Of a stretch of DNA of 64,000 nucleotides, positions 1 through 64,000 are shown in pieces (the stretch's first letter is position 1; every line of letters starts with the position of its first letter). The translations under genes were made by a program, and so were the position numbers. The notes beneath the pieces were generated by a model. The model was not told the origin of the DNA. It saw nothing but the letters and a program-made list of their open reading frames with translations, and did no database searches. This stretch comes from Nocardioides iriomotensis (lineage in GTDB: Bacteria; Actinomycetota; Actinomycetes; Propionibacteriales; Nocardioidaceae): positions 1 through 64,000 of the forward strand of contig NZ_SDPU01000034.1 of NCBI RefSeq assembly GCF_004168035.1, read 5' to 3'.

Positions 1-1
1 T

Positions 2-226
2 GCGGCGATGATGATGCAGCTCGGTGCGGAGGGTGTGTTCGTCGGGTCCGGGATCTTCAAGTCCGGCAACCCGGCGCAGCGGGCCGAGGCGATCGTCAGG
101 GCCACCACGTTCTTCGACGACCCCGATGTGGTCGCCAAGGTCTCCCGGGGTCTGGGCGAGGCGATGGTGGGGATCAACGTCGAGGAGATCCCGGAGCCGC
201 ACCGGCTGGCCGAACGCGGCTGGTGA
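2..226 (+). CDS. pdxS: Pyridoxal 5'-phosphate synthase lyase subunit PdxS, 3' end
   Basis: Only the last 74 codons are in the window; the gene starts to the left. PdxS makes PLP from ribose 5-phosphate, glyceraldehyde 3-phosphate and ammonia supplied by the PdxT glutaminase. The visible tail carries the phosphate-binding loop [14 protein letters not shown], followed by a segment typical of the PdxS C-terminus ([19 protein letters not shown], then [20 protein letters not shown]). PdxS is normally about 290-300 residues, so roughly three quarters is missing here. No pdxT follows directly; the gene ends at a hairpin and a sigma-factor operon begins. Confidence 0.95.
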
Positions 227-233
227 GCTGCCG

Positions 234-271
234 AGCGGAACGAGATGCGACCAAGCGTCTCGTTCCGCTTT
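234..271 (+). terminator. Rho-independent-type terminator after pdxS
   Basis: A perfect 12-bp inverted repeat (AGCGGAACGAGA at 234-245, TCTCGTTCCGCT at 258-269) with a 12-nt loop starts 8 nt after the pdxS stop and runs into TTT. It probably ends pdxS transcription and insulates the sigma gene. Confidence 0.75.
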
Positions 272-303
272 CGCTCGTCACGGGGAGAACAGCGCGCGCC
301 GCA

Positions 304-357
304 GGGCAGGATGCGCCGACTCGACCCGTTCCCGAGGGCAGGACGCGCCGACTCGAC
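304..357 (+). repeat. Two-copy 32-nt-period direct repeat in the pdxS/sigma intergenic region
   Basis: A 22-nt unit beginning GGGCAGGATGCGCCGACTCG occurs at 304-325 and again at 336-357, with a single T/C difference. The roughly 300-nt gap 227-532 contains the pdxS terminator and this repeat; no gene is convincing in it. Its role is unknown: it could be leader sequence of the sigma operon or a small dispersed repeat. Confidence 0.6.
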
Positions 358-532
358 GCCTCCCGGCGGGAGGTTCGAGCCGGCTCGGCAGCGTCGCCTC
401 GGACCAGCGCGGGCCTGCCCCGCCGAACGAGACCGGCGCGTAGCGGAGTTCCTTCTTGTCCGTCGAGGCAGCCGGGCTACGCCGAGGACTACGGACCCAG
501 ATGGCTCCGGCTCGTCATTGCGGTCGTCACAG

Positions 533-1270
533 GTGTGGGCTTGGGATGAAGTGGTGGGAGGCCAGGAGCGCGCAGCACGTCTGCCCGCGGGCACCGCGAG
601 GGTTCCGGGACAGCGGGAACCGCAGGAGGGCCGTGCGGCCCGCGACACCGACGAGCTCTGGGCGCTGCGTAGCGGTGACCAGTCGGCGTTCGTCGCGCTG
701 GTGCGTCGACTCCACCCGTCGATGGTCCGGGTGGCGTCGGCATACGTGTCCTCTCCCGAGGTGGGGGAGGAGGTCGCCCAGGACACGTGGGTCGCGGTCC
801 TGGAACAGCTGGACCGCTTCGAGGGGCGTTCGACGCTCAAGACGTGGATCTTCCGGATCCTCACGAACCTGGCCAAGACGCGCGGCGTGCGGGAGAGACG
901 TTCGGCCCCGTTCTCCTCGTTGAACCTGCGCGGGGAGGCCCAGGGAGAGGTCGAGCCGCCGGAGAGCTTCCTCGACGCGGACCATCGCTGGTCCGGACAC
1001 TGGGCGGTGCCGGTGCACGCGTGGCCGGCGCCGGACGAGCAGCTGCTCTCCGCCGAGATGGGGGAGCGCCTGGTCCATGCCCTGGACGCCCTGCCGCCGG
1101 CTCAGCGGGCCGTGGTGGCGCTGCGGGACGGCCAGTCCCTGTCGTCTCGGGAGGTGTGCGACCTGCTCGAGATCAGCGAGTCCAACCAGAGGGTGCTGCT
1201 CCACCGTGGCCGGCTGCGGGTGCGGCGGGCGATCGGTGAGTACGCCGACCGGCTGGTCGTGCGGGCATGA
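533..1270 (+). CDS. RNA polymerase sigma factor, ECF (sigma-70 family)
   Basis: About 245 residues from a GTG at 533; GTG 551 or 554 are equally possible, since no clear ribosome site decides. Sigma region 2 is seen as SAFVALVRRLHPSMVRVASA, then EVGEEVAQDTWVAVLEQLDRF and STLKTWIFRILTNLAKTR, the usual ECF signature. Region 4 is seen as ALPPAQRAVVALRDGQSLSS, then EVCDLLEISESNQRVLLHRG. The roughly 60-residue linker with many acidic and proline residues is longer than in minimal ECFs. The stop overlaps the start of a zinc-finger anti-sigma gene by 4 nt (ATGA), so the two products are probably made in a fixed ratio. The inducing signal cannot be read from the sequence. Confidence 0.9.
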   Translation: MWAWDEVVGGQERAARLPAGTARVPGQREPQEGRAARDTDELWALRSGDQSAFVALVRRLHPSMVRVASAYVSSPEVGEEVAQDTWVAVLEQLDRFEGRSTLKTWIFRILTNLAKTRGVRERRSAPFSSLNLRGEAQGEVEPPESFLDADHRWSGHWAVPVHAWPAPDEQLLSAEMGERLVHALDALPPAQRAVVALRDGQSLSSREVCDLLEISESNQRVLLHRGRLRVRRAIGEYADRLVVRA

Positions 1271-1512
1271 ACCGCGACGAGGTGCGCTGCCGGGACGTCG
1301 TCGCGCTGCTGACGGACTACCTGGAGGGTGCCCTCCCGGTGGAGGACCGCGTTGCGCTGGAGCAGCACCTGCTCACGTGCGAGGGATGTACCGCGTTCCT
1401 GGCCCAGCTGCGCACGTCGATCGCCCTGACCGGCGCCCTCGACCAGGAAGAGGTCGCACCGGCACTGATGGACGCCGTCCTGGCGCTCTACCGGCAGCGG
1501 CAGTCGACATGA
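1267..1512 (+). CDS. Zinc-finger anti-sigma factor (zf-HC2)
   Basis: This 81-residue cytoplasmic protein carries the anti-sigma zinc-finger pattern: CRDVVALLTDYLEGALP near residues 8-24 and H-L-L-T-C-E-G-C (HxxxCxxC) near residues 36-43. It has no membrane segment, so it is likely a soluble sensor that holds the preceding sigma factor inactive, perhaps by redox or zinc state. It overlaps the sigma gene upstream and the unknown gene downstream by ATGA, giving a translationally coupled trio. Short soluble zf-HC2 proteins encoded next to an ECF gene are the normal arrangement in actinobacteria; the signal is inferred, not seen. Confidence 0.9.
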   Translation: MNRDEVRCRDVVALLTDYLEGALPVEDRVALEQHLLTCEGCTAFLAQLRTSIALTGALDQEEVAPALMDAVLALYRQRQST

Positions 1513-2168
1513 CCTGGTACAAGTTCCTCTCCGCCGGTGCGGTCGGCCCGTTCAGCGGCTACCCGTGGCCGCCGCCGGGTGACTCACACGGGGCCGGTGA
1601 GTGGATCACGGCCAGGGACGGGCTGGAGCCCTGTCAGAGCGGGCTGCACCTGTGCCGTCCCGCCGACCTGCCGTTCTGGCTCCACGAGGAGCTCTACATC
1701 GTCGACGTGGACGGCCCGGTGACCGAGTACGAGAGCTTCGTGCTGGCGCACCGTGCACGACTCGTCCACCGCGTCCCGTGGGACCAGCGTGCCGCTCGAC
1801 GCTTCAGCCGTGCCTGCGCCTGGCGGGTTCGCGACCTGGCAGCGGACGCCCTCGAGCGCACGGGACGACACGACGAGGCCCGCGAGCTGCTCGCGTGCAC
1901 CTCGCTGGACGACCTGGACCGGACGGTCGGTGGGCTCGCCACCGAGGAGACGGGCTCCGCCGCCGATGCCACCGGGTACGTCGCGGACGCGCTCACCTTC
2001 GCCGGGGGCGTCGAGGGCAGCACCGGCTGGGCATCGGCCACCGCGACCACGGCGCTCGTCGCGGCGGCGGCGGCTCGTGCCACGGCCCCGGGCGGCAGCG
2101 GGCGCGGGTCCTGGGCGGCCGAGCGTCAACGTCAGGCCTCGTGGATCGCTGAGCTGGCTGACCGCTGA
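1509..2168 (+). CDS. Unrecognised protein coupled to the sigma/anti-sigma pair
   Basis: This 219-residue protein starts at an ATG that overlaps the anti-sigma stop. The first 85 residues look like a compact domain: YKFLSAGAVGPFSG near the start, a tryptophan-rich loop, CQSGLHLCRPADLPFWL and then an acidic ELYIVDVDG strand. This resembles uncharacterised DUF7666-type sequences from memory. The C-terminal 90 residues are alanine/threonine-rich and probably helical. No signal peptide or clear membrane helix is present. Coupling to a regulatory pair suggests it is either an effector or a modulator of the sigma switch. No function is proposed. Confidence 0.7.
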   Translation: MTWYKFLSAGAVGPFSGYPWPPPGDSHGAGEWITARDGLEPCQSGLHLCRPADLPFWLHEELYIVDVDGPVTEYESFVLAHRARLVHRVPWDQRAARRFSRACAWRVRDLAADALERTGRHDEARELLACTSLDDLDRTVGGLATEETGSAADATGYVADALTFAGGVEGSTGWASATATTALVAAAAARATAPGGSGRGSWAAERQRQASWIAELADR

Positions 2169-2266
2169 GGAGCCCCCACCCGACCGGCGCCACGCCGGTG
2201 CGGGTGTGTAACGAACCGCGCGGTGCGTCAGACAACGCGTCAGTCGAGAACACGCGGAGGATGGCG

Positions 2267-3655
2267 ATGGAAGACTTCGATGTCGTCGTGGTCGGTGGCG
2301 GTCCGGCCGGCGAGGTGGCCGCAGGTCGGTGTGCCGACGGCGGGCTGCGGACCGCGCTCGTGGAGCACGAGCTGGTCGGTGGCGAGTGCTCGTTCTGGGG
2401 GTGCGTGCCGAGCAAGACCCTCATCCGGCCGGGAGACGTCGTCGCGGCGGCCCGCAGGGTGCCGGGAGCCTCGGCGGCGGTCGGCGGCCCGCTCGACCTG
2501 CCCGCGGCGTTGACGTGGCGGGACGAGATGACGAACGGCTGGCGTGACGACAACGCCCTGCCCTGGCTCCAGGAGAAGGGCATCACCCTCCTCCGGGGCA
2601 CCGGCAGCCTCGCCGGCGAGCGTGAGGTCGCCGTGCACTCGACGGGTGCTGCCAGACAGGTTCGGGCGACCCGGGCGGTGATCCTGGCCGTGGGTACGCG
2701 TCCCATGGTCCCGCCGGTGCCTGGCCTGGCCGAGCTGCCGCCCTGGGACAACCGCGACGCCACCTCCGCCAAGGACGTCCCTCGGCGCCTGCTGGTGCTC
2801 GGGGGCGGCGCGGTCGGCGTCGAGATGGCCCAGGCCTTCCGTCGGCTCGGCAGCCAGGAGGTCGTCGTCGTCGAGGGTGCCGACCGGCTCATGGCGCGCG
2901 AGGAGCCGTTCGCCGGGGAGGAGCTGCGCATCGCCCTCGAGGCCGAGGACATCCGGGTCCTGACGGGCACGCCGCTGGACCGGGTGCGGCGCAAGGGCGC
3001 CGACGGACCCGTCGTCGCCACGCTCGCGGACGGGCTGCGGCTGGAGACCGACGAAGTGCTGCTGGCCGTCGGCCGACGTCCCGCGACGCAGGACGTCGGA
3101 CTGGAGACCGTAGGTCTCATCCCTGGGCGGACCGTGGAGGTCGACGACGCCATGCGCGCGGTCGGCGTCCCGGACGGTTGGCTCTACGCGATCGGCGACT
3201 GCAACGGCCGCGCGCCGCTCACCCACATGGGCAAGTACCACGGCCGGATCGCCGCTGACGTCATCCTCGGCGGAGCGGTCAGGGACCGTGCCAGCGCGTC
3301 CGTCGTCCCCCGGGTCACCTTCACCGACCCCCAGATCTGTGCTGTCGGACTCACGGAGGCGCAGGCGCGCCAACGCGGTCTTGCGGTGCGGGCCGTCACC
3401 TACGACATCGGCGCCGTGGCAGGGGCCTACGTGCTCGGCCGCGGCATCGCCGGCACGGCGAAGATCGTCGTCGACGAGCGCCGCCGCACGCTGGTCGGCG
3501 CGACGTTCACCGGCCCCGCGCTGCAGGAGCTGCTCCACTCCGCGACCGTGGCGATCGTCGGCCAGGTGCCACTGGACACGCTGTGGCACGCGGTCCCGTC
3601 GTTCCCGACAGTGAGCGAGATCTGGCTCCGGCTGCTCGAGACCTACGGGTTGTAG
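2267..3655 (+). CDS. FAD/NAD(P)-dependent pyridine nucleotide-disulfide oxidoreductase (mercuric reductase / lipoamide dehydrogenase type)
   Basis: 462 residues. ATG 2267 is chosen over ATG 2261 because the GGAGG at 2256-2260 is 6 nt from it. An N-terminal dinucleotide-binding fold (VVVVGGGPAGEVAAGR) is followed by the redox-active disulfide motif GGECSFWGCVPSKTL. A second Rossmann motif, LLVLGGGAVGVEMAQAFRRL, binds NAD(P)H; YAIGDCNG contacts FAD; the C-terminal dimerisation domain ends HAVPSFPTVSEIW. The C-terminal His-Pro of this class is present as HAVPSFP. No heavy-metal-binding domain or mer genes lie nearby, so mercuric reduction is unlikely. A general disulfide or quinone reductase is the safer call. 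Confidence 0.9.
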   Translation: MEDFDVVVVGGGPAGEVAAGRCADGGLRTALVEHELVGGECSFWGCVPSKTLIRPGDVVAAARRVPGASAAVGGPLDLPAALTWRDEMTNGWRDDNALPWLQEKGITLLRGTGSLAGEREVAVHSTGAARQVRATRAVILAVGTRPMVPPVPGLAELPPWDNRDATSAKDVPRRLLVLGGGAVGVEMAQAFRRLGSQEVVVVEGADRLMAREEPFAGEELRIALEAEDIRVLTGTPLDRVRRKGADGPVVATLADGLRLETDEVLLAVGRRPATQDVGLETVGLIPGRTVEVDDAMRAVGVPDGWLYAIGDCNGRAPLTHMGKYHGRIAADVILGGAVRDRASASVVPRVTFTDPQICAVGLTEAQARQRGLAVRAVTYDIGAVAGAYVLGRGIAGTAKIVVDERRRTLVGATFTGPALQELLHSATVAIVGQVPLDTLWHAVPSFPTVSEIWLRLLETYGL

Positions 3656-3665
3656 GCGGCTCACC

Positions 3666-4898
3666 ATGCCTGATGTCTCGTTCGACAACCTCGTGATCGT
3701 CTCGCTCATCGCGGTCCTCGCACCGCTGCTGCTGGGGTTCACTCCCGGGCTGCGGATCCCCGCCATCGTGCTGGAGATCGTCGGCGGGGTGGTCGTCGGG
3801 CCGTCGATGCTCGGCTGGGTCGAGGTGGACCTCCCGGTCTCCATCCTCGCCCTGCTCGGCCTGACCTTCCTGCTGCTCCTGGCGGGACTGGAGATCGACC
3901 TCCACCGGTTGCGCGGGCGGCTCCTCACCGTCGCGCTCGTCGGCTTCGGGATCACGCTGGTGCTGGCCCTCGGCGCCTCGCTGGGGTTCACGGCCGTCGG
4001 CTGGCTGTCGAGTCCGCTCATCGTGGCGGTCGCGCTCTGCGCCACCGGCCTGGGCCTGATCGTGCCCGTCCTCAAGGACGCCGGTCAGGCCGACAGCGAC
4101 GTGGGCCAGACGACGATCGCGGCGTCCTCGGTCGCGGACTTCGGCGCCGTGCTCCTCCTGTCGTTCCTGTTCTCGATGTCCGCCACCAGCACCGCTGCGC
4201 GGCTCGTGCTCGTGCTGGCCTTCGCGCTGCTCGTCGCCCTCACGGCGTACGTGATCACCCGGAGCGGACGCTCGATGCGCCTGAGCGACGTGGTGCTCAG
4301 GCTCCAGGACACCACGGCGGAGATCCGCGTCCGGCTCACGGTGCTGCTGCTGGTCGGCTTCGCCGTCCTGGCCGAACGGTTCGGGCTCGAGAGCATCCTG
4401 GGTGCCTTCGTGGCCGGAGCGATGATCGGGGCGCTGGACAAGGACTCCTCGACGCACCCGCACCTGCGCACCAAGCTGGAGGCGATCGGCTACGGCTTCC
4501 TGGTCCCGGTCTTCTTCGTGACCAGCGGACTCCGCCTGGACCTGACCGGTCTGGCCGAGGATCCCGGCGCCCTGGTCCGGGTCCCGCTCTTCCTGCTGGC
4601 CCTGCTGCTGGCCCGCGGCGTCCCGGCCGTCCTCTACGTCTCCGCCTTGGGACGTCGGGCGGCACTGGCCGCCGCGCTGCTGCAGGCCACGTCGCTGCCG
4701 TTCATCGTCGCCGCCACCCAGATCGGCGTGGAGACCGGCCGGCTCAGCCCGACGAACGCCGCCGCGCTGGTGTTCGCCGGACTGCTCTCGGTGCTGGTCT
4801 TCCCGCCGGTCGCGCTGTCGCTGCTGCGCGGCGCCGACTCCCGAGGCGCGTCGCCGGCGGTGGACCAGACGGCTTCTCGGTCGAGCGAACCGCTGTAA
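3666..4898 (+). CDS. Kef-type cation:proton antiporter (CPA2 family membrane domain)
   Basis: 410 residues with 12-13 hydrophobic segments spread over the whole length. The N-terminus has the family pattern of two helices around PAIVLEIVGGVVVGPSMLGW and LTFLLLLAGLEIDLHRLRG, then a helix with FAVLAERFGLESILGAFVAG, where acidic and glycine residues sit in the ion path. No C-terminal RCK/TrkA domain is present, so it is a membrane-only Kef-like exchanger of K+ or Na+ for H+. It starts 10 nt after the flavoprotein gene and may share its transcript. Confidence 0.9.
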   Translation: MPDVSFDNLVIVSLIAVLAPLLLGFTPGLRIPAIVLEIVGGVVVGPSMLGWVEVDLPVSILALLGLTFLLLLAGLEIDLHRLRGRLLTVALVGFGITLVLALGASLGFTAVGWLSSPLIVAVALCATGLGLIVPVLKDAGQADSDVGQTTIAASSVADFGAVLLLSFLFSMSATSTAARLVLVLAFALLVALTAYVITRSGRSMRLSDVVLRLQDTTAEIRVRLTVLLLVGFAVLAERFGLESILGAFVAGAMIGALDKDSSTHPHLRTKLEAIGYGFLVPVFFVTSGLRLDLTGLAEDPGALVRVPLFLLALLLARGVPAVLYVSALGRRAALAAALLQATSLPFIVAATQIGVETGRLSPTNAAALVFAGLLSVLVFPPVALSLLRGADSRGASPAVDQTASRSSEPL

Positions 4899-4955
4899 CG
4901 CGAACGGGGTCCCGATCGACAGGACTCACGACCACCCAGCTGCAGGAGGCGGACC

Positions 4956-5765
4956 ATGCGAGGACTTCGAGGCAAGAACGTGCTGATCACCGGTGGCACC
5001 TCGGGGATCGGCCAGGCCATCGCCGTGCGCTTCGCGGAGTACGGCGCGAACGTCGCGATCAACTACGTACGCAGCGCGGACGAGGCGGCGGACACCGAGG
5101 AGCAGGTCCACACCTGTGTCCGGAAGGTGAAGGAGACCGGCGTCCGCGACGTGCTGGTCAGGGGTGACGTCTCCAAGGAGGACGAGGTGGTGGCGATGGT
5201 CGAGGACGCCACCGCGCAGCTCGGTGGGCTCGACGTCTTGGTCAACAACGCCGGCATCCAGATCTCGCGGCCCTCGCACGAGCTGGCCGTCGACGACTTC
5301 GACAAGGTGCTGGCGGTGAACCTGCGCGGTGCCTTCCTCTGCGCACGCGAGGCGATCCGTCGCTTCCTCGACGCACAGAAGCCGGGCGTCGTGATCAACA
5401 TGTCCAGCGTCCACCAACGGATCCCCAAGCCGCAGTACCTCGGGTACTCGGTCAGCAAGGGCGGCATGGCCAACCTGACGACGACGCTCGCCCTGGAGTA
5501 CGCCGGTCGCAACATCCGGGTCAACGGGATCGGCCCCGGTGCCACCATCACGCCGATCAACCGTGGCTGGGTGGACGACCCCATGAAGGCCGAGCAGGTC
5601 ACCAGCCACATCCCGATGCCACGCGCCGGTACGGCCGACGAGATGGCCGGCGTCACCTGCTTCCTGGCCAGCGACGACGCGGCGTACGTGACCGGGCAGA
5701 CGCTCTACGTCGACGGCGGGCTCACCCTGTACGCCGACTTCCGGGAACCTTGGTCCTCGGAGTGA
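4956..5765 (+). CDS. SDR family oxidoreductase (glucose 1-dehydrogenase-like)
   Basis: 269 residues. Classical short-chain dehydrogenase: nucleotide-binding TGGTSGIGQAIA at residues 11-22, NNAG in LVNNAGIQISR, catalytic serine in NMSSVH, catalytic YSVSK (Tyr-x-x-x-Lys), and PG in GIGPGA. The C-terminal YVTGQTLYVDGGLTLY is typical of the glucose dehydrogenase/YdaD-like branch. AGGAGG precedes the start by 6 nt. Its stop overlaps the next gene by GTGA, linking it to the cyclase and GMC oxidoreductase; sugar or polyol oxidation is inferred from that company. Confidence 0.92.
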   Translation: MRGLRGKNVLITGGTSGIGQAIAVRFAEYGANVAINYVRSADEAADTEEQVHTCVRKVKETGVRDVLVRGDVSKEDEVVAMVEDATAQLGGLDVLVNNAGIQISRPSHELAVDDFDKVLAVNLRGAFLCAREAIRRFLDAQKPGVVINMSSVHQRIPKPQYLGYSVSKGGMANLTTTLALEYAGRNIRVNGIGPGATITPINRGWVDDPMKAEQVTSHIPMPRAGTADEMAGVTCFLASDDAAYVTGQTLYVDGGLTLYADFREPWSSE

Positions 5766-6650
5766 CCGACGTGGAACAGCCCTGGTGGCCCTCACCGTTC
5801 GGTGCCGAGGACCAGATCGGCATGCTCAACCACGTCACCGACGCGAAGCGGCGCGACGCGCTCGCCCTCGTGCGGACCGGCCGGATGTACGACCTCGGCC
5901 GGGTGCTCGACGAGAGCGTGCCGGTGTTCCCGGGCCGGCACTTCCGGCAGACGCTGGTCACCACCGCCCACCACGTTCACGGTTCCGCCGGCGGTCTGGG
6001 GGACAACCGGGTCAACTGGGTCATCGAGACGGTCTCGGCCACGACCCAGCTCGGGACCCACCTCGACATGCTGAACCACCTCCAGATCGGCGACCGCGGC
6101 TACAACGGCTTGCACGTCGGCGAGCTCGCCGAGAACTGGGGCACGAGCAAGCTCGGGGCCGAGACGGTGCCGCAGCTGGTGACCCGCGGCTGGCTCGTGG
6201 ACGCGGCGTCCGTGCGCGGTGTCGCCGGGCTGGACCGGGGCGACGTCGTCACCGTCGACGACGTCCGGTCGGCACTGGACGGTCGCGAGCCGGAGCCCGG
6301 CGACGCGGTCCTGTTCCACACCGGCTGGGGTCGCCACTGGGGCGATGCCGACACCTACCTGGCGGGAGAGCCGGGTCCCGGCCTGGACCTGGCCTGCTGG
6401 CTGGCCGACCACGGGGTGGCGCTGACCGGGTGCGACACGTGGAGCTGCGGGCCGGTTCCCGCCGAGGACCCGAACCGGCCCTTCGAGGTCCCTCAGCTCC
6501 TCAACGTGCGCCACGGCGTCTTCGTCGTGGAGAACCCTCGACACCAGCGAGATCGCGGCAGCGGGCCTGCGGGAGTTCGCGCTGGTCCTGACCCACCCCA
6601 AGCTGCGCGGCGCCACGGGCGCCTGGACCTCACCGATCGCCCTCGTCTGA
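5762..6650 (+). pseudogene. Cyclase family protein (kynurenine formamidase-like), interrupted by a +1 frameshift near 6535
   Basis: GTG 5762 overlaps the SDR stop. The reading frame gives a good cyclase-family protein: GRVLDESVPVFPGRHF, GTHLDMLNH (metal-binding HxxxD-like region) and DAVLFHTGWGRHWGD. At 6535-6537 it meets CCC where CC is needed. Removing one C restores a natural C-terminus (LDTSEIAAAGLREFALVLTH ...) ending at the TGA 6648-6650, exactly before the ribosome site of the next gene. As written, the frame runs on into nonsense over the GMC gene. A one-base homopolymer error in the assembly is as likely as a true mutation. Members hydrolyse N-formyl amides or related cyclic substrates; the substrate here is unknown. 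Confidence 0.85.
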
Positions 6651-6660
6651 GGAGGAACCC

Positions 6661-8268
6661 ATGGACAACCACTACGACGTCGTCATCATCGGGACCGGAG
6701 CCGGCGGCGGGACCCTCGCGCACACGTTGGCCCCGTCGGGCAAACGGATCCTGCTCCTCGAGCGCGGGGACTACCTGCGTCGTGAGCCGGAGAACTGGGA
6801 CAGCCGCGCGGTCTTCGTCCAGGCCCGCTACAAGGCACCGGAGGAGTGGTACGACAAGGACGGCCAGCCGTTCCACCCCGGCGCGCACTACTTCGTCGGC
6901 GGCAACACCAAGGTGTACGGCGCGATCCTGTTCCGGCTGCGTGAGCGCGACTTCGGCGAGGTACGCCACCACGCGGGGATCTCGCCCGCCTGGCCGTTGT
7001 CCTACGCCGACTTCGCGCCCTACTACTCCCGGGCCGAGCGCCTGTACCACGTGCACGGCGAGCGGGGCTCGGACCCGACCGAGCCCCCGGCCGACGGGCC
7101 GTACCCGTATCCGGCCGTCACGCACGAACCGCGGATCCAGCAGCTCCACGACGACCTGGCTCGCCGCGGGCTGCACCCGTTCCCGCTGCCGGTCGGAGTC
7201 CGGCTCGACGAGTCCGACTGGGAGCACAGCGCCTGCGTCCGCTGCAACCGGCTGGACGGCTTCCCCTGCCTGGTCGACGGCAAGGCCGACGCGCACGTGG
7301 TCGCCGTACGACCCGCCCTCGAACACCCGGGAGTGACGCTGCTCCGCCGTGCGCGGGTGGAGCGCCTCGAAACGGACGGGACCGGGCGAACCGTCAACCG
7401 GGTCGTCGTGGACCGCGACGGGGTCCGCGAGGCCTACTCCGGCGACATCGTCGTGGTCGCCTGCGGCGCAGTGAACTCGGCGGCGCTGCTGCTGCGCTCG
7501 GCGAACGACCGGCACCCGGACGGTCTGGCCAACTCCTCCGGCGTGGTCGGCCGGCACTACATGTGCCACATCAACTCGGCCCTGCTCGCCCTGTCCAAGA
7601 CCCCGAACGACACCCGCTTCCAGAAGACGCTGGGCGTCAACGACTACTACTGGGGCGCGGACGACTACGAGTACCCGCTCGGCCACATCCAGCTCCTCGG
7701 GAAGACCGACGGCCAGATGCTGCGAGCCGGGGCGCCGAGGCTGACGCCCGGCCCGGCGCTGGAGCTCGCCGCCCGTCACGCGATCGACTTCTGGCTCACC
7801 ACCGAGGACCTGCCCCTGCCGGAGAACCGGGTGACGGTCGACCGGCACGGACGGATCAACCTCAGCTACACCGACCGCAACACCGAGTCGCACCAACGGC
7901 TCGTGGCCAAGCTCCGCCACCTGCTGCCGCACCTGGGCTGCCGGGACAGGTTGCTGCCGAACACGTTCTCGCGGGACGCGCGGATCCCGATCGCCGGCGT
8001 GGCCCACCAGTGCGGCACCGTGCGCTTCGGGACCGACCCGGCGGAGTCGGCGCTCGACGTGAGCTGCAAGGCGCACGACCTCGACAACCTGTACGTCGTC
8101 GACACCAGCTTCTTCCCGTCCAGCTCCGCGGTGAACCCGGCCCTGACGGCGATGGCCAACTCCATCCGCGTCGGCGACCACCTCGCCGAGCGCCTCGGCG
8201 TCAGTCTCGCGCCCGCCGTCCCCGCGCAGGTGGCCGGCGAGCGAGTCCCGACCGGAGCCGCACGATGA
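6661..8268 (+). CDS. GMC family FAD-dependent oxidoreductase
   Basis: 535 residues, preceded by GGAGGA at 6651-6656. The N-terminal FAD-binding fold reads VVIIGTGAGGGTLAHTL with the following acidic residue in LLLERGDYLRR. The substrate-domain entry reads YFVGGNTKVYGAILFRLRER. The catalytic region near the C-terminus has HQCGT (catalytic His) and AVNPALTAMANSIRVGDHLA (Asn and FAD contact). These are the hallmarks of glucose-methanol-choline enzymes, in the branch related to bacterial glucose and polyol dehydrogenases. It is a cytoplasmic or membrane-associated enzyme with no Tat signal. It lies between the cyclase and a small membrane protein in a tightly packed operon. Confidence 0.92.
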   Translation: MDNHYDVVIIGTGAGGGTLAHTLAPSGKRILLLERGDYLRREPENWDSRAVFVQARYKAPEEWYDKDGQPFHPGAHYFVGGNTKVYGAILFRLRERDFGEVRHHAGISPAWPLSYADFAPYYSRAERLYHVHGERGSDPTEPPADGPYPYPAVTHEPRIQQLHDDLARRGLHPFPLPVGVRLDESDWEHSACVRCNRLDGFPCLVDGKADAHVVAVRPALEHPGVTLLRRARVERLETDGTGRTVNRVVVDRDGVREAYSGDIVVVACGAVNSAALLLRSANDRHPDGLANSSGVVGRHYMCHINSALLALSKTPNDTRFQKTLGVNDYYWGADDYEYPLGHIQLLGKTDGQMLRAGAPRLTPGPALELAARHAIDFWLTTEDLPLPENRVTVDRHGRINLSYTDRNTESHQRLVAKLRHLLPHLGCRDRLLPNTFSRDARIPIAGVAHQCGTVRFGTDPAESALDVSCKAHDLDNLYVVDTSFFPSSSAVNPALTAMANSIRVGDHLAERLGVSLAPAVPAQVAGERVPTGAAR

Positions 8269-8741
8269 CTCCGGCACCGGTCCTGCGGCGGACGGCGCAG
8301 GGGATCGGCGCCGGCGTTGTCGCCGGGCTCATCGGCACCGCGGCCATGACGGTGTCGAGCGCCGTCGAGGCCCGGGTGCGAGGACGGCAGGCGAGCACGG
8401 CGCCCGCCAAGGCGGCCGAGCGCGTGCTCGGCATCGACCGCTTCGCCACCACGTCCGCGGAGAACCGGTTCAGCACCCTGGTGCACTGGGGGTACGGCAC
8501 CGGCTGGGGGGTCGCGCGCGGCGTGCTGGGCGCCGCCGGGCTGAGCCCGACGGCCGCTGCGCCGGTGCACTTCGCGGCCATGTGGGGTGGCGCTGCGGTC
8601 ATGCTCCCGAGCCTCGGCGTCGCGCCGCCCATCACCCGCTGGGGCTCAGAAGAGGTGGCCATCGACGTCTTCCACCACCTTGTCTACGAAGTCGGCACGG
8701 GGCTCGCCTACGCGCTGCTCACCAACGGGAGGAACCCATGA
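8265..8741 (+). CDS. Small membrane protein in the GMC/GH15 operon
   Basis: 158 residues, coupled to the GMC oxidoreductase by ATGA and to the GH15 gene by ATGA. Hydrophobic stretches lie near residues 10-30 (GIGAGVVAGLIGTAAMTVSS), around residues 85-110 and at the C-terminus (VYEVGTGLAYALL), with a conserved-looking HWGYGTGWGVARG between them. This glycine-rich pattern is common in actinobacterial proteins of unknown role encoded beside oxidoreductases. It could anchor or assist the neighbouring enzyme. I do not recognise a named family with confidence. Confidence 0.75.
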   Translation: MTPAPVLRRTAQGIGAGVVAGLIGTAAMTVSSAVEARVRGRQASTAPAKAAERVLGIDRFATTSAENRFSTLVHWGYGTGWGVARGVLGAAGLSPTAAAPVHFAAMWGGAAVMLPSLGVAPPITRWGSEEVAIDVFHHLVYEVGTGLAYALLTNGRNP

Positions 8742-10654
8742 GCACCACACCGATCGCCGACCACGCGCTTCTCTCGGACTGCCACTCCAGCGCGCTCGTG
8801 AGCCGCGACGGGTCCGTCGAGTGGCTGACCTTCCCGCGGTTCGACAGCCCGTCGGTCATGGCTCGCCTGCTCGACGACGACCGCGGCGGCCACTGGGCCA
8901 TCACGCCGGTCGGCGCGTACGAGACCACCCGCCGGTACCTCGACGCGACGATGGTGCTCGAGACGACCTTCACGACGGACTCGGGGACCGTCGTGCTCAC
9001 CGACGCGCTGGCGATGGGGCCGGACGAGCAGGGCCACAGCCTCGGCAGGTCCGTCCCGCACCTGCTGGTGCGCGACCTGACCTGCACAGCGGGTGCGGTC
9101 GAAGTGCAGGTCTCCTACGCTCCCCGACCCGAGTACGGGCTCGTCGTACCCCTGCTCTCCGAGGTGCCCGGCGGGGTGACGGCCCGCGGTGGCGCGGAGT
9201 GGCTGGTCCTGACCACCCCGGTGCGCCTGGACCTGGCCGCCAGCGTCGGCACCGGCCGGGCGCGGGTCGAGGCAGGGCAGACCCTGCGGTTCGCCCTGCA
9301 CCGGACCACGCTCGAGCAGACGCCGGCCCACGTGTGGTCCGACGACGACCTGCGCGAGACGCTCGACCGCACGATCGCGGGCTGGCGGTCCTGGTCGCAG
9401 CTGCACCAGGCGTACGACGGCCCCTGGAAGGAGCTCGTGCACGCCAGCGGCCGGGTGCTGAAGGCCCTCACCTTCGCCCCGAGCGGTGCGGTCGTCGCCG
9501 CCGCGACCACGTCGCTCCCCGAAGGCGTGGGCGGCGAGCGCAACTGGGACTACCGGTACTCCTGGGTGCGTGACGCCAGCTTCACGATGGAGGCGCTGTG
9601 GGTCGCGGCCTGCCCGGACGAGGCGGACGACTTCTTCGCGTTCATGTGCACGGCGGCCGCTTCGGGTGTGGGTGCCGACCAGGCGCTGCAGATCATGTTC
9701 GGCGTCGGCGGCGAGCACGACCTCTCCGAGCGCACCCTCGACCACCTGGCGGGCTGGCGGGACAGCCGACCGGTGCGGGTCGGCAACGGTGCCTGGAACC
9801 AGCAGCAGGTCGACGTCTACGGCGAGCTGCTCGGGGCGGCCAGCCGACTGACCGACCAGCTGCGCCACCTCGACGCGGACACTCGCGCCTTCCTGGGCGC
9901 CCTCGCCGACGCCGCCGCGGTGCGCTGGCGCGAGCCCGACCAGGGGATCTGGGAGGTGCGGGGCGACCCGCAGCACTTCCTCTACTCGAAGGTGATGTGC
10001 TGGGTGGCCCTGGACCGGGCCATCGCGATGGCCGGGCTCATCGGGGACGAGTCGCGCGTGGAGAGCTGGCGCCGTACCCGCGACGAGATCGCCGAGACCG
10101 TCCTCCGGGACGGCTGGAGCGACACGGCCGGTGCCTTCACGCAGTACATCGGCACCGATGCCCTGGACGCGTCCAACCTCATGCTTCCCATCGTGGGGTT
10201 CCTGCCCGCTCGCGACCCACGCGTCCTCGCGACCATCGAGGCGATCGACGAGCGGCTCACCGACCACCGCGGTCTCGTCTACCGGTACCGCACCGAGGAC
10301 GGGGTGGACGGCCTCGCCGGCGAGGAAGGGACCTTCCTGCTCTGCACCTTCTGGCTGGCCCAGGCGCTGGCCATGGCCGACCGCGTCGACCGAGCACGTG
10401 AGGTCTTCGAGTCCGCCGTCCGCTACGTCAACGACGTGGGCCTGCTCGCCGAGGAGATCGACCCCGCGACGGGCGAGCTGCTCGGCAACTTCCCCCAGGC
10501 CTTCAGCCACATCGGACTGGTGAACGCGGCCTGGGCCATCCACGAAGCGGAGGACCGGCTCCTCGGCACCCAGGACCACGTGGGCGACACGCCGGTGCCC
10601 CCGCAGCGAGCGGCCGCGAAGGACGGCGGCACGCGAGTCGGAGGACGGCACTGA
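8738..10654 (+). CDS. Glycoside hydrolase family 15 protein (trehalase/glucoamylase-like)
   Basis: 638 residues. The N-terminal beta-sandwich begins IADHALLSDCHSSALVSRDG, as in mycobacterial GH15 trehalases. The (alpha/alpha)6 barrel has the signature GERNWDYRYSWVRD near residues 266-279. Near residues 527-540, EEGTFLLCTFWLAQALA contains the proposed catalytic glutamate. No signal peptide, so the substrate (trehalose, or short alpha-glucans) is cytoplasmic. Its ATG overlaps the membrane-protein stop. Coupling to an SDR and a GMC oxidoreductase suggests that released glucose may be oxidised further; this is inference. A strong hairpin follows. Confidence 0.93.
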   Translation: MSTTPIADHALLSDCHSSALVSRDGSVEWLTFPRFDSPSVMARLLDDDRGGHWAITPVGAYETTRRYLDATMVLETTFTTDSGTVVLTDALAMGPDEQGHSLGRSVPHLLVRDLTCTAGAVEVQVSYAPRPEYGLVVPLLSEVPGGVTARGGAEWLVLTTPVRLDLAASVGTGRARVEAGQTLRFALHRTTLEQTPAHVWSDDDLRETLDRTIAGWRSWSQLHQAYDGPWKELVHASGRVLKALTFAPSGAVVAAATTSLPEGVGGERNWDYRYSWVRDASFTMEALWVAACPDEADDFFAFMCTAAASGVGADQALQIMFGVGGEHDLSERTLDHLAGWRDSRPVRVGNGAWNQQQVDVYGELLGAASRLTDQLRHLDADTRAFLGALADAAAVRWREPDQGIWEVRGDPQHFLYSKVMCWVALDRAIAMAGLIGDESRVESWRRTRDEIAETVLRDGWSDTAGAFTQYIGTDALDASNLMLPIVGFLPARDPRVLATIEAIDERLTDHRGLVYRYRTEDGVDGLAGEEGTFLLCTFWLAQALAMADRVDRAREVFESAVRYVNDVGLLAEEIDPATGELLGNFPQAFSHIGLVNAAWAIHEAEDRLLGTQDHVGDTPVPPQRAAAKDGGTRVGGRH

Positions 10655-11098
10655 CTCAGGAACGGCGCACGTCCCGGACGGACGCCCCACCTGCTCGCGT
10701 CACCCCGTGGTGTGAGGTGACCCGCGCGCAGGTGGGGCGCCCTTGCGTCGCCCTCGCCGTCCCCACCCAGGTTCGGACAACGTCCCCCTGACCTTCGTGC
10801 TCACGACGCTACGTCGGCCGTCGCCCTCTGCGCCATGAACCGTGCGGGTTGGCCCGACCCGACCATCGGGCCTGACCGAACGGTTCTGCCCAGTCGGCCG
10901 ACATCGGTGTATAGTCCCGCCCGGTCCGGTCGCCCGAGGTGGGTCTGGCCAGCATCAGGATCTCGCCGCTCTTCCTTGTTCTCCTGCACGTGGGCCTGAC
11001 TGGGTGTGCGCCGCGTAACCCCAGGTCGGGGGCGTCGTTGACGTGTCGACCGCACCACACCCCGGCGGCGGCCATCCCTTCGTCACCCGAGGATGCTC
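10655..11098 (+). promoter_or_regulatory. Intergenic region upstream of the secreted protease; possible promoter at 10885-10915
   Basis: This 444-nt gap holds the GH15 terminator, then a GC-poorer stretch with TATAGT at 10910-10915 as a plausible -10 element. A weak TTCTGC lies about 20 nt upstream. This leaves an untranslated leader of roughly 180 nt before the protease start at 11099. No coding sequence is convincing in the gap. The long leader could hold regulatory structure, but none was recognised. Confidence 0.4.
10684..10738 (+). terminator. Hairpin terminator after the GH15 gene
   Basis: An 11-bp perfect stem (GCCCCACCTGC at 10684-10694, GCAGGTGGGGC at 10728-10738) with a second inner pairing of GTCACC (10699-10704) and GGTGAC (10716-10721). 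No T-run follows, as is usual in high-GC actinobacteria. It sits 29 nt after the GH15 stop. Confidence 0.7.
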
Positions 11099-14000
11099 AT
11101 GTCTGTCACCCGTCGCAGGCGTCTGCGGGGAGTCGCGGTCACCACCGCGATCGCCGCTGGGCTCGCCACCGCCCTCAGCACGGTTCCCGCCGCTCAGGCG
11201 GGACCGTCGACCGTCCTCCCGTCCCCGCTCGCCGCGCAGTCGCTGGGCGTCCCGTCCGAGGGCAGCGCCGGCAGCGTCCGGATCGAGAACTCGTTCGTCA
11301 GCTCGCAGGGGTGGGTCAAGCCCGACTCCGGCGTCGCCGAGGAGGGTAAGGACGGCAAGTACCCCTCGCGGATCATCCTCACCAACGACGGCGGCACTGA
11401 TGCCCCGGCCACGGTGCAGCTCAGCGCGCCGGTGGGCACCACGTTCCTCGACGCACGAGGACCCGGCTCGCGGACGCTGTCCGCCCGGTCGATCAGCTGG
11501 ACCGTCACGGTCCCGGCCGGACAGACCTCGACGCTCGTCGTGGAGCACCAGGCCGACACGCTGGCCGAGACCCCGACCCTCGTGTGGCGCGACCTGTCGA
11601 CCACGGCGGTGCTGACCGTCGGCGGTGTCTCCGCCGCCCCGGTGCTCTCGCACGGACCGAAGGTGATCCCGCCGGGTGAGGCCTACGACACCGCGAAGTA
11701 CGGCGACCGCCCGTTCCCGGTCGTGCCCGTCCAGTACACCGACCGCAGCTATCAGGCCGGCAACAGCGGCGACGAGCTCGAGGCGGTCATCAACGATCCC
11801 GCGAAGCCCGGCTCGACGTTCAACCTCTTCCAGGAGATGTCGCTGGGACAGCTCTACCCCGAGGGCACGGTCGGCTCCGCCGGTATCGCGACCGAGGACT
11901 TCACGTACGGCCCGGGCTTCGAGTTCAGCCACGTGCAGCCGGGCCAGACCTGCACCGGCGGTCTGACCTTCGGCGACTCCCCGGCGTCGGTCCAGGGCAC
12001 TGCCCTGTACCCGACACGGATCACCGACGGGGTCTACAACCTGCCCGGCAACACCGCGTACTACGGCGCCGACGCCAACGGTTCCGCGCTGGTCGGCGCT
12101 GTCGCCGGAGTCGGCGCCCTGCAGCAGATCGACGGGGGCTGCGGGTCGCCCGGCAAGCTCGTGTACGACGCCGCCGCGATCGCCGACCCGGAGATCGACT
12201 ACTCCGACTACGATACCGACAAGGACGGGGTCGTGGACTTCTTCATGGCCGTGTTCGCCGGCTGTGGCGGCAACGGCTCCTCGCAGCTGAGCGTCGCCGG
12301 CTGCGACTACACCGATGCCCCGTACGACAACGTCTGGCCGCACTCGTCGTCTCTGGAGTTCTACTACTCCGACCCGGTCACCGGCCTGCCCGGCTACACC
12401 ACGGACGACCAGCTCAAGGACCTCGAGGGGCGCCCGCTCTGGTACACCGACGACACCTACTCGCAGAAGACCACCGTCGACAAGGGCGACGCCCTCAAGG
12501 TGCTGGTCCGGGTGGGGCCCTACAACGTGAACCCCGAGACCGCGATCGACAAGGCGAGCGTGATCTCGCACGAGTACGGACACTCGCTCGGCCTGCCGGA
12601 CTTCTACTCCACCGGGAGCCGGGAGACCTACGGCGACTGGAACCTGATGGCGACCGACAAGTCGCAGAACATGGACGTGTTCTCCCGCCAGGAGCTCGGC
12701 TGGGTGGTTCCCACCGTGCTGCAGCCGGGCCAGACGCGGCAGGTGGACGGCTGGACCGACTCCAAGCAGGACACCGACGCGATCGCCTGGCAGACCGCCG
12801 ACGGCACGCCGTACACCCTGCGTGAGGGCCAGGACGGCGTCCAGCGGGTCCAGAACTCCGAGGCGTACGTCGCCAAGCTGCCCGGCCGGCAGCTGCTCGA
12901 CCCCGCGAAGTTCGACACCGGCGACAAGGCCAGCAAGACCCACGCCTGGTGGTCCGGGTCGGGCAACGACTTCGGCTGCGCACCGACCGGCGGCCGCAAC
13001 CTCGACCTCAGCATCCCCGAGCTCGCCACCGTCGACCCCGACAGCACCGTCACGCTCGAGATGAAGTCCCTGTGGGACATCGAGTGGGACTACGACTACG
13101 GCTTCGTGATGACCACGACCGACGGCGGGGACACCTACACCTCGCACGCCTCCGACAACGGCTACACGACCTCGAACACCGACCCGACCGCGGGGAACCC
13201 CAACCAGAACGCCTGCCAGACGCAGTACGACAACGGGCTCACCGGCACCAGCGGCTCCTACAGCGACGGGACCGAGGTCCTGGACCGCAAGGCCGGCAAC
13301 ACCCCGCCTGCGGTCTTCCTCTCCGACAGCTTCGACATCAGCGACCTGGCCGGCGAGGCCGAGGGGGCGCTCCGCTTCAGCTACGCCACCGACCCGGGCC
13401 TGGCCCGGCCCGGCTGGTTCATCGACGACGTCAAGGTCACCGTCACCGAGCCGGGCGGGACGCCGCGCCAGGTGCTCGTCACCGACTTCGAGTCCTCGGG
13501 TGGCCCGTCGGACGACCGCGTGTTCAACGGCGGCTGCCGCGAGGACCTGACCACCGCCTCCCGGTGCACGCCCGGATGGCAGTACCTCGCGGCCGGCGCC
13601 GAGGCACCCGCCGACCACGCGTACTACCTCGAGATGCGCGACCGGTCCGGCTTCGACCTCGACGGCAAGGGCCAGATCGACCGCGACCCGATCGGGTTCG
13701 CCGCCGGCCTCTCCATGGTCTACACCGACGAGGCGCACGGCTACGGCAACGCCGGCGTCGACGACCCGCCGGCGCAGTCCCCGCTGGACAGCCAGCCCGA
13801 CCCCGGCAGCGCCACCCCTGACCTGAACGACGCGGCGTGGACCGCCGCGGCCGGCGACTCGAGCTTCACCGACTCCGGCGTCGGTCACGTCGACAACTAC
13901 ACGACGCCGACGACCAACGACAAGGGCGAACCGTCCGGCGACGGCCTGTGGCACCTCCAGTACGACTGCCTGACCTTCGACGTCACCCGCATGACCGGGA

Positions 14001-14815
14001 ACGACGACGGGCCGGCAACCTCCGATGGAGACCTCACCGGCGACGTCCTGTTCGACCTGGGCACAGGCTGCGGCCGGTTCGACTACGGCTACACGCCGGC
14101 CACGACCTCGCCCAGCGGCACGGGCGGCGACACGGGGGACTCCGCCTCGGGCGGCACCGCGGCCGGCGCGGCCTCCGGCTCCGCGCCCACTGCCCGGGCC
14201 AAGGCCAACCCCCGACGGGTCAAGGTCAAGGACACCGTCCGGTTCACCGGCGCCGCCTCGACCGACCCCGATGACCCGAAGCGGCTCAGCTACAGCTGGG
14301 ACTTCGGCAACGGTGGCTCGACCCAGGACGCCACCGGCGTCGATGTCAGCCACCGGTTCACCCGGGCAGGCATCTACGACGTGCGACTGACGGTGACCGA
14401 CCCGCAGGGCCACAACGCCGTGTCGACGGTGACCGTGCGCGTCAGCAAGCAGTGGGACTGCGGCAACGAGCGCATCGACCGTGGCGGCAGCTGGCGGGTG
14501 ACCGCCCGCCCGCAGGCCCGCGGAGGACACGCCTGCGACAGTCGCGGCGGCTCGGGCGCGCTCTCTGCCAGGTTCACCGGTCAGCGGCTGGCCTTCGTGT
14601 ACGGCAAGGCGCGCGACGGCGGCCGGGCCACGGTCTTGGTCGACGGTGAGAAGGTCGGCGTGTTGCGCTTCCAGAGCGATTCCGCCAGGCCGCAGTACCG
14701 CTACCGGCGCAGCTTCGGTGGCCTCGGTGGCGGCAGCCACACCGTCCGGGTCGTCCTGACGAAGGGCGCCGGCCACATCGACGACCTGGTGCTCTTCGGT
14801 CGTCTGCTTCGGTGA
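11099..14815 (+). CDS. Secreted immune-inhibitor-A-like metalloprotease (M6 type) with PKD domain
   Basis: 1238 residues. ATG 11099 lies 6 nt from GAGG; ATG 11093 is too close. A Sec signal peptide (SVTRRRRLRGVAVTTAIAAG, then cleavage after VPAAQA) indicates export. The zinc site ISHEYGHSLGLPDFYS is near residues 488-503, with HExxH and a downstream Asp as in M6 peptidases. Acidic calcium-type loops (DYDTDKDGVVDFF) occur earlier. MAM-like regions around WFIDDVKVTVTEPG are typical of immune inhibitor A. A PKD domain (TARAKANPRR to STVTVRV) spans about residues 1030-1113, followed by a C-terminal beta-rich region. The substrate is presumably extracellular protein. It is monocistronic by spacing. 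Confidence 0.92.
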   Translation: MSVTRRRRLRGVAVTTAIAAGLATALSTVPAAQAGPSTVLPSPLAAQSLGVPSEGSAGSVRIENSFVSSQGWVKPDSGVAEEGKDGKYPSRIILTNDGGTDAPATVQLSAPVGTTFLDARGPGSRTLSARSISWTVTVPAGQTSTLVVEHQADTLAETPTLVWRDLSTTAVLTVGGVSAAPVLSHGPKVIPPGEAYDTAKYGDRPFPVVPVQYTDRSYQAGNSGDELEAVINDPAKPGSTFNLFQEMSLGQLYPEGTVGSAGIATEDFTYGPGFEFSHVQPGQTCTGGLTFGDSPASVQGTALYPTRITDGVYNLPGNTAYYGADANGSALVGAVAGVGALQQIDGGCGSPGKLVYDAAAIADPEIDYSDYDTDKDGVVDFFMAVFAGCGGNGSSQLSVAGCDYTDAPYDNVWPHSSSLEFYYSDPVTGLPGYTTDDQLKDLEGRPLWYTDDTYSQKTTVDKGDALKVLVRVGPYNVNPETAIDKASVISHEYGHSLGLPDFYSTGSRETYGDWNLMATDKSQNMDVFSRQELGWVVPTVLQPGQTRQVDGWTDSKQDTDAIAWQTADGTPYTLREGQDGVQRVQNSEAYVAKLPGRQLLDPAKFDTGDKASKTHAWWSGSGNDFGCAPTGGRNLDLSIPELATVDPDSTVTLEMKSLWDIEWDYDYGFVMTTTDGGDTYTSHASDNGYTTSNTDPTAGNPNQNACQTQYDNGLTGTSGSYSDGTEVLDRKAGNTPPAVFLSDSFDISDLAGEAEGALRFSYATDPGLARPGWFIDDVKVTVTEPGGTPRQVLVTDFESSGGPSDDRVFNGGCREDLTTASRCTPGWQYLAAGAEAPADHAYYLEMRDRSGFDLDGKGQIDRDPIGFAAGLSMVYTDEAHGYGNAGVDDPPAQSPLDSQPDPGSATPDLNDAAWTAAAGDSSFTDSGVGHVDNYTTPTTNDKGEPSGDGLWHLQYDCLTFDVTRMTGNDDGPATSDGDLTGDVLFDLGTGCGRFDYGYTPATTSPSGTGGDTGDSASGGTAAGAASGSAPTARAKANPRRVKVKDTVRFTGAASTDPDDPKRLSYSWDFGNGGSTQDATGVDVSHRFTRAGIYDVRLTVTDPQGHNAVSTVTVRVSKQWDCGNERIDRGGSWRVTARPQARGGHACDSRGGSGALSARFTGQRLAFVYGKARDGGRATVLVDGEKVGVLRFQSDSARPQYRYRRSFGGLGGGSHTVRVVLTKGAGHIDDLVLFGRLLR

Positions 14816-14846
14816 GCCGGACGGGGCAGGCAGCGACGCGCGTCGA

Positions 14847-15005
14847 TCAACCCCGAGAAGGAGCCACGGTCGGTCGGCTCGACTCCTGGGGGTCGCGGTC
14901 CCACCGCATCCCACACCGGGTGCACTCGTAGCCGCAGGGGCACGGCGCGTTCGGGCAGTCCGGGATGTCGATCGCCCAGATCGTGCCGCGGTGGTCGCAC
15001 TCCAT
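14847..15005 (-). CDS. Small cysteine-rich (zinc-ribbon-like) protein
   Basis: 52 residues, from an ATG with GGAACGAG just upstream. Six cysteines and a histidine are packed into residues 3-31 (MECDHRG..., then CPNAPCPCGYECTRCGMRW), ending with a basic/proline tail. The CPCGYECTRCG pattern looks like a metal-binding ribbon. It stands alone between the protease and rnhA genes. It could be a small regulatory or zinc-handling protein; the family is not recognised and the short length leaves real doubt. Confidence 0.5.
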   Translation of the reverse strand: MECDHRGTIWAIDIPDCPNAPCPCGYECTRCGMRWDRDPQESSRPTVAPSRG

Positions 15006-15210
15006 GCTCGGTCTCGTTCCACCCCCGTGGCAACGGAAAGGCTGGCCCGCTCCGTCGGCGCGGGGGACGTCGAGGAGCGGAGCCAGATCTCGACGCAGCC
15101 GCATGGGAGGCGTTGCCCCGAGACAGCGGAGAGCCTAGATGTTGAGCAGCCGCGTTGTCCGCGGAACAGGCGTGATCATGACGACGCGTCGGCGGACGCC
15201 GCCTGCTGGG

Positions 15211-15672
15211 TCAAGGACGGCGGCAGGCCGCGACGGCGAGCTGGTCGACGAAGTCGTTCATCGCGTGCCCGGAGTGGCCCTTGACCCAGTGGAACGCGAC
15301 GTCGCCACGCGCCACGACCATCTCGACGAGCGGCTCCCACAGGTCGCGGTTGGCGACCGGCTTCCGTTGCGAGCTCAGCCAGCCGCGGTCGAGCCAGCCC
15401 GCCCACCAGCGGTCGCGGAAGCAGTTGACGACGTACGTCGAGTCGCTGACGACGACCAACGGCCCGCGCAGCGCGGTCACCGCCTCGAGCGCGGCCCTGA
15501 TCTCCATGCGCTGGTTGGTGCTCGGCGATTCCGAGCCCGTCGCGAACGTCTCGCGGTCGATCGCCCACGCCCAGCCGCCGGGGCCGGGGTTCCCGGCGCA
15601 CGCGCCGTCGGTGTAGACGTGCACGGCGCCCTCGGGTGCGGGCATCGGGTCCTTCGGTGTGCGGCGTGGCAT
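15211..15672 (-). CDS. rnhA: Ribonuclease HI
   Basis: 153 residues from the ATG preceded by GAGGA. RNase HI cuts the RNA strand of RNA-DNA hybrids. The four metal-binding acidic residues are present: Asp in VYTDGACAGNPGPGGWAW, Glu in TNQRMEIRAA, Asp in VVVSDSTYVVN and Asp in NDFVDQLA, with the catalytic-loop His in WVKGHSGHAMND. Length matches the family (about 150). Two further upstream ATGs (15684, 15732) are in frame but have poorer ribosome sites. It stands alone on the minus strand. Confidence 0.95.
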   Translation of the reverse strand: MPRRTPKDPMPAPEGAVHVYTDGACAGNPGPGGWAWAIDRETFATGSESPSTNQRMEIRAALEAVTALRGPLVVVSDSTYVVNCFRDRWWAGWLDRGWLSSQRKPVANRDLWEPLVEMVVARGDVAFHWVKGHSGHAMNDFVDQLAVAACRRP

Positions 15673-15780
15673 CGGGTTCCTCATCGGGACGGCAACGGCG
15701 CACCGTAGCAGGCCGGCAGATCCGCTCCGCAAAACCCTTCAGGCCGCAACCGTCCCTTCCGATACTCGTGCCGATGGGCT

Positions 15781-17148
15781 GTGTCGAATCGGGTCGGGGC
15801 TGAGATGTGGGGTCTGAATGAGCGGGCGTCGGAGCTCGCGTTGGGCCTGTCGTCGGCTACCTGTCTGGCGTTGTTCGTCCTCGCCGTGACGCACCCGGCG
15901 CCGTCGGACAGCCTGGTCGCGGGCGGGATCGTCGTGTTCACGCTCCTGGTCGTCGGGATCGCGTGGGTCGCGCGCATCGGGCTCCTCGAGCGGGCGACCG
16001 TCCAGGCCCTGCGTCGGCAGTCCGAGGCGACGGCGGCCACGAGTGGCGGATGGGTGTATGCGATCGACCCGGAGGGCACATTCGTCTACGTCAGCGAGGC
16101 GAGCGTCGACTTCATCGGCTACGAGCCGCACGAGCTGGTCGGTCGCGACGCCCGCACGCTGCTGACCCCCACCGATGCGCCGCACGTGGACACGCGGGTC
16201 GGCGACGTCCCCCAGCACGTCAGCGTCACGGTCGTCCGGGGACGACACCGCGACGGCCGCGACCTCTGGTTCGAGGTGACGGTCGCCCCTGTCTTCGCCG
16301 GCGACGGCCGGAGCGTGGTGGGGTTCGGGGGCACCGCGCGGCTCGTCACCGACGAGAAGCATCCTGCCGTCGTCCGCGAGCTGCACCGGCGCGGGGCGGC
16401 CGAGCTGCTGCTCACGGAGGACCTCACCGTGGCGTTCCAGCCGATCGTCGAGCTGGTCTCCGGTCGTGTCGTGGGCGTGGAGGCCCTCAGCCGGTTCCGG
16501 TCCCGGCCGGGCGTCGGTCCCGACGTCGTGTTCGCCGAGGCGTGGAACGCCGGGCTGGGGCTCGAGCTCGAGCTGCTCGCCGTACGCCGCAGTCTCGAGG
16601 AGGCGCGGCTGCTCGACCCCGGGTTGTACGTCGCCGTCAACGTGTCCCCGAGCGTGCTGGCGAACCCCGCCCTCACCGACGCGCTCAAGGCCTGTGGCCT
16701 CGACCTGCGGCGCGTGGTCATCGAGGTGACCGAGCACGCGTCCGTCACCGACTACTCGATCCTGGAGCGTCCGCGGCAGCGGCTGCGCGACCTCGGCGTC
16801 CGCCTGGCCATCGACGACGCCGGGGCCGGCTACTCCTCGCTGCGGCACATCGTGTCCCTGTCGCCCGACATCATCAAGATCGACCGTGCGCTGGTGGCCG
16901 ACGTCGACAAGGACCGCGCCCGGCGCGCGCTGGTCATGGCCGTGGTCGTCTACGCGCTGGAGATCGGGACGACCATGGTCGTCGCCGAGGGGGTCGAGAC
17001 CCGCGCCGAGATGACGACGCTGATGTCCCTGGGCGTCGACGCCGCGCAGGGGTACCTCACCGGCCGCCCGACGACCTCGCACGCCGACTGGTTCGGCTGG
17101 CGGGCGGAGTCGCCGGCCGTCGTCGCGCCGGAGGTGCCGGGCCGATGA
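15781..17148 (+). CDS. PAS-EAL protein, predicted c-di-GMP phosphodiesterase
   Basis: About 455 residues from GTG 15781; ATG 15805 is an alternative. Two membrane helices open the protein (LALGLSSATCLALFVLAVT and IVVFTLLVVGIAWVAR). A PAS domain follows, around residues 85-190 (GWVYAIDPEGTFVYVSEASV). The EAL domain spans residues 220-445: VGVEALSRFR holds the EAL triad, VVIEVTEHAS and LAIDDAGAGYSSLRHI (the DDFGxGYSS loop, with Ala for Phe), and PDIIKIDRALV the conserved Lys. The key catalytic residues are present, so activity is likely. It overlaps the GGDEF gene by ATGA, pairing a degrading enzyme with a synthesising one. Confidence 0.9.
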   Translation: MSNRVGAEMWGLNERASELALGLSSATCLALFVLAVTHPAPSDSLVAGGIVVFTLLVVGIAWVARIGLLERATVQALRRQSEATAATSGGWVYAIDPEGTFVYVSEASVDFIGYEPHELVGRDARTLLTPTDAPHVDTRVGDVPQHVSVTVVRGRHRDGRDLWFEVTVAPVFAGDGRSVVGFGGTARLVTDEKHPAVVRELHRRGAAELLLTEDLTVAFQPIVELVSGRVVGVEALSRFRSRPGVGPDVVFAEAWNAGLGLELELLAVRRSLEEARLLDPGLYVAVNVSPSVLANPALTDALKACGLDLRRVVIEVTEHASVTDYSILERPRQRLRDLGVRLAIDDAGAGYSSLRHIVSLSPDIIKIDRALVADVDKDRARRALVMAVVVYALEIGTTMVVAEGVETRAEMTTLMSLGVDAAQGYLTGRPTTSHADWFGWRAESPAVVAPEVPGR

Positions 17149-18707
17149 CGACCCAGACCCCGACCGGGCCCGAGGCCGCCGACCTGGCGGTCCGGCTCGC
17201 CGAGATCGAGCGCCTCGTCCGCTACGGACCGCACGAGGCGCTCGACCGCTCCCGCGAGCTGCTGGCGACCGACGCGCTGTCGCCGGACGACGTCGCCTAC
17301 CAGCGTCTGCTCCTGGCGAAGGCCTCCGCGCAGGCACGCATCGGCGAGACGGCCGACGGCGGCCGCTTGATGCGTGAGGTGAAGGCGTGGGCCGAGGAGC
17401 GCGGGGAGTCCGAGCTGCTGGCCATGGCGCATCGACGGCTATCCACGTTGTTCCGCCGGATCGGCGACCCCGCCCTGATGCTCGAGCACGCCGTGGCCGC
17501 CGTGGAGCTGCTCGACGCCGACACCGCGGTCGAGCTGCGTGGCGACCACCTCCTCGGGCTCGCCGATGCGCTGGGGGCCGGCGGCGAGTTCGACAGCTCG
17601 CTGCGTCGCTACGCCGAGGCAGCGGAGCTGGCCAACGCCGGGGACGACCAGTACCTGCGCAACGCCGTCCTCAACAACCTCGCCTACACCCAGTACGAAG
17701 CGGGCCTCGCCGACGAGGCCGTGGCGACCGCGGAGCGACTCCTCCAGCAGCTCGCCGCGGCCGGCCAGCCGCTCATGAGCCACAACGCCGACACCGTGGC
17801 ACGGGCCTACATGGCCGTGGGCCGGTACGACGACGCGGCAGCGGCCGTCGAGCCGCTGTGCGCGGTGCCTGAGCGGGGTGAGGACTGCGACGGACTCGTC
17901 ATGGCGCTGCTGACCCTGGCCGAGGCCAAGCGGCTCGCCCTGGACCTTCGCGCCGCGAACGCAGCGTTGGATCGCGCTGTCGGCCTGATCGACCAGTACG
18001 CCCTCGACGGCGTTCGCTCCGAGGCGATGCGCGAGCGCGCGGAGCTGCTGGCGGCCGAGGGGGAGTACCAGGCGGCCTACGCGGAGTTCAAGGCCTTCCA
18101 CGACGCCGACGTCCAGCTCCGGGCACTCGAGCGCGACGGACGCGCCCGCACCCTGGCCGCCGTCTTCGAGGCCACGGAGGCACAGCGCAGCCGCGACTTC
18201 TTCCGGGAGCTGTCCGTGCGCGACCCGCTCACGGGGCTCCACAACCGCCGTCACCTCGACGCGATCCTCGCCGAGCTGCTGGACCCGGTCGGTGGCGCCG
18301 ACGTCCTGACGGTGGCCATCGTCGACCTCGACCACTTCAAGCGGGTCAACGACACCTTCTCCCACGCGGTGGGCGACACCGTGCTGCAGAAGGTCGCCGG
18401 CCTCCTCGCCGACGTCGCCCTGCTCGACGACGGCGGCGTCGCGGCCCGGCTCGGCGGGGAGGAGTTCGTCCTCGTCCTGCCCGGCGTGTCCGGGCTCACC
18501 GCGGCCCGGCGGGCCGACGCACTGCGACGCACCATCGGCACGCATCCGTGGCACCGGGTCGCCGCCGGGCTCTCCGTGACGACCAGCATCGGCGTCGCGT
18601 CGTTCCCCGCCGACGGCAGCACCACGCACGAGCTGCTCGCCGTGGCCGACCACAACCTGTACCGGGCCAAGCGGGCCGGGCGGGACCGGGTCGTCAGCGG
18701 CGGCTGA
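17145..18707 (+). CDS. TPR-repeat GGDEF protein, predicted diguanylate cyclase
   Basis: 520 residues. The first 340 residues are helical, tetratricopeptide-like repeats (for example ELANAGDDQYLRNAVLNNLA and QYEAGLADEAVATAERLLQQ), with no membrane segment. The C-terminal GGDEF domain starts at VRDPLTGLHNRRHLDAILAE. Its active-site loop is ARLGGEEFVLVLPG near residues 434-447 (GGEEF, an active variant). It makes c-di-GMP from two GTP, and the TPR part probably docks a partner or scaffold. It is coupled by ATGA to the EAL gene, so synthesis and breakdown are produced together. Confidence 0.9.
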   Translation: MTTQTPTGPEAADLAVRLAEIERLVRYGPHEALDRSRELLATDALSPDDVAYQRLLLAKASAQARIGETADGGRLMREVKAWAEERGESELLAMAHRRLSTLFRRIGDPALMLEHAVAAVELLDADTAVELRGDHLLGLADALGAGGEFDSSLRRYAEAAELANAGDDQYLRNAVLNNLAYTQYEAGLADEAVATAERLLQQLAAAGQPLMSHNADTVARAYMAVGRYDDAAAAVEPLCAVPERGEDCDGLVMALLTLAEAKRLALDLRAANAALDRAVGLIDQYALDGVRSEAMRERAELLAAEGEYQAAYAEFKAFHDADVQLRALERDGRARTLAAVFEATEAQRSRDFFRELSVRDPLTGLHNRRHLDAILAELLDPVGGADVLTVAIVDLDHFKRVNDTFSHAVGDTVLQKVAGLLADVALLDDGGVAARLGGEEFVLVLPGVSGLTAARRADALRRTIGTHPWHRVAAGLSVTTSIGVASFPADGSTTHELLAVADHNLYRAKRAGRDRVVSGG

Positions 18708-18743
18708 CCCCGCACCCCGCCGACGGTCGGGCCCTGCCCGGCG

Positions 18744-19496
18744 TCAGCTCCGCAGGTACGACGCGCCGTTCACGTCGATGATCGTGCCCGTCGAGAAGCG
18801 CGCCTCCGGCGAGGCCAGCCACAGCACCGCGGCGGCGACCTCCTCGGGTCGGGCCACGCGGCCGAACGGCGACTGCGCGCGCACGGCGTCGCCGCCGGGG
18901 CCGTCGAGGATCTCGCGCGCCATCTCCGTCTGCACGAAGCCCGGTGCGACGGTGCCGACCGTGATGCCCTCGGGCGCGAGGGCGATCGCCAGCGACTGGC
19001 CGAAGGCGTTCATCCCGGCCTTCGAGGCGCCGTAGGCGGGGTTGTTCGGCTCGCCGCGGAACGCGCCCCGGCTCGACACGTTGACGATCGCGCCGCCTCC
19101 GGCCGCGCGCAGGTGGGGGATCGCGCAGTACGCCGCGTTGGCCGCTCCGACCAGGTTGGTGGCGAGCGTCTGCGACCAGGCCGTCTGCCACTCGTCGTAC
19201 GACGTGGACAGCGGCGGGTGGGCGAGGAAGACACCGGCGTTGTTGACCAGCACGTCGAGCCGACCGAGCCGCGCGGCCGCGGAGTCGACGGCCCGGCCCA
19301 CGGCGTCCGCGTCGGCCAGGTCGGCCTGCACGGTGACGTGGCCGTCGCCGGGCAACGACGAGGCGACGTCCTCGGCGAGCATGGCGGACGATCCGTAGTG
19401 CACCGCGACCCGGTCGCCCTGCGTGGCGAAGGCACGGGCGATCGCCGCACCGATGCCGCGCGAGCCACCGGTCACCAGCACGCCACGTGCGGTCAC
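18744..19496 (-). CDS. SDR family oxidoreductase
   Basis: 250 residues, starting at a GTG that overlaps the stop of the upstream aminotransferase gene (GTGA at 19493-19496). Classical SDR motifs: VTGGSRGIGAAIAR at the N-terminus, NNAG in LVNNAGVFLA, serine in NVSSRG, YGASKAGMN (Tyr-x-x-x-Lys) and APGFVQTEMA. It ends TGTIIDVNGASYLRS. The FabG-like form suggests NADP(H)-dependent 3-oxoacyl or related reduction. Coupling to a PLP enzyme suggests a two-step conversion, but the substrate is unknown. Confidence 0.9.
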   Translation of the reverse strand: MTARGVLVTGGSRGIGAAIARAFATQGDRVAVHYGSSAMLAEDVASSLPGDGHVTVQADLADADAVGRAVDSAAARLGRLDVLVNNAGVFLAHPPLSTSYDEWQTAWSQTLATNLVGAANAAYCAIPHLRAAGGGAIVNVSSRGAFRGEPNNPAYGASKAGMNAFGQSLAIALAPEGITVGTVAPGFVQTEMAREILDGPGGDAVRAQSPFGRVARPEEVAAAVLWLASPEARFSTGTIIDVNGASYLRS

Positions 19497-20701
19497 TTCG
19501 CGACCTCCGCGACACCGGCGAGCAGCCGCTCGACGTCGTCGGCGCTGGTGTACGGCGCCAGCCCCGCCCGCACGGCACCGGTGTCGCCCAGGCCGAGCCA
19601 CCGCGACGCCTCGAGCGCGTAGAAGCTGCTGGCCGGCGCGTTGACCCCGACGGACGCGAGGTGCTCGTAGACGGCCCGGTCGTCGCAACCGTCCACCGAG
19701 AAGAACACCGTCGGCGTGCGCCGCTCCGGGGACCCGTGCAGCACGACGCCGTCGATGCTCCGCAGTCCCTCCAGCAGCCGCGCCAGCAGACGGTCCTCGT
19801 GCTCCTCGACCGCCCGCATCGACTCCAGCACCCGGGTGCGGCGGTCGTCGGCGCCGGCGCCGTCGGAGGCGAGCCCGGCGATGTAGTCGATCGCGGCCGT
19901 GGTGCCCGCGAGCAGCTCGTAGGGCAGCGTGCCGAGCTCGAACCGCTCCGGCACCACGTCGGTCGACGGCAGCAGCTTGTCCACGCGCCCCCGCGCCCAC
20001 TGCTCGGGCGCGGCGACGACGAGGCCGTGGTGCGGCCCGAAGAACTTGTAGGGCGAGCACGCGTAGAAGTCGGCGCCCAGCGCCGCGACGTCGACCGGGG
20101 CGTGCGGAGTCAGGTGCACCCCGTCGACGTACAGCAGGGCGCCCACCGCGTGCACAGCCTCCGCGATCGCGGGGACGTCCGGTCGGGTGCCCAGCACGTT
20201 GGACGCGCCGGTGACCGCGACCAGCCGGGTCCGGGCGCTCAGCTCCGCCCGCACGTCGTCGACGGTCAGCTCCGCGGTCAGCCGGTCGAACCCGACCCAC
20301 CGCAGCGTCGCGCCGGCGGCCTCGGCGGCCTGCACCCACGGCCGGACGTTCCCGTCGTGGTCGAGCCGGGTGACCACGACCTCGTCGCCAGGCCCCCACT
20401 CCTTGGCGAGCGCCCGCGACACGTCGTACGTCGCCTGCGTCATCGACCGGGCGAACACCACGCCGCTCGCGTCGCAGCCGAGAAGGTCCGCGACCGCTCG
20501 CCGAGCGCCGGCCACGACGTCCTCCGCGCGTCGCTCGGCCGCGGTCACGGAGCCGCGGTTCGAGATGCCGGACGTCATCGTCTCCGCGACCGCCTCGCCC
20601 ACCTGCCGCGGCACCTGGGTGCCGCCGGGGCCGTCGAAGAAGGCGACGCCCTGGTCGAGGGCGGGGAAGTCCTTGCGGATGCGCTCGAGGTCGAAGGTCA
20701 T
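19493..20701 (-). CDS. Cysteine desulfurase-like PLP-dependent enzyme (aminotransferase class V)
   Basis: 402 residues, starting at MTFDLERIRKDFPAL. Class V features: substrate-loop DGPGGTQVP, VTRLDHDGNVRPW, cofactor-stacking region LLYVDGVHLTPHAPVD and the PLP lysine in CSPYKFFGPHHG (about Lys219). The cysteine-containing loop of true NifS/IscS desulfurases is not evident at the C-terminal end, so a desulfurase-like lyase or aminotransferase of the CsdA/Isc-unrelated branch is more likely. Upstream of a coupled SDR. No Fe-S assembly genes adjoin it. Confidence 0.85.
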   Translation of the reverse strand: MTFDLERIRKDFPALDQGVAFFDGPGGTQVPRQVGEAVAETMTSGISNRGSVTAAERRAEDVVAGARRAVADLLGCDASGVVFARSMTQATYDVSRALAKEWGPGDEVVVTRLDHDGNVRPWVQAAEAAGATLRWVGFDRLTAELTVDDVRAELSARTRLVAVTGASNVLGTRPDVPAIAEAVHAVGALLYVDGVHLTPHAPVDVAALGADFYACSPYKFFGPHHGLVVAAPEQWARGRVDKLLPSTDVVPERFELGTLPYELLAGTTAAIDYIAGLASDGAGADDRRTRVLESMRAVEEHEDRLLARLLEGLRSIDGVVLHGSPERRTPTVFFSVDGCDDRAVYEHLASVGVNAPASSFYALEASRWLGLGDTGAVRAGLAPYTSADDVERLLAGVAEVAK

Positions 20702-20792
20702 GGCGACATCATGCTCGCCGGGCCCGAACCGCACGCTCGGGCGTGGCCCCGGGCTCCGCGCGGCGACAGAATCGACCCGAAGGAGGTCCGCC

Positions 20793-21188
20793 ATGTCCGT
20801 CCAGCTCAACCACACGATCGTCCACGCCCGTGACAAGCACGAGACCGCTCGACACCTCGTCGAGATCCTCGGCCTCCCCGACCCGACGACGTACGGACCG
20901 TTCGTCGTCGTCCAGGTCGGCAACGACGTCTCGCTCGACGTCGCCGACGACCACGGGACGCCCCACCCGCAGCACTACGCGTTCCTGGTCACCGAGGCGG
21001 AGTTCGACCAGATCCACGGACGGATCCAGGAGCGCGGCCTGGAGTGGTGGGCCGACCCGTTCCACCGCCGGCCGCGGGAGGTCAACGACAACGACGGCGG
21101 CCGCGGGGTCTACTGGAACGACCCGAACGGGCACAGCCTGGAGATCCTGACGGTGCCCTACGGCGGCTGGCCGTCCGGCCGGCGCTGA
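20793..21188 (+). CDS. VOC family (glyoxalase-fold) protein
   Basis: 131 residues with AAGGAGG 6 nt ahead of the ATG. Two beta-alpha-beta-beta-beta units are visible: VQLNHTIVHARDKHETARHL opens the first, and GRGVYWNDPNGHSLEILTVPY closes the second with the family His/Glu metal ligands. The insertion PQHYAFLVTEAEFDQIHGRI is typical of dioxygenase-like members. It is a single-domain protein, so it probably works as a dimer. Seventeen nucleotides separate it from a DHFR-like gene in the same direction, suggesting one transcript. Confidence 0.88.
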   Translation: MSVQLNHTIVHARDKHETARHLVEILGLPDPTTYGPFVVVQVGNDVSLDVADDHGTPHPQHYAFLVTEAEFDQIHGRIQERGLEWWADPFHRRPREVNDNDGGRGVYWNDPNGHSLEILTVPYGGWPSGRR

Positions 21189-21204
21189 GACGAGGAGGGG
21201 CCGC

Positions 21205-21810
21205 ATGGGTGAGCTGCACGTCAACATGAACATCACGCTCGACGGCGTGATCCAGGCCAACGGTGGCCCGAGCGAGCAGGATGCGGGCTTCGAGTACGCC
21301 GGCTGGGAGCGCCCGTTCTGGGATGCGGAGTCCGGCGAGCAGATCAACGCGGACGTGGCGGCATCCGACGCTCTGCTGCTGGGTCGCACGACGTACGACA
21401 TCTTCCGCGGCTACTGGCCGGGCAAGACCGACGAGATCGGGCGGACCTTCGACCGGGTCCCCAAGTACGTCGCCTCCCGCGGCACGCCCGAGCTGTCCTG
21501 GGACACCAGCATCCAGGTCAGCGACGTGGGTGCCGAGGTCCGGGAGCTGCGCGAACGGCACGAGCAGGTCCACACGTGGGGTAGCGCGAACCTGCTGCAG
21601 ACCCTGTTCCGCGAGGCCCTGGTCGACCAGGTGAACCTCTGGGTCTGTCCGGTCGTGATCGGGCAGGGCAAGAGGCTGTTTCCCGAGGGCGCGACCGCCG
21701 CCCGTTTCGAGCAGGTCGAGCCGCCGAAGTCGTATCCGGCCGGGGTCGTCCTGATGCGCTATCGATGCCTCGACGGGCCTCCCGAGACGGTGGCCGCGGC
21801 CGGCGCCTAG
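21205..21810 (+). CDS. Dihydrofolate reductase family protein (RibD C-terminal-like)
   Basis: 201 residues. The N-terminus LHVNMNITLDGVIQANGG and DALLLGRTTYDIFRGYW show the DHFR/RibD reductase fold with an NADPH pocket. HTWGSANLLQTLFREALVDQ and WVCPVVIGQGKRLFPEG match the RibD_C family C-terminus. These small actinobacterial proteins are rarely characterised and are not the folate enzyme. Two more paralogues lie in this window (55996-56565 and 60051-60689). Its last 4 nt overlap the stop of the convergent monooxygenase gene. Confidence 0.9.
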   Translation: MGELHVNMNITLDGVIQANGGPSEQDAGFEYAGWERPFWDAESGEQINADVAASDALLLGRTTYDIFRGYWPGKTDEIGRTFDRVPKYVASRGTPELSWDTSIQVSDVGAEVRELRERHEQVHTWGSANLLQTLFREALVDQVNLWVCPVVIGQGKRLFPEGATAARFEQVEPPKSYPAGVVLMRYRCLDGPPETVAAAGA

Positions 21811-23339
21811 ACCGAGGAGGCGCCGAACCAGGTGGACAGCGCCTGCCGCAGTGCCGGTAGGGCGGTCGCGCCGGGCTCGTCGACGGCGGCGGCCCAGGCG
21901 ATGAGGCCGTCCGGCCGGACCAGGAGCACGTCGGCGGGCCGCTCGTCGACCGTCGCGGTGACGACGTCGACGCGGTCCGGCCACAAGCCGGCCGGCTCCC
22001 GCAGGTCCGTCCGTGCCGCGAGGTCGAGCAGGACCGCGCGGCCCGACCGGAGCAGCCCGGCGACCCGAGGATCCCGGTGCTCCACGCGCAGCGCCTGGTC
22101 GGTCGCGAACGCGCCGACGAGCGGGTGCGCCTCGGAGGACGGAGCGCCCACGTCGGTGCCGGCCATGAGCGCACCGAGGCGGAGCAGTGGCTGCTCGTCG
22201 CCGGCCAGCTCGAGGAACAGCGCCCGCAGGGCGTCGCCGGTCGGGCCGTGCGCGCGGCGCAGCGCGACCTGCGCGCGCGTGTGGAGCAGCGTGCGCTCGG
22301 CGGCGGCGCGACGTTCGGCGGTGTAGGTGTCGAGCAGCCCGGGTGGCGCCCAGCCCTGGACGCTGCCGGCGAGCTTCCACGCCAGGTTGGCCGCGTCGAG
22401 CATCCCGGCGTTGACCGCGACGCCGCCCGCGGGGAACAGGTGCGCCGCATCGCCGGCCAGGAAAACGCGGCCGTCCCGGTAGCTGTCGGCCTGCTTCGCC
22501 GAGTACCCGAACCGCGTCATCCGGAGCGGCTCTCCCAGCGGCAGGTCGATACCGAGGACGCGGTGCACGCTTGCGCTCAGCTCCTCGACGGACATGGGCA
22601 CGTCGTCGTCGTACTCGGTCGCCTCCACCTCGGCGGTGTAGACGCCGATGGTGCCGCCCATGCCGGAGCACGCGAACACACCGTGCTCGGTCGCGGTGTA
22701 GCCGAACGGGATCGTGCCGACTCCACGGACGTCGAGGCCGCCGTCGTCGAGCAGCGTCACCCCCTCGGGGACGGTGACCGAGGCCAGCCGCTCGATCTCG
22801 GGGAAGGCCGTGCCGGGGAACGGGATCCCGGCCAGGTCGCGGACCCGGCTCCGGCCGCCGTCGCAGCCGACCACGAAGCGCGTGGCCACCGGGTACGGCC
22901 CGTCCGTGCCGCGCACCTCGACGGTCACCGTCTCGTCGTCTTCCTGCCGCAGGCCGACGACCTCGTGCCCGCGTCGTACCTCGGCGCCACGGTCGACGGC
23001 GCGTTCGGCGAGGAGCTGTTCGAGACGCGGCTGCGGGAGCAGCACGGCGCGCATCGGCGAGTCGTTCAGCCGGGTGAAGTCCAGGTGCAGCCCCCCGAAC
23101 GGGAACCGAGGAGCCGGCTCGGGACCGGCCTTCGCCGCGTGGAACCGGTCCAGCTCGCCCCGGTGGTGCAGCAGCTGCAGGATCTGTCCCGCGAGGCCGC
23201 CGGCCTTAGCGACCTCGGAGGGTTCCGGGCGCCGTTCCAGCAGCAGCGTTCGTACGCCGACCCGGGCGAGCTCACCCGCCAGCATGAGACCGGTCGGACC
23301 GGCGCCCACCACGACCACGTCCACGTCCACGTCGGTCAC
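21807..23339 (-). CDS. FAD-dependent aromatic monooxygenase (class A flavoprotein hydroxylase)
   Basis: 510 residues. VVVVGAGPTGLMLAGELARV (GxGxxG) and LLLERRPEPS bind the ADP part of FAD. The DG motif is FVVGCDGGRSRVRDLAG, and the second FAD motif is VFLAGDAAHLFPAGGVAVNA. The C-terminal 110 residues form the thioredoxin-like domain seen in PheA/TfdB/RdmE-type hydroxylases (VDVVTATVDERPADVLLVRP). It hydroxylates an aromatic or polyketide-like compound with NAD(P)H and O2; the substrate is unknown. It is convergent with the DHFR-like gene and has no pathway partners nearby. Confidence 0.9.
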   Translation of the reverse strand: MTDVDVDVVVVGAGPTGLMLAGELARVGVRTLLLERRPEPSEVAKAGGLAGQILQLLHHRGELDRFHAAKAGPEPAPRFPFGGLHLDFTRLNDSPMRAVLLPQPRLEQLLAERAVDRGAEVRRGHEVVGLRQEDDETVTVEVRGTDGPYPVATRFVVGCDGGRSRVRDLAGIPFPGTAFPEIERLASVTVPEGVTLLDDGGLDVRGVGTIPFGYTATEHGVFACSGMGGTIGVYTAEVEATEYDDDVPMSVEELSASVHRVLGIDLPLGEPLRMTRFGYSAKQADSYRDGRVFLAGDAAHLFPAGGVAVNAGMLDAANLAWKLAGSVQGWAPPGLLDTYTAERRAAAERTLLHTRAQVALRRAHGPTGDALRALFLELAGDEQPLLRLGALMAGTDVGAPSSEAHPLVGAFATDQALRVEHRDPRVAGLLRSGRAVLLDLAARTDLREPAGLWPDRVDVVTATVDERPADVLLVRPDGLIAWAAAVDEPGATALPALRQALSTWFGASSV

Positions 23340-23487
23340 CGGTCACATCCCCCGTGCTTCTCGACTACGTCCACCTCGGCCGTCGATTGTGGGGGAGCAC
23401 CGGGGTCTTGCCGCAAGCCCCCTCCTGCCGTATACGTTGAAAGTGAAGGGCATCGAGCCCTGGCAGGCCGTGGTGAGGGGGCCGTCG

Positions 23488-24963
23488 ATGACGGAGATCG
23501 TGCCTCGCTGGGAGTGGCGAAGCTTCGGTGACCTCGACTGGGCGTTCGCCGGGTTGACACCGCACGACGTTCTGGAGAGCACCGAGGTGTACCTCGTCTC
23601 GGCGGCCGGCGCCGACGTGGTGAAGGTGCGCTACGAGCTCATGGACGTCAAGCACCTGCTGCAGACCGACGACAACGGGCTGGAGCAGTGGACCCCGGTC
23701 GTGAAGGCGCCCTTCCCGCTCGGCGAGGCGGACGCCCGTGCCGTGGCCGGTGCCGTCGGCGTGGCCGCCGAGACGCTGACCGGCGCGCCGTACCCGCAGG
23801 ACGACCTGCTCGCGCAGCTCGCGGTGCCCGGCTCGGGCGTGGTCGCCGTCGAGGTCGCCAAGAGACGGCAGCGGTACGACGTCGACGGGTGCGCGGCGGA
23901 GCTCACCGAGGTGCGCACGCCGTACGGGTCGACCGGCACGGTCGCGATCGAGGACGAGGACGCGGACCTCGTGATGCGGACGGTCCGGGGGCTGGGTCTC
24001 GGGGGCCGGCCGAACGTAAACTTCCTGCGTGGTCTCAGGGCCCTGCTCGGGCTCCCGGCGGACCGCGTCGCCGTCATCGACGTCGGCACGAACTCGGTGA
24101 AGTTCCACGTCGGTGAGCGCACGGACGACGGCTGGCGGGCCGTCGTCGACCGCGCCGAGATCACGCGCCTGGGCGAAGGGCTGCAGGAGGGCGGCGGCCT
24201 CCAGCCCGAGCCGATGGCGCGCACCGTCGAGGCGATCAGCGACATGGCCGACGAGGCGTGCCGGCAGCGCGTCGCCGCGATCGCCGCGGTGGGGACGGCG
24301 GGGCTGCGGATGGCCTCCAACGGCGCCGACTTCGTCGCCGGCGTGCGCAAGCGCTGCGGGGTCGACATCGACGTCATCTCGGGGGAGGACGAGGCGCGGC
24401 TCGCCTACCGGGCCGCCACCGAGGGGCTCGGAGCCAGCGGGGCACGGGTCGTCTTCGACACCGGTGGGGGCAGCTCCCAGTTCACCTTCGGTAACGGCGA
24501 CGAGGTGGTCGAGCGGTTCAGCGTCCCCGTGGGCGCCGTGCGGTTCACGGAGAGGTACGGGCTGGACGCGACCGTGTCCGAGGCCGTGCTGGCCGAGGCA
24601 CTGGACGCGATCGCCGGAGACCTCTCGCGTCTGGACGGCCGGCCGACACCCGAGCTGGTCGTCGGTCTCGGCGGCGCGGTGACGAACCTCGCGGCGGTCA
24701 TGCACGGCCTGACCCGGTACGACCCGGACGTCATCCAGGGCACCGTCCTCGAGCGCGACGAGATCGACCGGCAGATCGAGCTCTACCGCACGCGGGACGC
24801 CGAGCAGCGTCGTTCGATCGACGGCCTCCAGCCGCAGCGCGCCGAGGTCATCCTCGCCGGTGCCTGCGTGGTCCGCACGATCCTCGCCAAGCTGGCGGTG
24901 GACTCGTTCAGGGTGAGCGACCGGGGGCTCCGCCACGGGGTGCTGGCCGAGCGGTTCGGCTAG
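23488..24963 (+). CDS. CYTH-like domain fused to Ppx/GppA exopolyphosphatase
   Basis: 491 residues from ATG 23488 after GAGGGG. Residues 1-185 are CYTH-like: WEWRSFGDLDWAF, YLVSAAGADVVKVRYELMD and the strand VAVEVAKRRQRYDVDGC, as in triphosphate-tunnel proteins. Residues 190-491 are a Ppx/GppA phosphatase of the ASKHA fold: VAVIDVGTNSVKFHVGERTD (phosphate 1 loop), VGTAGLRMASNGADF, ISGEDEARLAYRAATEG, VVFDTGGGSSQFTFGNGDEV (phosphate 2 loop). It should hydrolyse polyphosphate or (p)ppGpp, with the tunnel domain possibly feeding the chain. A second CYTH/VTC-like gene follows 70 nt later. Confidence 0.9.
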   Translation: MTEIVPRWEWRSFGDLDWAFAGLTPHDVLESTEVYLVSAAGADVVKVRYELMDVKHLLQTDDNGLEQWTPVVKAPFPLGEADARAVAGAVGVAAETLTGAPYPQDDLLAQLAVPGSGVVAVEVAKRRQRYDVDGCAAELTEVRTPYGSTGTVAIEDEDADLVMRTVRGLGLGGRPNVNFLRGLRALLGLPADRVAVIDVGTNSVKFHVGERTDDGWRAVVDRAEITRLGEGLQEGGGLQPEPMARTVEAISDMADEACRQRVAAIAAVGTAGLRMASNGADFVAGVRKRCGVDIDVISGEDEARLAYRAATEGLGASGARVVFDTGGGSSQFTFGNGDEVVERFSVPVGAVRFTERYGLDATVSEAVLAEALDAIAGDLSRLDGRPTPELVVGLGGAVTNLAAVMHGLTRYDPDVIQGTVLERDEIDRQIELYRTRDAEQRRSIDGLQPQRAEVILAGACVVRTILAKLAVDSFRVSDRGLRHGVLAERFG

Positions 24964-25033
24964 TCAGAACGGGCTCTAGGCCGAGCCGCCGTCGTGCTCC
25001 ACGATGGAGCCAACGCCGGTGATGGGAGTTCTC

Positions 25034-25807
25034 GTGACGACGACGCCGATGCCATCCGGGCTGGTGCCCGACGAGCTGCAGCGAATGGTGGGGCTGGTCA
25101 ACCAGTCCGACAGCATCGAGCTGAAGCTGACTCTTCCGGCCTCGGCCTACCGGCTGGCGGCGAAGGCGCTGGAGATCGATCCGCTGGAGGCGCAGATCCG
25201 GCAGGTGTTCTTCTTCGACACCCCGGACCTGGCCCTGAACCGCGCCGGCGTGGTGACGCGCGCCCGCCGTGTGCAGGGGCGCGACAGCGACTCGGTCGTC
25301 AAGCTGCGTCCGGTGATCCCGTCCGACCTCCCGCAGAAGTACCGCAGCTCCCCGAACTTCAACGTCGAGGTCGACGCGATGCCGGGCGGTTACGTCTGCT
25401 CCGGCACGATGAAGTCGATGCTGCCGCCGACGGCCGTCCAGCCGTCGATCCTCGGCAAGCGGCCCATCAGCAAGCTCTTCTCCAAGGAGCAGCGCTCGTT
25501 CTTCACGACCTACGCTCCGGAGGGCCTCGCCATCGACGACCTGTCGATCCTCGGGCCCATCTTCGTGCTCAAGCTCAAGCTTCGCCCGAAGGGCTACCCA
25601 CGCCGCCTGGTCGTCGAGATGTGGCTGTACCCCGACGGCGCGCGGGTGGTAGAGCTGTCCACCAAGTGCCTTCCCGGCCAAGGCCTTCAGGTCGCCGTGG
25701 AGACGCGGGAGTACCTCGCGGGCAAGGGCATTCCTCTCTCCGGGGAGCAGCAGACCAAGACCAGGACCGCGCTGGAGTTCTTCGCTGCGGAGCTGAGCGC
25801 CGGCTGA
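25034..25807 (+). CDS. CYTH / VTC-like domain protein
   Basis: 257 residues from GTG 25034, which has GGGAG 5-7 nt upstream; ATG 25004 and ATG 25052 are alternatives. The CYTH signature is visible as SIELKLTLP (ExExK-like), VFFFDTPDLALNRAGVVTRA and SVVKLRPVIPSDL, with later basic strands FVLKLKLRPKGYPRRLVVEM. Such triphosphate-tunnel folds bind inorganic triphosphate or polyphosphate. Next to a CYTH-Ppx fusion, a polyphosphate or tripolyphosphate role is the best inference. Class IV adenylate cyclase is the usual automatic label and cannot be excluded. Confidence 0.85.
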   Translation: MTTTPMPSGLVPDELQRMVGLVNQSDSIELKLTLPASAYRLAAKALEIDPLEAQIRQVFFFDTPDLALNRAGVVTRARRVQGRDSDSVVKLRPVIPSDLPQKYRSSPNFNVEVDAMPGGYVCSGTMKSMLPPTAVQPSILGKRPISKLFSKEQRSFFTTYAPEGLAIDDLSILGPIFVLKLKLRPKGYPRRLVVEMWLYPDGARVVELSTKCLPGQGLQVAVETREYLAGKGIPLSGEQQTKTRTALEFFAAELSAG

Positions 25808-25845
25808 TGCACTGAGCGCCGTCGAGGAACAAACATCTCGGCCGG

Positions 25846-27816
25846 TCAGCCGGCGTGGACGTGGGGACGCCGCTCGCGCCGGGGCTCGGCGCGTCGGAGA
25901 ACCTCGCGGGTGATCGGGGCGACCTCGCCCGCGCCGAACAGGAGGAAGCGGAGCAGGTGGACGAGCGGGTTGCCCTCGGTCCACTCGAAGTAGATGTGCG
26001 GGCGGACGCCCGTGCGGTCCCGGATGTCGAGCAGCAAGGAGGCGACGGTGTTGGGAACGGAGGCGCCGGTGACGGTGAGGACCCGGTACTCGTCGTGCAT
26101 CACCTCGCCGTGCACCTCGATGTGGCTCTCGAAGTCCGAGTAGTCACCGACGGTGACCTCGACGAAGATGATGTCGCCGGCGTTGGGCAGGTCGTGGTCG
26201 TCGACGATCTGCCGCACCTTCTCCCGGTACTCCCCGACGTCGCGGGTGTCGGGCTCGTTCGCGACCAGCCGGATCGAGCGCCGCGCACAGTCGCGGAGGA
26301 ACGCGTCCGCACGGGCGTCGTACACGATCTCCGTGGTGCGCAGCTCGAAGGCGCGGGCGAGCCTGGACAGCAGCGAGATCGCCATGATCGCCGCGATGAA
26401 GCAGGCGCCGATCTGGACCCCGTCGGGGCGTTCACGGACGTTCTCGAGGGTGGTGTAGGTGAGCACCAGGCCGATCACCGCGTAGACGACGGTCAGCCGG
26501 CGCTGGCCCGCCCGGCGTGCGGCCAGGGTGACGGCGACGGCGGCGGAGGTCATGAGCACCAGCACGCCGGTGGCGTAGGCGCCGCCCTGGGCGTCGACGT
26601 CGGCGTCGAAGATCCAGGTGATCAGGAGGGCGACGCCGGTCAGGACCAGGACGAGCGGTCGCACCGCGCCGGCCCACTCCGGTGACATGCCGTAGCGGGG
26701 CAGGTAACGAGGGACCAGGTTCAGCATCCCGGCCATCGCCGACGCGCCGGCGAACCACAGGATGAGGACGGTGGAGACGTCGTACAGGGTGCCGAAGGCG
26801 TTGCCCAGGTACAGGTGGGCCAGGTAGGCCAGTGCCCGGCCGTTGGCGGAGCCGCCCTCCTCGAACTGCTCGGGCGGGATCAGCAGGGTGGTGACCAGGC
26901 TGGAGGCGATCAGGTAGACGCTCATCGTGCAGGCGGCGACCGTCAGCATCCTCTTGGTGTTGCGGATCTTCGCCACCGGACGCTGCGGGTCGTCGGCCGG
27001 GTCGCCCTGCACGTGGCTCATCACGGCGACGCCGGTCTCGAACCCCGACATGCCCAGCGCGAGCTTGGGGAAGAGCGTCAACGAGATCGCGATCATCATC
27101 GCGACGCTGCCGTGCTGGGTGGTGAGGGCGGTGGTCCAGTCGGCGACCAGGTGCCCCTCGCTGATCACGTGGGCGGCGGCGGCCACGATCACCACGGCGT
27201 TGAGGACGAGGTAGCTGCCGACGAGCACGACGGCGACGCCGATCGCCTCCGTGAAGCCCTTGAGGAAGACGGCTCCGAGCAGGGTCACGAGGCCGAACGT
27301 GATCCACAGCTCCTGGCCGTGCAGGAACGCGGGGACGTGCGGGTTCTCGACCACGTGCGCGCTGGCGTCGGCCGCGGAGAGCGTGATCGTGATGATGAAG
27401 TCGGTGAGCGCGAAGCCGAGGAGCACCAGCACGAACAGCTTCCCGCGCCAGAAGGGGAGCAGCCGTTCGAGCATGGCGATGGAGCCCTGCCCGTGCGGGC
27501 TCTCGTAGGCCACGCGGCGATACACAGGAAGTGCTCCGAACAGCGTGAGAAGCACGAGCGTGACCGTGGCGAGCGGGCTGAGCAGCCCGGCTGCCAGGAA
27601 GGCGATGCCCGGCTGGTAGCCGAGGGTGGAGAAGTAGTCGACGCCGGTCAGGCACATCACCTTCCACCACGGCTCGGGCTTGTGGCCGGCGTGCTCGACG
27701 GCGTGCGGCCCGGCGTGGCGCGCGGTCTCGGTGCGGTCGAAGAGCCATTCACGCAGGCGCGTGCCCGGCGTGTCAGGCGTGTCGAGTGGCTGGAGGTCGA
27801 GGCTCACTCCTCCCAT
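25846..27816 (-). CDS. APC-family permease, KimA-like potassium or amino acid transporter
   Basis: 656 residues from ATG 27816. Twelve hydrophobic segments fall between residues 55 and 485. The first contains [20 protein letters not shown], which is the ion/substrate region of KimA/YdaO-type K+ symporters; later [16 protein letters not shown] is also family-like. The last 160 residues are a cytoplasmic domain ([40 protein letters not shown]). The gene is divergent from a KdpD/KdpE-like pair, which argues for potassium-linked control. A general amino acid permease is the alternative. Confidence 0.88.
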
Positions 27817-27849
27817 ACAACCGCCCGTTTCCGCCGTCCGGGGGCGGGC

Positions 27850-27866
27850 TAACAACTCCCTAACAA
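27850..27866 (+). promoter_or_regulatory. Candidate response-regulator operator, TAACAA direct repeat
   Basis: TAACAA occurs at 27850-27855 and 27861-27866, exactly 11 bp apart, in the 114-nt gap between the permease and the membrane-protein/kinase/regulator operon. Tandem hexamers one helical turn apart are the usual target of OmpR-family regulators such as KdpE. Assignment is inference. Confidence 0.5.
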
Positions 27867-27913
27867 GGCCGTCGCGCACCTGTGAGGACCGCGCACGGAT
27901 CGGCGCGAAGACT

Positions 27914-27932
27914 GTCAGGATCCCGTCAGGAT
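27914..27932 (+). promoter_or_regulatory. Second 11-bp-period direct repeat overlapping the start at 27931
   Basis: GTCAGGAT is present at 27914-27921 and 27925-27932. The second copy runs into the ATG at 27931 and its AGG may also act as the ribosome site. The same 11-bp phase as the TAACAA repeat suggests a second half of a regulatory region, or chance. Confidence 0.35.
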
Positions 27933-28293
27933 GGACCCACGACCGGCGGTGGTGGCGTTGGCTGATGCCGTGGCCCATCAGGCGATCACGGACGAAGCGG
28001 GGATCCGCTTCGGCATCGACGTCGGCGCGCTGTTCGCGCTGACGGCCGTCGTCGTGGCCGGCGACCTCCGGGGCGGGTACGGCGTCCTGCTGCTGCTCCT
28101 GGCCACGACCGTGCTCGCGGGTGCGCTGGACGGGCCGTACGCGCTGCTGCTGGGTCTTGCCGGGTGGAGCTTCGCGACGGGCTTCGCGGTCAACACGTTC
28201 GCCGTCCTCACGGTCGCGCCGCTCGACCTGCTCCGGATGGCGGTGTTCGTGGTCATGGCCGTGGCCGTGCACAGGTCGGGAGGCTCGCCATGA
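27931..28293 (+). CDS. Small membrane protein preceding the KdpD-like kinase
   Basis: 120 residues. Three to four hydrophobic segments make up most of it ([53 protein letters not shown]). The pattern resembles the DUF4118 membrane part of KdpD, so it may be a detached sensor piece. It overlaps the kinase start by ATGA if the kinase begins at 28290. No named family is certain. Confidence 0.7.
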
Positions 28294-29441
28294 GCACCGA
28301 CCGGGGGGTGGCGGGGGAGAGAATGGGACTGCCCCGGCACGCGGGTGCCGAGACGACTGGAGGAACGATGGTCCGCGGCAGCCTCAGCGCCCGACGGCGC
28401 CGCTACGGCTACCTCCTCGCCGTCGTGGGTGCTGCCGCCCTCGTGGTCGTGCTCGTCCCGTTGCGCGGTCGGCTCGACCTGGCGAGCGAGGCGTTGCTGT
28501 TCCTGCTGCTGGTCGTCACCACCGCCATCCTCGGCGGGCTCGGGCCCGCGCTCCTCGCGGGTGGGCTCGGCGCGCTGCTGCTGAACTTCTTCTTCACCAA
28601 GCCGTTCCACACCTTCCGGATCCACGAGGCCAGCGACATCGTCGCCGTCCTCGTCTTCGCGGCGGTGGCCGTCATGGTCAGCTGGGTCGTCGACCTCGCC
28701 TCCCGGCGCGCCGAGGCGGTGCGGGAGGCAGCGGAGCTCGAGGCCGGCAACCGGCTGCGCACGGCGCTCCTGGCCGCCGTCGGTCACGACCTGCGCACCC
28801 CTTTGGCCGCCGCCAAGGCAGCGGTCTCGGGCCTCCGCAGCCGCGACGTGACGCTCACCGAGGACGACCGGCGGGAGCTGCTCGAGACCGCCGACGAGTC
28901 CCTCGACCGGTTGGCCGCGCTGGTCGAGAACCTGCTGGACCTGAGCCGCCTCCAGGCCGGTGCGCTTCCCGTCCGCACCCAGCCGGTGGCGGTCGACGAC
29001 GTCATCGCCCGGGCGCTGGACGACCCCGGGGTCGAGCCGCGCACCGTCGTGCTCGACGTGCCGGAACAGCTGCCGGACGTCGTGGCCGACCCGGGCCTCC
29101 TCGAGCGGGTGATCGTCAACGTGGTCGCCAACGCCCAGCGCTGTGCGCCCCCGCCGGCGCTGCTCACCGCCGTCGCGGCCGACGGCCGGGTCGACCTCCG
29201 CGTGGTCGACACCGGTCCCGGCATCGTCGCGGCCGACCGGGACCGGGTGTTCGTGCCCTTCCAGCGGCTCGGGGACAGCGGCACCGGGGGACTGGGGCTC
29301 GGCCTGGCGCTGTCGCGTGGTCTGGTCGAGGCGATGGCGGGCAGCTTGACGCTCGACGAGACGCCCGGCGGTGGGCTGACCCTGGTGATCTCGCTGCCCG
29401 CCGTACCGGTGGCAGCCCCGGCGGAGGCCCCGAGGTCATGA
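28290..29441 (+). CDS. KdpD-like sensor histidine kinase (DUF4118)
   Basis: About 383 residues from ATG 28290; ATG 28368 has a better ribosome site (GGAGGA) and would remove 26 residues. A four-helix DUF4118 membrane domain ([59 protein letters not shown]) is followed by HisKA with [15 protein letters not shown] (His166 phosphorylated). HATPase_c follows with [13 protein letters not shown] (N box), [13 protein letters not shown] (G1) and [18 protein letters not shown] (G2). The N-terminal KdpD and USP cytoplasmic domains of full KdpD are absent. It works with the next gene. Confidence 0.92.
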
Positions 29442-30112
29442 CCCGCGTCCTGGTCGTCGACGACGAGCCGCAGATCGTCCGGGCGCTCGCCATCAACCTG
29501 CGCGCCCGAGGCTACGAGGTCTGCACCGCCCGCGACGGCGGCGAAGCGCTCCAGGTCGCGGCCGCACGTCTGCCGGACGTCGTCATCCTCGACCTCGGCC
29601 TTCCCCGCCTCGACGGCATCGACGTGATCGGCGGGCTCCGAGGCTGGACCAACATGCCGATCCTGGTGCTGTCGGGACGCAGCGACAGCATGCACAAGGT
29701 CGACGCCCTCGACGCCGGGGCCGACGACTACGTGACCAAGCCCTTCGGCATGGACGAGCTGATGGCGCGGCTGCGTGCCATGCTCCGTCGCAACACGGGG
29801 GCCGAGTCGACGCCTGCTGTCGAGTTCGGCGACGTACGGGTCGACCTCGCCGCCACCCGTGTGACGGTGAACGGCGAGGAGGTCCGCCTCACGCCGACCG
29901 AGTGGCGCCTGCTCGAGGCGCTCGTGCGGCACCCGGGCAAGCTGCGCAGCCAGCGTCAGCTGCTGACCGAGGTCTGGGGCCCCGGCTACGAGACGGCGCA
30001 GGGGAACCTGCGCCTGTACATGGCCCAGCTGCGTCGGAAGCTCGAGGTCGACCCCGCCCGGCCGCGCTTCTTCCTGACCGATCCCGGCCTCGGCTACCGC
30101 TTCCAGCCGTGA
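29438..30112 (+). CDS. KdpE-like OmpR-family response regulator
   Basis: 224 residues, coupled to the kinase by ATGA. Receiver domain: RVLVVDDEPQIVRALAINLR (acidic pocket), Asp52 in VVILDLGLPRLDG (phosphorylated), SGRSD and DYVTKPFGMDELMAR (Lys). The winged-helix DNA-binding domain begins at VEFGDVRVDLAATRVTVNGE and contains LRSQRQLLTEVWGPGYETAQ. The gene order (kinase then regulator) and the divergent KimA-like permease suggest it controls potassium uptake; tandem 11-bp repeats upstream are candidate sites. No kdpFABC operon is in the window. Confidence 0.93.
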   Translation: MTRVLVVDDEPQIVRALAINLRARGYEVCTARDGGEALQVAAARLPDVVILDLGLPRLDGIDVIGGLRGWTNMPILVLSGRSDSMHKVDALDAGADDYVTKPFGMDELMARLRAMLRRNTGAESTPAVEFGDVRVDLAATRVTVNGEEVRLTPTEWRLLEALVRHPGKLRSQRQLLTEVWGPGYETAQGNLRLYMAQLRRKLEVDPARPRFFLTDPGLGYRFQP

Positions 30113-30182
30113 GCCCACGGCTCGCGTGGACGGGCGGCATATTCGCTTGCCGGGCCAGATGAGTCGTTGAGAGCCTCCCGGT

Positions 30183-30515
30183 ATGCCGTCCGGCACCGAA
30201 GGTCCACCGTTCGACCAGTTCCTCGCCACCGCCGAGGCCGTGGCTCGGGCGCGACCGGAGGTGGACGCCGAGATGGCTCGCGAGGTGTTCCTCGAGGCGG
30301 CGACCCTCCTGCACAACGGCCTCGCCCTCGACGGCCTGGACGAGCACGACGCGGCGGCTGTCGTCGCCGGACTGTGCGTCGACCTCGTCGCGCCGGACCC
30401 GGGTGCCGCGGTGCGCGCGCGGTCCCGAGCAGTGCTGGAGGACCCCGGCGACCTGCACGAGCCGGGGGACGTGTCCGCGGCCTACCTCGTCGCGGCGCGG
30501 ATCCTGCAGCTCTGA
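30183..30515 (+). CDS. Unrecognised small acidic protein
   Basis: 110 residues, mostly alanine, leucine and acidic residues, predicted helical (FDQFLATAEAVARARPEV, EMAREVFLEAATLLHNGLAL). No signal peptide, cysteine pair or membrane helix. It lies 70 nt after the response regulator and 27 nt before a DUF1622 gene. Codon use looks normal for a real gene, but there is no family match that I recognise. Confidence 0.6.
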   Translation: MPSGTEGPPFDQFLATAEAVARARPEVDAEMAREVFLEAATLLHNGLALDGLDEHDAAAVVAGLCVDLVAPDPGAAVRARSRAVLEDPGDLHEPGDVSAAYLVAARILQL

Positions 30516-30542
30516 CCGCCGGGTCACTAGGTCACGTGGGGG

Positions 30543-30965
30543 ATGCTCGGGGCGACCTCTGCGTGCCACGCTCGGACGGTGAGGGAGATCGGCTTCGACG
30601 AGACGATGGAAGCGGTCGTGCGCGGCTTCGAGTGGGGCGGCGTGGCCATCCTCGTCGTGGGGTCACTGGCCGCGTTCGTCTCGGCCGCTCGTTCGTACCG
30701 GCTCATCGGCGGTCGCCGGGCCTATGAGAAGGCGCGTCGGGACGTCGGCCGGGCGATCCTGCTGGGGCTGGAGTTCCTGATCATCGCCGACATCGTCATG
30801 ACGATCACCGTCGATCCCACGCTCGAGAGCGCGGTCGCGCTGGGGGTCATCGTGCTCGTCCGGACCTTCCTGAGCTTCTCGCTCGAGATCGAGCTCGAGG
30901 GCTCCCTTCCCTGGCGGCGCAGTGCCGCCGGCGCCGACACTGCGGAGGCGGCCCCGGCGGACTGA
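30543..30965 (+). CDS. DUF1622 membrane protein
   Basis: About 140 residues from ATG 30543; GTG 30579 or ATG 30606 would give a shorter N-terminus. Three helices are visible: WGGVAILVVGSLAAFVSAAR, ILLGLEFLIIADIVMTITVD and LGVIVLVRTFLSFSLEIELE. The arrangement GRAILLGLEFLIIADI followed by an RTFLSFSLEIELEG motif is characteristic of DUF1622. Function is unknown in the family. It is convergent with the phosphotransferase gene on the other strand. Confidence 0.85.
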   Translation: MLGATSACHARTVREIGFDETMEAVVRGFEWGGVAILVVGSLAAFVSAARSYRLIGGRRAYEKARRDVGRAILLGLEFLIIADIVMTITVDPTLESAVALGVIVLVRTFLSFSLEIELEGSLPWRRSAAGADTAEAAPAD

Positions 30966-30988
30966 GCGGGCGTCGGGCGCGGTCGCGT

Positions 30989-32011
30989 TCAGACGAGGCC
31001 GGTCTCCAGGGCCAGCTCCGCCTGGTGCAGCCACCACGGCAGGGCCGCGCGTTCCCGTTCGCGCACGGCCGGGTCGGGGTGCTCGACGATGTCGAGGGCC
31101 TTGTTCCAGCCCAGCCACGTGAGGCCGGAGAGAAGGCCGATCCGCAGGGCCGTCGGGTCGTGTGCCGGGCCGGCGGCCTCGCGCTGCAGCGCGACGAGGT
31201 CGTCGAGACGGGCCGTGATCGTGGAGCTCTCCGCGCCCTCGGCCACCGGGCCGAACAGGTGCGCGCACCCGGCCAGCAGCCGGCCGACGTCGAGCTCGGC
31301 GGGACCGACCGTGGCGAGCCCCCAGTCGATCAGGGTGAGGCATCCGGGACGGGCTGGTTCGAAGGCCATGTTCACCGTGGCGAGGTCCCCGTGCAGCAGC
31401 GTCGTCGGGAGGTCCAGGCAGGCCGCCGTGAGGGGCGCGGTGTCCTGGGCCAGGGCGAGCACCCGCTGCCCGACCTCGCCCGGTGCGACTTCGGGCCAGT
31501 ACTCCCACCCGCGCAGGGCGAAGTCCACGAGGGGTGCGCCCGCGAGCGGTCGGATCCGTCGCGGCTCGAACATGGCGAGGACCGTGCCGAGCGGGGTGAG
31601 GCCGTCGGGTGCCGTGCCGAGGAACGTCGCGTGCAGGTCGGCGCCGGCGCGGAACATCGTCCGTGCCTGTTCCGGGGTGACGACGGACCTCCAGGTGAGC
31701 ACGGCGTCGCCGAGGTCGCGCATGACCAGCACGCCGCGACCGTCCTCGTCGTACCACGCGTCGATCACGGGGTGCAGCACGCTCGGCGGCAGCCAGTCGA
31801 GGACGCCGCGCTCGAAGATCTCCACCTCGCGGCCGCGGGTGTCGAGGGACAGCCGCATCACCAGGTCGACGGACGGGTCGAAGCGCTTGACGACCACACG
31901 CGAACCGTCGGCGAGCCGAACGCGCTCCAACGTCGCCCCGGAACGCCCATCGTCATTGACCGGGGCGCGGTCCACGGCGCCCTCCAGGAGCGCACGGTTC
32001 ATACCCGCCAT
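30989..32011 (-). CDS. Phosphotransferase family protein (APH / fructosamine-kinase fold)
   Basis: 340 residues (ATG 32011 or 32002). The kinase-like fold shows GRSGATLERVRLADGSRVVV with VVKRFDP (ATP-binding Lys), LLHGDLATVNMAF (catalytic HGDxxxxN) and LIDWGLATVGPAELDVGRLL (metal-binding Asp). The C-terminus WLHQAELALETGL is family-like. It could phosphorylate a small metabolite, glycated protein or aminoglycoside; nothing indicates which. It is convergent with DUF1622 and divergent from a VOC gene. Confidence 0.85.
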   Translation of the reverse strand: MAGMNRALLEGAVDRAPVNDDGRSGATLERVRLADGSRVVVKRFDPSVDLVMRLSLDTRGREVEIFERGVLDWLPPSVLHPVIDAWYDEDGRGVLVMRDLGDAVLTWRSVVTPEQARTMFRAGADLHATFLGTAPDGLTPLGTVLAMFEPRRIRPLAGAPLVDFALRGWEYWPEVAPGEVGQRVLALAQDTAPLTAACLDLPTTLLHGDLATVNMAFEPARPGCLTLIDWGLATVGPAELDVGRLLAGCAHLFGPVAEGAESSTITARLDDLVALQREAAGPAHDPTALRIGLLSGLTWLGWNKALDIVEHPDPAVRERERAALPWWLHQAELALETGLV

Positions 32012-32101
32012 CGTGCGCCCCGGTCGTGGGGCATGTCGAGATCGCCGCGGCGGCGTCGTCCCAGATGCACACGACCGGATCGACGTTGGAGGATGGCAGC
32101 C

Positions 32102-32542
32102 ATGTCACGGATCAAGAACTTCGACCACGTCGGGATCACCGTCGCGGACCTCGACGCGGCGACGGCGTTCTTCGTCGGGCTGGGTCTCGAGGTGGAGGGC
32201 CGTACGTTCGTGGAGGGCGACTTCCTGGACACCGTCAGCGGTATCCCGGACTCGCGGACGGAGGTCGTCATGCTGCGACCTCCCGGTGGCGGGACCCGGC
32301 TCGAGCTCGCGAGCTTCGTCCGGCCCGACCACCTGCCCGGCTCGCCCGCCGCGATGGCCAACGAGGTGGGCCTGCGCAACGTGTGCTTCGAGATCACCGA
32401 CCTGCAGGGGACGGTCGACCGCCTGGCCGCGGACGGGTACGGCCTGGTCGGCGGCATCGGCCGGCACGAGGACAGCTGGCTCATGGCCTACGTCCGCGGG
32501 CCCGAAGGGATCGTTGTCTCGCTGGCCGAGAGGATCGGCTGA
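32102..32542 (+). CDS. VOC family protein
   Basis: 146 residues. ATG 32102 is preferred because GGAGG at 32088-32092 lies 9 nt upstream; ATG 32093 touches it. VOC signature: NFDHVGITVADLDAATAFFV (first His ligand), TEVVMLRPPGGGTRLELASF and VGLRNVCFEITDLQGTVDRL, closing YVRGPEGIVVSLAERI (Glu-like ligand region). Methylmalonyl-CoA epimerase/glyoxalase fold; reaction unknown. Its stop is 30 nt from the convergent desaturase stop, with a short CTGCGT/ACGCAG stem between. Confidence 0.88.
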   Translation: MSRIKNFDHVGITVADLDAATAFFVGLGLEVEGRTFVEGDFLDTVSGIPDSRTEVVMLRPPGGGTRLELASFVRPDHLPGSPAAMANEVGLRNVCFEITDLQGTVDRLAADGYGLVGGIGRHEDSWLMAYVRGPEGIVVSLAERIG

Positions 32543-32571
32543 GGCGCGTCTGACGGTCGCCCCGCGCTGCG

Positions 32572-33762
32572 TCACGCAGCAGCGACTCCGGTGCTGCCGT
32601 CGCCCTCGCCCGGCACGGACGCGTCCGTGTCGGCCGGGCCGCGCAGGCCGAGGCGGCGGGCCACGTCCTCGGCGTACCCGTTGGGCAGCGACAGCCGGAT
32701 CACCTTCCACCAGGCCGAGGCGACCTGCTTGGGCAGCGGGCCGGTCGTGTAGCGCAGGCCGTAGTCGTCGAACAGCTCGCGCACCTTGGGCGCGATCTCC
32801 TGGTAGCGGTTGCTGGGCAGGTCGGGGAACAGGTGGTGCTCGATCTGGTACGAGAGGTTGCCGGTCATGAGGTGCATGGCCTTGCCGCCGGAGATGTTGG
32901 CGGAGCCGAGCATCTGGCGCAGGTACCACTCGCCTCGGGTCTCGCCCTCGATCGAGCGCCGCTCGAAGGTCTCGACGCCGTCGGGGAAGTGGCCGCACAT
33001 GATCACCGAGTTGGTCCAGAGGTTGCGGACCAGGTTGGCGGCCGCGTTGGCGCCCGCGGTGGGGAGGAACGCGGGTCCGGACAGCAGCGGGTGCACGACG
33101 TAGTCCTTGGTGACCTGCTTGCGGATCTTCTTCAGCACCTGCCGGGTCTTGGCCTTGAACTCCGGGCTCTTGCGGCGCTTCTCCGAGCGCAGGTTGCGGC
33201 CGAGCTCGAGGTCGTACGCCGCGATGCCGTACTCGAAGAAGCAGGCGTTGATGAAGCTCCACAGGGGCTGCCCGAGGTGCATCGGGTGCCAGCGCTGGTC
33301 CTCGTCGACGCGCATGATGCCGTAGCCGAGGTCGTTGTCGCGGCCGATGACGTTGGTGTAGGTGTGGTGCAGCTCGTTGTGCGAGTGCTTCCACTGCTCC
33401 GACGGCGACGCGTTGTCCCACTCCCACGTGGTGGAGTGGATCTTGGGGTCACGCATCCAGTCCCACTGGCCGTGCATGACGTTGTGGCCGATCTCCATGT
33501 TCTCGAGGATCTTGGCCACCGAGAGGCCGGCCGTGCCGGCGACCCACGCGGGCGGGAACAGCGAGACCAGCAGGACGGCGCGGCTGGAGAGCTCGAGCGA
33601 GCGCTGCACCTTGATGACCCGGCGGATGTACGCCGCGTCGCGGGCGCCGCGCGACCCGACGACCTCGGCACGGATGGCGTCGAGCCGGCGGCCGATCTCC
33701 TCGATGTCCTCGGCGCTCAGGTGCGCGATCGGGTTGTCGGTCTTCTTCTGCAGGGCAGTCAT
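32572..33762 (-). CDS. Membrane fatty acid (acyl-CoA) desaturase
   Basis: 396 residues. Three histidine boxes bind the di-iron centre: HNVMHGQWDW near residues 97-106, HSHNELHHTYTN near residues 128-140 and QIEHHLFPDLPS near residues 300-312. Hydrophobic segments (LSSRAVLLVSLFPPAWVAG and others) make it an integral membrane enzyme. It introduces a cis double bond into saturated acyl chains using electrons from the coupled ferredoxin reductase. It starts 29 nt after that reductase gene (GAGGAGA ribosome site), so one operon reads leftwards, opposite to a PucR-type regulator. Confidence 0.95.
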   Translation of the reverse strand: MTALQKKTDNPIAHLSAEDIEEIGRRLDAIRAEVVGSRGARDAAYIRRVIKVQRSLELSSRAVLLVSLFPPAWVAGTAGLSVAKILENMEIGHNVMHGQWDWMRDPKIHSTTWEWDNASPSEQWKHSHNELHHTYTNVIGRDNDLGYGIMRVDEDQRWHPMHLGQPLWSFINACFFEYGIAAYDLELGRNLRSEKRRKSPEFKAKTRQVLKKIRKQVTKDYVVHPLLSGPAFLPTAGANAAANLVRNLWTNSVIMCGHFPDGVETFERRSIEGETRGEWYLRQMLGSANISGGKAMHLMTGNLSYQIEHHLFPDLPSNRYQEIAPKVRELFDDYGLRYTTGPLPKQVASAWWKVIRLSLPNGYAEDVARRLGLRGPADTDASVPGEGDGSTGVAAA

Positions 33763-33791
33763 GTGGATCTCCTCGGTGTGTGGGAGGTGCG

Positions 33792-34874
33792 TCAGAGGTC
33801 GAGGTGGCAGGCGCCGGCCGCGGCCGACACGCAGGTCTGGACGACGACTCCGTCGCCCGGGGCGGCCGTCGTGAGGTCACCGGAGCGCAGGTCGCGCACG
33901 ATGCCCTCGCGGAGCGGGAGGACGCAGGAGAAGCAGACGCCGATGCGGCAACCGGACGGCATCAGCACGCCCGCGTCCTCGCCCGCGTCGAGCAGGGACG
34001 TCGCGCCGTCGACGTCGACGGTCGGGCCGGACTCGCCGTACCGGACGGTGCCGCCCTCTCCCGGCTCGACGAGCGCGGTCTTGAATCGCTCGGTGTGCAG
34101 GCGGTCGGTGAGACCGCGGTCGGCCCACTCCTTCTCGATCGTGTCGAGCAGGCCGGCCGGTCCGCAGGCCCAGGTCTCACGCTGGGCGAGGTCGGGCACG
34201 AGAGAGACGAGTGCGTCGACGTCGAGCCGGCCGTGGGTGTCGGTGTGCTGCTCGACGAGCCGCAGCCGTCCGTGCTCGGCGAGCTCGCGCAGCTCGGCTC
34301 CGAAGATGACGTCGTCCGCACTCGACTCCGAGTGGACGAGCACGACGTCGTCGAGGCGGTCGAGACCGGCGCGGAGCATGCCCATGACCGGCGTGATCCC
34401 GCTGCCGCCGGTGATGAACAGGACCTTTGCCGGGGCGGGGTCGGGCAGCACGAAGTCGCCGAGCGCCTGGTCGAGGTGGACGAGCTGGCCGGGCCGGAGC
34501 TCCTGCGCGAGGTGCAGGCTCACCAGTCCGTCGGGAACCGCCTTGGCGGTGATGGAGAGCAGGCCGTCGCGGGGCCCCTCGGCCTCCGGTGGCGAGGTGA
34601 GGGAGTACGAGCGCCAGAGCCGGACGCCGTCGACGTCGAGCCCGATCCGGACGTACTGACCGGGTCGGTGCCCCCGCCAGGCCGCCCCGGGGCGGAGCAC
34701 GACGGTGACCGCGTCCGCCGTCTCGGGGCGGACCTCGACCACGCGGGCACGCAGGTCGGCTCCACGCCGCAGCGGGTGGAACATGTCGAGGTAGTCCGCC
34801 GGGTCCCGGGGCGAGGCCATCGCCTCCGCCACCGACCAGAGCCGGCGACGCAGGCCCTTCCGCGTGGTGCTCAT
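33792..34874 (-). CDS. Ferredoxin-NADP reductase with C-terminal [2Fe-2S] ferredoxin domain
   Basis: 360 residues from ATG 34874. The FAD domain has RSYSLTSPPEAEG (RxYS). The NAD(P) domain has VLFITGGSGITPVMGMLRAG and TWACGPAGLLDTIEKEWADR. The C-terminal plant-type ferredoxin domain holds the cluster cysteines in MPSGCRIGVCFSCVLPLREG, with the fourth in VVVQTCVSAAAG (CxxxxCxxC...C). It passes electrons from NADPH to the desaturase encoded next. The gene is divergent from a PucR-type regulator with 82 nt between, where operators should lie. Confidence 0.94.
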   Translation of the reverse strand: MSTTRKGLRRRLWSVAEAMASPRDPADYLDMFHPLRRGADLRARVVEVRPETADAVTVVLRPGAAWRGHRPGQYVRIGLDVDGVRLWRSYSLTSPPEAEGPRDGLLSITAKAVPDGLVSLHLAQELRPGQLVHLDQALGDFVLPDPAPAKVLFITGGSGITPVMGMLRAGLDRLDDVVLVHSESSADDVIFGAELRELAEHGRLRLVEQHTDTHGRLDVDALVSLVPDLAQRETWACGPAGLLDTIEKEWADRGLTDRLHTERFKTALVEPGEGGTVRYGESGPTVDVDGATSLLDAGEDAGVLMPSGCRIGVCFSCVLPLREGIVRDLRSGDLTTAAPGDGVVVQTCVSAAAGACHLDL

Positions 34875-34939
34875 ACCTTCATGATCCTGGCTTCGTGGAG
34901 TAGGTTCATGACCCTCAGGCGTGAATATCGCGCCGGAAA

Positions 34940-34956
34940 TTGTTCGGAGAGAACAA
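34940..34956 (+). promoter_or_regulatory. 17-bp palindrome over the ribosome site of the PucR-type regulator
   Basis: TTGTTCGGAGAGAACAA is a perfect inverted repeat of 6 nt with a GGAGA loop that is also the ribosome-binding sequence, ending at the base before ATG 34957. It could be a repressor operator or an RNA hairpin hiding the ribosome site. TTCATGA occurs twice further left (34878-34884 and 34905-34911), which may be promoter-proximal sites for the desaturase operon. Confidence 0.5.
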
Positions 34957-36225
34957 ATGTCGCACACGTCGTCCGAGCGCCGCCGGGCCGCCACCGAGGA
35001 CGCCTCCCGGCTGGCACTGAGCGAGGTCGTCGTCGACCGGCTCCGGGCCCGGGTGAGCGAGGTCGCCACGCACACCGTGAACGCGATCACGGTCGAGGTC
35101 CCGGCGTACCGCAACGCGCTCGCGGGCCCGATGGGCGCCAGGATCACGTCGGCGGTCGAGCTCGCGCTCGGGGGGTTCCTGCGGTTGGCCGGGCCCGCCC
35201 GGCAGCGTGGCCAGGCCGCCGGCGCCCCGATGACGCCCGCGCTCGACGGGGCGTACGAGCTCGGTCGTGGCGAGGCGCGCAGCGGTCGCACGATGGACGC
35301 GCTGCTGGCGGCCTACCGGGTCGGCGCGCGCGAGGCGTGGCGCGAGTTCTCCCGGGTCGCCGTCGAGCAGGGGCTCGCGTCCGACGACATGGCGCGGTTC
35401 GCCGAGCTCGTGTTCGCCTACATCGACGAGCTCTCCGCGGCGAGCGCCGCCGGCCACGCCGACGAGCTCGCCACCACGGGCCGGGTGCGCGACCGCTACC
35501 TCACCCGGCTCGCCCTCAGCGTGCTGCGCGGCGACCCACCGGACCGCCTGCTCGACCGGGCGCAGCGCGCCGGGTGGGAGCCGCCCCGCTCGCTGGCGGC
35601 GGTCGTGCTGCCGACCGAGCAGGCGTCCCGGGCGATGACCGGCCTCGACGAGCGCACCCTGCGGGCCGACGAGGACCTGCCGGAGACGCTGGACGACGAG
35701 CAGGCCAGCTCGGTGCTGCTGGTCGCCGACGCCGACGGGGTGCGGCGCGGTGCCGCCGTCGCCGCGCTGCGCGGGCTCGACGCGTACGTCGGTCCGGCCC
35801 GGCCGTGGTCCGACGCGCGGTCGTCGTACCTCCGGGCGCTGCGAGCACGTCGGCTCGGTCTCGCCGCTGAAGGTGGTGGCACCTGCGACACGGACGACCA
35901 CCTGGCGGAGCTGGTGGTCGGGGCCGACCAGACGGCCCTGGCTGACCTCCGCGCCCAGGTGCTCGCCCCGCTCGGCGACCTCCGGCCAGCGTCCGCGGAG
36001 CGGCTCGCCGAGACCCTGCGGGCCTGGCTGCTGCACCAGGGCCGGCGCGACGACGTCGCGGCGGCCCTGCACGTGCATCCCCAGACCGTCCGCTACCGGA
36101 TGACCCAGCTGCGCGAGCTGTACGGCGCGCGGCTCGACGACCCCGCGCAGGTCGCCGCCCTCGTGATCGCCCTCGGCACCACGCCCGCGCACGGGCGCCC
36201 CGGGATTCCCGACACGAGCCGGTGA
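34957..36225 (+). CDS. PucR/CdaR-family transcriptional regulator
   Basis: 422 residues from ATG 34957. The central GGDEF-like/RsbT-fold sensor region carries the helical repeats RSGRTMDALLAAYRVGAREA and DDMARFAELVFAYIDELSAA. The C-terminal PucR helix-turn-helix is HVHPQTVRYRMTQLRELYGA, just before LDDPAQVAALVIALGT. It is divergent from the desaturase/reductase operon, the usual layout for its target. The ligand is unknown; regulators of this type next to desaturases respond to acyl chains, which is inference. It overlaps the next gene by GTGA. Confidence 0.9.
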   Translation: MSHTSSERRRAATEDASRLALSEVVVDRLRARVSEVATHTVNAITVEVPAYRNALAGPMGARITSAVELALGGFLRLAGPARQRGQAAGAPMTPALDGAYELGRGEARSGRTMDALLAAYRVGAREAWREFSRVAVEQGLASDDMARFAELVFAYIDELSAASAAGHADELATTGRVRDRYLTRLALSVLRGDPPDRLLDRAQRAGWEPPRSLAAVVLPTEQASRAMTGLDERTLRADEDLPETLDDEQASSVLLVADADGVRRGAAVAALRGLDAYVGPARPWSDARSSYLRALRARRLGLAAEGGGTCDTDDHLAELVVGADQTALADLRAQVLAPLGDLRPASAERLAETLRAWLLHQGRRDDVAAALHVHPQTVRYRMTQLRELYGARLDDPAQVAALVIALGTTPAHGRPGIPDTSR

Positions 36226-36629
36226 CGTGGCAGTCTCCTGCTGTGGCCGACCGACCCGACGTACCTGACTGGATGGTGCGGCGCATCGGACGGGTGCTGA
36301 ACGCCCTGCCGGAGTGTCGGGAGGAGTCCGCGTGGGTCGGCACCCGGTGGCGGGTGCGTGACGCGACCGTGGCGCACGTCTTCGGGGGAGAGGACCTGCT
36401 GTTCCGGGTGACCTTCCGGGCCGAGCAGGACGAGGTGATGGCGCTCCAGCACCTGGGCGACCCCTACTTCCGGGCGAGCTGGGGGCGCAACGTGGTCGGG
36501 CTGCTGCTCGACGACGGCACGGACTGGGAGGAGCTGCGCGAGCTGCTCACCGACTCCTACTGCCTCCAGGCGCCGAACCACCTCGCCGAGCTCGTGCCGC
36601 GCCCGCCGCAGCAGACGCCCGACACCTGA
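36222..36629 (+). CDS. MmcQ/YjbR family protein
   Basis: 135 residues from GTG 36222, overlapping the regulator stop (GTGA). The family signature is visible: VRRIGRVLNALPECREESAW, then WGRNVVGLLLDDGTDWEELR and LLTDSYCLQAPNHLAELV. These proteins adopt a double-wing DNA-binding-like fold, but the role is unknown. Convergent with the next minus-strand gene, 1 nt apart. Confidence 0.85.
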   Translation: MTWQSPAVADRPDVPDWMVRRIGRVLNALPECREESAWVGTRWRVRDATVAHVFGGEDLLFRVTFRAEQDEVMALQHLGDPYFRASWGRNVVGLLLDDGTDWEELRELLTDSYCLQAPNHLAELVPRPPQQTPDT

Positions 36630-36630
36630 G

Positions 36631-37164
36631 TCAGACCAGGGAGGTGAGGATCGGGGGGCGTCCACCCGAGCAGTCGCAGTCCTCCGTCGCGATGAAGCTC
36701 CATACGTACCAGCGCCGTGTGCAGGTGCACTTGGGCCTCGGTTTCGCTGCTGCCGCCTCGGTCCCGCCGGCCGTCTGCTCGACGCCGGAGTCGTCGTCGG
36801 ACTCGAAGACGATCTCACCCGCACCGACTCGCGGATCGAGCACGCGCAGCGTTCCTCGGCCCGAGAAGATGACCTGTCCCTGCCGCGTCTCCTTGCTGCA
36901 GGCGTACTCGTCGTCGGAGAGCCGGGTGATGTAGTCGCGGATGAGGCGCTGTCGGAGCACGTAGACCCCCATGAGGGTCTTCTGCCCGACAGGCAGGCGG
37001 TAGATGGTCTCGCGCCCAGCCGGTGAGTCGGCCACGGCGACCGGGATGTACAGCGCCGGCGACCCGAAGAACGATGCCGGGATGGCGACGTCGATGTTGA
37101 GCAGCTTCGCGTCCTTGGACAGCTCGCGGGGAATGGCCTCGTCGAGCGGTCGATCCTCGTTCAT
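36631..37164 (-). CDS. Unrecognised protein with C-terminal paired Cys-x-Cys
   Basis: 177 residues from ATG 37164 (GGAGG upstream). The N-terminal 120 residues are a mixed alpha/beta, cytoplasmic-looking region (LLNIDVAIPASFFGSPALYI, TLMGVYVLRQRLIRDYITRL). A flexible acidic and alanine-rich linker follows, and the last 33 residues hold four cysteines as CTCT near residue 145 and CDCS near residue 163, separated by RRWYVWSFIATED. This looks like a metal or Fe-S binding tail added to a scaffold. It does not resemble a lanthipeptide precursor in size or leader. No family is recognised. Confidence 0.65.
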   Translation of the reverse strand: MNEDRPLDEAIPRELSKDAKLLNIDVAIPASFFGSPALYIPVAVADSPAGRETIYRLPVGQKTLMGVYVLRQRLIRDYITRLSDDEYACSKETRQGQVIFSGRGTLRVLDPRVGAGEIVFESDDDSGVEQTAGGTEAAAAKPRPKCTCTRRWYVWSFIATEDCDCSGGRPPILTSLV

Positions 37165-37316
37165 GGTCCTACCTCCCATGTCTGAAAGGCGGCGGCCCCG
37201 GGATTCCCCCGCTGTGCTCGTCAACGACGCTAGTCGTACAGGGATCTGTCATTCCATGGGCAATCGACACCATTCGGGGTGGCCCGGCGGCGCCACGGAC
37301 ACCGCGACAATGAGGC

Positions 37317-37787
37317 GTGATGACCAGTTCCTCGGACACGGTCGCGTTCCGGCTCTGGCCGCCGGTCGCGATCGGCGGGCCCCTGCTCGTGGGGTGGGTC
37401 GCCACGTCGCGGTGGGGCGACCCGGTCGACCTCGGCGGCTGGCGGGTCCCGCTCGGCTGGGCGCTGGTGCTGCTGTTCGTCGCGTGGAACGGCTGGTCGC
37501 TGTGGCTGTTCGGCCGCCACGAGACCGGGCTGCTGCCGGGGCAGCCGACGCGCGTCATGATCGCGGAGGGGCCCTACCGCCTGTCCCGGAACCCGCTGTA
37601 CGTCGGGCTGCTCGCGCTCAACCTCGGGCTGGCGCTGCTGATCCCCACGTTCTGGGTGCTCGTGCTGTTCCCGGTCGCGGTGCTGCTCGCGGACTGGGGC
37701 GCGGTCCGGCCCGAGGAGCGGTTCCTGCACGAGCGCTTCGGTGCGCCGTACGACGACTACAGGCGGCGGGTGCGCCGGTGGCTGTGA
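37317..37787 (+). CDS. Isoprenylcysteine carboxyl methyltransferase family membrane protein
   Basis: 156 residues with three to four hydrophobic segments (LWPPVAIGGPLLVGWVATS, LGWALVLLFVAWNGWSLWLF, LVLFPVAVLLADWGA). The ICMT/PEMT signature is IAEGPYRLSRNPLYVGLLAL followed by RPEERFLHERFGAPYDDYRRR, where the arginine-rich C-terminus contacts S-adenosylmethionine. In bacteria these enzymes methylate lipids or small acids, not prenylated proteins. Convergent with the MEDS kinase gene. Confidence 0.87.
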   Translation: MMTSSSDTVAFRLWPPVAIGGPLLVGWVATSRWGDPVDLGGWRVPLGWALVLLFVAWNGWSLWLFGRHETGLLPGQPTRVMIAEGPYRLSRNPLYVGLLALNLGLALLIPTFWVLVLFPVAVLLADWGAVRPEERFLHERFGAPYDDYRRRVRRWL

Positions 37788-37821
37788 CGTCACTTGCGCG
37801 GGTGCCGCGGTGCGCGACCGC

Positions 37822-38727
37822 TCAGGCCCGATACTCGAGCCGCACGGTCGTGCCGCGACCGGAGGGATCGGCCGCGATCGTCAGGTAGTCGCACAGCTGT
37901 CGCGCCAGCCAGAGTCCGTGACCGCCCGGCGCGGGGTTCCCGGAGAAGGGGGAGTCGACGCCCGCGTAGGGATCGGCGATCCCGCGACCGCGGTCGGAGA
38001 TGACACACAGCCAGGAGTCGTCGCCGCGGTGAAGCCGGACACCAACCGGTGGGTCACCGTGCTCGAACCCGTTGGTGGCGACCTCGTTGGCGGCGTAAGC
38101 GAGGTCCTTCGGCGCCGGTGCCATGCCCGCCCGGAGCCGACGGAGGTCTCCGACGTCCGTGAGCAGGTCGCCGTAGACGACGGGCGCGCTCTCGAGAGCG
38201 TCCGGTCCGTCGGGCTCGGCCAGAGCGGCCAGCACCTCGGCCCGTCGGACGCCGCCGGCCCCGACCCCGGACGGGGTGACCACACGCTCGTGAGTGGCGC
38301 GCGCGTGCTCGACCAGGTCGGGAGCCACGGTGCGGGTGTCGTACTGGCACAGCGAGAGAAGGCGGTACGGCGCGAGCGCACGGTCGACCAGCGCCTCGTA
38401 GATCATCCAGGCACGGCGGGTCCGCGGGGCGTTGCCGAACGGGACGGGCCCGGTGACCCGGAGGCCGTGTCCGGTGAAGGCCTCGCGATCCAGCATCCGC
38501 TGGAACGAGGCGAGGGCGCGCATGGGCTTGTCGTAGAGCTGCTCCTGCGGCATGAAGCTGATCCGTGGGTCGTCGTCCCAGGTCTTCCGCAGCACCCCCA
38601 TCCCCTGCTCGTCGCCGAGCACGAGCACCGGGTCGCCGACCATGAGACCCTGCTCGATCAGGTCGTGCGTACCCGCGACCAGCTCGTCGTCGCTGCCGAA
38701 GACCAGGGCGTCGTGGCGCACGCTCAT
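37822..38727 (-). CDS. MEDS-domain anti-sigma-like histidine kinase
   Basis: 301 residues. The N-terminal 170 residues form a MEDS sensory domain (HDALVFGSDDELVAGTHDL, LVLGDEQGMGVLRKTW, LSLCQYDTRT), as in DcmR. The C-terminal 110 residues are a GHKL ATPase of the anti-sigma RsbW/SpoIIAB class: AANEVATNGFEHGDPPVGVR (N box), VISDRGRGIADPY and GHGLWLARQLCDYLTI (G boxes). No phosphoacceptor His domain is present, so it probably works as a switch kinase on a STAS partner. It is coupled by ATGA to a MEDS-STAS gene upstream. Confidence 0.9.
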   Translation of the reverse strand: MSVRHDALVFGSDDELVAGTHDLIEQGLMVGDPVLVLGDEQGMGVLRKTWDDDPRISFMPQEQLYDKPMRALASFQRMLDREAFTGHGLRVTGPVPFGNAPRTRRAWMIYEALVDRALAPYRLLSLCQYDTRTVAPDLVEHARATHERVVTPSGVGAGGVRRAEVLAALAEPDGPDALESAPVVYGDLLTDVGDLRRLRAGMAPAPKDLAYAANEVATNGFEHGDPPVGVRLHRGDDSWLCVISDRGRGIADPYAGVDSPFSGNPAPGGHGLWLARQLCDYLTIAADPSGRGTTVRLEYRA

Positions 38728-39590
38728 CGCGACTCGCCGCCTGTCACGACCAGGTTGGTCAGGGCGTGCCAGCCGGTGACGCGCAACATGTGCTGGATCC
38801 TCGTGGCGGGCTCGACGAGGACCACCCTGCGACCGGGGTTCGTCTGCGCGATCTCGGCCAGCAGGCGCAACCCGCCGACGTCGACGTACGACGTCGCGGA
38901 CAGGTCGACGAGGAGGTCACCGGCGGCGATCCGGGCGGCCTGCGCGAGCGCGCCACCGAACGCGGCGCGGTTCGACAGGTCGACCTGGCCGGACACGCGC
39001 AGCCCGGCGCCGCCGTCGAGGTGGCCGATCGCCAGGATGTCGTCGCGGTAGACCTCGGCCGCCGGCACCACCTGCCCGACGTGCTCGGCCTCTACCTGCA
39101 GGAGGAAGTCGGTGTCGTGGCGCCGTCGGTCGTACAGGCACAGGCCGATCACGGGATTCCCGGCGATCAGCTCGTCCCCGAGCCGCTCCCTGGCGACCAT
39201 CTCGGCCGGAGTCTCGAGGCCGTACAGCACGTCGACCTCCGCGGCCATCCTGGCCACGGCGAACCCCCGCGCCGCTCGCTCGTCCAGAACCAGTGCCAGC
39301 CGCCTCAGGGCGTCGCCGAGTCGGGCGTCGTGGTCGCCGTCGGCGACCGTGATCACGCGGATCCGGCCGCGCTCGATCGCCTCGCCGGCGGCGATCCCGT
39401 CGTCCTCGAGGTAGTCGCCGACTGTCTGCGCCTCCGAGCCGCTCACCAGGATGACCAGCTCCCGAGCCGCGAGCCCGGCGCGGACGAAGCCGCAGATCGC
39501 GGTGTGGAGCTCATGCTCGTCGCCGTACACCTGGCAGAGATGCTGGCCCACGCGCGCGGCGTCCATCGACTCGATCAGCACCGGACCCAC
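38724..39590 (-). CDS. MEDS-STAS domain protein (anti-anti-sigma-like)
   Basis: 288 residues. A MEDS sensor (HLCQVYGDEHELHTAICGFV, ELVILVSGSE, GLCLYDRR) is followed by a STAS domain from about residue 195: LRVSGQVDLSNRAAFGGALA, LLVDLSATSYVDVGGLRLLA (the strand-helix where Ser or Thr is phosphorylated) and VVLVEPATRIQHMLRVTGW. With the overlapping HATPase gene it forms a likely partner-switch pair sensing a signal twice. The sigma factor it controls is not evident in this window. Confidence 0.9.
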   Translation of the reverse strand: MGPVLIESMDAARVGQHLCQVYGDEHELHTAICGFVRAGLAARELVILVSGSEAQTVGDYLEDDGIAAGEAIERGRIRVITVADGDHDARLGDALRRLALVLDERAARGFAVARMAAEVDVLYGLETPAEMVARERLGDELIAGNPVIGLCLYDRRRHDTDFLLQVEAEHVGQVVPAAEVYRDDILAIGHLDGGAGLRVSGQVDLSNRAAFGGALAQAARIAAGDLLVDLSATSYVDVGGLRLLAEIAQTNPGRRVVLVEPATRIQHMLRVTGWHALTNLVVTGGESR

Positions 39591-39640
39591 CTCGTCACGC
39601 TCGGAGCGTCAGCGTAACGCCGCCGTCCGTGCGCGTGGGG

Positions 39641-41149
39641 TCACCGGATGCCTCGCCACACGTTGCGTTCCCAGGACCGGGGGTCGTCGACCACCTCCGG
39701 CGTCACGTCGAAGCGCATCGTGGCCCGGCGGGCCAGGTCGTACCGCGGCCAGCCGGGGTCGCCGCTCGCCGCGAAGGAGACCCATGCGCCGTGCATCGTG
39801 TCGGCGAGCGCCTGCGGCGCCTCTGTGCCCCCGAGCAGCAGCTGGAAGAGCGGGACGTCCTTGCGCAGCTGGTCGAACACGAACGGCACCTCGACGGCGT
39901 GCACGGCGCCGAGCCCCGGGACGGCCCAGGCGAACTCGTACATGTACGTCGCCGCCGGCGCGGCCGCGTGCGCGTCGGCGAGGCGCAGTGCGGGGATGCG
40001 CACCCACCAGTCGGTCTTCACCGCCGCCAGCAGGTCGCCAGGGGAGGCCAGGGGATACCGCTCCCGGTAGGCGGTCAGCGCCGCGTCGGCGGGCAGGCCG
40101 TAGGAGGCGAGAGCGAAGTGACCCCGCTCCGCGACGGAGCCGGCGAGTGCCTCGTCGGTGACCTGGTCGATGGCGCCCATGAAGGCCATGAAGACCCGCC
40201 AGTCGTCGACGTTGGTGCCGACGAGCAGGTCCACGTCGGCGGAAGCGCCCGCCGCGATCCGGTCGATCGGGACGCCGGGCAGGACGTCGCCGTCGAGAAC
40301 CGGCTCCCACGGCATCGTGTTGACGATCGCCGGCCCGAGCTGCTCCGGGATGGACCCGGCCAGCAGCTCGGCGTCGATCTCGGCCTGCGCGCGCAGCAGC
40401 TCCTCCACGGGGCGGGCGGCGATGGCGTCGCGCGTGGGTGGCACGCCGAGCTTCTCCGCGAGGTAGTGGCCGACCCGCAGCGCGATCCCGGGCGGCGACA
40501 CGTGATGGGCGGCGCCGCTCTGCAGGATCGCCCGCCGGAACAGGCCGTCGGCCCGGGGCATGGAGAGCAGCGTCCCGATGCTCATCGCCCCCGCCGACTC
40601 CCCGAAGACGGTGACGTCGGCCGGATCACCCCCGAACCAGGCGATGTTGTCGCGCACCCACTCCAGTGCCGCGACCTGGTCGAGCAGGCCCAGGTTGGCG
40701 ATCCCGTCGTTGAGGTAGAGGAACCCGTCGGCGCCGACGCGCCAGTTGAACACGACGCAGACGACTCCGTCGCGGGCGAAGGAGCTGCCGTCGTACGACG
40801 ATGTGGAGCTGAACTCGAACTGACCGCCCTGGATCCACACCATCACCGGCAGCCCGGCCGCGTGGGGGTCGGGAGTCCAGACGTTCAGGTTCAGGTACTC
40901 CTCGCCCGTCACCCCCGAGTCCCAGTCGGTCCCGGCGCCCCCCGGGGGAGCCACCTGAGGAGGTGTCGCCCCGTAGTCGGTCGCGTCGCGCACCCCGCTC
41001 CACGGCCGGACTGGCTGCGGCGGTCGGAGCCGGTTCGGGTCGGACAACGGGGCGGCGAACGGGATCCCGAAGAACCCGCACACCCCGTCGCTGACCCTGC
41101 CGCGCACCTCACCGTGGATGGTCTTCGTCGAGGGTTCCACGCAGACCAC
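39641..41149 (-). CDS. Type B carboxylesterase
   Basis: 502 residues from GTG 41149; GTG 41140 is also possible. Alpha/beta hydrolase type B motifs: FFGIPFAAPL near the N-terminus, EYLNLNVWTPD, PVMVWIQGGQFEF (oxyanion hole, with QGG in place of the usual HGG), catalytic Ser in VTVFGESAGAMSIG, and the C-terminal catalytic His in ALADTMHGAWVSFAASGDPG. Cytoplasmic, no signal peptide. It hydrolyses carboxylic esters or para-nitrobenzyl-type substrates. Isolated gene. Confidence 0.93.
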   Translation of the reverse strand: MVCVEPSTKTIHGEVRGRVSDGVCGFFGIPFAAPLSDPNRLRPPQPVRPWSGVRDATDYGATPPQVAPPGGAGTDWDSGVTGEEYLNLNVWTPDPHAAGLPVMVWIQGGQFEFSSTSSYDGSSFARDGVVCVVFNWRVGADGFLYLNDGIANLGLLDQVAALEWVRDNIAWFGGDPADVTVFGESAGAMSIGTLLSMPRADGLFRRAILQSGAAHHVSPPGIALRVGHYLAEKLGVPPTRDAIAARPVEELLRAQAEIDAELLAGSIPEQLGPAIVNTMPWEPVLDGDVLPGVPIDRIAAGASADVDLLVGTNVDDWRVFMAFMGAIDQVTDEALAGSVAERGHFALASYGLPADAALTAYRERYPLASPGDLLAAVKTDWWVRIPALRLADAHAAAPAATYMYEFAWAVPGLGAVHAVEVPFVFDQLRKDVPLFQLLLGGTEAPQALADTMHGAWVSFAASGDPGWPRYDLARRATMRFDVTPEVVDDPRSWERNVWRGIR

Positions 41150-41324
41150 GTTCCGACCGTTCGGGAGCCGGCTGAAGGGGCGAAGGTCCCACGCGTCGCG
41201 ATGGGCCCAGGCCCCAGATGACCCTCCTGTGTCTTGCCGGCGTTCTCCACCGGGAGCACCGTGGGTTCAGGCGGCCGTCGATCCCGCGGCCTCCCCGTCA
41301 CTGCGCGCTCCACCGGAGGGCCTC

Positions 41325-41678
41325 ATGTCCGACACGCACAGCATCGACGCTCCGCACGAGCGTCGCCCCTTCAAGGACCACGGCCACATGGACGTGGTCA
41401 CGCTCGGCGACTTCACCCTCGGCCGCGGCGTCTTCGAGCCGGGCTGGCGCTGGTCGGACGACGTGAAACCGATCGCGAAAACCGACTCCTGCCAGACGCA
41501 CCACACCGGCATCTGCCTGGCTGGCCGGATGACCATCCGGTTCGACGACGGCAACGAGATCACCGTCGGCCCCGGTGACGTGGTCGATCTCGACCCCGGG
41601 CACGACGCCTGGACCGTGGGCGACGAGGCCTGCGTCGTGATCGACACCGGGGTCGCGGCCTACGCCAAGCCCGCCTGA
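41325..41678 (+). CDS. Cupin-domain protein
   Basis: 117 residues from ATG 41325 with GGAGG 5 nt upstream. Single cupin barrel: DFTLGRGVFEPGWRWSDD, THHTGICLAGRMTIRF (two His ligands) and VGPGDVVDLDPGHDAWTVGD (cupin motif 2 with His). Length 117 fits a small dimeric cupin. It could bind a small molecule or act as a dioxygenase; no partner indicates which. It is the last gene before composition changes at the accessory island. Confidence 0.88.
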   Translation: MSDTHSIDAPHERRPFKDHGHMDVVTLGDFTLGRGVFEPGWRWSDDVKPIAKTDSCQTHHTGICLAGRMTIRFDDGNEITVGPGDVVDLDPGHDAWTVGDEACVVIDTGVAAYAKPA

Positions 41679-42135
41679 CCGCTGGGGGCGCGGCCTCCGT
41701 GGGTGGTTTCCACCACGCTGGTGAGCAGCGCGTCCCGCTGCGCCACGAGACCGTCGTGCGTGGTGTCAACGTCGCCGTACGAACAACTGAACGATGGTCG
41801 GTCTGGACGATCGTTTAGTCGCCGACAGCGATCTCCTCGCAGCGGGCGACGATTCGCCTGGTCGCGGCGCGGATCAGCGCCGCCAGGCCGGTCCGGAAGC
41901 GCTTCTGGGCGCTGGTGTTGCTCTGTTCGAAGGCCTCGTGCGCCTGCGCGCCAGCGATCACTGGGTGTGTCCCATTTGAGGTCGACTGCGTGTGCGGGGC
42001 AGCGAGCGGACGACTTCGCGATCGTGCGATCAGTGCGACGTCGGCGCGCCCATCGGCACATCCGACCTTCACTATCTGCGGCAAGTGCGGACGTGCCCCT
42101 TCGTGATCTCGGAAGGCGGCGATTGAAGTGAAGGG
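41679..42135 (+). other. Gene-poor left edge of the accessory island
   Basis: No confident gene in this 457-nt stretch. A short GGTGG-TTT-CCACC hairpin follows the cupin gene at 41702-41714. A minus-strand frame (41815-42084) ends in an alanine/arginine-rich helix (KRFRTGLAALIRAATRRIVA) and may be a decayed gene end. The island repeat begins at about 42050. GC is lower than in the preceding genes. Confidence 0.5.
42051..42097 (+). repeat. Island repeat, copy A
   Basis: Core CCTTCACTATCTGCGGCAAG. Outer arms pair in 9 of 10 positions: GGCACATCCG at 42055-42064 with CGGACGTGCC at 42088-42097. CATCGG lies at the left edge. Confidence 0.85.
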
Positions 42136-42957
42136 CTACGTGAGGAACTCCCGCACCGCCGTGAGAACGTCGTCACGGCGGTCGATGAACAGATAGTGGC
42201 TGGCGCGGATCTCCAGGACGCGAGCATCGGCCGTCTCGTCTAGAAAGCGGTCACGACACGCGACCCGCCACGTACCCTCAGCCCCCTGCCACTGGTCCCC
42301 GAGGGCGAACATGGCTAGCGCGGGCACGGCGATGTCGGAATAGGGGTGCCGGAACGCCTTCAGTGCTTCGACGAACGGCGCAGCGGCCGCGGCGGAGAAC
42401 TTGTCCACCACTGACCCGTCCGCCTCGATGTACACGGAGGTGCTCAACATCGCGTCGAAGGCAGGGCCCCGGATGTCGTCGGCGAACAACGAGTAGACGG
42501 CCTCGACATAGGCCCCGTACGAGGCGAACCGGTCCGGGATCGCTGGCTCTTCCGACCACTCCGATGTAGGGCGGTCGGCCCAGTCGTAGGCCCCGTCGAG
42601 GTAGACGATCCTGCCAATGCGTCCGGGATGGCGAGCGGCAAGCGCAGATGCCTCACCCCCTCCCATCGAGTGCCCCACGACGTGGGCACGCTCGATGCTC
42701 ATAGCATCGAGCAGGCGTCGCGCGTCCTCCGCGGCATCGACGAGCGCGTAGCCGCTCTGGACCTGATCGGTCAGCCCGTGTCCGCGCCGGGTCAAGGCGA
42801 GAACTCGGAACCGGTCGCTCAAGTGAGGGGCCAACTCCGCAAAGACGTGCGCGGTGCAGCCCAGGCCGGCCAGGAACAACACTGGCTCTCCGTCGCCGCC
42901 CCAGTCCAAGTAGTGGAAGCGGACACCGTCAAGGATGACGAACTGGTCGGGGGGCAT
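42136..42957 (-). CDS. Alpha/beta hydrolase
   Basis: 273 residues from the ATG at 42957 (MPPDQFVILDG). An in-frame ATG at 43086 lies inside an island repeat and would add a tail with no family resemblance. Oxyanion region VLFLAGLGCTAHVFAELA, nucleophile elbow VVGHSMGGGEASALAARHPG (Ser), catalytic His in IRASHYLFIDRRDD. Soluble single-domain enzyme; substrate unknown. It is flanked by repeats A and B, as one cassette-like unit. Confidence 0.9.
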   Translation of the reverse strand: MPPDQFVILDGVRFHYLDWGGDGEPVLFLAGLGCTAHVFAELAPHLSDRFRVLALTRRGHGLTDQVQSGYALVDAAEDARRLLDAMSIERAHVVGHSMGGGEASALAARHPGRIGRIVYLDGAYDWADRPTSEWSEEPAIPDRFASYGAYVEAVYSLFADDIRGPAFDAMLSTSVYIEADGSVVDKFSAAAAAPFVEALKAFRHPYSDIAVPALAMFALGDQWQGAEGTWRVACRDRFLDETADARVLEIRASHYLFIDRRDDVLTAVREFLT

Positions 42958-43077
42958 GTCGATTTGACCTGGCACTCGGTGACTGTACCGACGAGCGACG
43001 ACGTAGACAGGAGCTTTGATCGGGCACCCGGCCGCTTCACGGCCGTAGGCACCTGTCGGAATCGGCACTCGCCAGGC

Positions 43078-43128
43078 CGCGCTCATCGGCAGGTCCGAAC
43101 CTTCACTATGTGCGGCAGATGTGTGCGC
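43078..43128 (+). repeat. Island repeat, copy B
   Basis: CGCTCATCGGCAGGTCCGAA followed by CCTTCACTATGTGCGGCAGA. Arms pair weakly: GCGC with GCGC and CATC with GATG. CTCATCGG contains a reverse-strand ATG (43086) that opens the frame of the hydrolase on its left. Confidence 0.8.
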
Positions 43129-43152
43129 TATGTCGCAGTTGGATCGGCCACG

Positions 43153-43392
43153 TCAGGAGTAGCGGTGGCTCTTGGCCGCGTGACCGTCTTCGCGTGTGCA
43201 AGTGCGCCCGCTGATTGCACGATGGCCACACAGCTGCACCAAGGATTCGGCTTCGGGAAGCTCGACCGCGGTCGACTTTGGAACTGGCCGCTCTTCCTTC
43301 TTCGGCGCACTCACGCGGTGGCCGGCAGCGCGTGCCACCGCCTGCTCATAGCGGGCCTCACGCAGGGCGCGCAGATCATCCATCTTGCTCAT
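43153..43392 (-). CDS. Small basic protein with C-terminal Cys/His cluster
   Basis: 79 residues from ATG 43392. N-terminus is helical and charged (MSKMDDLRALREARYEQAVA). The last 30 residues hold LCGHRAISGRTCTREDGHAA and a further His, which looks like a small zinc-binding site. I have seen similar Cys/His tails in actinobacterial hypothetical proteins but cannot name a family. It sits between repeat B and a partial repeat at 43515. Confidence 0.55.
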   Translation of the reverse strand: MSKMDDLRALREARYEQAVARAAGHRVSAPKKEERPVPKSTAVELPEAESLVQLCGHRAISGRTCTREDGHAAKSHRYS

Positions 43393-43514
43393 CGCGTACT
43401 CACCGCACGACCGTAGTTTGGACGCGGTACAGAGTGCGGCAGGCGCCCCCGAAACATCCGAAGAGTGGCCCCGCACGCGGGCGGAAGTGGCGAAATCGGA
43501 ATCGCACTATCCAG

Positions 43515-43537
43515 CGGATCGCGGCAGATCTGGATGT
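43515..43537 (+). repeat. Island repeat, partial copy P
   Basis: CGGATCGCGGCAGATCTGGA retains the GCGGCAGATC part of the core without the TTCAC lead. Probably a decayed copy. Confidence 0.5.
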
Positions 43538-43540
43538 TCA

Positions 43541-43624
43541 TCACCGGCGGAGTCGAACCACGGCTAGGGCCACGCAGAGGACCCCCGCAATGACGAGGAA
43601 AGCGCCCAACCCGCCCGCCGCCAT
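43541..43624 (-). CDS. Possible very short membrane peptide, or remnant
   Basis: From ATG 43624 it encodes 27 residues (MAAGGLGAFLVIAGVLCVAL plus a basic tail), a single membrane helix. The frame extends up to 43723 and a neighbouring frame also encodes a hydrophobic end, so this looks like a small or broken membrane gene. The rest of the 43393-43874 gap shows only repeats P and C. Confidence 0.25.
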   Translation of the reverse strand: MAAGGLGAFLVIAGVLCVALAVVRLRR

Positions 43625-43800
43625 CCCGGCGCCGTAACTAACGGTCAGACCGAGATTCCGGCAATAGCCAGGGTGACGCCGAGGCACCCGAGTTGCACAA
43701 GCGCAGCCGGGACAGGAGGTCACGTCGCCAGCGACTGCCTGCCGCCCCCGTCATGGCGCCAGCCTTGGACGAGCGCCGTCAGTAGTCAACCTGCTCTTTC

Positions 43801-43862
43801 CGCGCGCATCCGAACTTCGGCGTGGTCGAGGCTTCACTGTCTGAGGCATGTGCGGACGTCAC
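43801..43862 (+). repeat. Island repeat, copy C
   Basis: Core CTTCACTGTCTGAGGCATG followed by TGCGGACGTCACG. The inner stem GTCTG/CGGAC forms with one wobble. A left segment TCCGCGCGCATCCGA partly matches the reverse complement of the right arm. Confidence 0.75.
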
Positions 43863-43874
43863 GCTGGCGTGACC

Positions 43875-44417
43875 TCAGAGGTACCGGCCACCGTCTTGGT
43901 CTCGATTGGGCGTGACATCGCCGACCCTGTTCAAGATGACTTTGAGCGTGACCTCCAGGTCCGCGGTGCCGTCGAGTACGACTTCACCGGGAACGCTGAG
44001 AGTGTCGGACTGGACGTACCACTCGCGGAACGTGTCCGCTGAGATCTCTGCCCCGAGTGGCCGAGTCGCATGCCTGCGCAGCGTCTCCTCCAGCGGCACA
44101 TCAAGGTAGAACACGTGGGTCGGGCCGGGGTGCTCGGCGAGGATCTCGCGAAGCATGTCGCGGTAGTGCTTCGCCACGAGAATGCCCTCGACGATGACGT
44201 TGTTGCCGATGCTGGCGCAGTAGCGGACGGTGTGGGCGATGAGCCCGATGTTCTCCCCGCCCGCTACATCGTGCTCGCGCAAGATCACTCTCCGGAAATG
44301 GTCTTGCTCGACATTCGCCGTACCTGGCCCCAGTGCGCGTTGCAGCGCCGCCGCCAAGGTGCTCTTGCCTGACGCCGCGTTACCTCGCAGCACAATCAGG
44401 TGAGGCGCGTTCTCCAC
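43875..44417 (-). CDS. P-loop kinase-like NTPase (AAA-17/zeta-like)
   Basis: 180 residues from GTG 44417. Walker A is LIVLRGNAASGKSTLAAALQ at residues 7-26; GNNVIVEGILV and THVFYLDVPLEETLRRHATR (kinase lid with arginines) follow. This resembles nucleotide or small-molecule kinases such as chloramphenicol phosphotransferase and zeta-type enzymes. No antitoxin partner is present, so a toxin role is not supported. Flanked by repeats C and D. Confidence 0.85.
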   Translation of the reverse strand: MENAPHLIVLRGNAASGKSTLAAALQRALGPGTANVEQDHFRRVILREHDVAGGENIGLIAHTVRYCASIGNNVIVEGILVAKHYRDMLREILAEHPGPTHVFYLDVPLEETLRRHATRPLGAEISADTFREWYVQSDTLSVPGEVVLDGTADLEVTLKVILNRVGDVTPNRDQDGGRYL

Positions 44418-44465
44418 GTCACAGACGCTAGTGGTTGTCTCGTCCTCAACCTGGCACGACCGCGC

Positions 44466-44484
44466 GGACGCCAGCAGATCCGGT
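44466..44484 (+). repeat. Island repeat, partial copy D
   Basis: GGACGCCAGCAGATCCGGT keeps the CAGATCCGG end of the element. Assignment is tentative. Confidence 0.35.
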
Positions 44485-44487
44485 TGC

Positions 44488-44688
44488 TCAATCTAGGTAG
44501 CCGGTGGTCGAGTTGATGCTCGCCAGGAAGTCTCGGATTTGCTCAACCAGTTGAGCCTCAGTGGAGAACTGCCCGTCAGAGCGCCGGCATGTGAACCCGT
44601 AGCCAGGGTTCGGTCCGGACGCCCACGTCAAGTGGTGTTGTCCTGGATGGTCCTCCGACGCGGTGACATCGAAGTCCTCACCGTCCAC
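44488..44688 (-). CDS. Small unrecognised protein
   Basis: 66 residues if GTG 44688 is used; the frame extends to 44838. It reads VDGEDFDVTASEDHPGQHHL, TWASGPNPGYGFTCRR and EAQLVEQIRDFLASINSTTG, like an immunity-protein or DUF-sized single domain. It overlaps the preceding reading frame by 11 nt, suggesting a coupled pair. Confidence 0.5.
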   Translation of the reverse strand: MDGEDFDVTASEDHPGQHHLTWASGPNPGYGFTCRRSDGQFSTEAQLVEQIRDFLASINSTTGYLD

Positions 44689-44998
44689 CGAGATACGCCC
44701 AGATACGAACGGCTGCACGGCTGCAATCCTGACATTCGCACTGCTGACGGCGCGCGCAACGCGGCAAATCCGGGCGTTCAGCCTTTGCCACCAGGGACTT
44801 CGCGCTCGCGACGACCGGACACTGCGGCCGTGGCGCATCGACGCCGTCTACCTGTTCGACGCGCAGGCCCGCCTCGCGCAGCAGCGCGGCCGCGGCGTGA
44901 AGACGGGCGTCGCCGCCGGTGTACAAGCCGAGCAATGGGAGGCCGCCGAGATCCATCCGGCCCAGACCTGCGAGGCCCTCGTCCTCAGCGACCAACAA
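44678..44998 (-). CDS. Possible small protein upstream of 44488-44688
   Basis: About 106 residues from TTG 44998, preceded by a stop. The first half (LVAEDEGLAGLGRMDLGGLP, AAALLREAGLRVEQVDGVDA) looks like real coding sequence; the C-terminus is cysteine-rich and less convincing. No ribosome site is clear. It may be a truncated gene. The region 44999-45118 to its right shows no gene. Confidence 0.35.
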   Translation of the reverse strand: MLVAEDEGLAGLGRMDLGGLPLLGLYTGGDARLHAAAALLREAGLRVEQVDGVDAPRPQCPVVASAKSLVAKAERPDLPRCARRQQCECQDCSRAAVRIWAYLGGR

Positions 44999-45118
44999 CG
45001 GGAGCAGCTGCGGCTGTTCAGCGACTGAGCCCTAGGCTCGACCCAGGGCGCGGACCGGCCTGCGCAACCCGCAGGTTGGCGCCGTGTGATGAGGAGTCCG
45101 ACCACCTGATCACCTTTC

Positions 45119-45154
45119 GGCTCCCCGCGTGTCTCATCGGACGCGCGGGGAGCC
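45119..45154 (-). terminator. Terminator hairpin of the FAD oxidase gene
   Basis: 11-bp perfect stem GGCTCCCCGCG (45119-45129) and CGCGGGGAGCC (45144-45154), loop 14 nt, 30 nt beyond the stop at 45185 on the minus strand. Confidence 0.7.
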
Positions 45155-45184
45155 GTGCTGCTGCTGTTGCCGGGCTGCAAGCGG

Positions 45185-46588
45185 TCAGGGTGTCGCCGGC
45201 GCGATGGTGACGCTGCCGCGGAACATGTTGCCGGGGTCGTACGTCGCCTTCAGGTGGCGCAGCCGGCCGGCCTTGTCGGCGCCGTACAGGTACCGGGCCG
45301 GGTCAAGGTCGTCTACGTCGGCCGAGCCGTTGACGTACGAGCCGTCCCTCGCCGCGTACGGCCGGAGGGCCGCGACCATCGACCGCACCCAGTCGCGTTC
45401 GGCGGGGAGCATCTCCGCGGCGGGGCAGACGCCGATCACGAACGTCGCGAAGCGTGGCGAGCGTCCGCCGCTGAAGGACGTCGCGTCGTCGGTGACGCGG
45501 CTGTAGGCGCCGTCGAGCCGGTAGAAGAGGGCTAGTGACAGCGGGGACTGCTTCTTCGGGAAGATCTCGGTGACCGCGTCGATGACGCCGTCGGACAGCT
45601 CCTCGACGTAGCAACCCTTGTCGTAGGCGTGGAAGCCCCACGCGTTGGCCTCGTCGAGCATCTTCTGCAGCTCGACGTACGGCATCGGCGAGGCGAAGTC
45701 CACCGCGGGCGGTATGGCGGCGCGGGCCCGGTCGAGCACGGCGGCGTGCTCCTCGGGTGCACCGAAGCCGACGACGATCATCGCGTAGCCGGGCTGCAGC
45801 TGGTGCTCCTCGGGGACGAACGGCGCCGGTGGTGCGTTGAGCCCGCCCACGATGACGTTGACGTCGTCGGGCAGCGTGGCGATGACCTCGCGTGCGTGGC
45901 GGAGGACTGCCGGACCCTGGTCGAGTCCCCAGAACAGCAGGCCGAACTGGACCATCGGACCGGCCTCGTGCAGGGCGAGCTCGAACTCCGTCACCACGCC
46001 GAAGTTGCCGGCGCCGCCGCGGACGGCCCAGAAGAGGTCTGGGTTCTCCTGGGCGGACGCGCGCCGGGCCTCTCCGTCGGCGGTCACGACCCGGGCGGAC
46101 ACCAGGTTGTCGATGGTCAGCCCGAACTTGCGGGTCAGCCAGCCCATGCCGCCACCGAGGGTCAGGCCACCCAGGCCGGTGTGGCTGACCAGGCCAGTGG
46201 GGACCGCGAGCCCGTATGCCTGGGTCGCGGCGTCGACGTCGCCGAGCAGTGCGCCTCCCTGTGCCGTGGCGCGACGGGCTTCGGGGTCTACGGTCACGCG
46301 GTTCATCTGGCTCAGGTCGACGACGATGCCGCCGTCGACGACGGAGGCGCCGGACATGCTGTGTGCGCCGCAGCGGACCGCGATCCGGAGGTCGCGTTCC
46401 CGGGCGAACCGGACCACCGTCTGCACGTCGGCCTCGTCGGCGCAGCGGGCGACCATCATCGGGCGGCGGTCAATGCCGGCGTTCCAGACCCGGCGGCTCT
46501 GGTCGTAGGCCGCGTCCTGTTCGCCGATCACGTCTCCGCGCATGCGCTCTCGCAGCTCCATCACTGGGCTGTCCGCGGTCTGCGTCAT
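45185..46588 (-). CDS. FAD-linked oxidase with BBE domain (berberine-bridge/oligosaccharide-oxidase type)
   Basis: 467 residues. ATG 46588 has GGAGG 8 nt ahead; ATG 46615 is an alternative. The PCMH-type FAD domain begins RRPMMVARCADEADVQTVVR. RCGAHSMSG contains the His that carries covalent FAD in this family; the second Cys is replaced in GLGGLTLGGGMGWLTRKFGL. GGAGNFGVVTEFEL is conserved. The C-terminal BBE domain ends YDPGNMFRGSVTIAP, as in berberine-bridge enzymes. High GC unlike nearby cassette-type genes. Divergent from a truncated regulator. Confidence 0.93.
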   Translation of the reverse strand: MTQTADSPVMELRERMRGDVIGEQDAAYDQSRRVWNAGIDRRPMMVARCADEADVQTVVRFARERDLRIAVRCGAHSMSGASVVDGGIVVDLSQMNRVTVDPEARRATAQGGALLGDVDAATQAYGLAVPTGLVSHTGLGGLTLGGGMGWLTRKFGLTIDNLVSARVVTADGEARRASAQENPDLFWAVRGGAGNFGVVTEFELALHEAGPMVQFGLLFWGLDQGPAVLRHAREVIATLPDDVNVIVGGLNAPPAPFVPEEHQLQPGYAMIVVGFGAPEEHAAVLDRARAAIPPAVDFASPMPYVELQKMLDEANAWGFHAYDKGCYVEELSDGVIDAVTEIFPKKQSPLSLALFYRLDGAYSRVTDDATSFSGGRSPRFATFVIGVCPAAEMLPAERDWVRSMVAALRPYAARDGSYVNGSADVDDLDPARYLYGADKAGRLRHLKATYDPGNMFRGSVTIAPATP

Positions 46589-46659
46589 GGTTGGCCTCCT
46601 CGAGCATCGCGCCATGGTGGGATCTGTTCACGCTAGGCAGTCCGACCGCGACGATGACA

Positions 46660-46675
46660 CCGCCCGATCGGGCGG
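46660..46675 (+). promoter_or_regulatory. Perfect 16-bp palindrome in the oxidase/regulator interval
   Basis: CCGCCCGATCGGGCGG, directly left of the remaining regulator fragment and 71 nt from the oxidase start. Likely an operator bound by a dimeric repressor, perhaps the one whose gene is now truncated. Confidence 0.5.
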
Positions 46676-47038
46676 TTGGGGCACGGTTCTTTGCGACTCA
46701 CGCTCTCCACGCGCAGCGAGGACTTCCGAACTCGCTGGGCCTCCCCTGACGTCCGCATCCACGCCACCGGCACCAAGCGGCTCCACCACCCCATCGTCGG
46801 CGACCTGGACCTCTCCTACGAGTCCCTCCCCATGCCCGACCCGGGCCAGAACCTCCTCGGCTACGTCGCCGAACCTCACAGCCCGTCCAACGACGCGCTC
46901 AACCTCGCCAGCTACGCCGCCACCCACCACGACGGCACGAACGACGCACACCAGGCCAACCGAGAGCACTCCACCGACAGCTCCGACCAAGCCCATCCGG
47001 ATCTCGGCATGTTCGCGCATTCACTGTCTGCGGCATGA
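46676..47038 (+). pseudogene. C-terminal fragment of an MmyB-type HTH regulator
   Basis: The frame encodes LTLSTRSEDFRTRWASPDVR, TGTKRLHHPIVGDLDLSYES and PGQNLLGYVAEPHSPSNDAL, the ligand-binding C-terminal half of MmyB-type regulators that normally follow an N-terminal helix-turn-helix of about 100 residues. No such start lies upstream, and the remnant directly abuts the palindrome. The last 25 residues are altered, and the stop lies within repeat F (TGA 47036-47038). This is a truncated partner of the divergent oxidase gene. Confidence 0.8.
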
Positions 47039-47060
47039 GCGGACGCTCGCATGTCGGTCC
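47001..47060 (+). repeat. Island repeat, copy F
   Basis: Core TTCACTGTCTGCGGCATGAG followed by CGGACG. Inner stem GTCTGC/GCGGAC. Outer arms CGGCATG (left) and CATGTCGG (right) pair with one G-T. The core supplies a stop for the left frame and an ATG for the right. Confidence 0.88.
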
Positions 47061-47079
47061 TCCATGCTGTGATTCGCGA

Positions 47080-47484
47080 GTGCACAAGGTTGTTGTCGGC
47101 GCGCTGGTCCGTGACGGCCGAGTCCTGCTCGGGTATCGGAGTTCGAACAAGCGTGCGTACCCGAATGTCTGGGATCTGCCCGGTGGACTCATGGAGGCGG
47201 GCGAGTCGGAGCTCGACGCCCTCGCGCGAGAGCTTGACGAAGAGCTCGGGGTGCAGATCGCGACCACCTCCGCATCTCACCTTTGCCGGCTGACCGCTGG
47301 ACCCGCAGACGAGCCGGCACTCCTCAGCGCCTGGCTCGTGCGCGGATGGCAGGGCACGCCGGCGAACGTCGCTCCCCAGGAGCATGACGACATCGGGTGG
47401 TTCGGCCTCGAGGAGTTACCTCCGCTCGCCCACGTCCCCGTGCGTACGGCTCTGGTGCAAGCGGTACAGAGCGGCCGCGGATGA
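47080..47484 (+). CDS. NUDIX hydrolase
   Basis: 134 residues from GTG 47080; ATG 47035 lies inside the repeat. The Nudix box GGLMEAGESELDALARELDE, continuing ELGV, meets Gx5Ex7REUxEExGU. The N-terminal strand is HKVVVGALVRDGRVLLGYRS; C-terminus WFGLEELPPLAHVPVRTALV. It hydrolyses nucleoside-diphosphate derivatives, perhaps 8-oxo-nucleotides or NDP-sugars. Flanked by repeats F and G as a one-gene unit. Confidence 0.9.
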   Translation: MHKVVVGALVRDGRVLLGYRSSNKRAYPNVWDLPGGLMEAGESELDALARELDEELGVQIATTSASHLCRLTAGPADEPALLSAWLVRGWQGTPANVAPQEHDDIGWFGLEELPPLAHVPVRTALVQAVQSGRG

Positions 47485-47487
47485 ACG

Positions 47488-47546
47488 CGAACGCGCTCGC
47501 AACGGGGCGTCCGACCTTCACTGTCGGCGGCATGACCGCGCGTTCG
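47488..47546 (+). repeat. Island repeat, copy G
   Basis: Arms CGAACGCGC (47488-47496) and GCGCGTTCG (47538-47546) are perfectly complementary over 9 bp, while the core CCTTCACTGTCGGCGGCATG is shared with other copies. The arm sequence differs from every other copy. Confidence 0.92.
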
Positions 47547-47576
47547 ACCCGTCCGCCCGCACGTTAGGTTGCTGAC

Positions 47577-48115
47577 ATGGACACCGCCCTGGACACCGCG
47601 GTCTTGTTGACCGCGGAGTCGCTGGGTTGGTTCACCGACCGGTGGCGAGGCCAGTCCGTCTTGCCGGTTGACCCGCCGCTGGCGCTGAGCGACGCGATCC
47701 CGCCTCATTTCACCTTGCTGAGCCCCTGGCACCTGGACCCCGGCAGCGAGGAGGCATCGAGCCGTTTACATGAGGCCACTCGCTCAGTCGCGCCGTTCCG
47801 GCTTCGCTTCACCTCGGTCGGGACCTTCCCCACGGGCCACGTCTACCTACAGCCGGAACCCTCGTCCGGACTGGACGCGTTGTTCGCCGCGCTCACCGCA
47901 GCGTTCCCAGAGTTCCCTCCGTACGGCGGGCCTTCGCCGAGTGGCTGCCTCATCTGACGGTCTCCCGGAGGGGCGGTGAGCCCGCCGCCCGTGAAGTGCG
48001 CGCTGAACTCGGGGCTTGCGCCCCTCTGGACCTGGACGTGTGGGAGGTATCCGCGTGGGAGTACCTCGCCAGCGGTCGCTGGGTCAAGCACGTGACCGCT
48101 CCTCTGGCTGGGTAG
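47577..48115 (+). pseudogene. 2'-5' RNA ligase family protein with frameshift
   Basis: First HxT motif is PPHFTLLSPWHL, near residue 44. The frame stops at 47957, but a shift of -1 near 47929, where GGG is read instead of GGGG, continues as FAEWLPHLTVSRRGGE with the second HxT, and ends at TAG 48113. The two-HxT phosphoesterase domain is then complete at about 178 residues. A missing G in a homopolymer could be an assembly error or a genuine lesion. The normal role is 2'-5' RNA ligation or cyclic phosphodiester hydrolysis. Confidence 0.8.
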
Positions 48116-48176
48116 CCGCGCGCTCGTCGGTTCCGGTTACCTGTCCGCGGCATGTGCGGATGTCCGGGTCGGCTAC
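48112..48176 (+). repeat. Island repeat, copy H
   Basis: Core CCTGTCCGCGGCATGTGCGG with inner stem GTCCGC/GCGGAT. Outer arms GTAGCCG (48112-48118) and CGGCTAC (48170-48176) pair perfectly. The left arm includes the TAG stop of the 2'-5' ligase. Confidence 0.88.
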
Positions 48177-48195
48177 GAACCTCGTCTCCGGCGGC

Positions 48196-48822
48196 TCACG
48201 CGAGGTGGCTGACGTCGTTGAGCTGCGCCAACTGGTGGCTGAAGTTGCGAGAGTCCTTCCGGAGCACAGTGATGCTCCCTGAGGAGACCTGGAAGTTGAC
48301 CAGGCCGGCGGCGTCGATCGGCATGCCGATCCATGCCGCGATGAGGAGGGTGCTGGTGCCGCCGTGGGTCACCAGGATGTGCTGCTCGTGGGGCGAGTGC
48401 TGGAGGCCGTCAATGACGCGGTACGCCCGTTCTGCCAGATCCATTCTCGTTTCGGCGCCGGGGATTCCTTCGTCGTGGCGTAACCGCTCGCCAATTTCGG
48501 GAAGTGGAATGACGCGCTCTGTCAGCCACGCGCGAGGCTTGCCTTCGGCCTCCCCATAGGACTTCTCACGTAGGTCGGGGTCCAGTGTCACGTCCATCTG
48601 CAGCCTCTTGGCGATGACCTCCGCGGTCCGCCGCGCACGCAGCAGGTCCGAGCTGAGGATCTCGGCCGTTGCTCCGTCGAGACGCGTGACGAGCGAGGAT
48701 GCGATGGTCTCGGCCTGCTCGACGCCCCGCTCAGTGAGGTCGGAGTCGAACCACCCACCCACGACGCCGTGAATGTGATGGGTGGCTTCCGGATGCGTGA
48801 CAACGTAGATGCTCTTCGACAA
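48196..48822 (-). CDS. Histidine phosphatase family protein with altered RHG motif
   Basis: 208 residues. TTG 48822 is chosen because AAGGAG lies 6 nt upstream. The family motif RHGET is replaced by THPEAT in IYVVTHPEATHHIHG. The second His is kept in HILVTHGGTSTLLIAAWIGM, and arginine in SDLLRARRTAEVIAKRL. Loss of the first Arg may lower or change phosphatase activity. It could act on a phosphosugar or be a non-catalytic relative. Flanked by repeats H and I. Confidence 0.87.
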   Translation of the reverse strand: MSKSIYVVTHPEATHHIHGVVGGWFDSDLTERGVEQAETIASSLVTRLDGATAEILSSDLLRARRTAEVIAKRLQMDVTLDPDLREKSYGEAEGKPRAWLTERVIPLPEIGERLRHDEGIPGAETRMDLAERAYRVIDGLQHSPHEQHILVTHGGTSTLLIAAWIGMPIDAAGLVNFQVSSGSITVLRKDSRNFSHQLAQLNDVSHLA

Positions 48823-48890
48823 CGAAGCTCCTTCGGGGCCGCCCAGGCAGTGAGATCGTATTCGGTCCGAACTGCTCGACACTCCACATT

Positions 48891-48944
48891 CGGTCATGGG
48901 CAGGACAGCACTTTCACTGTCCGCGGCAGATCCGGACGTGCTCC
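48891..48944 (+). repeat. Island repeat, copy I
   Basis: CTTTCACTGTCCGCGGCAGA followed by TCCGGACGTGCTCCATG. Inner stem GTCCG/CGGAC. Outer arm GTGCTCCATG pairs with left CATGG and AGCAC, with a 7-nt bulge. Confidence 0.82.
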
Positions 48945-48971
48945 ATGGGCTTAATTTCTACACTTTGGCCC

Positions 48972-49199
48972 ATGGCGAGGGATCACCTGTCACGGCTGCA
49001 AGCGACGATGGAGTCGGCAGCCGCATTCGCCGACTCATTGGTCGGGTTGCCCATGAAGGAAGCGGAGAGACTGGCTGCCTCTGACGGCAAGTACATCGAG
49101 ATCATCCCGGCCTCGAACATCGTCTCCGCCGACCTGGATGCCAAGCGGATACGCGTCCGCCTCAACGGAGATGAGATCGTCGAGGCCAAGGCCGGGTAA
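48972..49199 (+). CDS. Peptidase-inhibitor I78-like small protein
   Basis: 75 residues from ATG 48972. DSLVGLPMKEAERLAASDGK, YIEIIPASNIVSADLDAKRI and RVRLNGDEIVEAKAG match the short I78/potato-inhibitor-type layout, in which a central exposed loop binds a serine protease. No signal peptide, so the target would be cytoplasmic. Assignment is moderate. Confidence 0.65.
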   Translation: MARDHLSRLQATMESAAAFADSLVGLPMKEAERLAASDGKYIEIIPASNIVSADLDAKRIRVRLNGDEIVEAKAG

Positions 49200-49202
49200 T
49201 CA

Positions 49203-49270
49203 GTCGGGCGTGCGCAACCGCTGGCCCGCGCGCTATCTGCGGTATGTGCGGTCGCTTCTTGTGTCCCGAC
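49203..49270 (+). repeat. Island repeat, copy J
   Basis: Core GCGCTATCTGCGGTATGTG. Nested arms: GTCGGG (49203-49208) with CCCGAC (49265-49270), and GCG-CA-ACCGC with GCGGTCGC (49248-49255), the CA being unpaired. Confidence 0.86.
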
Positions 49271-49321
49271 GATGAGGGCGATCCACTTCCCGTCTGGCGG
49301 CGACAACGCCAGAATGCGCGC

Positions 49322-49609
49322 ATGGCCGTCGTCCTCAGACTCACCGTCTCACCCGCGACCCAGGAGCAGTTCAACGTGCTGGACGATCGGGTGGGGGAAG
49401 CCATGACGGCCGCCGGAGGGCCACCTGCCGGGCTGATGTCCCATGTGGTCTATCCGGAAGGCGAAGGCTTCGTCGTGGCCGGAGTGTGGCGCTCGGAGAC
49501 CGAGGGCCGTGACTACGTTGACGGCCGATTACGGGAACTGATAGCGGAAGTCGACCTGACCCCCGGGGAGACCGACGTAGTGCCCGCGTGGTCTTTTGCC
49601 CGGCCGTAA
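49322..49609 (+). CDS. ABM-like (dimeric alpha-beta barrel) protein
   Basis: 95 residues from ATG 49322. One ferredoxin-like barrel unit: MAVVLRLTVSPATQEQFNVL, GGPPAGLMSHVVYPEGEGF, VAGVWRSETEGRDYVDGRL and LTPGETDVVPAWSFARP. These small proteins form dimers; some are antibiotic-biosynthesis monooxygenase-like, but substrate is unknown. A two-unit relative is at 61501-62124. Flanked by repeats J and K. Confidence 0.75.
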   Translation: MAVVLRLTVSPATQEQFNVLDDRVGEAMTAAGGPPAGLMSHVVYPEGEGFVVAGVWRSETEGRDYVDGRLRELIAEVDLTPGETDVVPAWSFARP

Positions 49610-49640
49610 CTCTGTTTCGTCTGGCGCGGGGAGCAACCGT

Positions 49641-49697
49641 CCGCTCATCGGCAGGTTCAAGCGCTTCACGATCTGCGGCAGATCCGGTAGTCCTGCC
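49641..49697 (+). repeat. Island repeat, copy K
   Basis: Left CCGCTCATCGGCAGG and core CTTCACGATCTGCGGCAGAT. Arms GGCAGG (49650-49655) and CCTGCC (49692-49697) pair. GATCTGC/GCAGATC forms an inner stem. Confidence 0.88.
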
Positions 49698-49845
49698 CAG
49701 TCGAGGTAGAGCCGCGTCACGGTGGAAAGTTGCAGGCCTTACCTCAGCCGACGGCCGCCACGTCCCGCAGTCCTCGGAGCGCAACGAGGGAGTCTGACGC
49801 CGAGATGGTCACCTCGACCGGCCGACTTGAGGAAACGAGGTGCGT

Positions 49846-50214
49846 TCAGGTCGCTCGTTGCCGGTTCGTGGCCACGGCGGTGCGCGGCCCGGTCAGAGAC
49901 GCGACAGCAGTGGCGGTGCCGCCGAGCGTCAGCAGCACGAATAGCCACCACAACCACGCGGGTGGCGCCTGCGAAGCGGTGCGGAACACGAACAGCAGCA
50001 TGACCAGCTCGAGCAGATGGAGCACACCGAGCATGACGACCGGCCCGCGGTTGCCGGTTCGCCAAAGCCAAGCGGACCCGGCGAGGAGGAGGAGCGCGTA
50101 GAACCACGCCATCCACGGCAACTCGAGTCGGAACCCGTCAACGAACTCCAGCAGCCCCAGCGCCAACGAAAATCCGAGTAGCGCGTGCCGAGCAACGGTC
50201 ACGTTCATGTCCAT
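49846..50214 (-). CDS. Small integral membrane protein
   Basis: 122 residues with four hydrophobic segments (ARHALLGFSLALGLLEFVDG, WFYALLLLAGSAWLWRTG, VMLGVLHLLELVMLLFVFR and LWWLFVLLTLGGTATAVASL). No named family is recognised. It lies alone between repeats K and M; 49610-49845 holds repeat K and no other gene that I trust. Confidence 0.75.
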   Translation of the reverse strand: MDMNVTVARHALLGFSLALGLLEFVDGFRLELPWMAWFYALLLLAGSAWLWRTGNRGPVVMLGVLHLLELVMLLFVFRTASQAPPAWLWWLFVLLTLGGTATAVASLTGPRTAVATNRQRAT

Positions 50215-50628
50215 TCCCCCTCGTGGCTTCTTGTGGGCTCACCCACGGCGAATGTCCCACTGTCAGCGGCTGTCGTCCAGCCCTCGTAGCGAAGTCCGAA
50301 TTCCGACGTCCCCGAGGCGACGGGGCGGGGATGTGCCCGAGGTCCTGGCGGCGTTGAACGACGAGGCTGAACGTATCTCGGACGGTCGACTCGACTCGAC
50401 GCGGTGCGGACGCTGCGGCGGCGACGCCGGTCCCACGAGCCCATTCGCCGCCGCGATCGGACGTCGAGGAGCCGCACCGCGCAGCTGTCGCGTGAGGTCC
50501 GGGCTCGAGCTCGTCACGAGGGCCCCTTGAACCTGCCAAGATGCCGCATCTCAGCTGTCGTTGACACGCGATCAGCGGCATGAGCGGGCGCTTTTCCCTA
50601 CTTCGCACACCCACTCCACGGGCCACCG
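50215..50628 (+). other. Gene-poor stretch of the island
   Basis: No credible gene in this 414-nt gap. Frames are arginine/serine-rich and lack family motifs. A partial repeat, copy M, lies at its right end. Confidence 0.5.
50565..50592 (+). repeat. Island repeat, partial copy M
   Basis: ACGCGATCAGCGGCATGAGC keeps the GCGGCATGAGCGG end of the core. The TTCACTGTC lead is lost. Arms are not evident. Confidence 0.6.
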
Positions 50629-51513
50629 CTAACGAAGCGCGTTGAGTTCATCGAGGGCGCGATGGCCGCGCTGGACCACCTCTGGAACAGCATCATGACG
50701 CCCGTCACGAATGGGCCACTCGAGTTGCAGGAGGATCTGCGTCGCTGAGAGCACCGCTGCCCACTCCCACCCGACCAAGTCGAGGATTCGCGAGCATAGC
50801 CGCCTTCGGACGCCATCCAGCGGATCCTGGAAGGTGTGCCACAGGAGGGTGACGAGATCAGTCGCCCGCGTTCCGCTACCTGCGTTCCCGATGTCCACGA
50901 GCGCCACCACCGCTCCGTCCCGGACCAGGACATTGCTCGGGTTGAGATCGGCATGGACCATGTCAGGTGCCTCTCGCGGCGGCGAGGCGTCCGCACACGC
51001 GAGCCGCAGGCGCTCGACCAAGGCCAACACGGCGTCGGAATAGCTCGAGAGCTCAGCGACCGCCGATTCATGACCGGTAGCGACTCGCCAGGCATACCAC
51101 GAGTGGTCATACGGCTCGGAGGCTTGGCCAGCCTGGAGTTCGATGATGTCCATCAATTGCTCGACAAGGGTCGGGGTCAATGGAGACACGGGGGCCGCGT
51201 CAACGAAGTCCATCAGATGCCATACGTGAGTGGGTGTGGCGCCCACCCCGAGCCAGGCCGGCGTGGGATATCCGCGCCTACGCATGTGCTCGACGATTCT
51301 CTGGGCTCGCAACATGTCGTCCATGTGGCTGGGGTGTGCCCGGGGCTCTGCCTTGAGAACTGCGTCTGCCCTTCCCGCCACCTGGACGCGCATGCCACCC
51401 GCATTGACGCCTCCGGCCAAGCGACTGAGGAGAGTGACCTCCGCTCCGATCACGCTGGCCACGTCGGCCAGGACCTCGGGCGGCAACTCTTCCGGATGTG
51501 TGCCCTGGTTCAT
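50629..51513 (-). CDS. Aminoglycoside phosphotransferase family protein
   Basis: 294 residues. Kinase-like signature: AGGVNAGGMRVQVAGRADAV with the Lys in VLKAEPR, catalytic DMVHADLNPSNVLVRDGAVV (HxDxxxxN) and metal-binding VALVDIGNAGSGTRATDLVT. The C-terminal helix is typical of APH/choline kinase relatives. Resistance is possible but unproved; homoserine or other small-molecule kinases share the fold. Flanked by repeats M and N. Confidence 0.85.
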   Translation of the reverse strand: MNQGTHPEELPPEVLADVASVIGAEVTLLSRLAGGVNAGGMRVQVAGRADAVLKAEPRAHPSHMDDMLRAQRIVEHMRRRGYPTPAWLGVGATPTHVWHLMDFVDAAPVSPLTPTLVEQLMDIIELQAGQASEPYDHSWYAWRVATGHESAVAELSSYSDAVLALVERLRLACADASPPREAPDMVHADLNPSNVLVRDGAVVALVDIGNAGSGTRATDLVTLLWHTFQDPLDGVRRRLCSRILDLVGWEWAAVLSATQILLQLEWPIRDGRHDAVPEVVQRGHRALDELNALR

Positions 51514-51580
51514 CGGCTTCAGGGCTGATCACGGCTCGCATGGCCTGGTAGCCGTTCAGGTGACATGAGTGACATCGTGC

Positions 51581-51630
51581 CTGACCGTTCATCGGAACGA
51601 GCGAATCGCGGCAGATCCGGGCGGATCTAC
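51581..51630 (+). repeat. Island repeat, copy N
   Basis: GACCGTTCATCGGAACGAGC followed by GAATCGCGGCAGATCCGG. Both the TTCATCGG left part and the GCGGCAGATCCGG right part are kept; arms not clearly paired. Confidence 0.7.
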
Positions 51631-51648
51631 GCGACTGGGAGGCCAACC

Positions 51649-52029
51649 TCAGATGATGACGGCGAGCAGTGCAAACCCCAAGAACGTCAGAAGCCCGAGC
51701 ATCCAGCCGACCACCGCACCGGGAACGAAGGCGCCCTTCCAGTAGCGAACTCGGCGGGAAGCGCACGTGACGCTACCAACCGCGAGCGGGGCACTCATCC
51801 AGAGCAAGAAATCACTTCCGCTCACAGGCGCCGTCCCCAGCTGGATCTCGACCATTCCCAGTACGAGCACGCCGCCGAAGATCCATGCCAGCACGAGGCC
51901 GACGAGTGCCCCGGCCACGGAGCGATCGGGCTCGTGCTTCCAGCTGAGGAACTCTGGGCTCCGATTGCTTGCAGCAGGCACCCCGCCAAGTATTCCCTGA
52001 AGCACCGGTCTGACCACGCGCACGCTCAT
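51649..52029 (-). CDS. Small membrane protein of the island
   Basis: 126 residues. Three hydrophobic segments (VAGALVGLVLAWIFGGVLVL, FLLWMSAPLAVGSVTCASR and VVGWMLGLLTFLGFALLAVI). The ATG at 52029 falls inside repeat O (the CAT of CTCATCGG), so gene and element share bases. Unknown family. Confidence 0.7.
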   Translation of the reverse strand: MSVRVVRPVLQGILGGVPAASNRSPEFLSWKHEPDRSVAGALVGLVLAWIFGGVLVLGMVEIQLGTAPVSGSDFLLWMSAPLAVGSVTCASRRVRYWKGAFVPGAVVGWMLGLLTFLGFALLAVII

Positions 52030-52045
52030 CGGCAGATCCGGTGAA
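52021..52045 (+). repeat. Island repeat, copy O (right end)
   Basis: CACGCTCATCGGCAGATCCG closes the array. The TTCACTGTC lead is missing. No further copies were seen to the right within the window. Confidence 0.7.
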
Positions 52046-52118
52046 CACAGACGGGTTCAGTCTCGGCCGCACATGGGGCACACCCAGTCAGAGCTGCAGC
52101 CGCAGGGAGACTCGGTGG

Positions 52119-52349
52119 TCAGAACTCACGGTCGGCCACACGCGCGAGCGCGGCGCGCGGCCGCACCTCGGGCTCCGGCAGCGGATCGGGCTTCGTGAAG
52201 GCGATGTCCTGCTCCTCGATGCGGTGCAGCGCCGCCCGGATCAGGCTGGTCGTGTCGTCGCAGTGGTACTTCACGAGGCTCAGCGAGACGCCGGCCCGCG
52301 TGCGACCGCTCGCACGCTCACGGCGGAGATCCCGTGTCGTGCCTGCCAT
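52119..52349 (-). CDS. Small unrecognised protein downstream of cobQ
   Basis: 76 residues from ATG 52349, 5 nt after the cobQ stop in the same direction. Basic N-terminus (TRDLRRERASGRTR), then SLVKYHCDDTTSLIRAALHR and a C-terminus with alternating acidic and basic residues. No family is recognised; coupling with cobQ suggests transcription with it. It marks the right border of the island, with low coding evidence. Confidence 0.5.
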   Translation of the reverse strand: MAGTTRDLRRERASGRTRAGVSLSLVKYHCDDTTSLIRAALHRIEEQDIAFTKPDPLPEPEVRPRAALARVADREF

Positions 52350-52354
52350 GCGGG

Positions 52355-53788
52355 TCAGCCGAGATCCGCTCCCGGGGGCAGCAGCCGTACGTCGGCGGGC
52401 GCGCCGTGGAGGGCCAGGTCGAGCAGGGCGTCGACGTCGAGGTGCTCCTCGGCCAGGTCGGCGAGCAGGTCGAGCCGGCGTGCGCGCGCGGCGGGGAACG
52501 ACACGCGGGAGGTGACGCGGAGCGTGTCGCGCAGGTACGCCGCACGCGTGCTGTCGTCCTCGAGCGAGCCGTGCACCATCGTGCCGGTCACCAGGCCCGC
52601 GGATAGCTCGCCGGTGACGCGGCCGTGGTGGATCTCGTAGCCGGCGGGCTCGTGCAGCCGCAGCACCTTCTCGGTCGTGAAGGTCGTCGTGAGGTCGAGC
52701 AGCCCGAGGCCCTCGGCGGTCGCGCCGGGGACGCCCTCGGCCCCGTCGGGGTCGTCGATGGTGCGGCCGAGGATCTGGCAGCCACCGCAGATGCCGAGCA
52801 CCGGCTTGCCGGCCGCGGCGTGCGCGAGCACGGCCCGGTCGAGCCCCCGGTCGCGCAGCCAGGCCAGGTCGGCCAGCGTCGCGCGCGTCCCGGGCAGGAC
52901 GACGAGGTCGGCGTCGGACACCGCGCGCGGGTCGGCGGCGAACACGACGTCGACGTCGGGCTCCAGCCCGAGCGCGTCGACGTCGGTGAAGTTGCTGATC
53001 CGGGGGAGACGCACCACGGCGACCTTCGCGACTGCGTCGGCGCCGGAGCGACGGCCGTCGAGGTCGAGGGCGTCCTCGGAGTCGAGCCAGAGGTCCGGGT
53101 GCCACGGCAGCACGCCGTACACGCGGCGTCCGGTCAGCGACTCGATCTGGGTCAGGCCCGGTGTGAGCAGCGTGGGGTCGCCGCGAAACTTGTTCACCAC
53201 GAACCCGGCGACCAGCCGCTGGTCGTCCGCGTCCAGCAGCGCGACCGTGCCGAACATCGCCGCGAAGACGCCGCCGCGGTCGATGTCGCCGACGACGACG
53301 GTCGGGATCCTTCCGTGCCGGGCCAGCCCCATGTTGACGAAGTCGCTCGCACGCAGGTTGATCTCCGTCGGGCTCCCCGCCCCCTCGGCGACCACGACGT
53401 CGTAGCGGGAGGCCAGGTCGTCATACGCCGCGTGTGCGGCCTCGGCCAGGTGCTTGCGGCCGTCGACGAAGTCGGCCGCGTCGACGGTGCCACGCGGCCG
53501 GCCCATCACCACGACGTGGCTGCGGCGGTCGCTGCCGGGCTTGAGCAGCACCGGGTTCATCGCCGGCTCCGGCACGGCGCCGGCCGCGACCGCCTGCACC
53601 CACTGGGCCCGGCCGATCTCGGCGCCGCCGCCGTCGGGGTGGGCGACGACCATCGAGTTGTTGGACATGTTCTGCGCCTTGTACGGCGCCACCCGCACCG
53701 CGCGACGGGCGAACGCGCGGCACAGCGCCGTCGTGACGACCGTCTTGCCGGCGTCGGAGGTCGTGCCGGCGACCAGCAGTGCGCTCAT
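52355..53788 (-). CDS. cobQ: Cobyric acid synthase CobQ
   Basis: 477 residues. This glutamine amidotransferase adds four amides to cobyrinic acid a,c-diamide in B12 synthesis. N-terminal ATP-binding synthetase domain: LLVAGTTSDAGKTVVTTALC and APYKAQNMSNNSMVV, then VVVAEGAGSPTEINLRASDF and VVGDIDRGGVFAAMFGTVAL. C-terminal type 1 glutaminase domain: VLGICGGCQILGRTI with catalytic Cys near residue 333, and EIHHGRVTG with the His near residue 388. Full-length for the family. No cobalamin riboswitch was found in the 190-nt gap to the next gene, nor other cob genes nearby. Confidence 0.96.
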   Translation of the reverse strand: MSALLVAGTTSDAGKTVVTTALCRAFARRAVRVAPYKAQNMSNNSMVVAHPDGGGAEIGRAQWVQAVAAGAVPEPAMNPVLLKPGSDRRSHVVVMGRPRGTVDAADFVDGRKHLAEAAHAAYDDLASRYDVVVAEGAGSPTEINLRASDFVNMGLARHGRIPTVVVGDIDRGGVFAAMFGTVALLDADDQRLVAGFVVNKFRGDPTLLTPGLTQIESLTGRRVYGVLPWHPDLWLDSEDALDLDGRRSGADAVAKVAVVRLPRISNFTDVDALGLEPDVDVVFAADPRAVSDADLVVLPGTRATLADLAWLRDRGLDRAVLAHAAAGKPVLGICGGCQILGRTIDDPDGAEGVPGATAEGLGLLDLTTTFTTEKVLRLHEPAGYEIHHGRVTGELSAGLVTGTMVHGSLEDDSTRAAYLRDTLRVTSRVSFPAARARRLDLLADLAEEHLDVDALLDLALHGAPADVRLLPPGADLG

Positions 53789-53978
53789 GCCGGTCCGTGC
53801 TGCAGGTCGACTGTCACCACTCTGCCCTCACCCGTCACGCACATCGACTTTCTTCCCCTCCCGCGCAGGCGACGGTATCGGTTCCGGTTCACCCCTCGCG
53901 GGTGAGGACGCCGCGGTCCGGAACCAGCCACCGTCGTAGGCGAACGCTCGCCACGTCGTCCAAGGGAAGGATCCTCGG

Positions 53979-54263
53979 ATGGGATGTCTGCTCGCCCTGC
54001 TCGCCGGGTTCGCGCCCCGGCTCGTCCTCGTGATCCTGTGGATCTTCTCGGACTTGGTCGACCGTGCGTACAGCGGTTTCCTCATCCCGCTGCTGGGCCT
54101 GATCTTCTTCCCCTACGCGACGCTGTTCTACGTCCTGGCCTACAGCCCGGTCGTGGGGGTCAACGCCTGGGGCTGGATGTTCGTCGTCCTCGGCTTCATC
54201 TTCGACCTCGCGCACTGGGCCGGCGGTGGGGTGACCGGTCGACAGCGGTACGCGACCGCCTGA
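53979..54263 (+). CDS. Small membrane protein
   Basis: 94 residues from ATG 53979 with AAGGGAAGGA nearby. Two to three hydrophobic segments (LVLVILWIFSDLVDRAYSGF, LIPLLGLIFFPYATLFYVLA, GWMFVVLGFIFDLAHWAGG). The LLGLIFFPYATLFYVL segment recalls small actinobacterial membrane proteins without a name. Convergent with the WS/DGAT gene, whose stop directly adjoins its stop. Confidence 0.75.
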   Translation: MGCLLALLAGFAPRLVLVILWIFSDLVDRAYSGFLIPLLGLIFFPYATLFYVLAYSPVVGVNAWGWMFVVLGFIFDLAHWAGGGVTGRQRYATA

Positions 54264-55622
54264 TCACGAGGGCGAGCACACCGCGCGCAGCTCGTCCTCC
54301 AGCGCGCGGGTCAGCACGTCGGCATCCGGGAAGTGGTCCGGGTCGACGACCGCGGCGAGGGTCAGGGTCCCGTCGTACGACAGGGCATCGACGTAGACCG
54401 TGGTGTTGCCGCCGTCGGCGACGCCGAGGGGCACGGCCGAGTCGATCCTGCTGCCGCCGAAGGACAGCGGCGCGGCCGGGCCGCGCACGTGGCTGACCAA
54501 GGTGTGGAAGCGGCGCTGGTGGTTCAGGTACCAGGCGTAGCCGCCGAGCGCGGCGAGCGGCCGGAACAGCCACCCGAGCACGGCAATGGGCGCCGGCGCG
54601 AGCGCGAGGGGCTTGAGCGCCTTGACGGCGGCGGCGACCTCCGCGAGTCGCCGGCGCTGCGGTCCCGTCGTCGGTACGGCGACCAGCAGGGGGCTGACCA
54701 GGTTGCCCACACTCCGGTCCGCGTCGGCGGGGCGGCCGGACACCGGGACCGCGATGCTCAGCCGGTCCGCGTGCTCACCGCGGTGCCGGAGCACCTGCTC
54801 CAAGGCCCCTGCCACGGCCACCAGCAGCGCGTCGTTCACGGTGGCGCTGTGGGCGTGCGCCGCCGCGCGCAGGCTGTCGACGTCCCAGCGGACCACGAGC
54901 ACCTGCCGGCGAGGGCCGATCCGTTGCACCAGCGAGCAGGCGGCGGCGGGGGGTGGCCGGAGGCCGCCGCCGGCCGTCATGGAGCTGCGCAGCAGCCGCC
55001 ACGACGCGGGCAGCCCGACGAGAGCCTGCAGCTTCGTCGCGACGGAGTCCTCGAGCAGGGTCGTCACCGTCGGCCGGGGACGCGGGAACTCTGCCGGGAA
55101 GCTCTCCCGGCCCGGGTCCACGAGGGCCGCCAGCACCCCGAGCCCACCGATCCCGTCCGCGAGCACGTGGTGGAGCACGACCACGAGCGCGCTCCGTCCC
55201 CCCGCCACGTCGCCCACCAGGACGATCGACCAGAGCGGCGCATCCGGTGGCAGCCGGGTCGTCACGGCCGACAGGGCGACGTCCATCAGTGCCGGCTCGT
55301 CCCCGGGAGGAGGGCAGCTCACCTCACGCACGTGTCGCCGTACGTCGAAGCCGGCGTCGTCGAGCCAGAGCGGGCCGCCCAGACCGAACGGCACGCGCAC
55401 CAGCCGCTGCCGCAGACGAGGGACGGCCCGGACCCGTTCAGCCACGAGCTCGGTGACAGCCGACAGGTCCAGGTGCCCCTCCAGGCCGAGGACGACCCCG
55501 AACTGCTGTGGGACGAGGCCCCGGTCCATCGCCAGGAACGCACGATCAGCCGAGCTCGCGCGGTCGACGCGTGCCTGCGCCGTCGGGGAGGCGAGCGGCG
55601 CCCTGCGGCTGGTGCTGCTCAT
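54264..55622 (-). CDS. Wax ester synthase/diacylglycerol acyltransferase (WS/DGAT)
   Basis: 452 residues from ATG 55622. The acyltransferase active site HHxxxDG is VLHHVLADGIGGLG near residues 153-166. N-terminal SADRAFLAMDRG and C-terminal VSHVRGPAAPLSFGGSRIDS and VPLGVADGGNTTVYVDALSY are family motifs. It esterifies acyl-CoA with diacylglycerol or fatty alcohol to store triacylglycerol or wax, associated with the membrane or lipid bodies. Isolated gene. Confidence 0.94.
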   Translation of the reverse strand: MSSTSRRAPLASPTAQARVDRASSADRAFLAMDRGLVPQQFGVVLGLEGHLDLSAVTELVAERVRAVPRLRQRLVRVPFGLGGPLWLDDAGFDVRRHVREVSCPPPGDEPALMDVALSAVTTRLPPDAPLWSIVLVGDVAGGRSALVVVLHHVLADGIGGLGVLAALVDPGRESFPAEFPRPRPTVTTLLEDSVATKLQALVGLPASWRLLRSSMTAGGGLRPPPAAACSLVQRIGPRRQVLVVRWDVDSLRAAAHAHSATVNDALLVAVAGALEQVLRHRGEHADRLSIAVPVSGRPADADRSVGNLVSPLLVAVPTTGPQRRRLAEVAAAVKALKPLALAPAPIAVLGWLFRPLAALGGYAWYLNHQRRFHTLVSHVRGPAAPLSFGGSRIDSAVPLGVADGGNTTVYVDALSYDGTLTLAAVVDPDHFPDADVLTRALEDELRAVCSPS

Positions 55623-55763
55623 GCCACCACGAAAGACCACCGATGGCGGCGGCGCCCAGAGCCCAAGGTCACGTGGCTCCCACGACGCAGGTGATGACGG
55701 TTGCCGGGGTGCGTGACTACCGTGCCGACAAGGCCTCGGGACCACGAGATCGGAGGAGGCGGG

Positions 55764-55979
55764 ATGGACCTGTTCGAGATCGGCGACGTCCAGCGGCTGA
55801 GCCGCGAGGAGGCGGCCGCGCGACTGCACGCGCTGGCGGACGCCCTGGCCCGGAACAACGCGGTCGAGTTCGAGCGCGACGGGCGGCGGATCACGGTGCG
55901 CGTGCCCGACGAGGTCGCGCTGAAGGTCGAGGTCGAGCTCGGCGACGACAACGAGCTGGAGGTCGAGCTCACCTGGTGA
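55764..55979 (+). CDS. Amphi-Trp domain protein
   Basis: 71 residues from ATG 55764 after GGAGGAGG. Reads MDLFEIGDVQRLSREEAAAR, LHALADALARNNAVEFERDG, then RITVRVPDEVALKVEVELGD and ends LEVELTW; the amphipathic pattern with terminal Trp is the amphi-Trp family. Function is unknown. The ribosome site is excellent and codon use is normal. Convergent with a DHFR-like gene. Confidence 0.88.
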   Translation: MDLFEIGDVQRLSREEAAARLHALADALARNNAVEFERDGRRITVRVPDEVALKVEVELGDDNELEVELTW

Positions 55980-55995
55980 CGAGGGGGAACGCTCC

Positions 55996-56565
55996 TTAAG
56001 AGGTGCCCGGCGGGCCGTCCAGCACCCGCGGCGCGTACTCGACCAGCTGGATCCGGCCATCGAACGTGCGGCTGTCCGTCATGTCGAGGGCGACGTCGGG
56101 ATACCCGTCGTAGATCCGCTCGGCACCCGTCGCCCCGGTGATCACCGGGAACATCACCACGCGGAACCGGTCGACGAGGCCGGCGGCCAGCAGCGACCGG
56201 CACAGCGACAGGCTGCCGAGGGTGCGCATGGACCGGTCGCCGGTCTCCTTCATCCGCCGCACGGCCTCGACGGCGTCGCCGGCGACCAGGGTGGAGTTGT
56301 CCCACTCCAGAGGCTCGGTCAGCGTGCTGGAGAAGACGACCTTGGACATGCCGCCCAGGACGTCCGTCCCCGGCTCGCCGACCTTCGTGAAGCCGTGCAT
56401 GAGCCGGTAGGTCGTGGCGCCCATCAGGACCAGGTAGTCGCCTTCGGGATTCTCGCCCAGCCAGGCGAGGTACTCCGGGCCCTCCAGGCCCCACCAGCCC
56501 GGCCAGCCCTCGGCGGAGGCGTAGCCGTCCAGCGAGGTGATGAAGTCGACGACGAGCTCAGGCAT
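55996..56565 (-). CDS. Dihydrofolate reductase family protein (RibD_C)
   Basis: 189 residues from ATG 56565. LVVDFITSLDGYASAEGWPG, LVLMGATTYRLMHGFTKVG and RTLGSLSLCRSLLAAGLVDR show the reductase fold. It is a relative of 21205-21810 and 60051-60689, but shorter in the N-terminus. NADPH binding expected; the substrate is unknown. Minus strand, next to an alpha/beta hydrolase gene 58 nt away in the same direction, so possibly one transcript. Confidence 0.88.
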   Translation of the reverse strand: MPELVVDFITSLDGYASAEGWPGWWGLEGPEYLAWLGENPEGDYLVLMGATTYRLMHGFTKVGEPGTDVLGGMSKVVFSSTLTEPLEWDNSTLVAGDAVEAVRRMKETGDRSMRTLGSLSLCRSLLAAGLVDRFRVVMFPVITGATGAERIYDGYPDVALDMTDSRTFDGRIQLVEYAPRVLDGPPGTS

Positions 56566-56623
56566 GGCATCCCCCTCGGTCGGTGGGGTGTCCAGTCTGC
56601 ACCTCCCGCCCGTGACGGGCCGG

Positions 56624-57388
56624 TCAGCCGACGCGCCCGACGCGCACGAGCCAGTCGGTGACGAGCGCGCGCAGGAGCTCCGGCCGCTCGTGCGGCAGCG
56701 CGTGCCCGGCGTCGTCGACGACCGCGAGCGAGGCGTGCGGGTAGTGGCCCAGCAGATCGGCGGCCGCGGCGTACCCGACGGTCGAGTCGAGCCGTCCCGC
56801 CACCAGCAGGGTCGGGCCGTCGTACGGCGCACCCTCCGCGGCCGGGAGGTCCCACCGCTCGCCGATGCGCTCGAGCGCCGCGTGGTCGACGAGCGCGGCC
56901 GCCGGCGCGACGTGGCGTTCGTACCGCTCGAGCATCTCCGGGGTCTGCACCACGAAGTAGCCGCGGAAGTCCTCGTCGCCGAGGTCGCCCGACCCCTCGA
57001 CGACGCGGTGCTCCGGGACGTCGCGGACGCCGGGCAGCAGCGGGCAGACCAGCGCGAGCCCCGCGACCTGCGACGGTGCCCGCGCCGCCATCGCCCGCGC
57101 GAAGTATCCGCCTGCCGAGTGCCCGACGAGGAGGTACGGCGTCCCGTCCGTGACGGCCGCGGCGAAGTCGAGCAGCACCCCGAGGACGTCCTCCGCGCTC
57201 GCCAGCCGGTCGGAGGCCGGTGTTCTACCCATGCCCGGGAGGTCCGGGTAGATCCGCCGGAAGCCCGAGTCGCTGCCGAAGCACGGCTCGAAGCAGGCCT
57301 CGGTCTCGCGGTGGTCGACGCCGGCTCCGTGCAGGACCAGCACCGGCCGGCCCGCTCCGTGCTCGACGTGGTGGACCGCGACCTCCAT
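56624..57388 (-). CDS. Alpha/beta hydrolase
   Basis: 254 residues. Oxyanion region GRPVLVLHGAGVDHRETEAC, nucleophile elbow LLVGHSAGGYFARAMAARAP (Ser) and catalytic His near the end in VVDDAGHALPHERPELLRAL, with an Asp strand TLLVAGRLDSTVGYAAAAD. Small single-domain enzyme such as an esterase or haloperoxidase-type relative; substrate unknown. No signal peptide. Confidence 0.92.
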   Translation of the reverse strand: MEVAVHHVEHGAGRPVLVLHGAGVDHRETEACFEPCFGSDSGFRRIYPDLPGMGRTPASDRLASAEDVLGVLLDFAAAVTDGTPYLLVGHSAGGYFARAMAARAPSQVAGLALVCPLLPGVRDVPEHRVVEGSGDLGDEDFRGYFVVQTPEMLERYERHVAPAAALVDHAALERIGERWDLPAAEGAPYDGPTLLVAGRLDSTVGYAAAADLLGHYPHASLAVVDDAGHALPHERPELLRALVTDWLVRVGRVG

Positions 57389-57475
57389 GGCAGCAACCTA
57401 GCCACCCGTCCCTCGTGCTCGTCGACGTCCTGGCCAGGTCCGGTGGCACCAGGTGGTCGTTCTAGGCTCGCGCTC

Positions 57476-58603
57476 ATGCCGGACGTGGAGGAGCAGGCCG
57501 TCACGCTGCTGTCCGAGCTTGTCGGGATCGACTCGGTGAACCCGGGGCTGGTCGCGGGCGCAGCCGGAGAGCCCCGGATCGTCGAGCACCTGGACGCGCG
57601 GCTGCAGCGCGCGGGGTTCGACACGACCGTGGTGCCGGCCGGCGCCTCGGGCGAGCGCCCGAGCCTCGTCGCCGTACCGCCCGGACGACCCGAGTGGCCG
57701 ACCGTCGTGCTCAACGGGCACCTGGACACCGTCGGCGTCCGCGGGATGGCCGCGCCGTTCGAGCCCCGCGTCGACGGCGACCGTCTCCACGGGCGCGGCG
57801 CCGCGGACATGAAGGGCGGCGTGGCAGCCGTCGTCGCGGCGGCCGAGGCCCTGGTCGCGCAGGGTGCGCCCGTGCGGCCGGTGCTCGCGCTGGTCGCCGA
57901 CGAGGAGGACGCCAACGTCGGCAGCGAGGTGGTGATCGCCGCCCTGCCGCGCCTGGGCGTGCGGCCGGACGTGTGCCTGGTCGCCGAGCCGACCGACGTC
58001 GCCCTGTGCCGGACGCTGCGAGGGTTCGCGGTGGTGCGGGTCGACATCCCGGGGAAGGCCGCACACAGCTCGCAGCCCGAGCTCGGCGTCAACGCGGTGA
58101 CCCGGCTCGGTCACCTGCTGGCCGCGGTCGACGAGCGGGCGGTCCAGGTCCGGTCGGTCGGCGGGGACCTGACGGTCACGGTGGTGCGCGGCGGCGAGTC
58201 GGCGTTCGTCGTGCCCGACCAGGCCGAGTGCCTGGTCGAGCTCCGCACGACGCCCGGCCAGGACAGCGCCCGCGCCGTCGACGAGGTCCGCGCCCTGCTG
58301 GACCCGGCCTGGGAAGCCGCCACCGAGCTCGTCGCCCACCGGGACGGCTGGCGGCTCGACGCGTCGGGCCCGGCCGCCGAGCTCGCCGCCCGACTCGGCG
58401 AGGTGCTGGGGACCGGGGCCACCTTCGACGCGCCGTACTGGATGGAGGCGCCGCTGTGGCAGGAGGTCTGCCCGACGCTGGTGTGCGGACCCTCAGGAGG
58501 TGGTCTGCACGCCGTCGACGAGTGGGTCGACCTGAACCAGGTCCGGGCCTTCGCGTCGGCCCTGGTGACCGTCCTCTCCGAGGGAGCCCCCGGTGGCCAC
58601 TGA
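57476..58603 (+). CDS. M20-family metallopeptidase (ArgE/DapE/CPG2-type)
   Basis: 375 residues from ATG 57476. Di-zinc M20 fold: VVLNGHLDTVG (His, Asp ligands), LHGRGAADMKGGVAAVVAAA, ALVADEEDANVGS (catalytic Glu), VAEPTDVALCRTLRGFAVVR, and the dimerisation region around AHSSQPELGVNAVTRL. Hydrolyses N-acyl amino acids or dipeptides. The stop overlaps the next gene by 11 nt, so the deacylase and PLP enzyme are translated together, which suggests the two act on one amino-acid pathway. Confidence 0.92.
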   Translation: MPDVEEQAVTLLSELVGIDSVNPGLVAGAAGEPRIVEHLDARLQRAGFDTTVVPAGASGERPSLVAVPPGRPEWPTVVLNGHLDTVGVRGMAAPFEPRVDGDRLHGRGAADMKGGVAAVVAAAEALVAQGAPVRPVLALVADEEDANVGSEVVIAALPRLGVRPDVCLVAEPTDVALCRTLRGFAVVRVDIPGKAAHSSQPELGVNAVTRLGHLLAAVDERAVQVRSVGGDLTVTVVRGGESAFVVPDQAECLVELRTTPGQDSARAVDEVRALLDPAWEAATELVAHRDGWRLDASGPAAELAARLGEVLGTGATFDAPYWMEAPLWQEVCPTLVCGPSGGGLHAVDEWVDLNQVRAFASALVTVLSEGAPGGH

Positions 58604-60014
58604 CCCGCGCGGACTCCGTGGCGACGCCCCGCTGCTCGACGCCTGGCTGCGGTTCCAGGAGAGCCCGCCGACGCCGTTCACCATCCCCGGCCACAAGCAG
58701 CGCCACGACCTCGTGGGCGACGTCGTCGCCGGGGACGTGCCGCTCTACGCCGGGCTGGACACGATGAAGCTCTCTGCCGGCGTCCTCGCCGAGGCCGAGT
58801 CACGCGCCGCGCGGCTGTGGGGCGCCGACCTCTGCCGCTTCTCGACCGGTGGCGCCACCCAGGCCAACCAGGCGGTCGCGCTGGCCGTGGCGGGCGACGG
58901 TGACCGGGTCGTCGTCAGCCGCACGCTGCACCGCTCGCTGCTCCTCGGACTGGTGCTGGCCGGGCTCACCCCGGTCTGGGTCCGCCCCGAGGTCGACCGC
59001 GCGACCGGGCTGCCGCTGGGCGTCGCCCCCGACACGGTGCGACGGGCCCTGGCGGAGAACCCGGACGTCCGCGCGGTGTTCGTCGGCGACCCGTCGTACG
59101 TCGGCACGGTCGGCGACGTCGGCGGGCTCGCGGACGCCGCCCACGAGCACGACGTGCCGCTGGTCGTCGACGCGGCCTGGGCCGCACACTTCGGCTTCCA
59201 CCCGGACCTGCCGCGCCACCCGCTGCAGCTCGGCGCGGACGTCGTGGTCACCAGCGCCCACAAGTCCCTGCCCGCCTGGAGCCAGGCCGCGCTCGTCCTC
59301 GCCCGCACCGGGCGCGTCGACGCCGCCCGCCTCGACGCCGGCGTCGAGGCCACCGCGACGACCAGCCCGGCCGGCGCCATCCTCGCCAGCACGGACGCCG
59401 CCCGCGCGCTGCTCGAGCGGGACGGGCGCGACCTCCTCGGGGACGCCATCGCGGCCGTCCGTGCGGCCAGGGACCGGCTCGCCCGCGTCGACGGACTCGT
59501 CGTCCTCGACGGCCCCGGGGTCGACCCGCTCAAGCTGACGCTCGTGCTGTCCGCGACGGGTGCCGACGGGAATGCGGTGGAGCGCGACCTGCTCGCGGCC
59601 GGACTCCCCGTGGAGTCCGCGGACCGCGACGTCATCGTCGGTGTCGTCTCCCTCGCCGACACGGCGGCCACTCTCGACGCCCTGGCCGCCGCCCTCGCGA
59701 CCTCCGTCGAACGGCACCGGGGGGCGTCGCGACCCGTCGTGGGCCCCGCCGCGTACCGGGTCGATCCGGTCACCGCCGTACCACCGAGGGAGGCGTTCTT
59801 CGCCGCCTCCGAGAGCGTCCCGATCGCGAGCGCGGTCGGGAGGACGAGCGCCGAGCTCGTCGCGCCGTACCCGCCCGGGATCCCGGTGCTCGCCCCGGGC
59901 GAGACGATCACCACCGACACCGTCGCCGCGCTCGAGCAGGCTCGCAGCGCGGGCGTGCGGATCGCCTACGCCGCCGACCCCGAGCTGGCCACGCTCCGGG
60001 TCACGAACCCCTGA
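58593..60014 (+). CDS. PLP-dependent Orn/Lys/Arg decarboxylase family (fold-type I)
   Basis: 473 residues from GTG 58593. IPGHKQRHDLVGDVV and DTMKLSAGVLAEAESRAARL are N-terminal features. PLP site LVVDAAWAAHFGFHPDLP (Asp) and TSAHKSLPAWSQ with Lys224 as the Schiff-base lysine. C-terminal VAPYPPGIPVLAPGETIT is a decarboxylase motif. Acts on lysine, arginine or ornithine to give a diamine, though SpeA-like members vary. Coupled to an M20 hydrolase gene upstream. Confidence 0.9.
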   Translation: MATDPRGLRGDAPLLDAWLRFQESPPTPFTIPGHKQRHDLVGDVVAGDVPLYAGLDTMKLSAGVLAEAESRAARLWGADLCRFSTGGATQANQAVALAVAGDGDRVVVSRTLHRSLLLGLVLAGLTPVWVRPEVDRATGLPLGVAPDTVRRALAENPDVRAVFVGDPSYVGTVGDVGGLADAAHEHDVPLVVDAAWAAHFGFHPDLPRHPLQLGADVVVTSAHKSLPAWSQAALVLARTGRVDAARLDAGVEATATTSPAGAILASTDAARALLERDGRDLLGDAIAAVRAARDRLARVDGLVVLDGPGVDPLKLTLVLSATGADGNAVERDLLAAGLPVESADRDVIVGVVSLADTAATLDALAAALATSVERHRGASRPVVGPAAYRVDPVTAVPPREAFFAASESVPIASAVGRTSAELVAPYPPGIPVLAPGETITTDTVAALEQARSAGVRIAYAADPELATLRVTNP

Positions 60015-60050
60015 CCAGCAACGTGAGGAACGACGAACGAGGAGCGCCGG

Positions 60051-60689
60051 ATGTCTCTCGCACGGATCCACAACCTGTCCATCTCCCTCGACGGCTTCGC
60101 CACGGGTGAGCCGCAGTCCGCCGAGGCGCCGTTCGGCCACGCGGGCGAGCGGCTGCACGAGTGGATGTTCGCCACCCGGTACTGGGGCGCCGGCGGCAGC
60201 GAGGGTGTCGACAACGCCTTCGCCGAGCGCCACGGTCACGGGTTCGGCGCCGAGATCATGGGCGCCAACAAGTTCGGCCCGCCCGGCTGGCAGGACGACC
60301 CGGACTGGCGGGGCTGGTGGGGCCCGAACCCGCCGTTCCACACACCGACCTTCGTGCTGACGCACCGCCCGAGGCCCCCGATGGAGATGGAGGGCGGCAC
60401 CACCTTCCACTTCCTCGACGCCACCCCGGCCGACGCGCTCGAGACCGCCCGCGAGGCCGCCGGTGGCCAGGACGTGCGGATCGGTGGCGGCGCCACCATG
60501 GTGCGCGACTTCCTCGCGGCCGGCCTGGTCGACCACATGCACCTCGTGCAGGTCCCGATCGTGCTCGGCCGTGGCGTCCGCGTGTGGGACGGGTTGGAGG
60601 GCCTCGAGGACGGCTACGACGTCGAGGCTGTCTCCGCACCCAGCGGCGTCACCCACCTGACGTTCACGCGGCGGCCGGCTGCGGGGTGA
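60051..60689 (+). CDS. Dihydrofolate reductase family protein
   Basis: 212 residues. Third member of the RibD_C-type reductase family here. ARIHNLSISLDGFATGEPQS, HGFGAEIMGANKFGPPGWQD, DVRIGGGATMVRDFLAAGLV and HLVQVPIVLGRGVRVWDGLE are the fold signatures. Long tryptophan-rich loop (PDWRGWWGPNPPFHTPTF). It begins 36 nt after the decarboxylase gene. Substrate unknown. Confidence 0.9.
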   Translation: MSLARIHNLSISLDGFATGEPQSAEAPFGHAGERLHEWMFATRYWGAGGSEGVDNAFAERHGHGFGAEIMGANKFGPPGWQDDPDWRGWWGPNPPFHTPTFVLTHRPRPPMEMEGGTTFHFLDATPADALETAREAAGGQDVRIGGGATMVRDFLAAGLVDHMHLVQVPIVLGRGVRVWDGLEGLEDGYDVEAVSAPSGVTHLTFTRRPAAG

Positions 60690-60773
60690 GCAGGCACTGC
60701 CGTGCGTCATGATGGCCTCACCGGCGCACGGCCGGCGTCCCACGTCGTCCGCGCCGGTCCGGAGTGAGGTGGC

Positions 60774-61478
60774 GTGGTGCGGCACGACGAGGACGCGCTC
60801 GACAGCAGCGGCGGCGACGTGCTCGAGGCCGGCGGCGACGGGTCGCGACACCCGCTCCGCACGGCGGCCCTCGTCGTGGGGGCCGCGGCCCTGGCCGTGT
60901 GGGCGTACGTCGGCTCCCACGGCGACGACCCGTCCGGATCCGTCGACGACGTCACCCAGCCCTCGCCCGGTGCCTCCGGCGACGTCCGGCCGTCGGCGTC
61001 GGCCCCGGAGGCGGACGGCGGGGGGAGCGGCACCGGCGCGCTGCTCGACGCGGGGGCGGCGAGCGGCACGGCCGGTGCCTTCTACGACTTCGCGTCCACC
61101 GGGGACGCCGAGGACGTTTCGGGCCTGTGGGCCGACTGGGTGACGGTCTCCACCCCTCGGCGGACGTGGACGCTGACCAGCCGGGAGGCGTCCGACCGGG
61201 AGGCGTGGCGGCGGGGTCCGGACGCCGGCGGGCGCCCCGGTCATCGCGACCTGCTGCGGCCGCTGACGAGGAGCGGGGGATCGTTCTCGGTGTACCTCGA
61301 CGACGTACGGTGCTTCGGATCCGGTGAGCTCCGCACCGTCAACCCCGTGGGCCGCGTGACGTCGCGGGTGCTCGTCGCCCTCCGCCCGAGCGTCGGTACG
61401 TCGTGCGCCCGCTGGTGGTCGGTCGACCTCGTGTTCACGCCGGAGGACCGGATCTCGCAGGTCCACGTGGAGCGGTGA
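60774..61478 (+). CDS. Hypothetical membrane-anchored protein
   Basis: 234 residues from GTG 60774. A single N-terminal membrane helix (LRTAALVVGAAALAVWAYVG) is followed by an acidic, glycine/serine-rich extracellular linker and a globular C-terminal domain (FYDFASTGDAEDVSGLWADW, VYLDDVRCFGSGELRTVNPV, CARWWSVDLVFTPEDRI). No named domain recognised. Probably displayed outside the membrane. Convergent with the ABM-like gene. Confidence 0.75.
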   Translation: MVRHDEDALDSSGGDVLEAGGDGSRHPLRTAALVVGAAALAVWAYVGSHGDDPSGSVDDVTQPSPGASGDVRPSASAPEADGGGSGTGALLDAGAASGTAGAFYDFASTGDAEDVSGLWADWVTVSTPRRTWTLTSREASDREAWRRGPDAGGRPGHRDLLRPLTRSGGSFSVYLDDVRCFGSGELRTVNPVGRVTSRVLVALRPSVGTSCARWWSVDLVFTPEDRISQVHVER

Positions 61479-61500
61479 CCCGCGACGCCGCGCGGTCCCC

Positions 61501-62124
61501 TCAGGCCATCTCGGGCACGTGCAGGTGCGCCTGCGCCACCTCCATCTCGGCGACCCGGTCGACCTTCGCGCCCATCTCCTTGACGGCGGCCTCGCGGATC
61601 GATGTGGTCTTGTCGCGGCTCCTCTCCATGTGCTCGCGACTCTCGAAGGTGACCGTGCCGACCGCGCGGCCCGTCTCAGGGTTGGTCATCAGGCTCGCGC
61701 TGCAGAAGCCCTCGAGCTCCTCGAGCCGCGGCAGGATGGCCATCTTGTAGACGTCGACGACGCGCTCGGATCCTCCGGGTGCGCCGCTGACCCAGGTCAC
61801 GCGGGCGCAGGCTCCCTGAGGGGTGGCGTGGTCACGGTGGACGACGGAGACCTCCCACTGGTCGACGTCGCTGGTGCTGGCCCCCAGTACCTGCTGGGCC
61901 TTGTCGCGCAGGGGACGGACCTGCTCGGCGGAGGCTGCCATGGCGTCCTGCGACTCCCAGGCAGTCGTGGCGATGCACTGACCCGACTCGCGGTCCACCA
62001 GCAACGACATCCCGACGCAGCCGGTCATCGCCGTGACGGCCGGGATGGTCTCGTCCCGGACGAGCGCGATGCCCTCGTCGATCTTGGTGCGGTCTGCCTG
62101 GAGGTGGGTGGTACGTGCGTGCAC
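61501..62124 (-). CDS. Tandem ABM-like barrel protein
   Basis: 207 residues made of two similar halves. The first opens HARTTHLQADRTKIDEGIAL, the second begins near residue 100 at PQGACARVTWVSGAPGGSER. Each half has an ABM-type strand ending in a Trp- or Phe-rich turn (TTAWESQDAMAASAE and VGTVTFESREHMERSR). Two fused units make a pseudo-dimer barrel. Antibiotic-monooxygenase-like fold; function unknown. A single-unit cousin is at 49322-49609. Confidence 0.8.
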   Translation of the reverse strand: MHARTTHLQADRTKIDEGIALVRDETIPAVTAMTGCVGMSLLVDRESGQCIATTAWESQDAMAASAEQVRPLRDKAQQVLGASTSDVDQWEVSVVHRDHATPQGACARVTWVSGAPGGSERVVDVYKMAILPRLEELEGFCSASLMTNPETGRAVGTVTFESREHMERSRDKTTSIREAAVKEMGAKVDRVAEMEVAQAHLHVPEMA

Positions 62125-62438
62125 GACGACTCCTCTGCTCGAGGCGGCGCCCCGACGGCGCTGCCGTCCCGGCCCACGCTGCTACCGCCGACCCGTGGGG
62201 GCAATAGCACCTTCAGCCCGTGCGTGAGCGCGGCGGCGAGGCGGCTCAGGCGTACCGGCCGCGACGGCAGGGACCGGTGCCGTCTTGGTCCCGGAATGTC
62301 CGAGGAGGTCGTGGATGGGGAGGCCGGTGCTCCACACGCTCGTGTGCCTCGGGGTCGACCCGGGGCCCGCCGGCGGCAAGGGCCGGCCCGCCTGACGAGG
62401 ACGTTTCGGCCGCGGACCGGGCGGGCACCCCCTCTTCG
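62125..62438 (+). other. Intergenic region before the cation diffusion facilitator
   Basis: 314 nt with no gene that I can support. The upstream frame of the following gene stays open from 62220 but reads arginine/glycine-rich, without transporter features. A promoter for either side is likely here but not obvious. Confidence 0.4.
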
Positions 62439-63413
62439 ATGGACGAGCGCGAGACCCTCGGTCCGCCCGGCGACGACGACGCCGAGAGCGGCAGCGGCGA
62501 GTCGACGACCACCGTCGTCATCGCGTTCTTCGCGAACCTGGCCATCGCGGTCGCCAAGACCGTGGTGGCGCTCGCGACCGGGTCGGCCTCGATGCTGGCC
62601 GAGTCCGCGCACTCCTGGGCCGACACGGGCAACCAGGTCCTGCTGTACATCGCCGACCGGCGCAGCCGCAAGCCTGCCGACGAGGCGCACCCGCTCGGGT
62701 ACGGGCGCGAGGCCTACGTGTGGGCGCTGGTCGCGGCCTTCGGCCTGTTCACCGCGGGCGCGGTGGTCTCGGTGTGGGAGGGCGTGTCCAAGCTCTTCGC
62801 CGCGGAGAGCGACGAGGTGTCCTACACCTGGGCGTACGTCGTGCTGGCGCTGGCGTTCGTGTTCGAGGGCATCTCGTTCGCCCAGGCCTACCGGCAGACC
62901 CGCCGCGAGGCCCGGCCGCTCGACCGGCGCGTGCTCGAGCACGCCTTCGAGACCAGTGACCCCACGCTGCGTGCGGTGTTCGCCGAGGACTCCGCGGCGC
63001 TGCTCGGTCTGGTCGTCGCGGCCATCGGCGTCTTCCTGCACCAAGTGACCGGGAACCCCGTGTACGACGCGATCGGGTCGATCGTCGTGGGCGTCCTGCT
63101 CGGCGTGGTCGCGGTGGTGCTGATCAACCAGAACCGCCGCTACCTCACCGGGCAGCAGAGCGACCCCGAGGTGCGCCGCCTGGCGGTGGATCGGGTGAAG
63201 CGGCTGCCCGGGGTCGCGCGGGTGACCTACCTGCGGCTGGAGTACGTCGGTCCGCGGCAGATGTTCCTCACCGCGCGGATCGACCTGGACGGCGAGCCGC
63301 GCGAGACGCAGATCGCCCAGATGCTGCGGGACCTCGAGACCGAGCTGACCGACGAGCGCTACGTGCGGGCCGCCGTGCTGTCGCTCGCGACGCCGGACGA
63401 GCCGGACCTCTGA
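62439..63413 (+). CDS. Cation diffusion facilitator family transporter
   Basis: 324 residues from ATG 62439. Six hydrophobic segments. The N-terminal helix has IAFFANLAIAVAKTVVALAT, then ASMLAESAHSWADTGNQVLL (metal site with His and Asp), and VYDAIGSIVVGVLLGVVAVV in the C-terminal membrane part with the second acidic motif. The cytoplasmic C-terminal domain ends YVRAAVLSLATPDEPDL. Exports divalent metal (zinc, cobalt, iron or manganese) in exchange for protons. Monocistronic. Confidence 0.93.
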   Translation: MDERETLGPPGDDDAESGSGESTTTVVIAFFANLAIAVAKTVVALATGSASMLAESAHSWADTGNQVLLYIADRRSRKPADEAHPLGYGREAYVWALVAAFGLFTAGAVVSVWEGVSKLFAAESDEVSYTWAYVVLALAFVFEGISFAQAYRQTRREARPLDRRVLEHAFETSDPTLRAVFAEDSAALLGLVVAAIGVFLHQVTGNPVYDAIGSIVVGVLLGVVAVVLINQNRRYLTGQQSDPEVRRLAVDRVKRLPGVARVTYLRLEYVGPRQMFLTARIDLDGEPRETQIAQMLRDLETELTDERYVRAAVLSLATPDEPDL

Positions 63414-63471
63414 ACCGGCTGATGACGAAGGACCCTGGTCCGCGCGCGAGGAACCGTCCGACGCTCGTGCC

Positions 63472-64000
63472 ATGACGTCGGCACGCAGGCTCGTGGGCCT
63501 GGCCGGAGCGGCGACCGCCGCCTACGGGGTGTGGGTGCGCCCGCGGCTGCTGCGGTGGGGCGCCACCGACGCGGAGCTCCACGGACCGTTCCCGCACCCG
63601 GAGGTGGTGCCCGATGGTCGACGGTCCGGGACGATGGCCGTCACCATCGACGCCCCGCCGGACCAGGTGTGGCCGTGGTTGCTCCAGATCGGCTGGGACC
63701 GCGCCGGCTGGTACTCCTGGGACCACCTCGACAACGCGGGTCGTCCGTCCGCCCGTGAGGTGCACGCCGAGTGGCAGGACCTCGCCGTCGGCGACCGGCT
63801 GAGGTTCTGGGCGCCCGGCGCCGGCGTGCTGGACTCCTACGAGGTCGCGGTGGTCGAGCCGCACCGGTTCCTCGGGCTGTACGGGCTGAGCGACCTGCAG
63901 GGCCACCTCCTCGACCCCGGACGACCTCGGCCCTCGGTCTACGTGGAGGGGCTCTGGGGCTTCCGCCTCGAGGAGGTGCCGGGCGGTGGCACGCGGCTCG
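63472..64000 (+). CDS. SRPBCC-like protein, 5' part
   Basis: The gene begins at ATG 63472 and runs off the window; 176 codons are visible. An N-terminal helix (RRLVGLAGAATAAYGVWV) leads to SRPBCC/polyketide-cyclase-like strands: GTMAVTIDAPPDQVWPWLLQ, IGWDRAGWYSWDHLDNAGR and DSYEVAVVEPHRFLGLYGL. The family binds hydrophobic ligands in a helix-grip cavity. Full length and function cannot be judged. Confidence 0.75.
   Translation, partial: MTSARRLVGLAGAATAAYGVWVRPRLLRWGATDAELHGPFPHPEVVPDGRRSGTMAVTIDAPPDQVWPWLLQIGWDRAGWYSWDHLDNAGRPSAREVHAEWQDLAVGDRLRFWAPGAGVLDSYEVAVVEPHRFLGLYGLSDLQGHLLDPGRPRPSVYVEGLWGFRLEEVPGGGTRL

Follow-up and report, generated by a model that had tools for sequence, protein, structure and literature searches.

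Single-gene units between oriented repeat sites in Nocardioides iriomotensis: probable recombination sites of an integron-like actinobacterial cassette system

Results

An array of 15 elements on one strand

The window, a stretch of 64,000 nucleotides of the Nocardioides iriomotensis genome, carries 15 intergenic elements on the plus strand between 42.05 and 52.03 kb. Fourteen had been described in a sequence-only reading of this DNA, and a search with an element model found every one of them at the place given. The additional element, at 44.76 kb, had been overlooked.

Site 1 (42044..42096) has the left motif ATCGGCA and the core GCGGCA at 42078 (R1 E 4.4e-8), and is followed by cassette 1, an alpha/beta hydrolase gene on the minus strand (42136..43086; Pfam Abhydrolase_1, 2e-22). 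Site 2 (43078..43129, core 43112), the partial site 3 (43496..43539, core 43521, E 0.0012) and site 4 (43808..43860, core GAGGCA at 43843) enclose two short intervals, 43.1-43.8 kb, in which no Pfam gene was found. A minus-strand cassette for an AAA_33/CPT-like kinase (43875..44417, Pfam) precedes site 5 (44441..44489, core 44472) and site 6, the overlooked element (44734..44779, core 44761, E 3.4e-4). The next interval, 44.76-47.03, is 2.3 kb long and contains a 476-aa FAD-binding (berberine-type) oxidase gene on the minus strand (45185..46615, Pfam FAD_binding_4) together with the remnant of a regulator gene; given this content and size it is not one small cassette, and the earlier description of one small gene per interval does not extend to it. 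Many homologues of the oxidase lie outside arrays, and it is probably not a single cassette.

Site 7 (46996..47048, core 47030) was found with both the TTCACTGTCTGCGGCATG pattern and the element model. It is followed by a NUDIX hydrolase (47035..47484, plus), site 8 (47492..47545, core 47527), a 2'-5' RNA ligase/LigT family protein (47577..47957, plus), site 9 (48117..48165, core 48147), a histidine phosphatase (48196..48897, minus), site 10 (48889..48941, core 48923), a potato inhibitor I-type protein (48945..49199, plus) and site 11 (49208..49257, core 49239), all four cassettes being assigned by Pfam. Beyond these lie an ORF of 121 aa (49244..49609, plus), site 12 (49638..49693, core 49675, E 7.3e-8), an ORF of 122 aa (49846..50214, minus), site 13 (50553..50593, core 50575), an APH-type phosphotransferase (50629..51513, minus, Pfam), site 14 (51579..51623, core 51608) and an ORF of 126 aa (51649..52029, minus); the three cassette ORFs are without a Pfam match. 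The last element, site 15 (52003..52041), has only a left-type core, TCGGCA at 52029 (model E 0.36). Sites 2, 4, 5, 8 to 11, 13 and 14 come from the element-model search. The labelling of partial copies was amended, as those at 44.47 and 52.03 kb are degenerate, with CAGCAG and TCGGCA replacing GCGGCA.

All elements point the same way whatever the strand of the genes, as the sequence-only reading had stated. The core TTCACTGTCTGCGGCATG, with at most 3 mismatches, has 6 matches within the window, all on the plus strand and all at 42-49 kb (0.03 expected from shuffles). Canonical attC boxes are indeed absent, the conserved core being GCGGCA. In the consensus from alignments the outer arms, CCGCTCAT...ATGAGCGG, are complementary, and the centre between them is unpaired. 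An exact-pattern scan of IMG/VR returned no match to the element. The window holds no integrase, as noted before, and tyrosine recombinases are absent from the whole contig.

Across the genome, all element-model matches with E <0.0015 fall within three clusters, each on the plus strand of its own contig: 42.0-52.0 kb of C28 (the window array), 26.0-33.9 kb of C3 and 174.9 kb of C1. The random scatter that would have spoken against a recombination system is not seen. A frameshifted tyrosine recombinase in the C3 array (L068 12719-13924) was considered as the array integrase and rejected; its near relatives (78-82% DNA identity) are almost without nearby sites, and it was therefore taken for a passenger.

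Similar sites accompany a clade of tyrosine recombinases

A weight matrix built from these elements found 475 sites at array loci belonging to many actinobacteria. The 383 kb of control DNA, 282 kb of control loci plus 101 kb surrounding other tyrosine recombinases, held none. The median interval from site to site is 722 bp. The mixture of gene strands reported for the window recurs in these arrays, where by a rough codon criterion 96 cassette genes are sense and 119 antisense to the sites.

Small XerC/D-like tyrosine recombinases of a single clade occur at 64 actinobacterial loci, and 57 of these loci hold weight-matrix sites of at least 15 bits. Of the sites, 282 run opposite to the integrase gene and 22 run with it. 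Clade members include the integrase of Nocardioides flavescens (L215 9920-10864), and Pimelobacter simplex 3E is among the strains whose integrase is intact. Near arrays, where the earlier reading suggested looking for a recombinase, the clade integrase is present in other genomes; none of the clade was found in the host genome, and the window array is accordingly an orphan. The best PDB match of the clade integrase is XerD, with which it is colinear, and a tree separates the cleanly extracted clade rows from phage, Xer and no-site rows by a split of 100/99, the one feature of it that was used because several other rows were mis-extracted. An AlphaFold model had low confidence (pLDDT 58) and was left unused.

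Outside the clade, the closest relatives are tyrosine integrases of actinophages, with 48% identity to those of Arthrobacter phages. This relationship would suit a scenario in which integrases related to those of Arthrobacter and Gordonia phages build up small integrative elements in tandem at one phage-type attachment site. We consider such accretion improbable, as a unit spans about one gene and lacks an integrase, the core is common to units of quite different content, and such sites are absent from the two phage loci examined. Accretion and cassette capture differ mainly in emphasis, and the former may describe the origin of the system.

Break points fall in the core

In 62 pairs of sites conservation is confined to the left of the core and in 43 to its right, with the switch inside positions +1 to +6. 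Because these pairs had been chosen for their identity on one flank, comparison with a displaced point is the sole fair test; with the test point moved 100-200 bp from the core, only 0-9 pairs behave in this way. Shared units, whose borders the earlier reading had proposed to compare with the element ends, change identity in the core itself. Pooled alignment ends are just 2-fold enriched near sites (0.029 vs 0.014) because most matches are ordinary genes, and the site-centred test supersedes this statistic.

Whole units are common to different arrays. A cassette of Kribbella antiqua and Actinopolymorpha is 93.6% identical between unrelated flanks, and three cassettes of the window are found complete in a congener (G002), in three different arrays. 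The kinase unit shares 71% DNA identity with its counterpart there and is bounded by a core at either end in each of the two genomes; the match of the NUDIX unit (HSP 47062-47529) ends at the core at 47527; and the APH-type phosphotransferase again lies between two sites. The junction at site 15 plus 69 bp also recurs in a G002 array. In a comparison with congeners for empty sites, the flanks were without synteny.

The sequence-only reading had offered a mobile repeat as an alternative. A REP/MITE-type repeat spreading between genes by itself would indeed be short, intergenic and repeated with imperfectly inverted arms, as the elements are. However, it is hardly credible here, since each array keeps to one strand whatever the gene strand, the element matches no Rfam family, a recombinase clade and an entry site are present, and whole genes move by breaking in the core, a break-point profile that contradicts it.

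A putative entry point upstream of the integrase

A site of at least 8 bits lies within 190 bp upstream of the clade integrase in 33 of 48 loci (0.06 in random windows), and the remaining 15 are without a clear one. The left motif is present in 2 of 30 of these upstream sites, vs 123 of 425 other sites, making them half-sites. Several related loci are identical up to the 6-bp core GCGGCA and have different cassettes beyond it, as in Nocardia (L228/L266), Tessaracoccus (L222/L264), Actinomadura (L250/L255) and the Actinoplanes group (L226/L234/L236/L239/L263). By this comparison, the half-site directly upstream of the integrase behaves like attI, as the entry point. In 25 of 49 loci a core also lies at most 75 bp from the stop codon of the integrase (0.02 in random windows), so the integrase gene itself looks like a cassette.

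Folding of the sites

The elements had been described as folded sites, which the data do not support. Fold energies are barely below those of shuffles (mean z -0.35; controls -0.04), and covariation was found neither between the two sides of a site nor between the two ends of a cassette. Were a folded site to let cassettes close at the core, the right arm of one site should pair with the left arm of the next. In an initial small set, complementarity was indeed highest between the ends of the same cassette (p 0.025); the signal was lost with more arrays (p 0.1-0.25; z -0.25). By convergence with attC, the sites of the same cassette system might still recombine as folded single strands, given the arms complementary at consensus level and the slight fold excess; with the loss of the pairing signal, we regard this as possible but rather doubtful. 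As folding and covariation are unsupported, exchange on double-stranded DNA is favoured.

Discussion

The break points, the linked recombinase clade and the attI-like insertion point support the earlier suggestion of an integron-like capture array served by a different recombinase. On comparative sequence evidence, the elements are very probably the sites at which an integron-like system of Actinobacteria, comprising the cores, the clade integrase and an entry half-site, exchanges its cassettes. Sequence comparison shows a 6-bp crossover core, GCGGCA, in each site, and single-gene units between two cores that are common to several arrays and genera and break in the core. The clade integrase is encoded in or beside arrays and transcribed against the site direction, and at the entry half-site just 5' of its gene the first cassettes differ between related loci. 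This enzyme would exchange DNA at the core between the cassette sites and the entry site. Circular cassettes would be inserted and then cut out again, presumably by an arm-less, reversible tyrosine integrase acting probably on double-stranded DNA. The orphan array of the window was presumably put together by an integrase that has since been lost or that acts from elsewhere. Whether the system is a second kind of integron, with an independent actinobacterial origin from an arm-less tyrosine integrase of phage- or Xer-like type, is to us an evenly balanced question; its integrase gene, flanked by a core at either end, would then be a cassette, and the whole platform mobile by its own reaction.

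IntegronFinder 2.0 reported no complete integrons in Actinobacteria, for reasons that were unclear (PMC9024848), and we found no earlier description of such a system in the open-access PMC literature. If the proposal is correct, much of the phylum (Nocardioides, Kribbella, Nocardia, Actinoplanes, Actinomadura, Terrabacter, Tessaracoccus and others) owns a gene-capture platform that IntI/attC-based tools cannot see, and integron logic can arise from another integrase. It would also account for scattered single accessory genes such as phosphotransferases, NUDIX and other small enzymes. The prediction is directly testable, with one enzyme, one 6-bp core and one entry site.

Like integrons, the system pairs a tyrosine integrase with an entry half-site from which it is divergent, has same-strand site arrays bounding small, mostly single-gene cassettes, and has cassettes that occur in several arrays and break at a fixed core; its integrase-free orphan arrays recall CALINs. 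This layout, with a divergent integrase, an attI-like half-site lacking the left motif and oriented sites, could belong to a true but very divergent IntI/attC integron recombining folded single-stranded sites, the complementary arms around an unpaired centre recalling the R box and unpaired centre of attC. Such membership is decidedly improbable. Three full-length clade integrases score 48-55 bits against TIGR02249, whose cut-off is 265, and in 19 genomes with an array or an integrase no gene exceeds that value. The catalytic-domain insertion specific to IntI, described as essential (PMC8138268), is absent. About 28 residues separate the parts of the clade integrase aligned to profile positions 166 and 237, vs 71 in IntI, a count from two homologues placed in one numbering by hand. 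The attC sites carry RYYYAAC/GTTRRRY boxes with crossover at G/TT, whereas the core and the break points here are in GCGGCA, with no covariation and almost no extra fold stability to support a folded site. Gene strands are mixed here, while usual integron cassettes run mostly in the site direction, and about half of the loci have a 3' core beside the integrase gene, unlike integrons.

In domain make-up and length, the clade integrase is like XerC/XerD and actinophage integrases, but the XerC/D and phage loci examined are without linked arrays of sites and cassettes. With REP/BIME and other dispersed palindromic repeats the elements share the form of short, intergenic, imperfect palindromes; unlike these, they are oriented, clustered and the likely crossover points of moving genes.

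Results

Between 42.04 and 52.04 kb the window carries, on its + strand, 15 copies of an intergenic element: all 14 folded-looking, same-strand copies of the sequence-only reading plus one at 44.76 kb. With six close core matches in the window versus 0.03 expected, chance is excluded. The consensus comprises an outer left arm and motif, CGYCCGCTCATCGGCA, a variable middle, the core GCGGCA and the right arm KRWSCGGACG; in several copies the left motif is worn or absent. The same reading described one small gene per interval; this holds, with genes on either strand, for most intervals, 44.76-47.03 kb being an exception. The cassette genes encode a hydrolase, an AAA_33 kinase, a NUDIX protein, a 2'-5' RNA ligase, a histidine phosphatase, a potato-inhibitor-like protein, an APH phosphotransferase and unknowns. 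At window position 47035, and at other sites with GCGGCATG, the core ATG is usable as start codon of the next cassette gene. A remnant of an MmyB-like (MLTR) regulator (window 46676-47038; L080 18452-18600) immediately precedes site 7; a related regulator gene directly adjoins the integrase entry site in Nocardioides caldifontis (G053).

A profile of the elements built from sequence only (R1) was used to search the window genome and relatives. The reading had set such a search as a check, and the sites proved clustered, not scattered: every window-genome match with E < 0.0015 falls in one of three clusters (the window, contig C3 at 26-34 kb and contig C1 at 174.9 kb), each with all sites on one strand. 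The profile also revealed arrays in numerous genomes from four families of Propionibacteriales. In the 20-kb stretches of relatives read, sites within one array share a strand, and two genomes (L085, L086) carry opposite-strand arrays less than 20 kb apart. A 34-bp unit, CAGATCCGGGCGAGCGTAGCCGCCCTCAACGCGG, is tandemly repeated at cores in L082 (10747-10881; genome G028), with partial copies in L081 (1623-1657), L080 (9375) and L077 (13215); the tandem units are gene-less mini-cassettes that occur across families. One array of the congener G002 contains a 1.4-kb duplication (99.9% identical; L072 16286-17710 and L073 4768-6192, ~8 kb apart) with one end close to a site, which could be an insertion sequence or a cassette.

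In several relatives, one clade of tyrosine recombinases sits inside or beside the arrays. A scan of named genomes gave 64 actinobacterial loci with this integrase, in Kribbella, Nocardioides, Tessaracoccus, Terrabacter, Knoellia, Micropruina, Nocardia, Micromonospora, Actinoplanes, Actinomadura, Amycolatopsis, Kineococcus, Jatrophihabitans, Pimelobacter and more. A 26-base weight matrix built from the sites (threshold ≥15 bits) detected sites in 57 of these 64 loci: 282 were opposite in strand to the integrase, versus 22 on the same strand. The matrix found none in 282 kb of control loci around other query relatives, a set that includes a fragment with 88% identity (L276), nor in 101 kb surrounding other tyrosine recombinases. 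Around integrases at or below ~47% identity, the 3-4 kb read in each case held no sites.

Two further recombinase genes were noted. Within the C3 cassette array of the window genome lies a frameshifted tyrosine recombinase of a different subfamily (L068 12719-13924), whose relatives elsewhere mostly lack arrays. A 'Bacteriophage sp.' record marked as unverified and derived from human faeces (L308, MT837522.1) contains a clade integrase fragment (75%) and no convincing sites; its DNA is probably bacterial in origin.

The clade integrase has 315-328 residues and is XerC/D-like (118-123 bits); with the integron-integrase model it scores only 48-55 bits (cut-off 265 bits). Its best solved relative is XerD; IntI4 aligns over 65 residues only, and in profile-alignment coordinates the region carrying the IntI insertion is ~43 residues shorter. 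Catalytic residues, including RYDRAR, are retained in most members. In Kribbella antiqua (L158 967-1950, a short contig) the motif reads RDDRAR, aspartate replacing the catalytic tyrosine, and this integrase is probably inactive. The closest relatives outside the clade are Arthrobacter and Gordonia phage integrases (40-48% identity). Each of the Arthrobacter phages Isolde (L309) and Tiff81 (L310) encodes a pair of tyrosine integrases on opposite strands, separated by ~1-1.5 kb; one member of the pair shares 48% identity with the cassette integrase.

A core directed away from the integrase lies at most 190 bp upstream of its conserved part in 33 of 48 loci (random windows, 0.06). Loci near-identical on the integrase side turn unrelated directly after this GCGGCA: Nocardia L228 and L266 share 38 identical bases plus GCGGCAT and diverge thereafter, and the same switch is seen among L226/L234/L236/L239/L263, L222/L264 and L250/L255. 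These entry sites carry the left motif at background frequency (2/30; random windows, 7.5%), and it is enriched among the remaining sites (123/425), the relation in which attI and attC of integrons stand. Behind the integrase stop, 25 of 49 loci have a core at 10-75 bp (random, 0.02), mostly of the left type TCGGCA and in Nocardia mostly at 27-28 bp. Past this core, related loci differ in sequence (pairs at 9961-9975). Together with its entry site, the integrase gene thus looks like a unit itself able to move.

Break points were located among 751 sites from pairs conserved on one side of the core only. In the 62 pairs conserved solely on the left, mean identity is 0.94-1.0 at +1 to +6 and ~0.5 at +7; in the 43 conserved solely on the right, it rises from ~0.45 at -1 to 0.95 at +1. 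Moving the test point by 100-200 bp left 0-9 pairs, and exchange therefore occurs within GCGGCA. For example, a 0.97-kb cassette lies between unrelated flanks in Kribbella antiqua (L077) and in Actinopolymorpha (L085), its two copies sharing 93.6% identity, and a 0.71-kb cassette (93%) lies inside an array in genome G101 and directly at the entry site in G111. Three separate arrays of G002 hold whole copies of the window's kinase, NUDIX and APH units, no match extending beyond the cores.

Discussion

Orientation, linkage, entry site, crossover core and unit transfer are all demonstrated here by sequence comparison. The clade integrase would insert circular units at the entry site, and cassettes would be excised between direct repeats. 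Exchange of double-stranded DNA is preferred, because the integrase lacks the IntI insertion, the entry sites are single-core, and the sites showed little extra fold stability and no covariation. One junction in L085 has its crossover at the left core, a further hint that any single core forms a complete target. The window genome, rated 100% complete, encodes no clade integrase, which makes this array an orphan.

Actinobacteria have been reported to lack complete integrons (PMC9024848). Targeted searches of the open-access literature, which leaves out most subscription papers and all preprints, yielded no earlier description of this cassette system. The sequence-only reading proposed an integron-like array of a different recombinase; the linked clade, the entry site and the break points support this, and the folding it envisaged was not supported. 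The system is integron-like in its working, and it falls outside the IntI/attC family on the tests that define that family.
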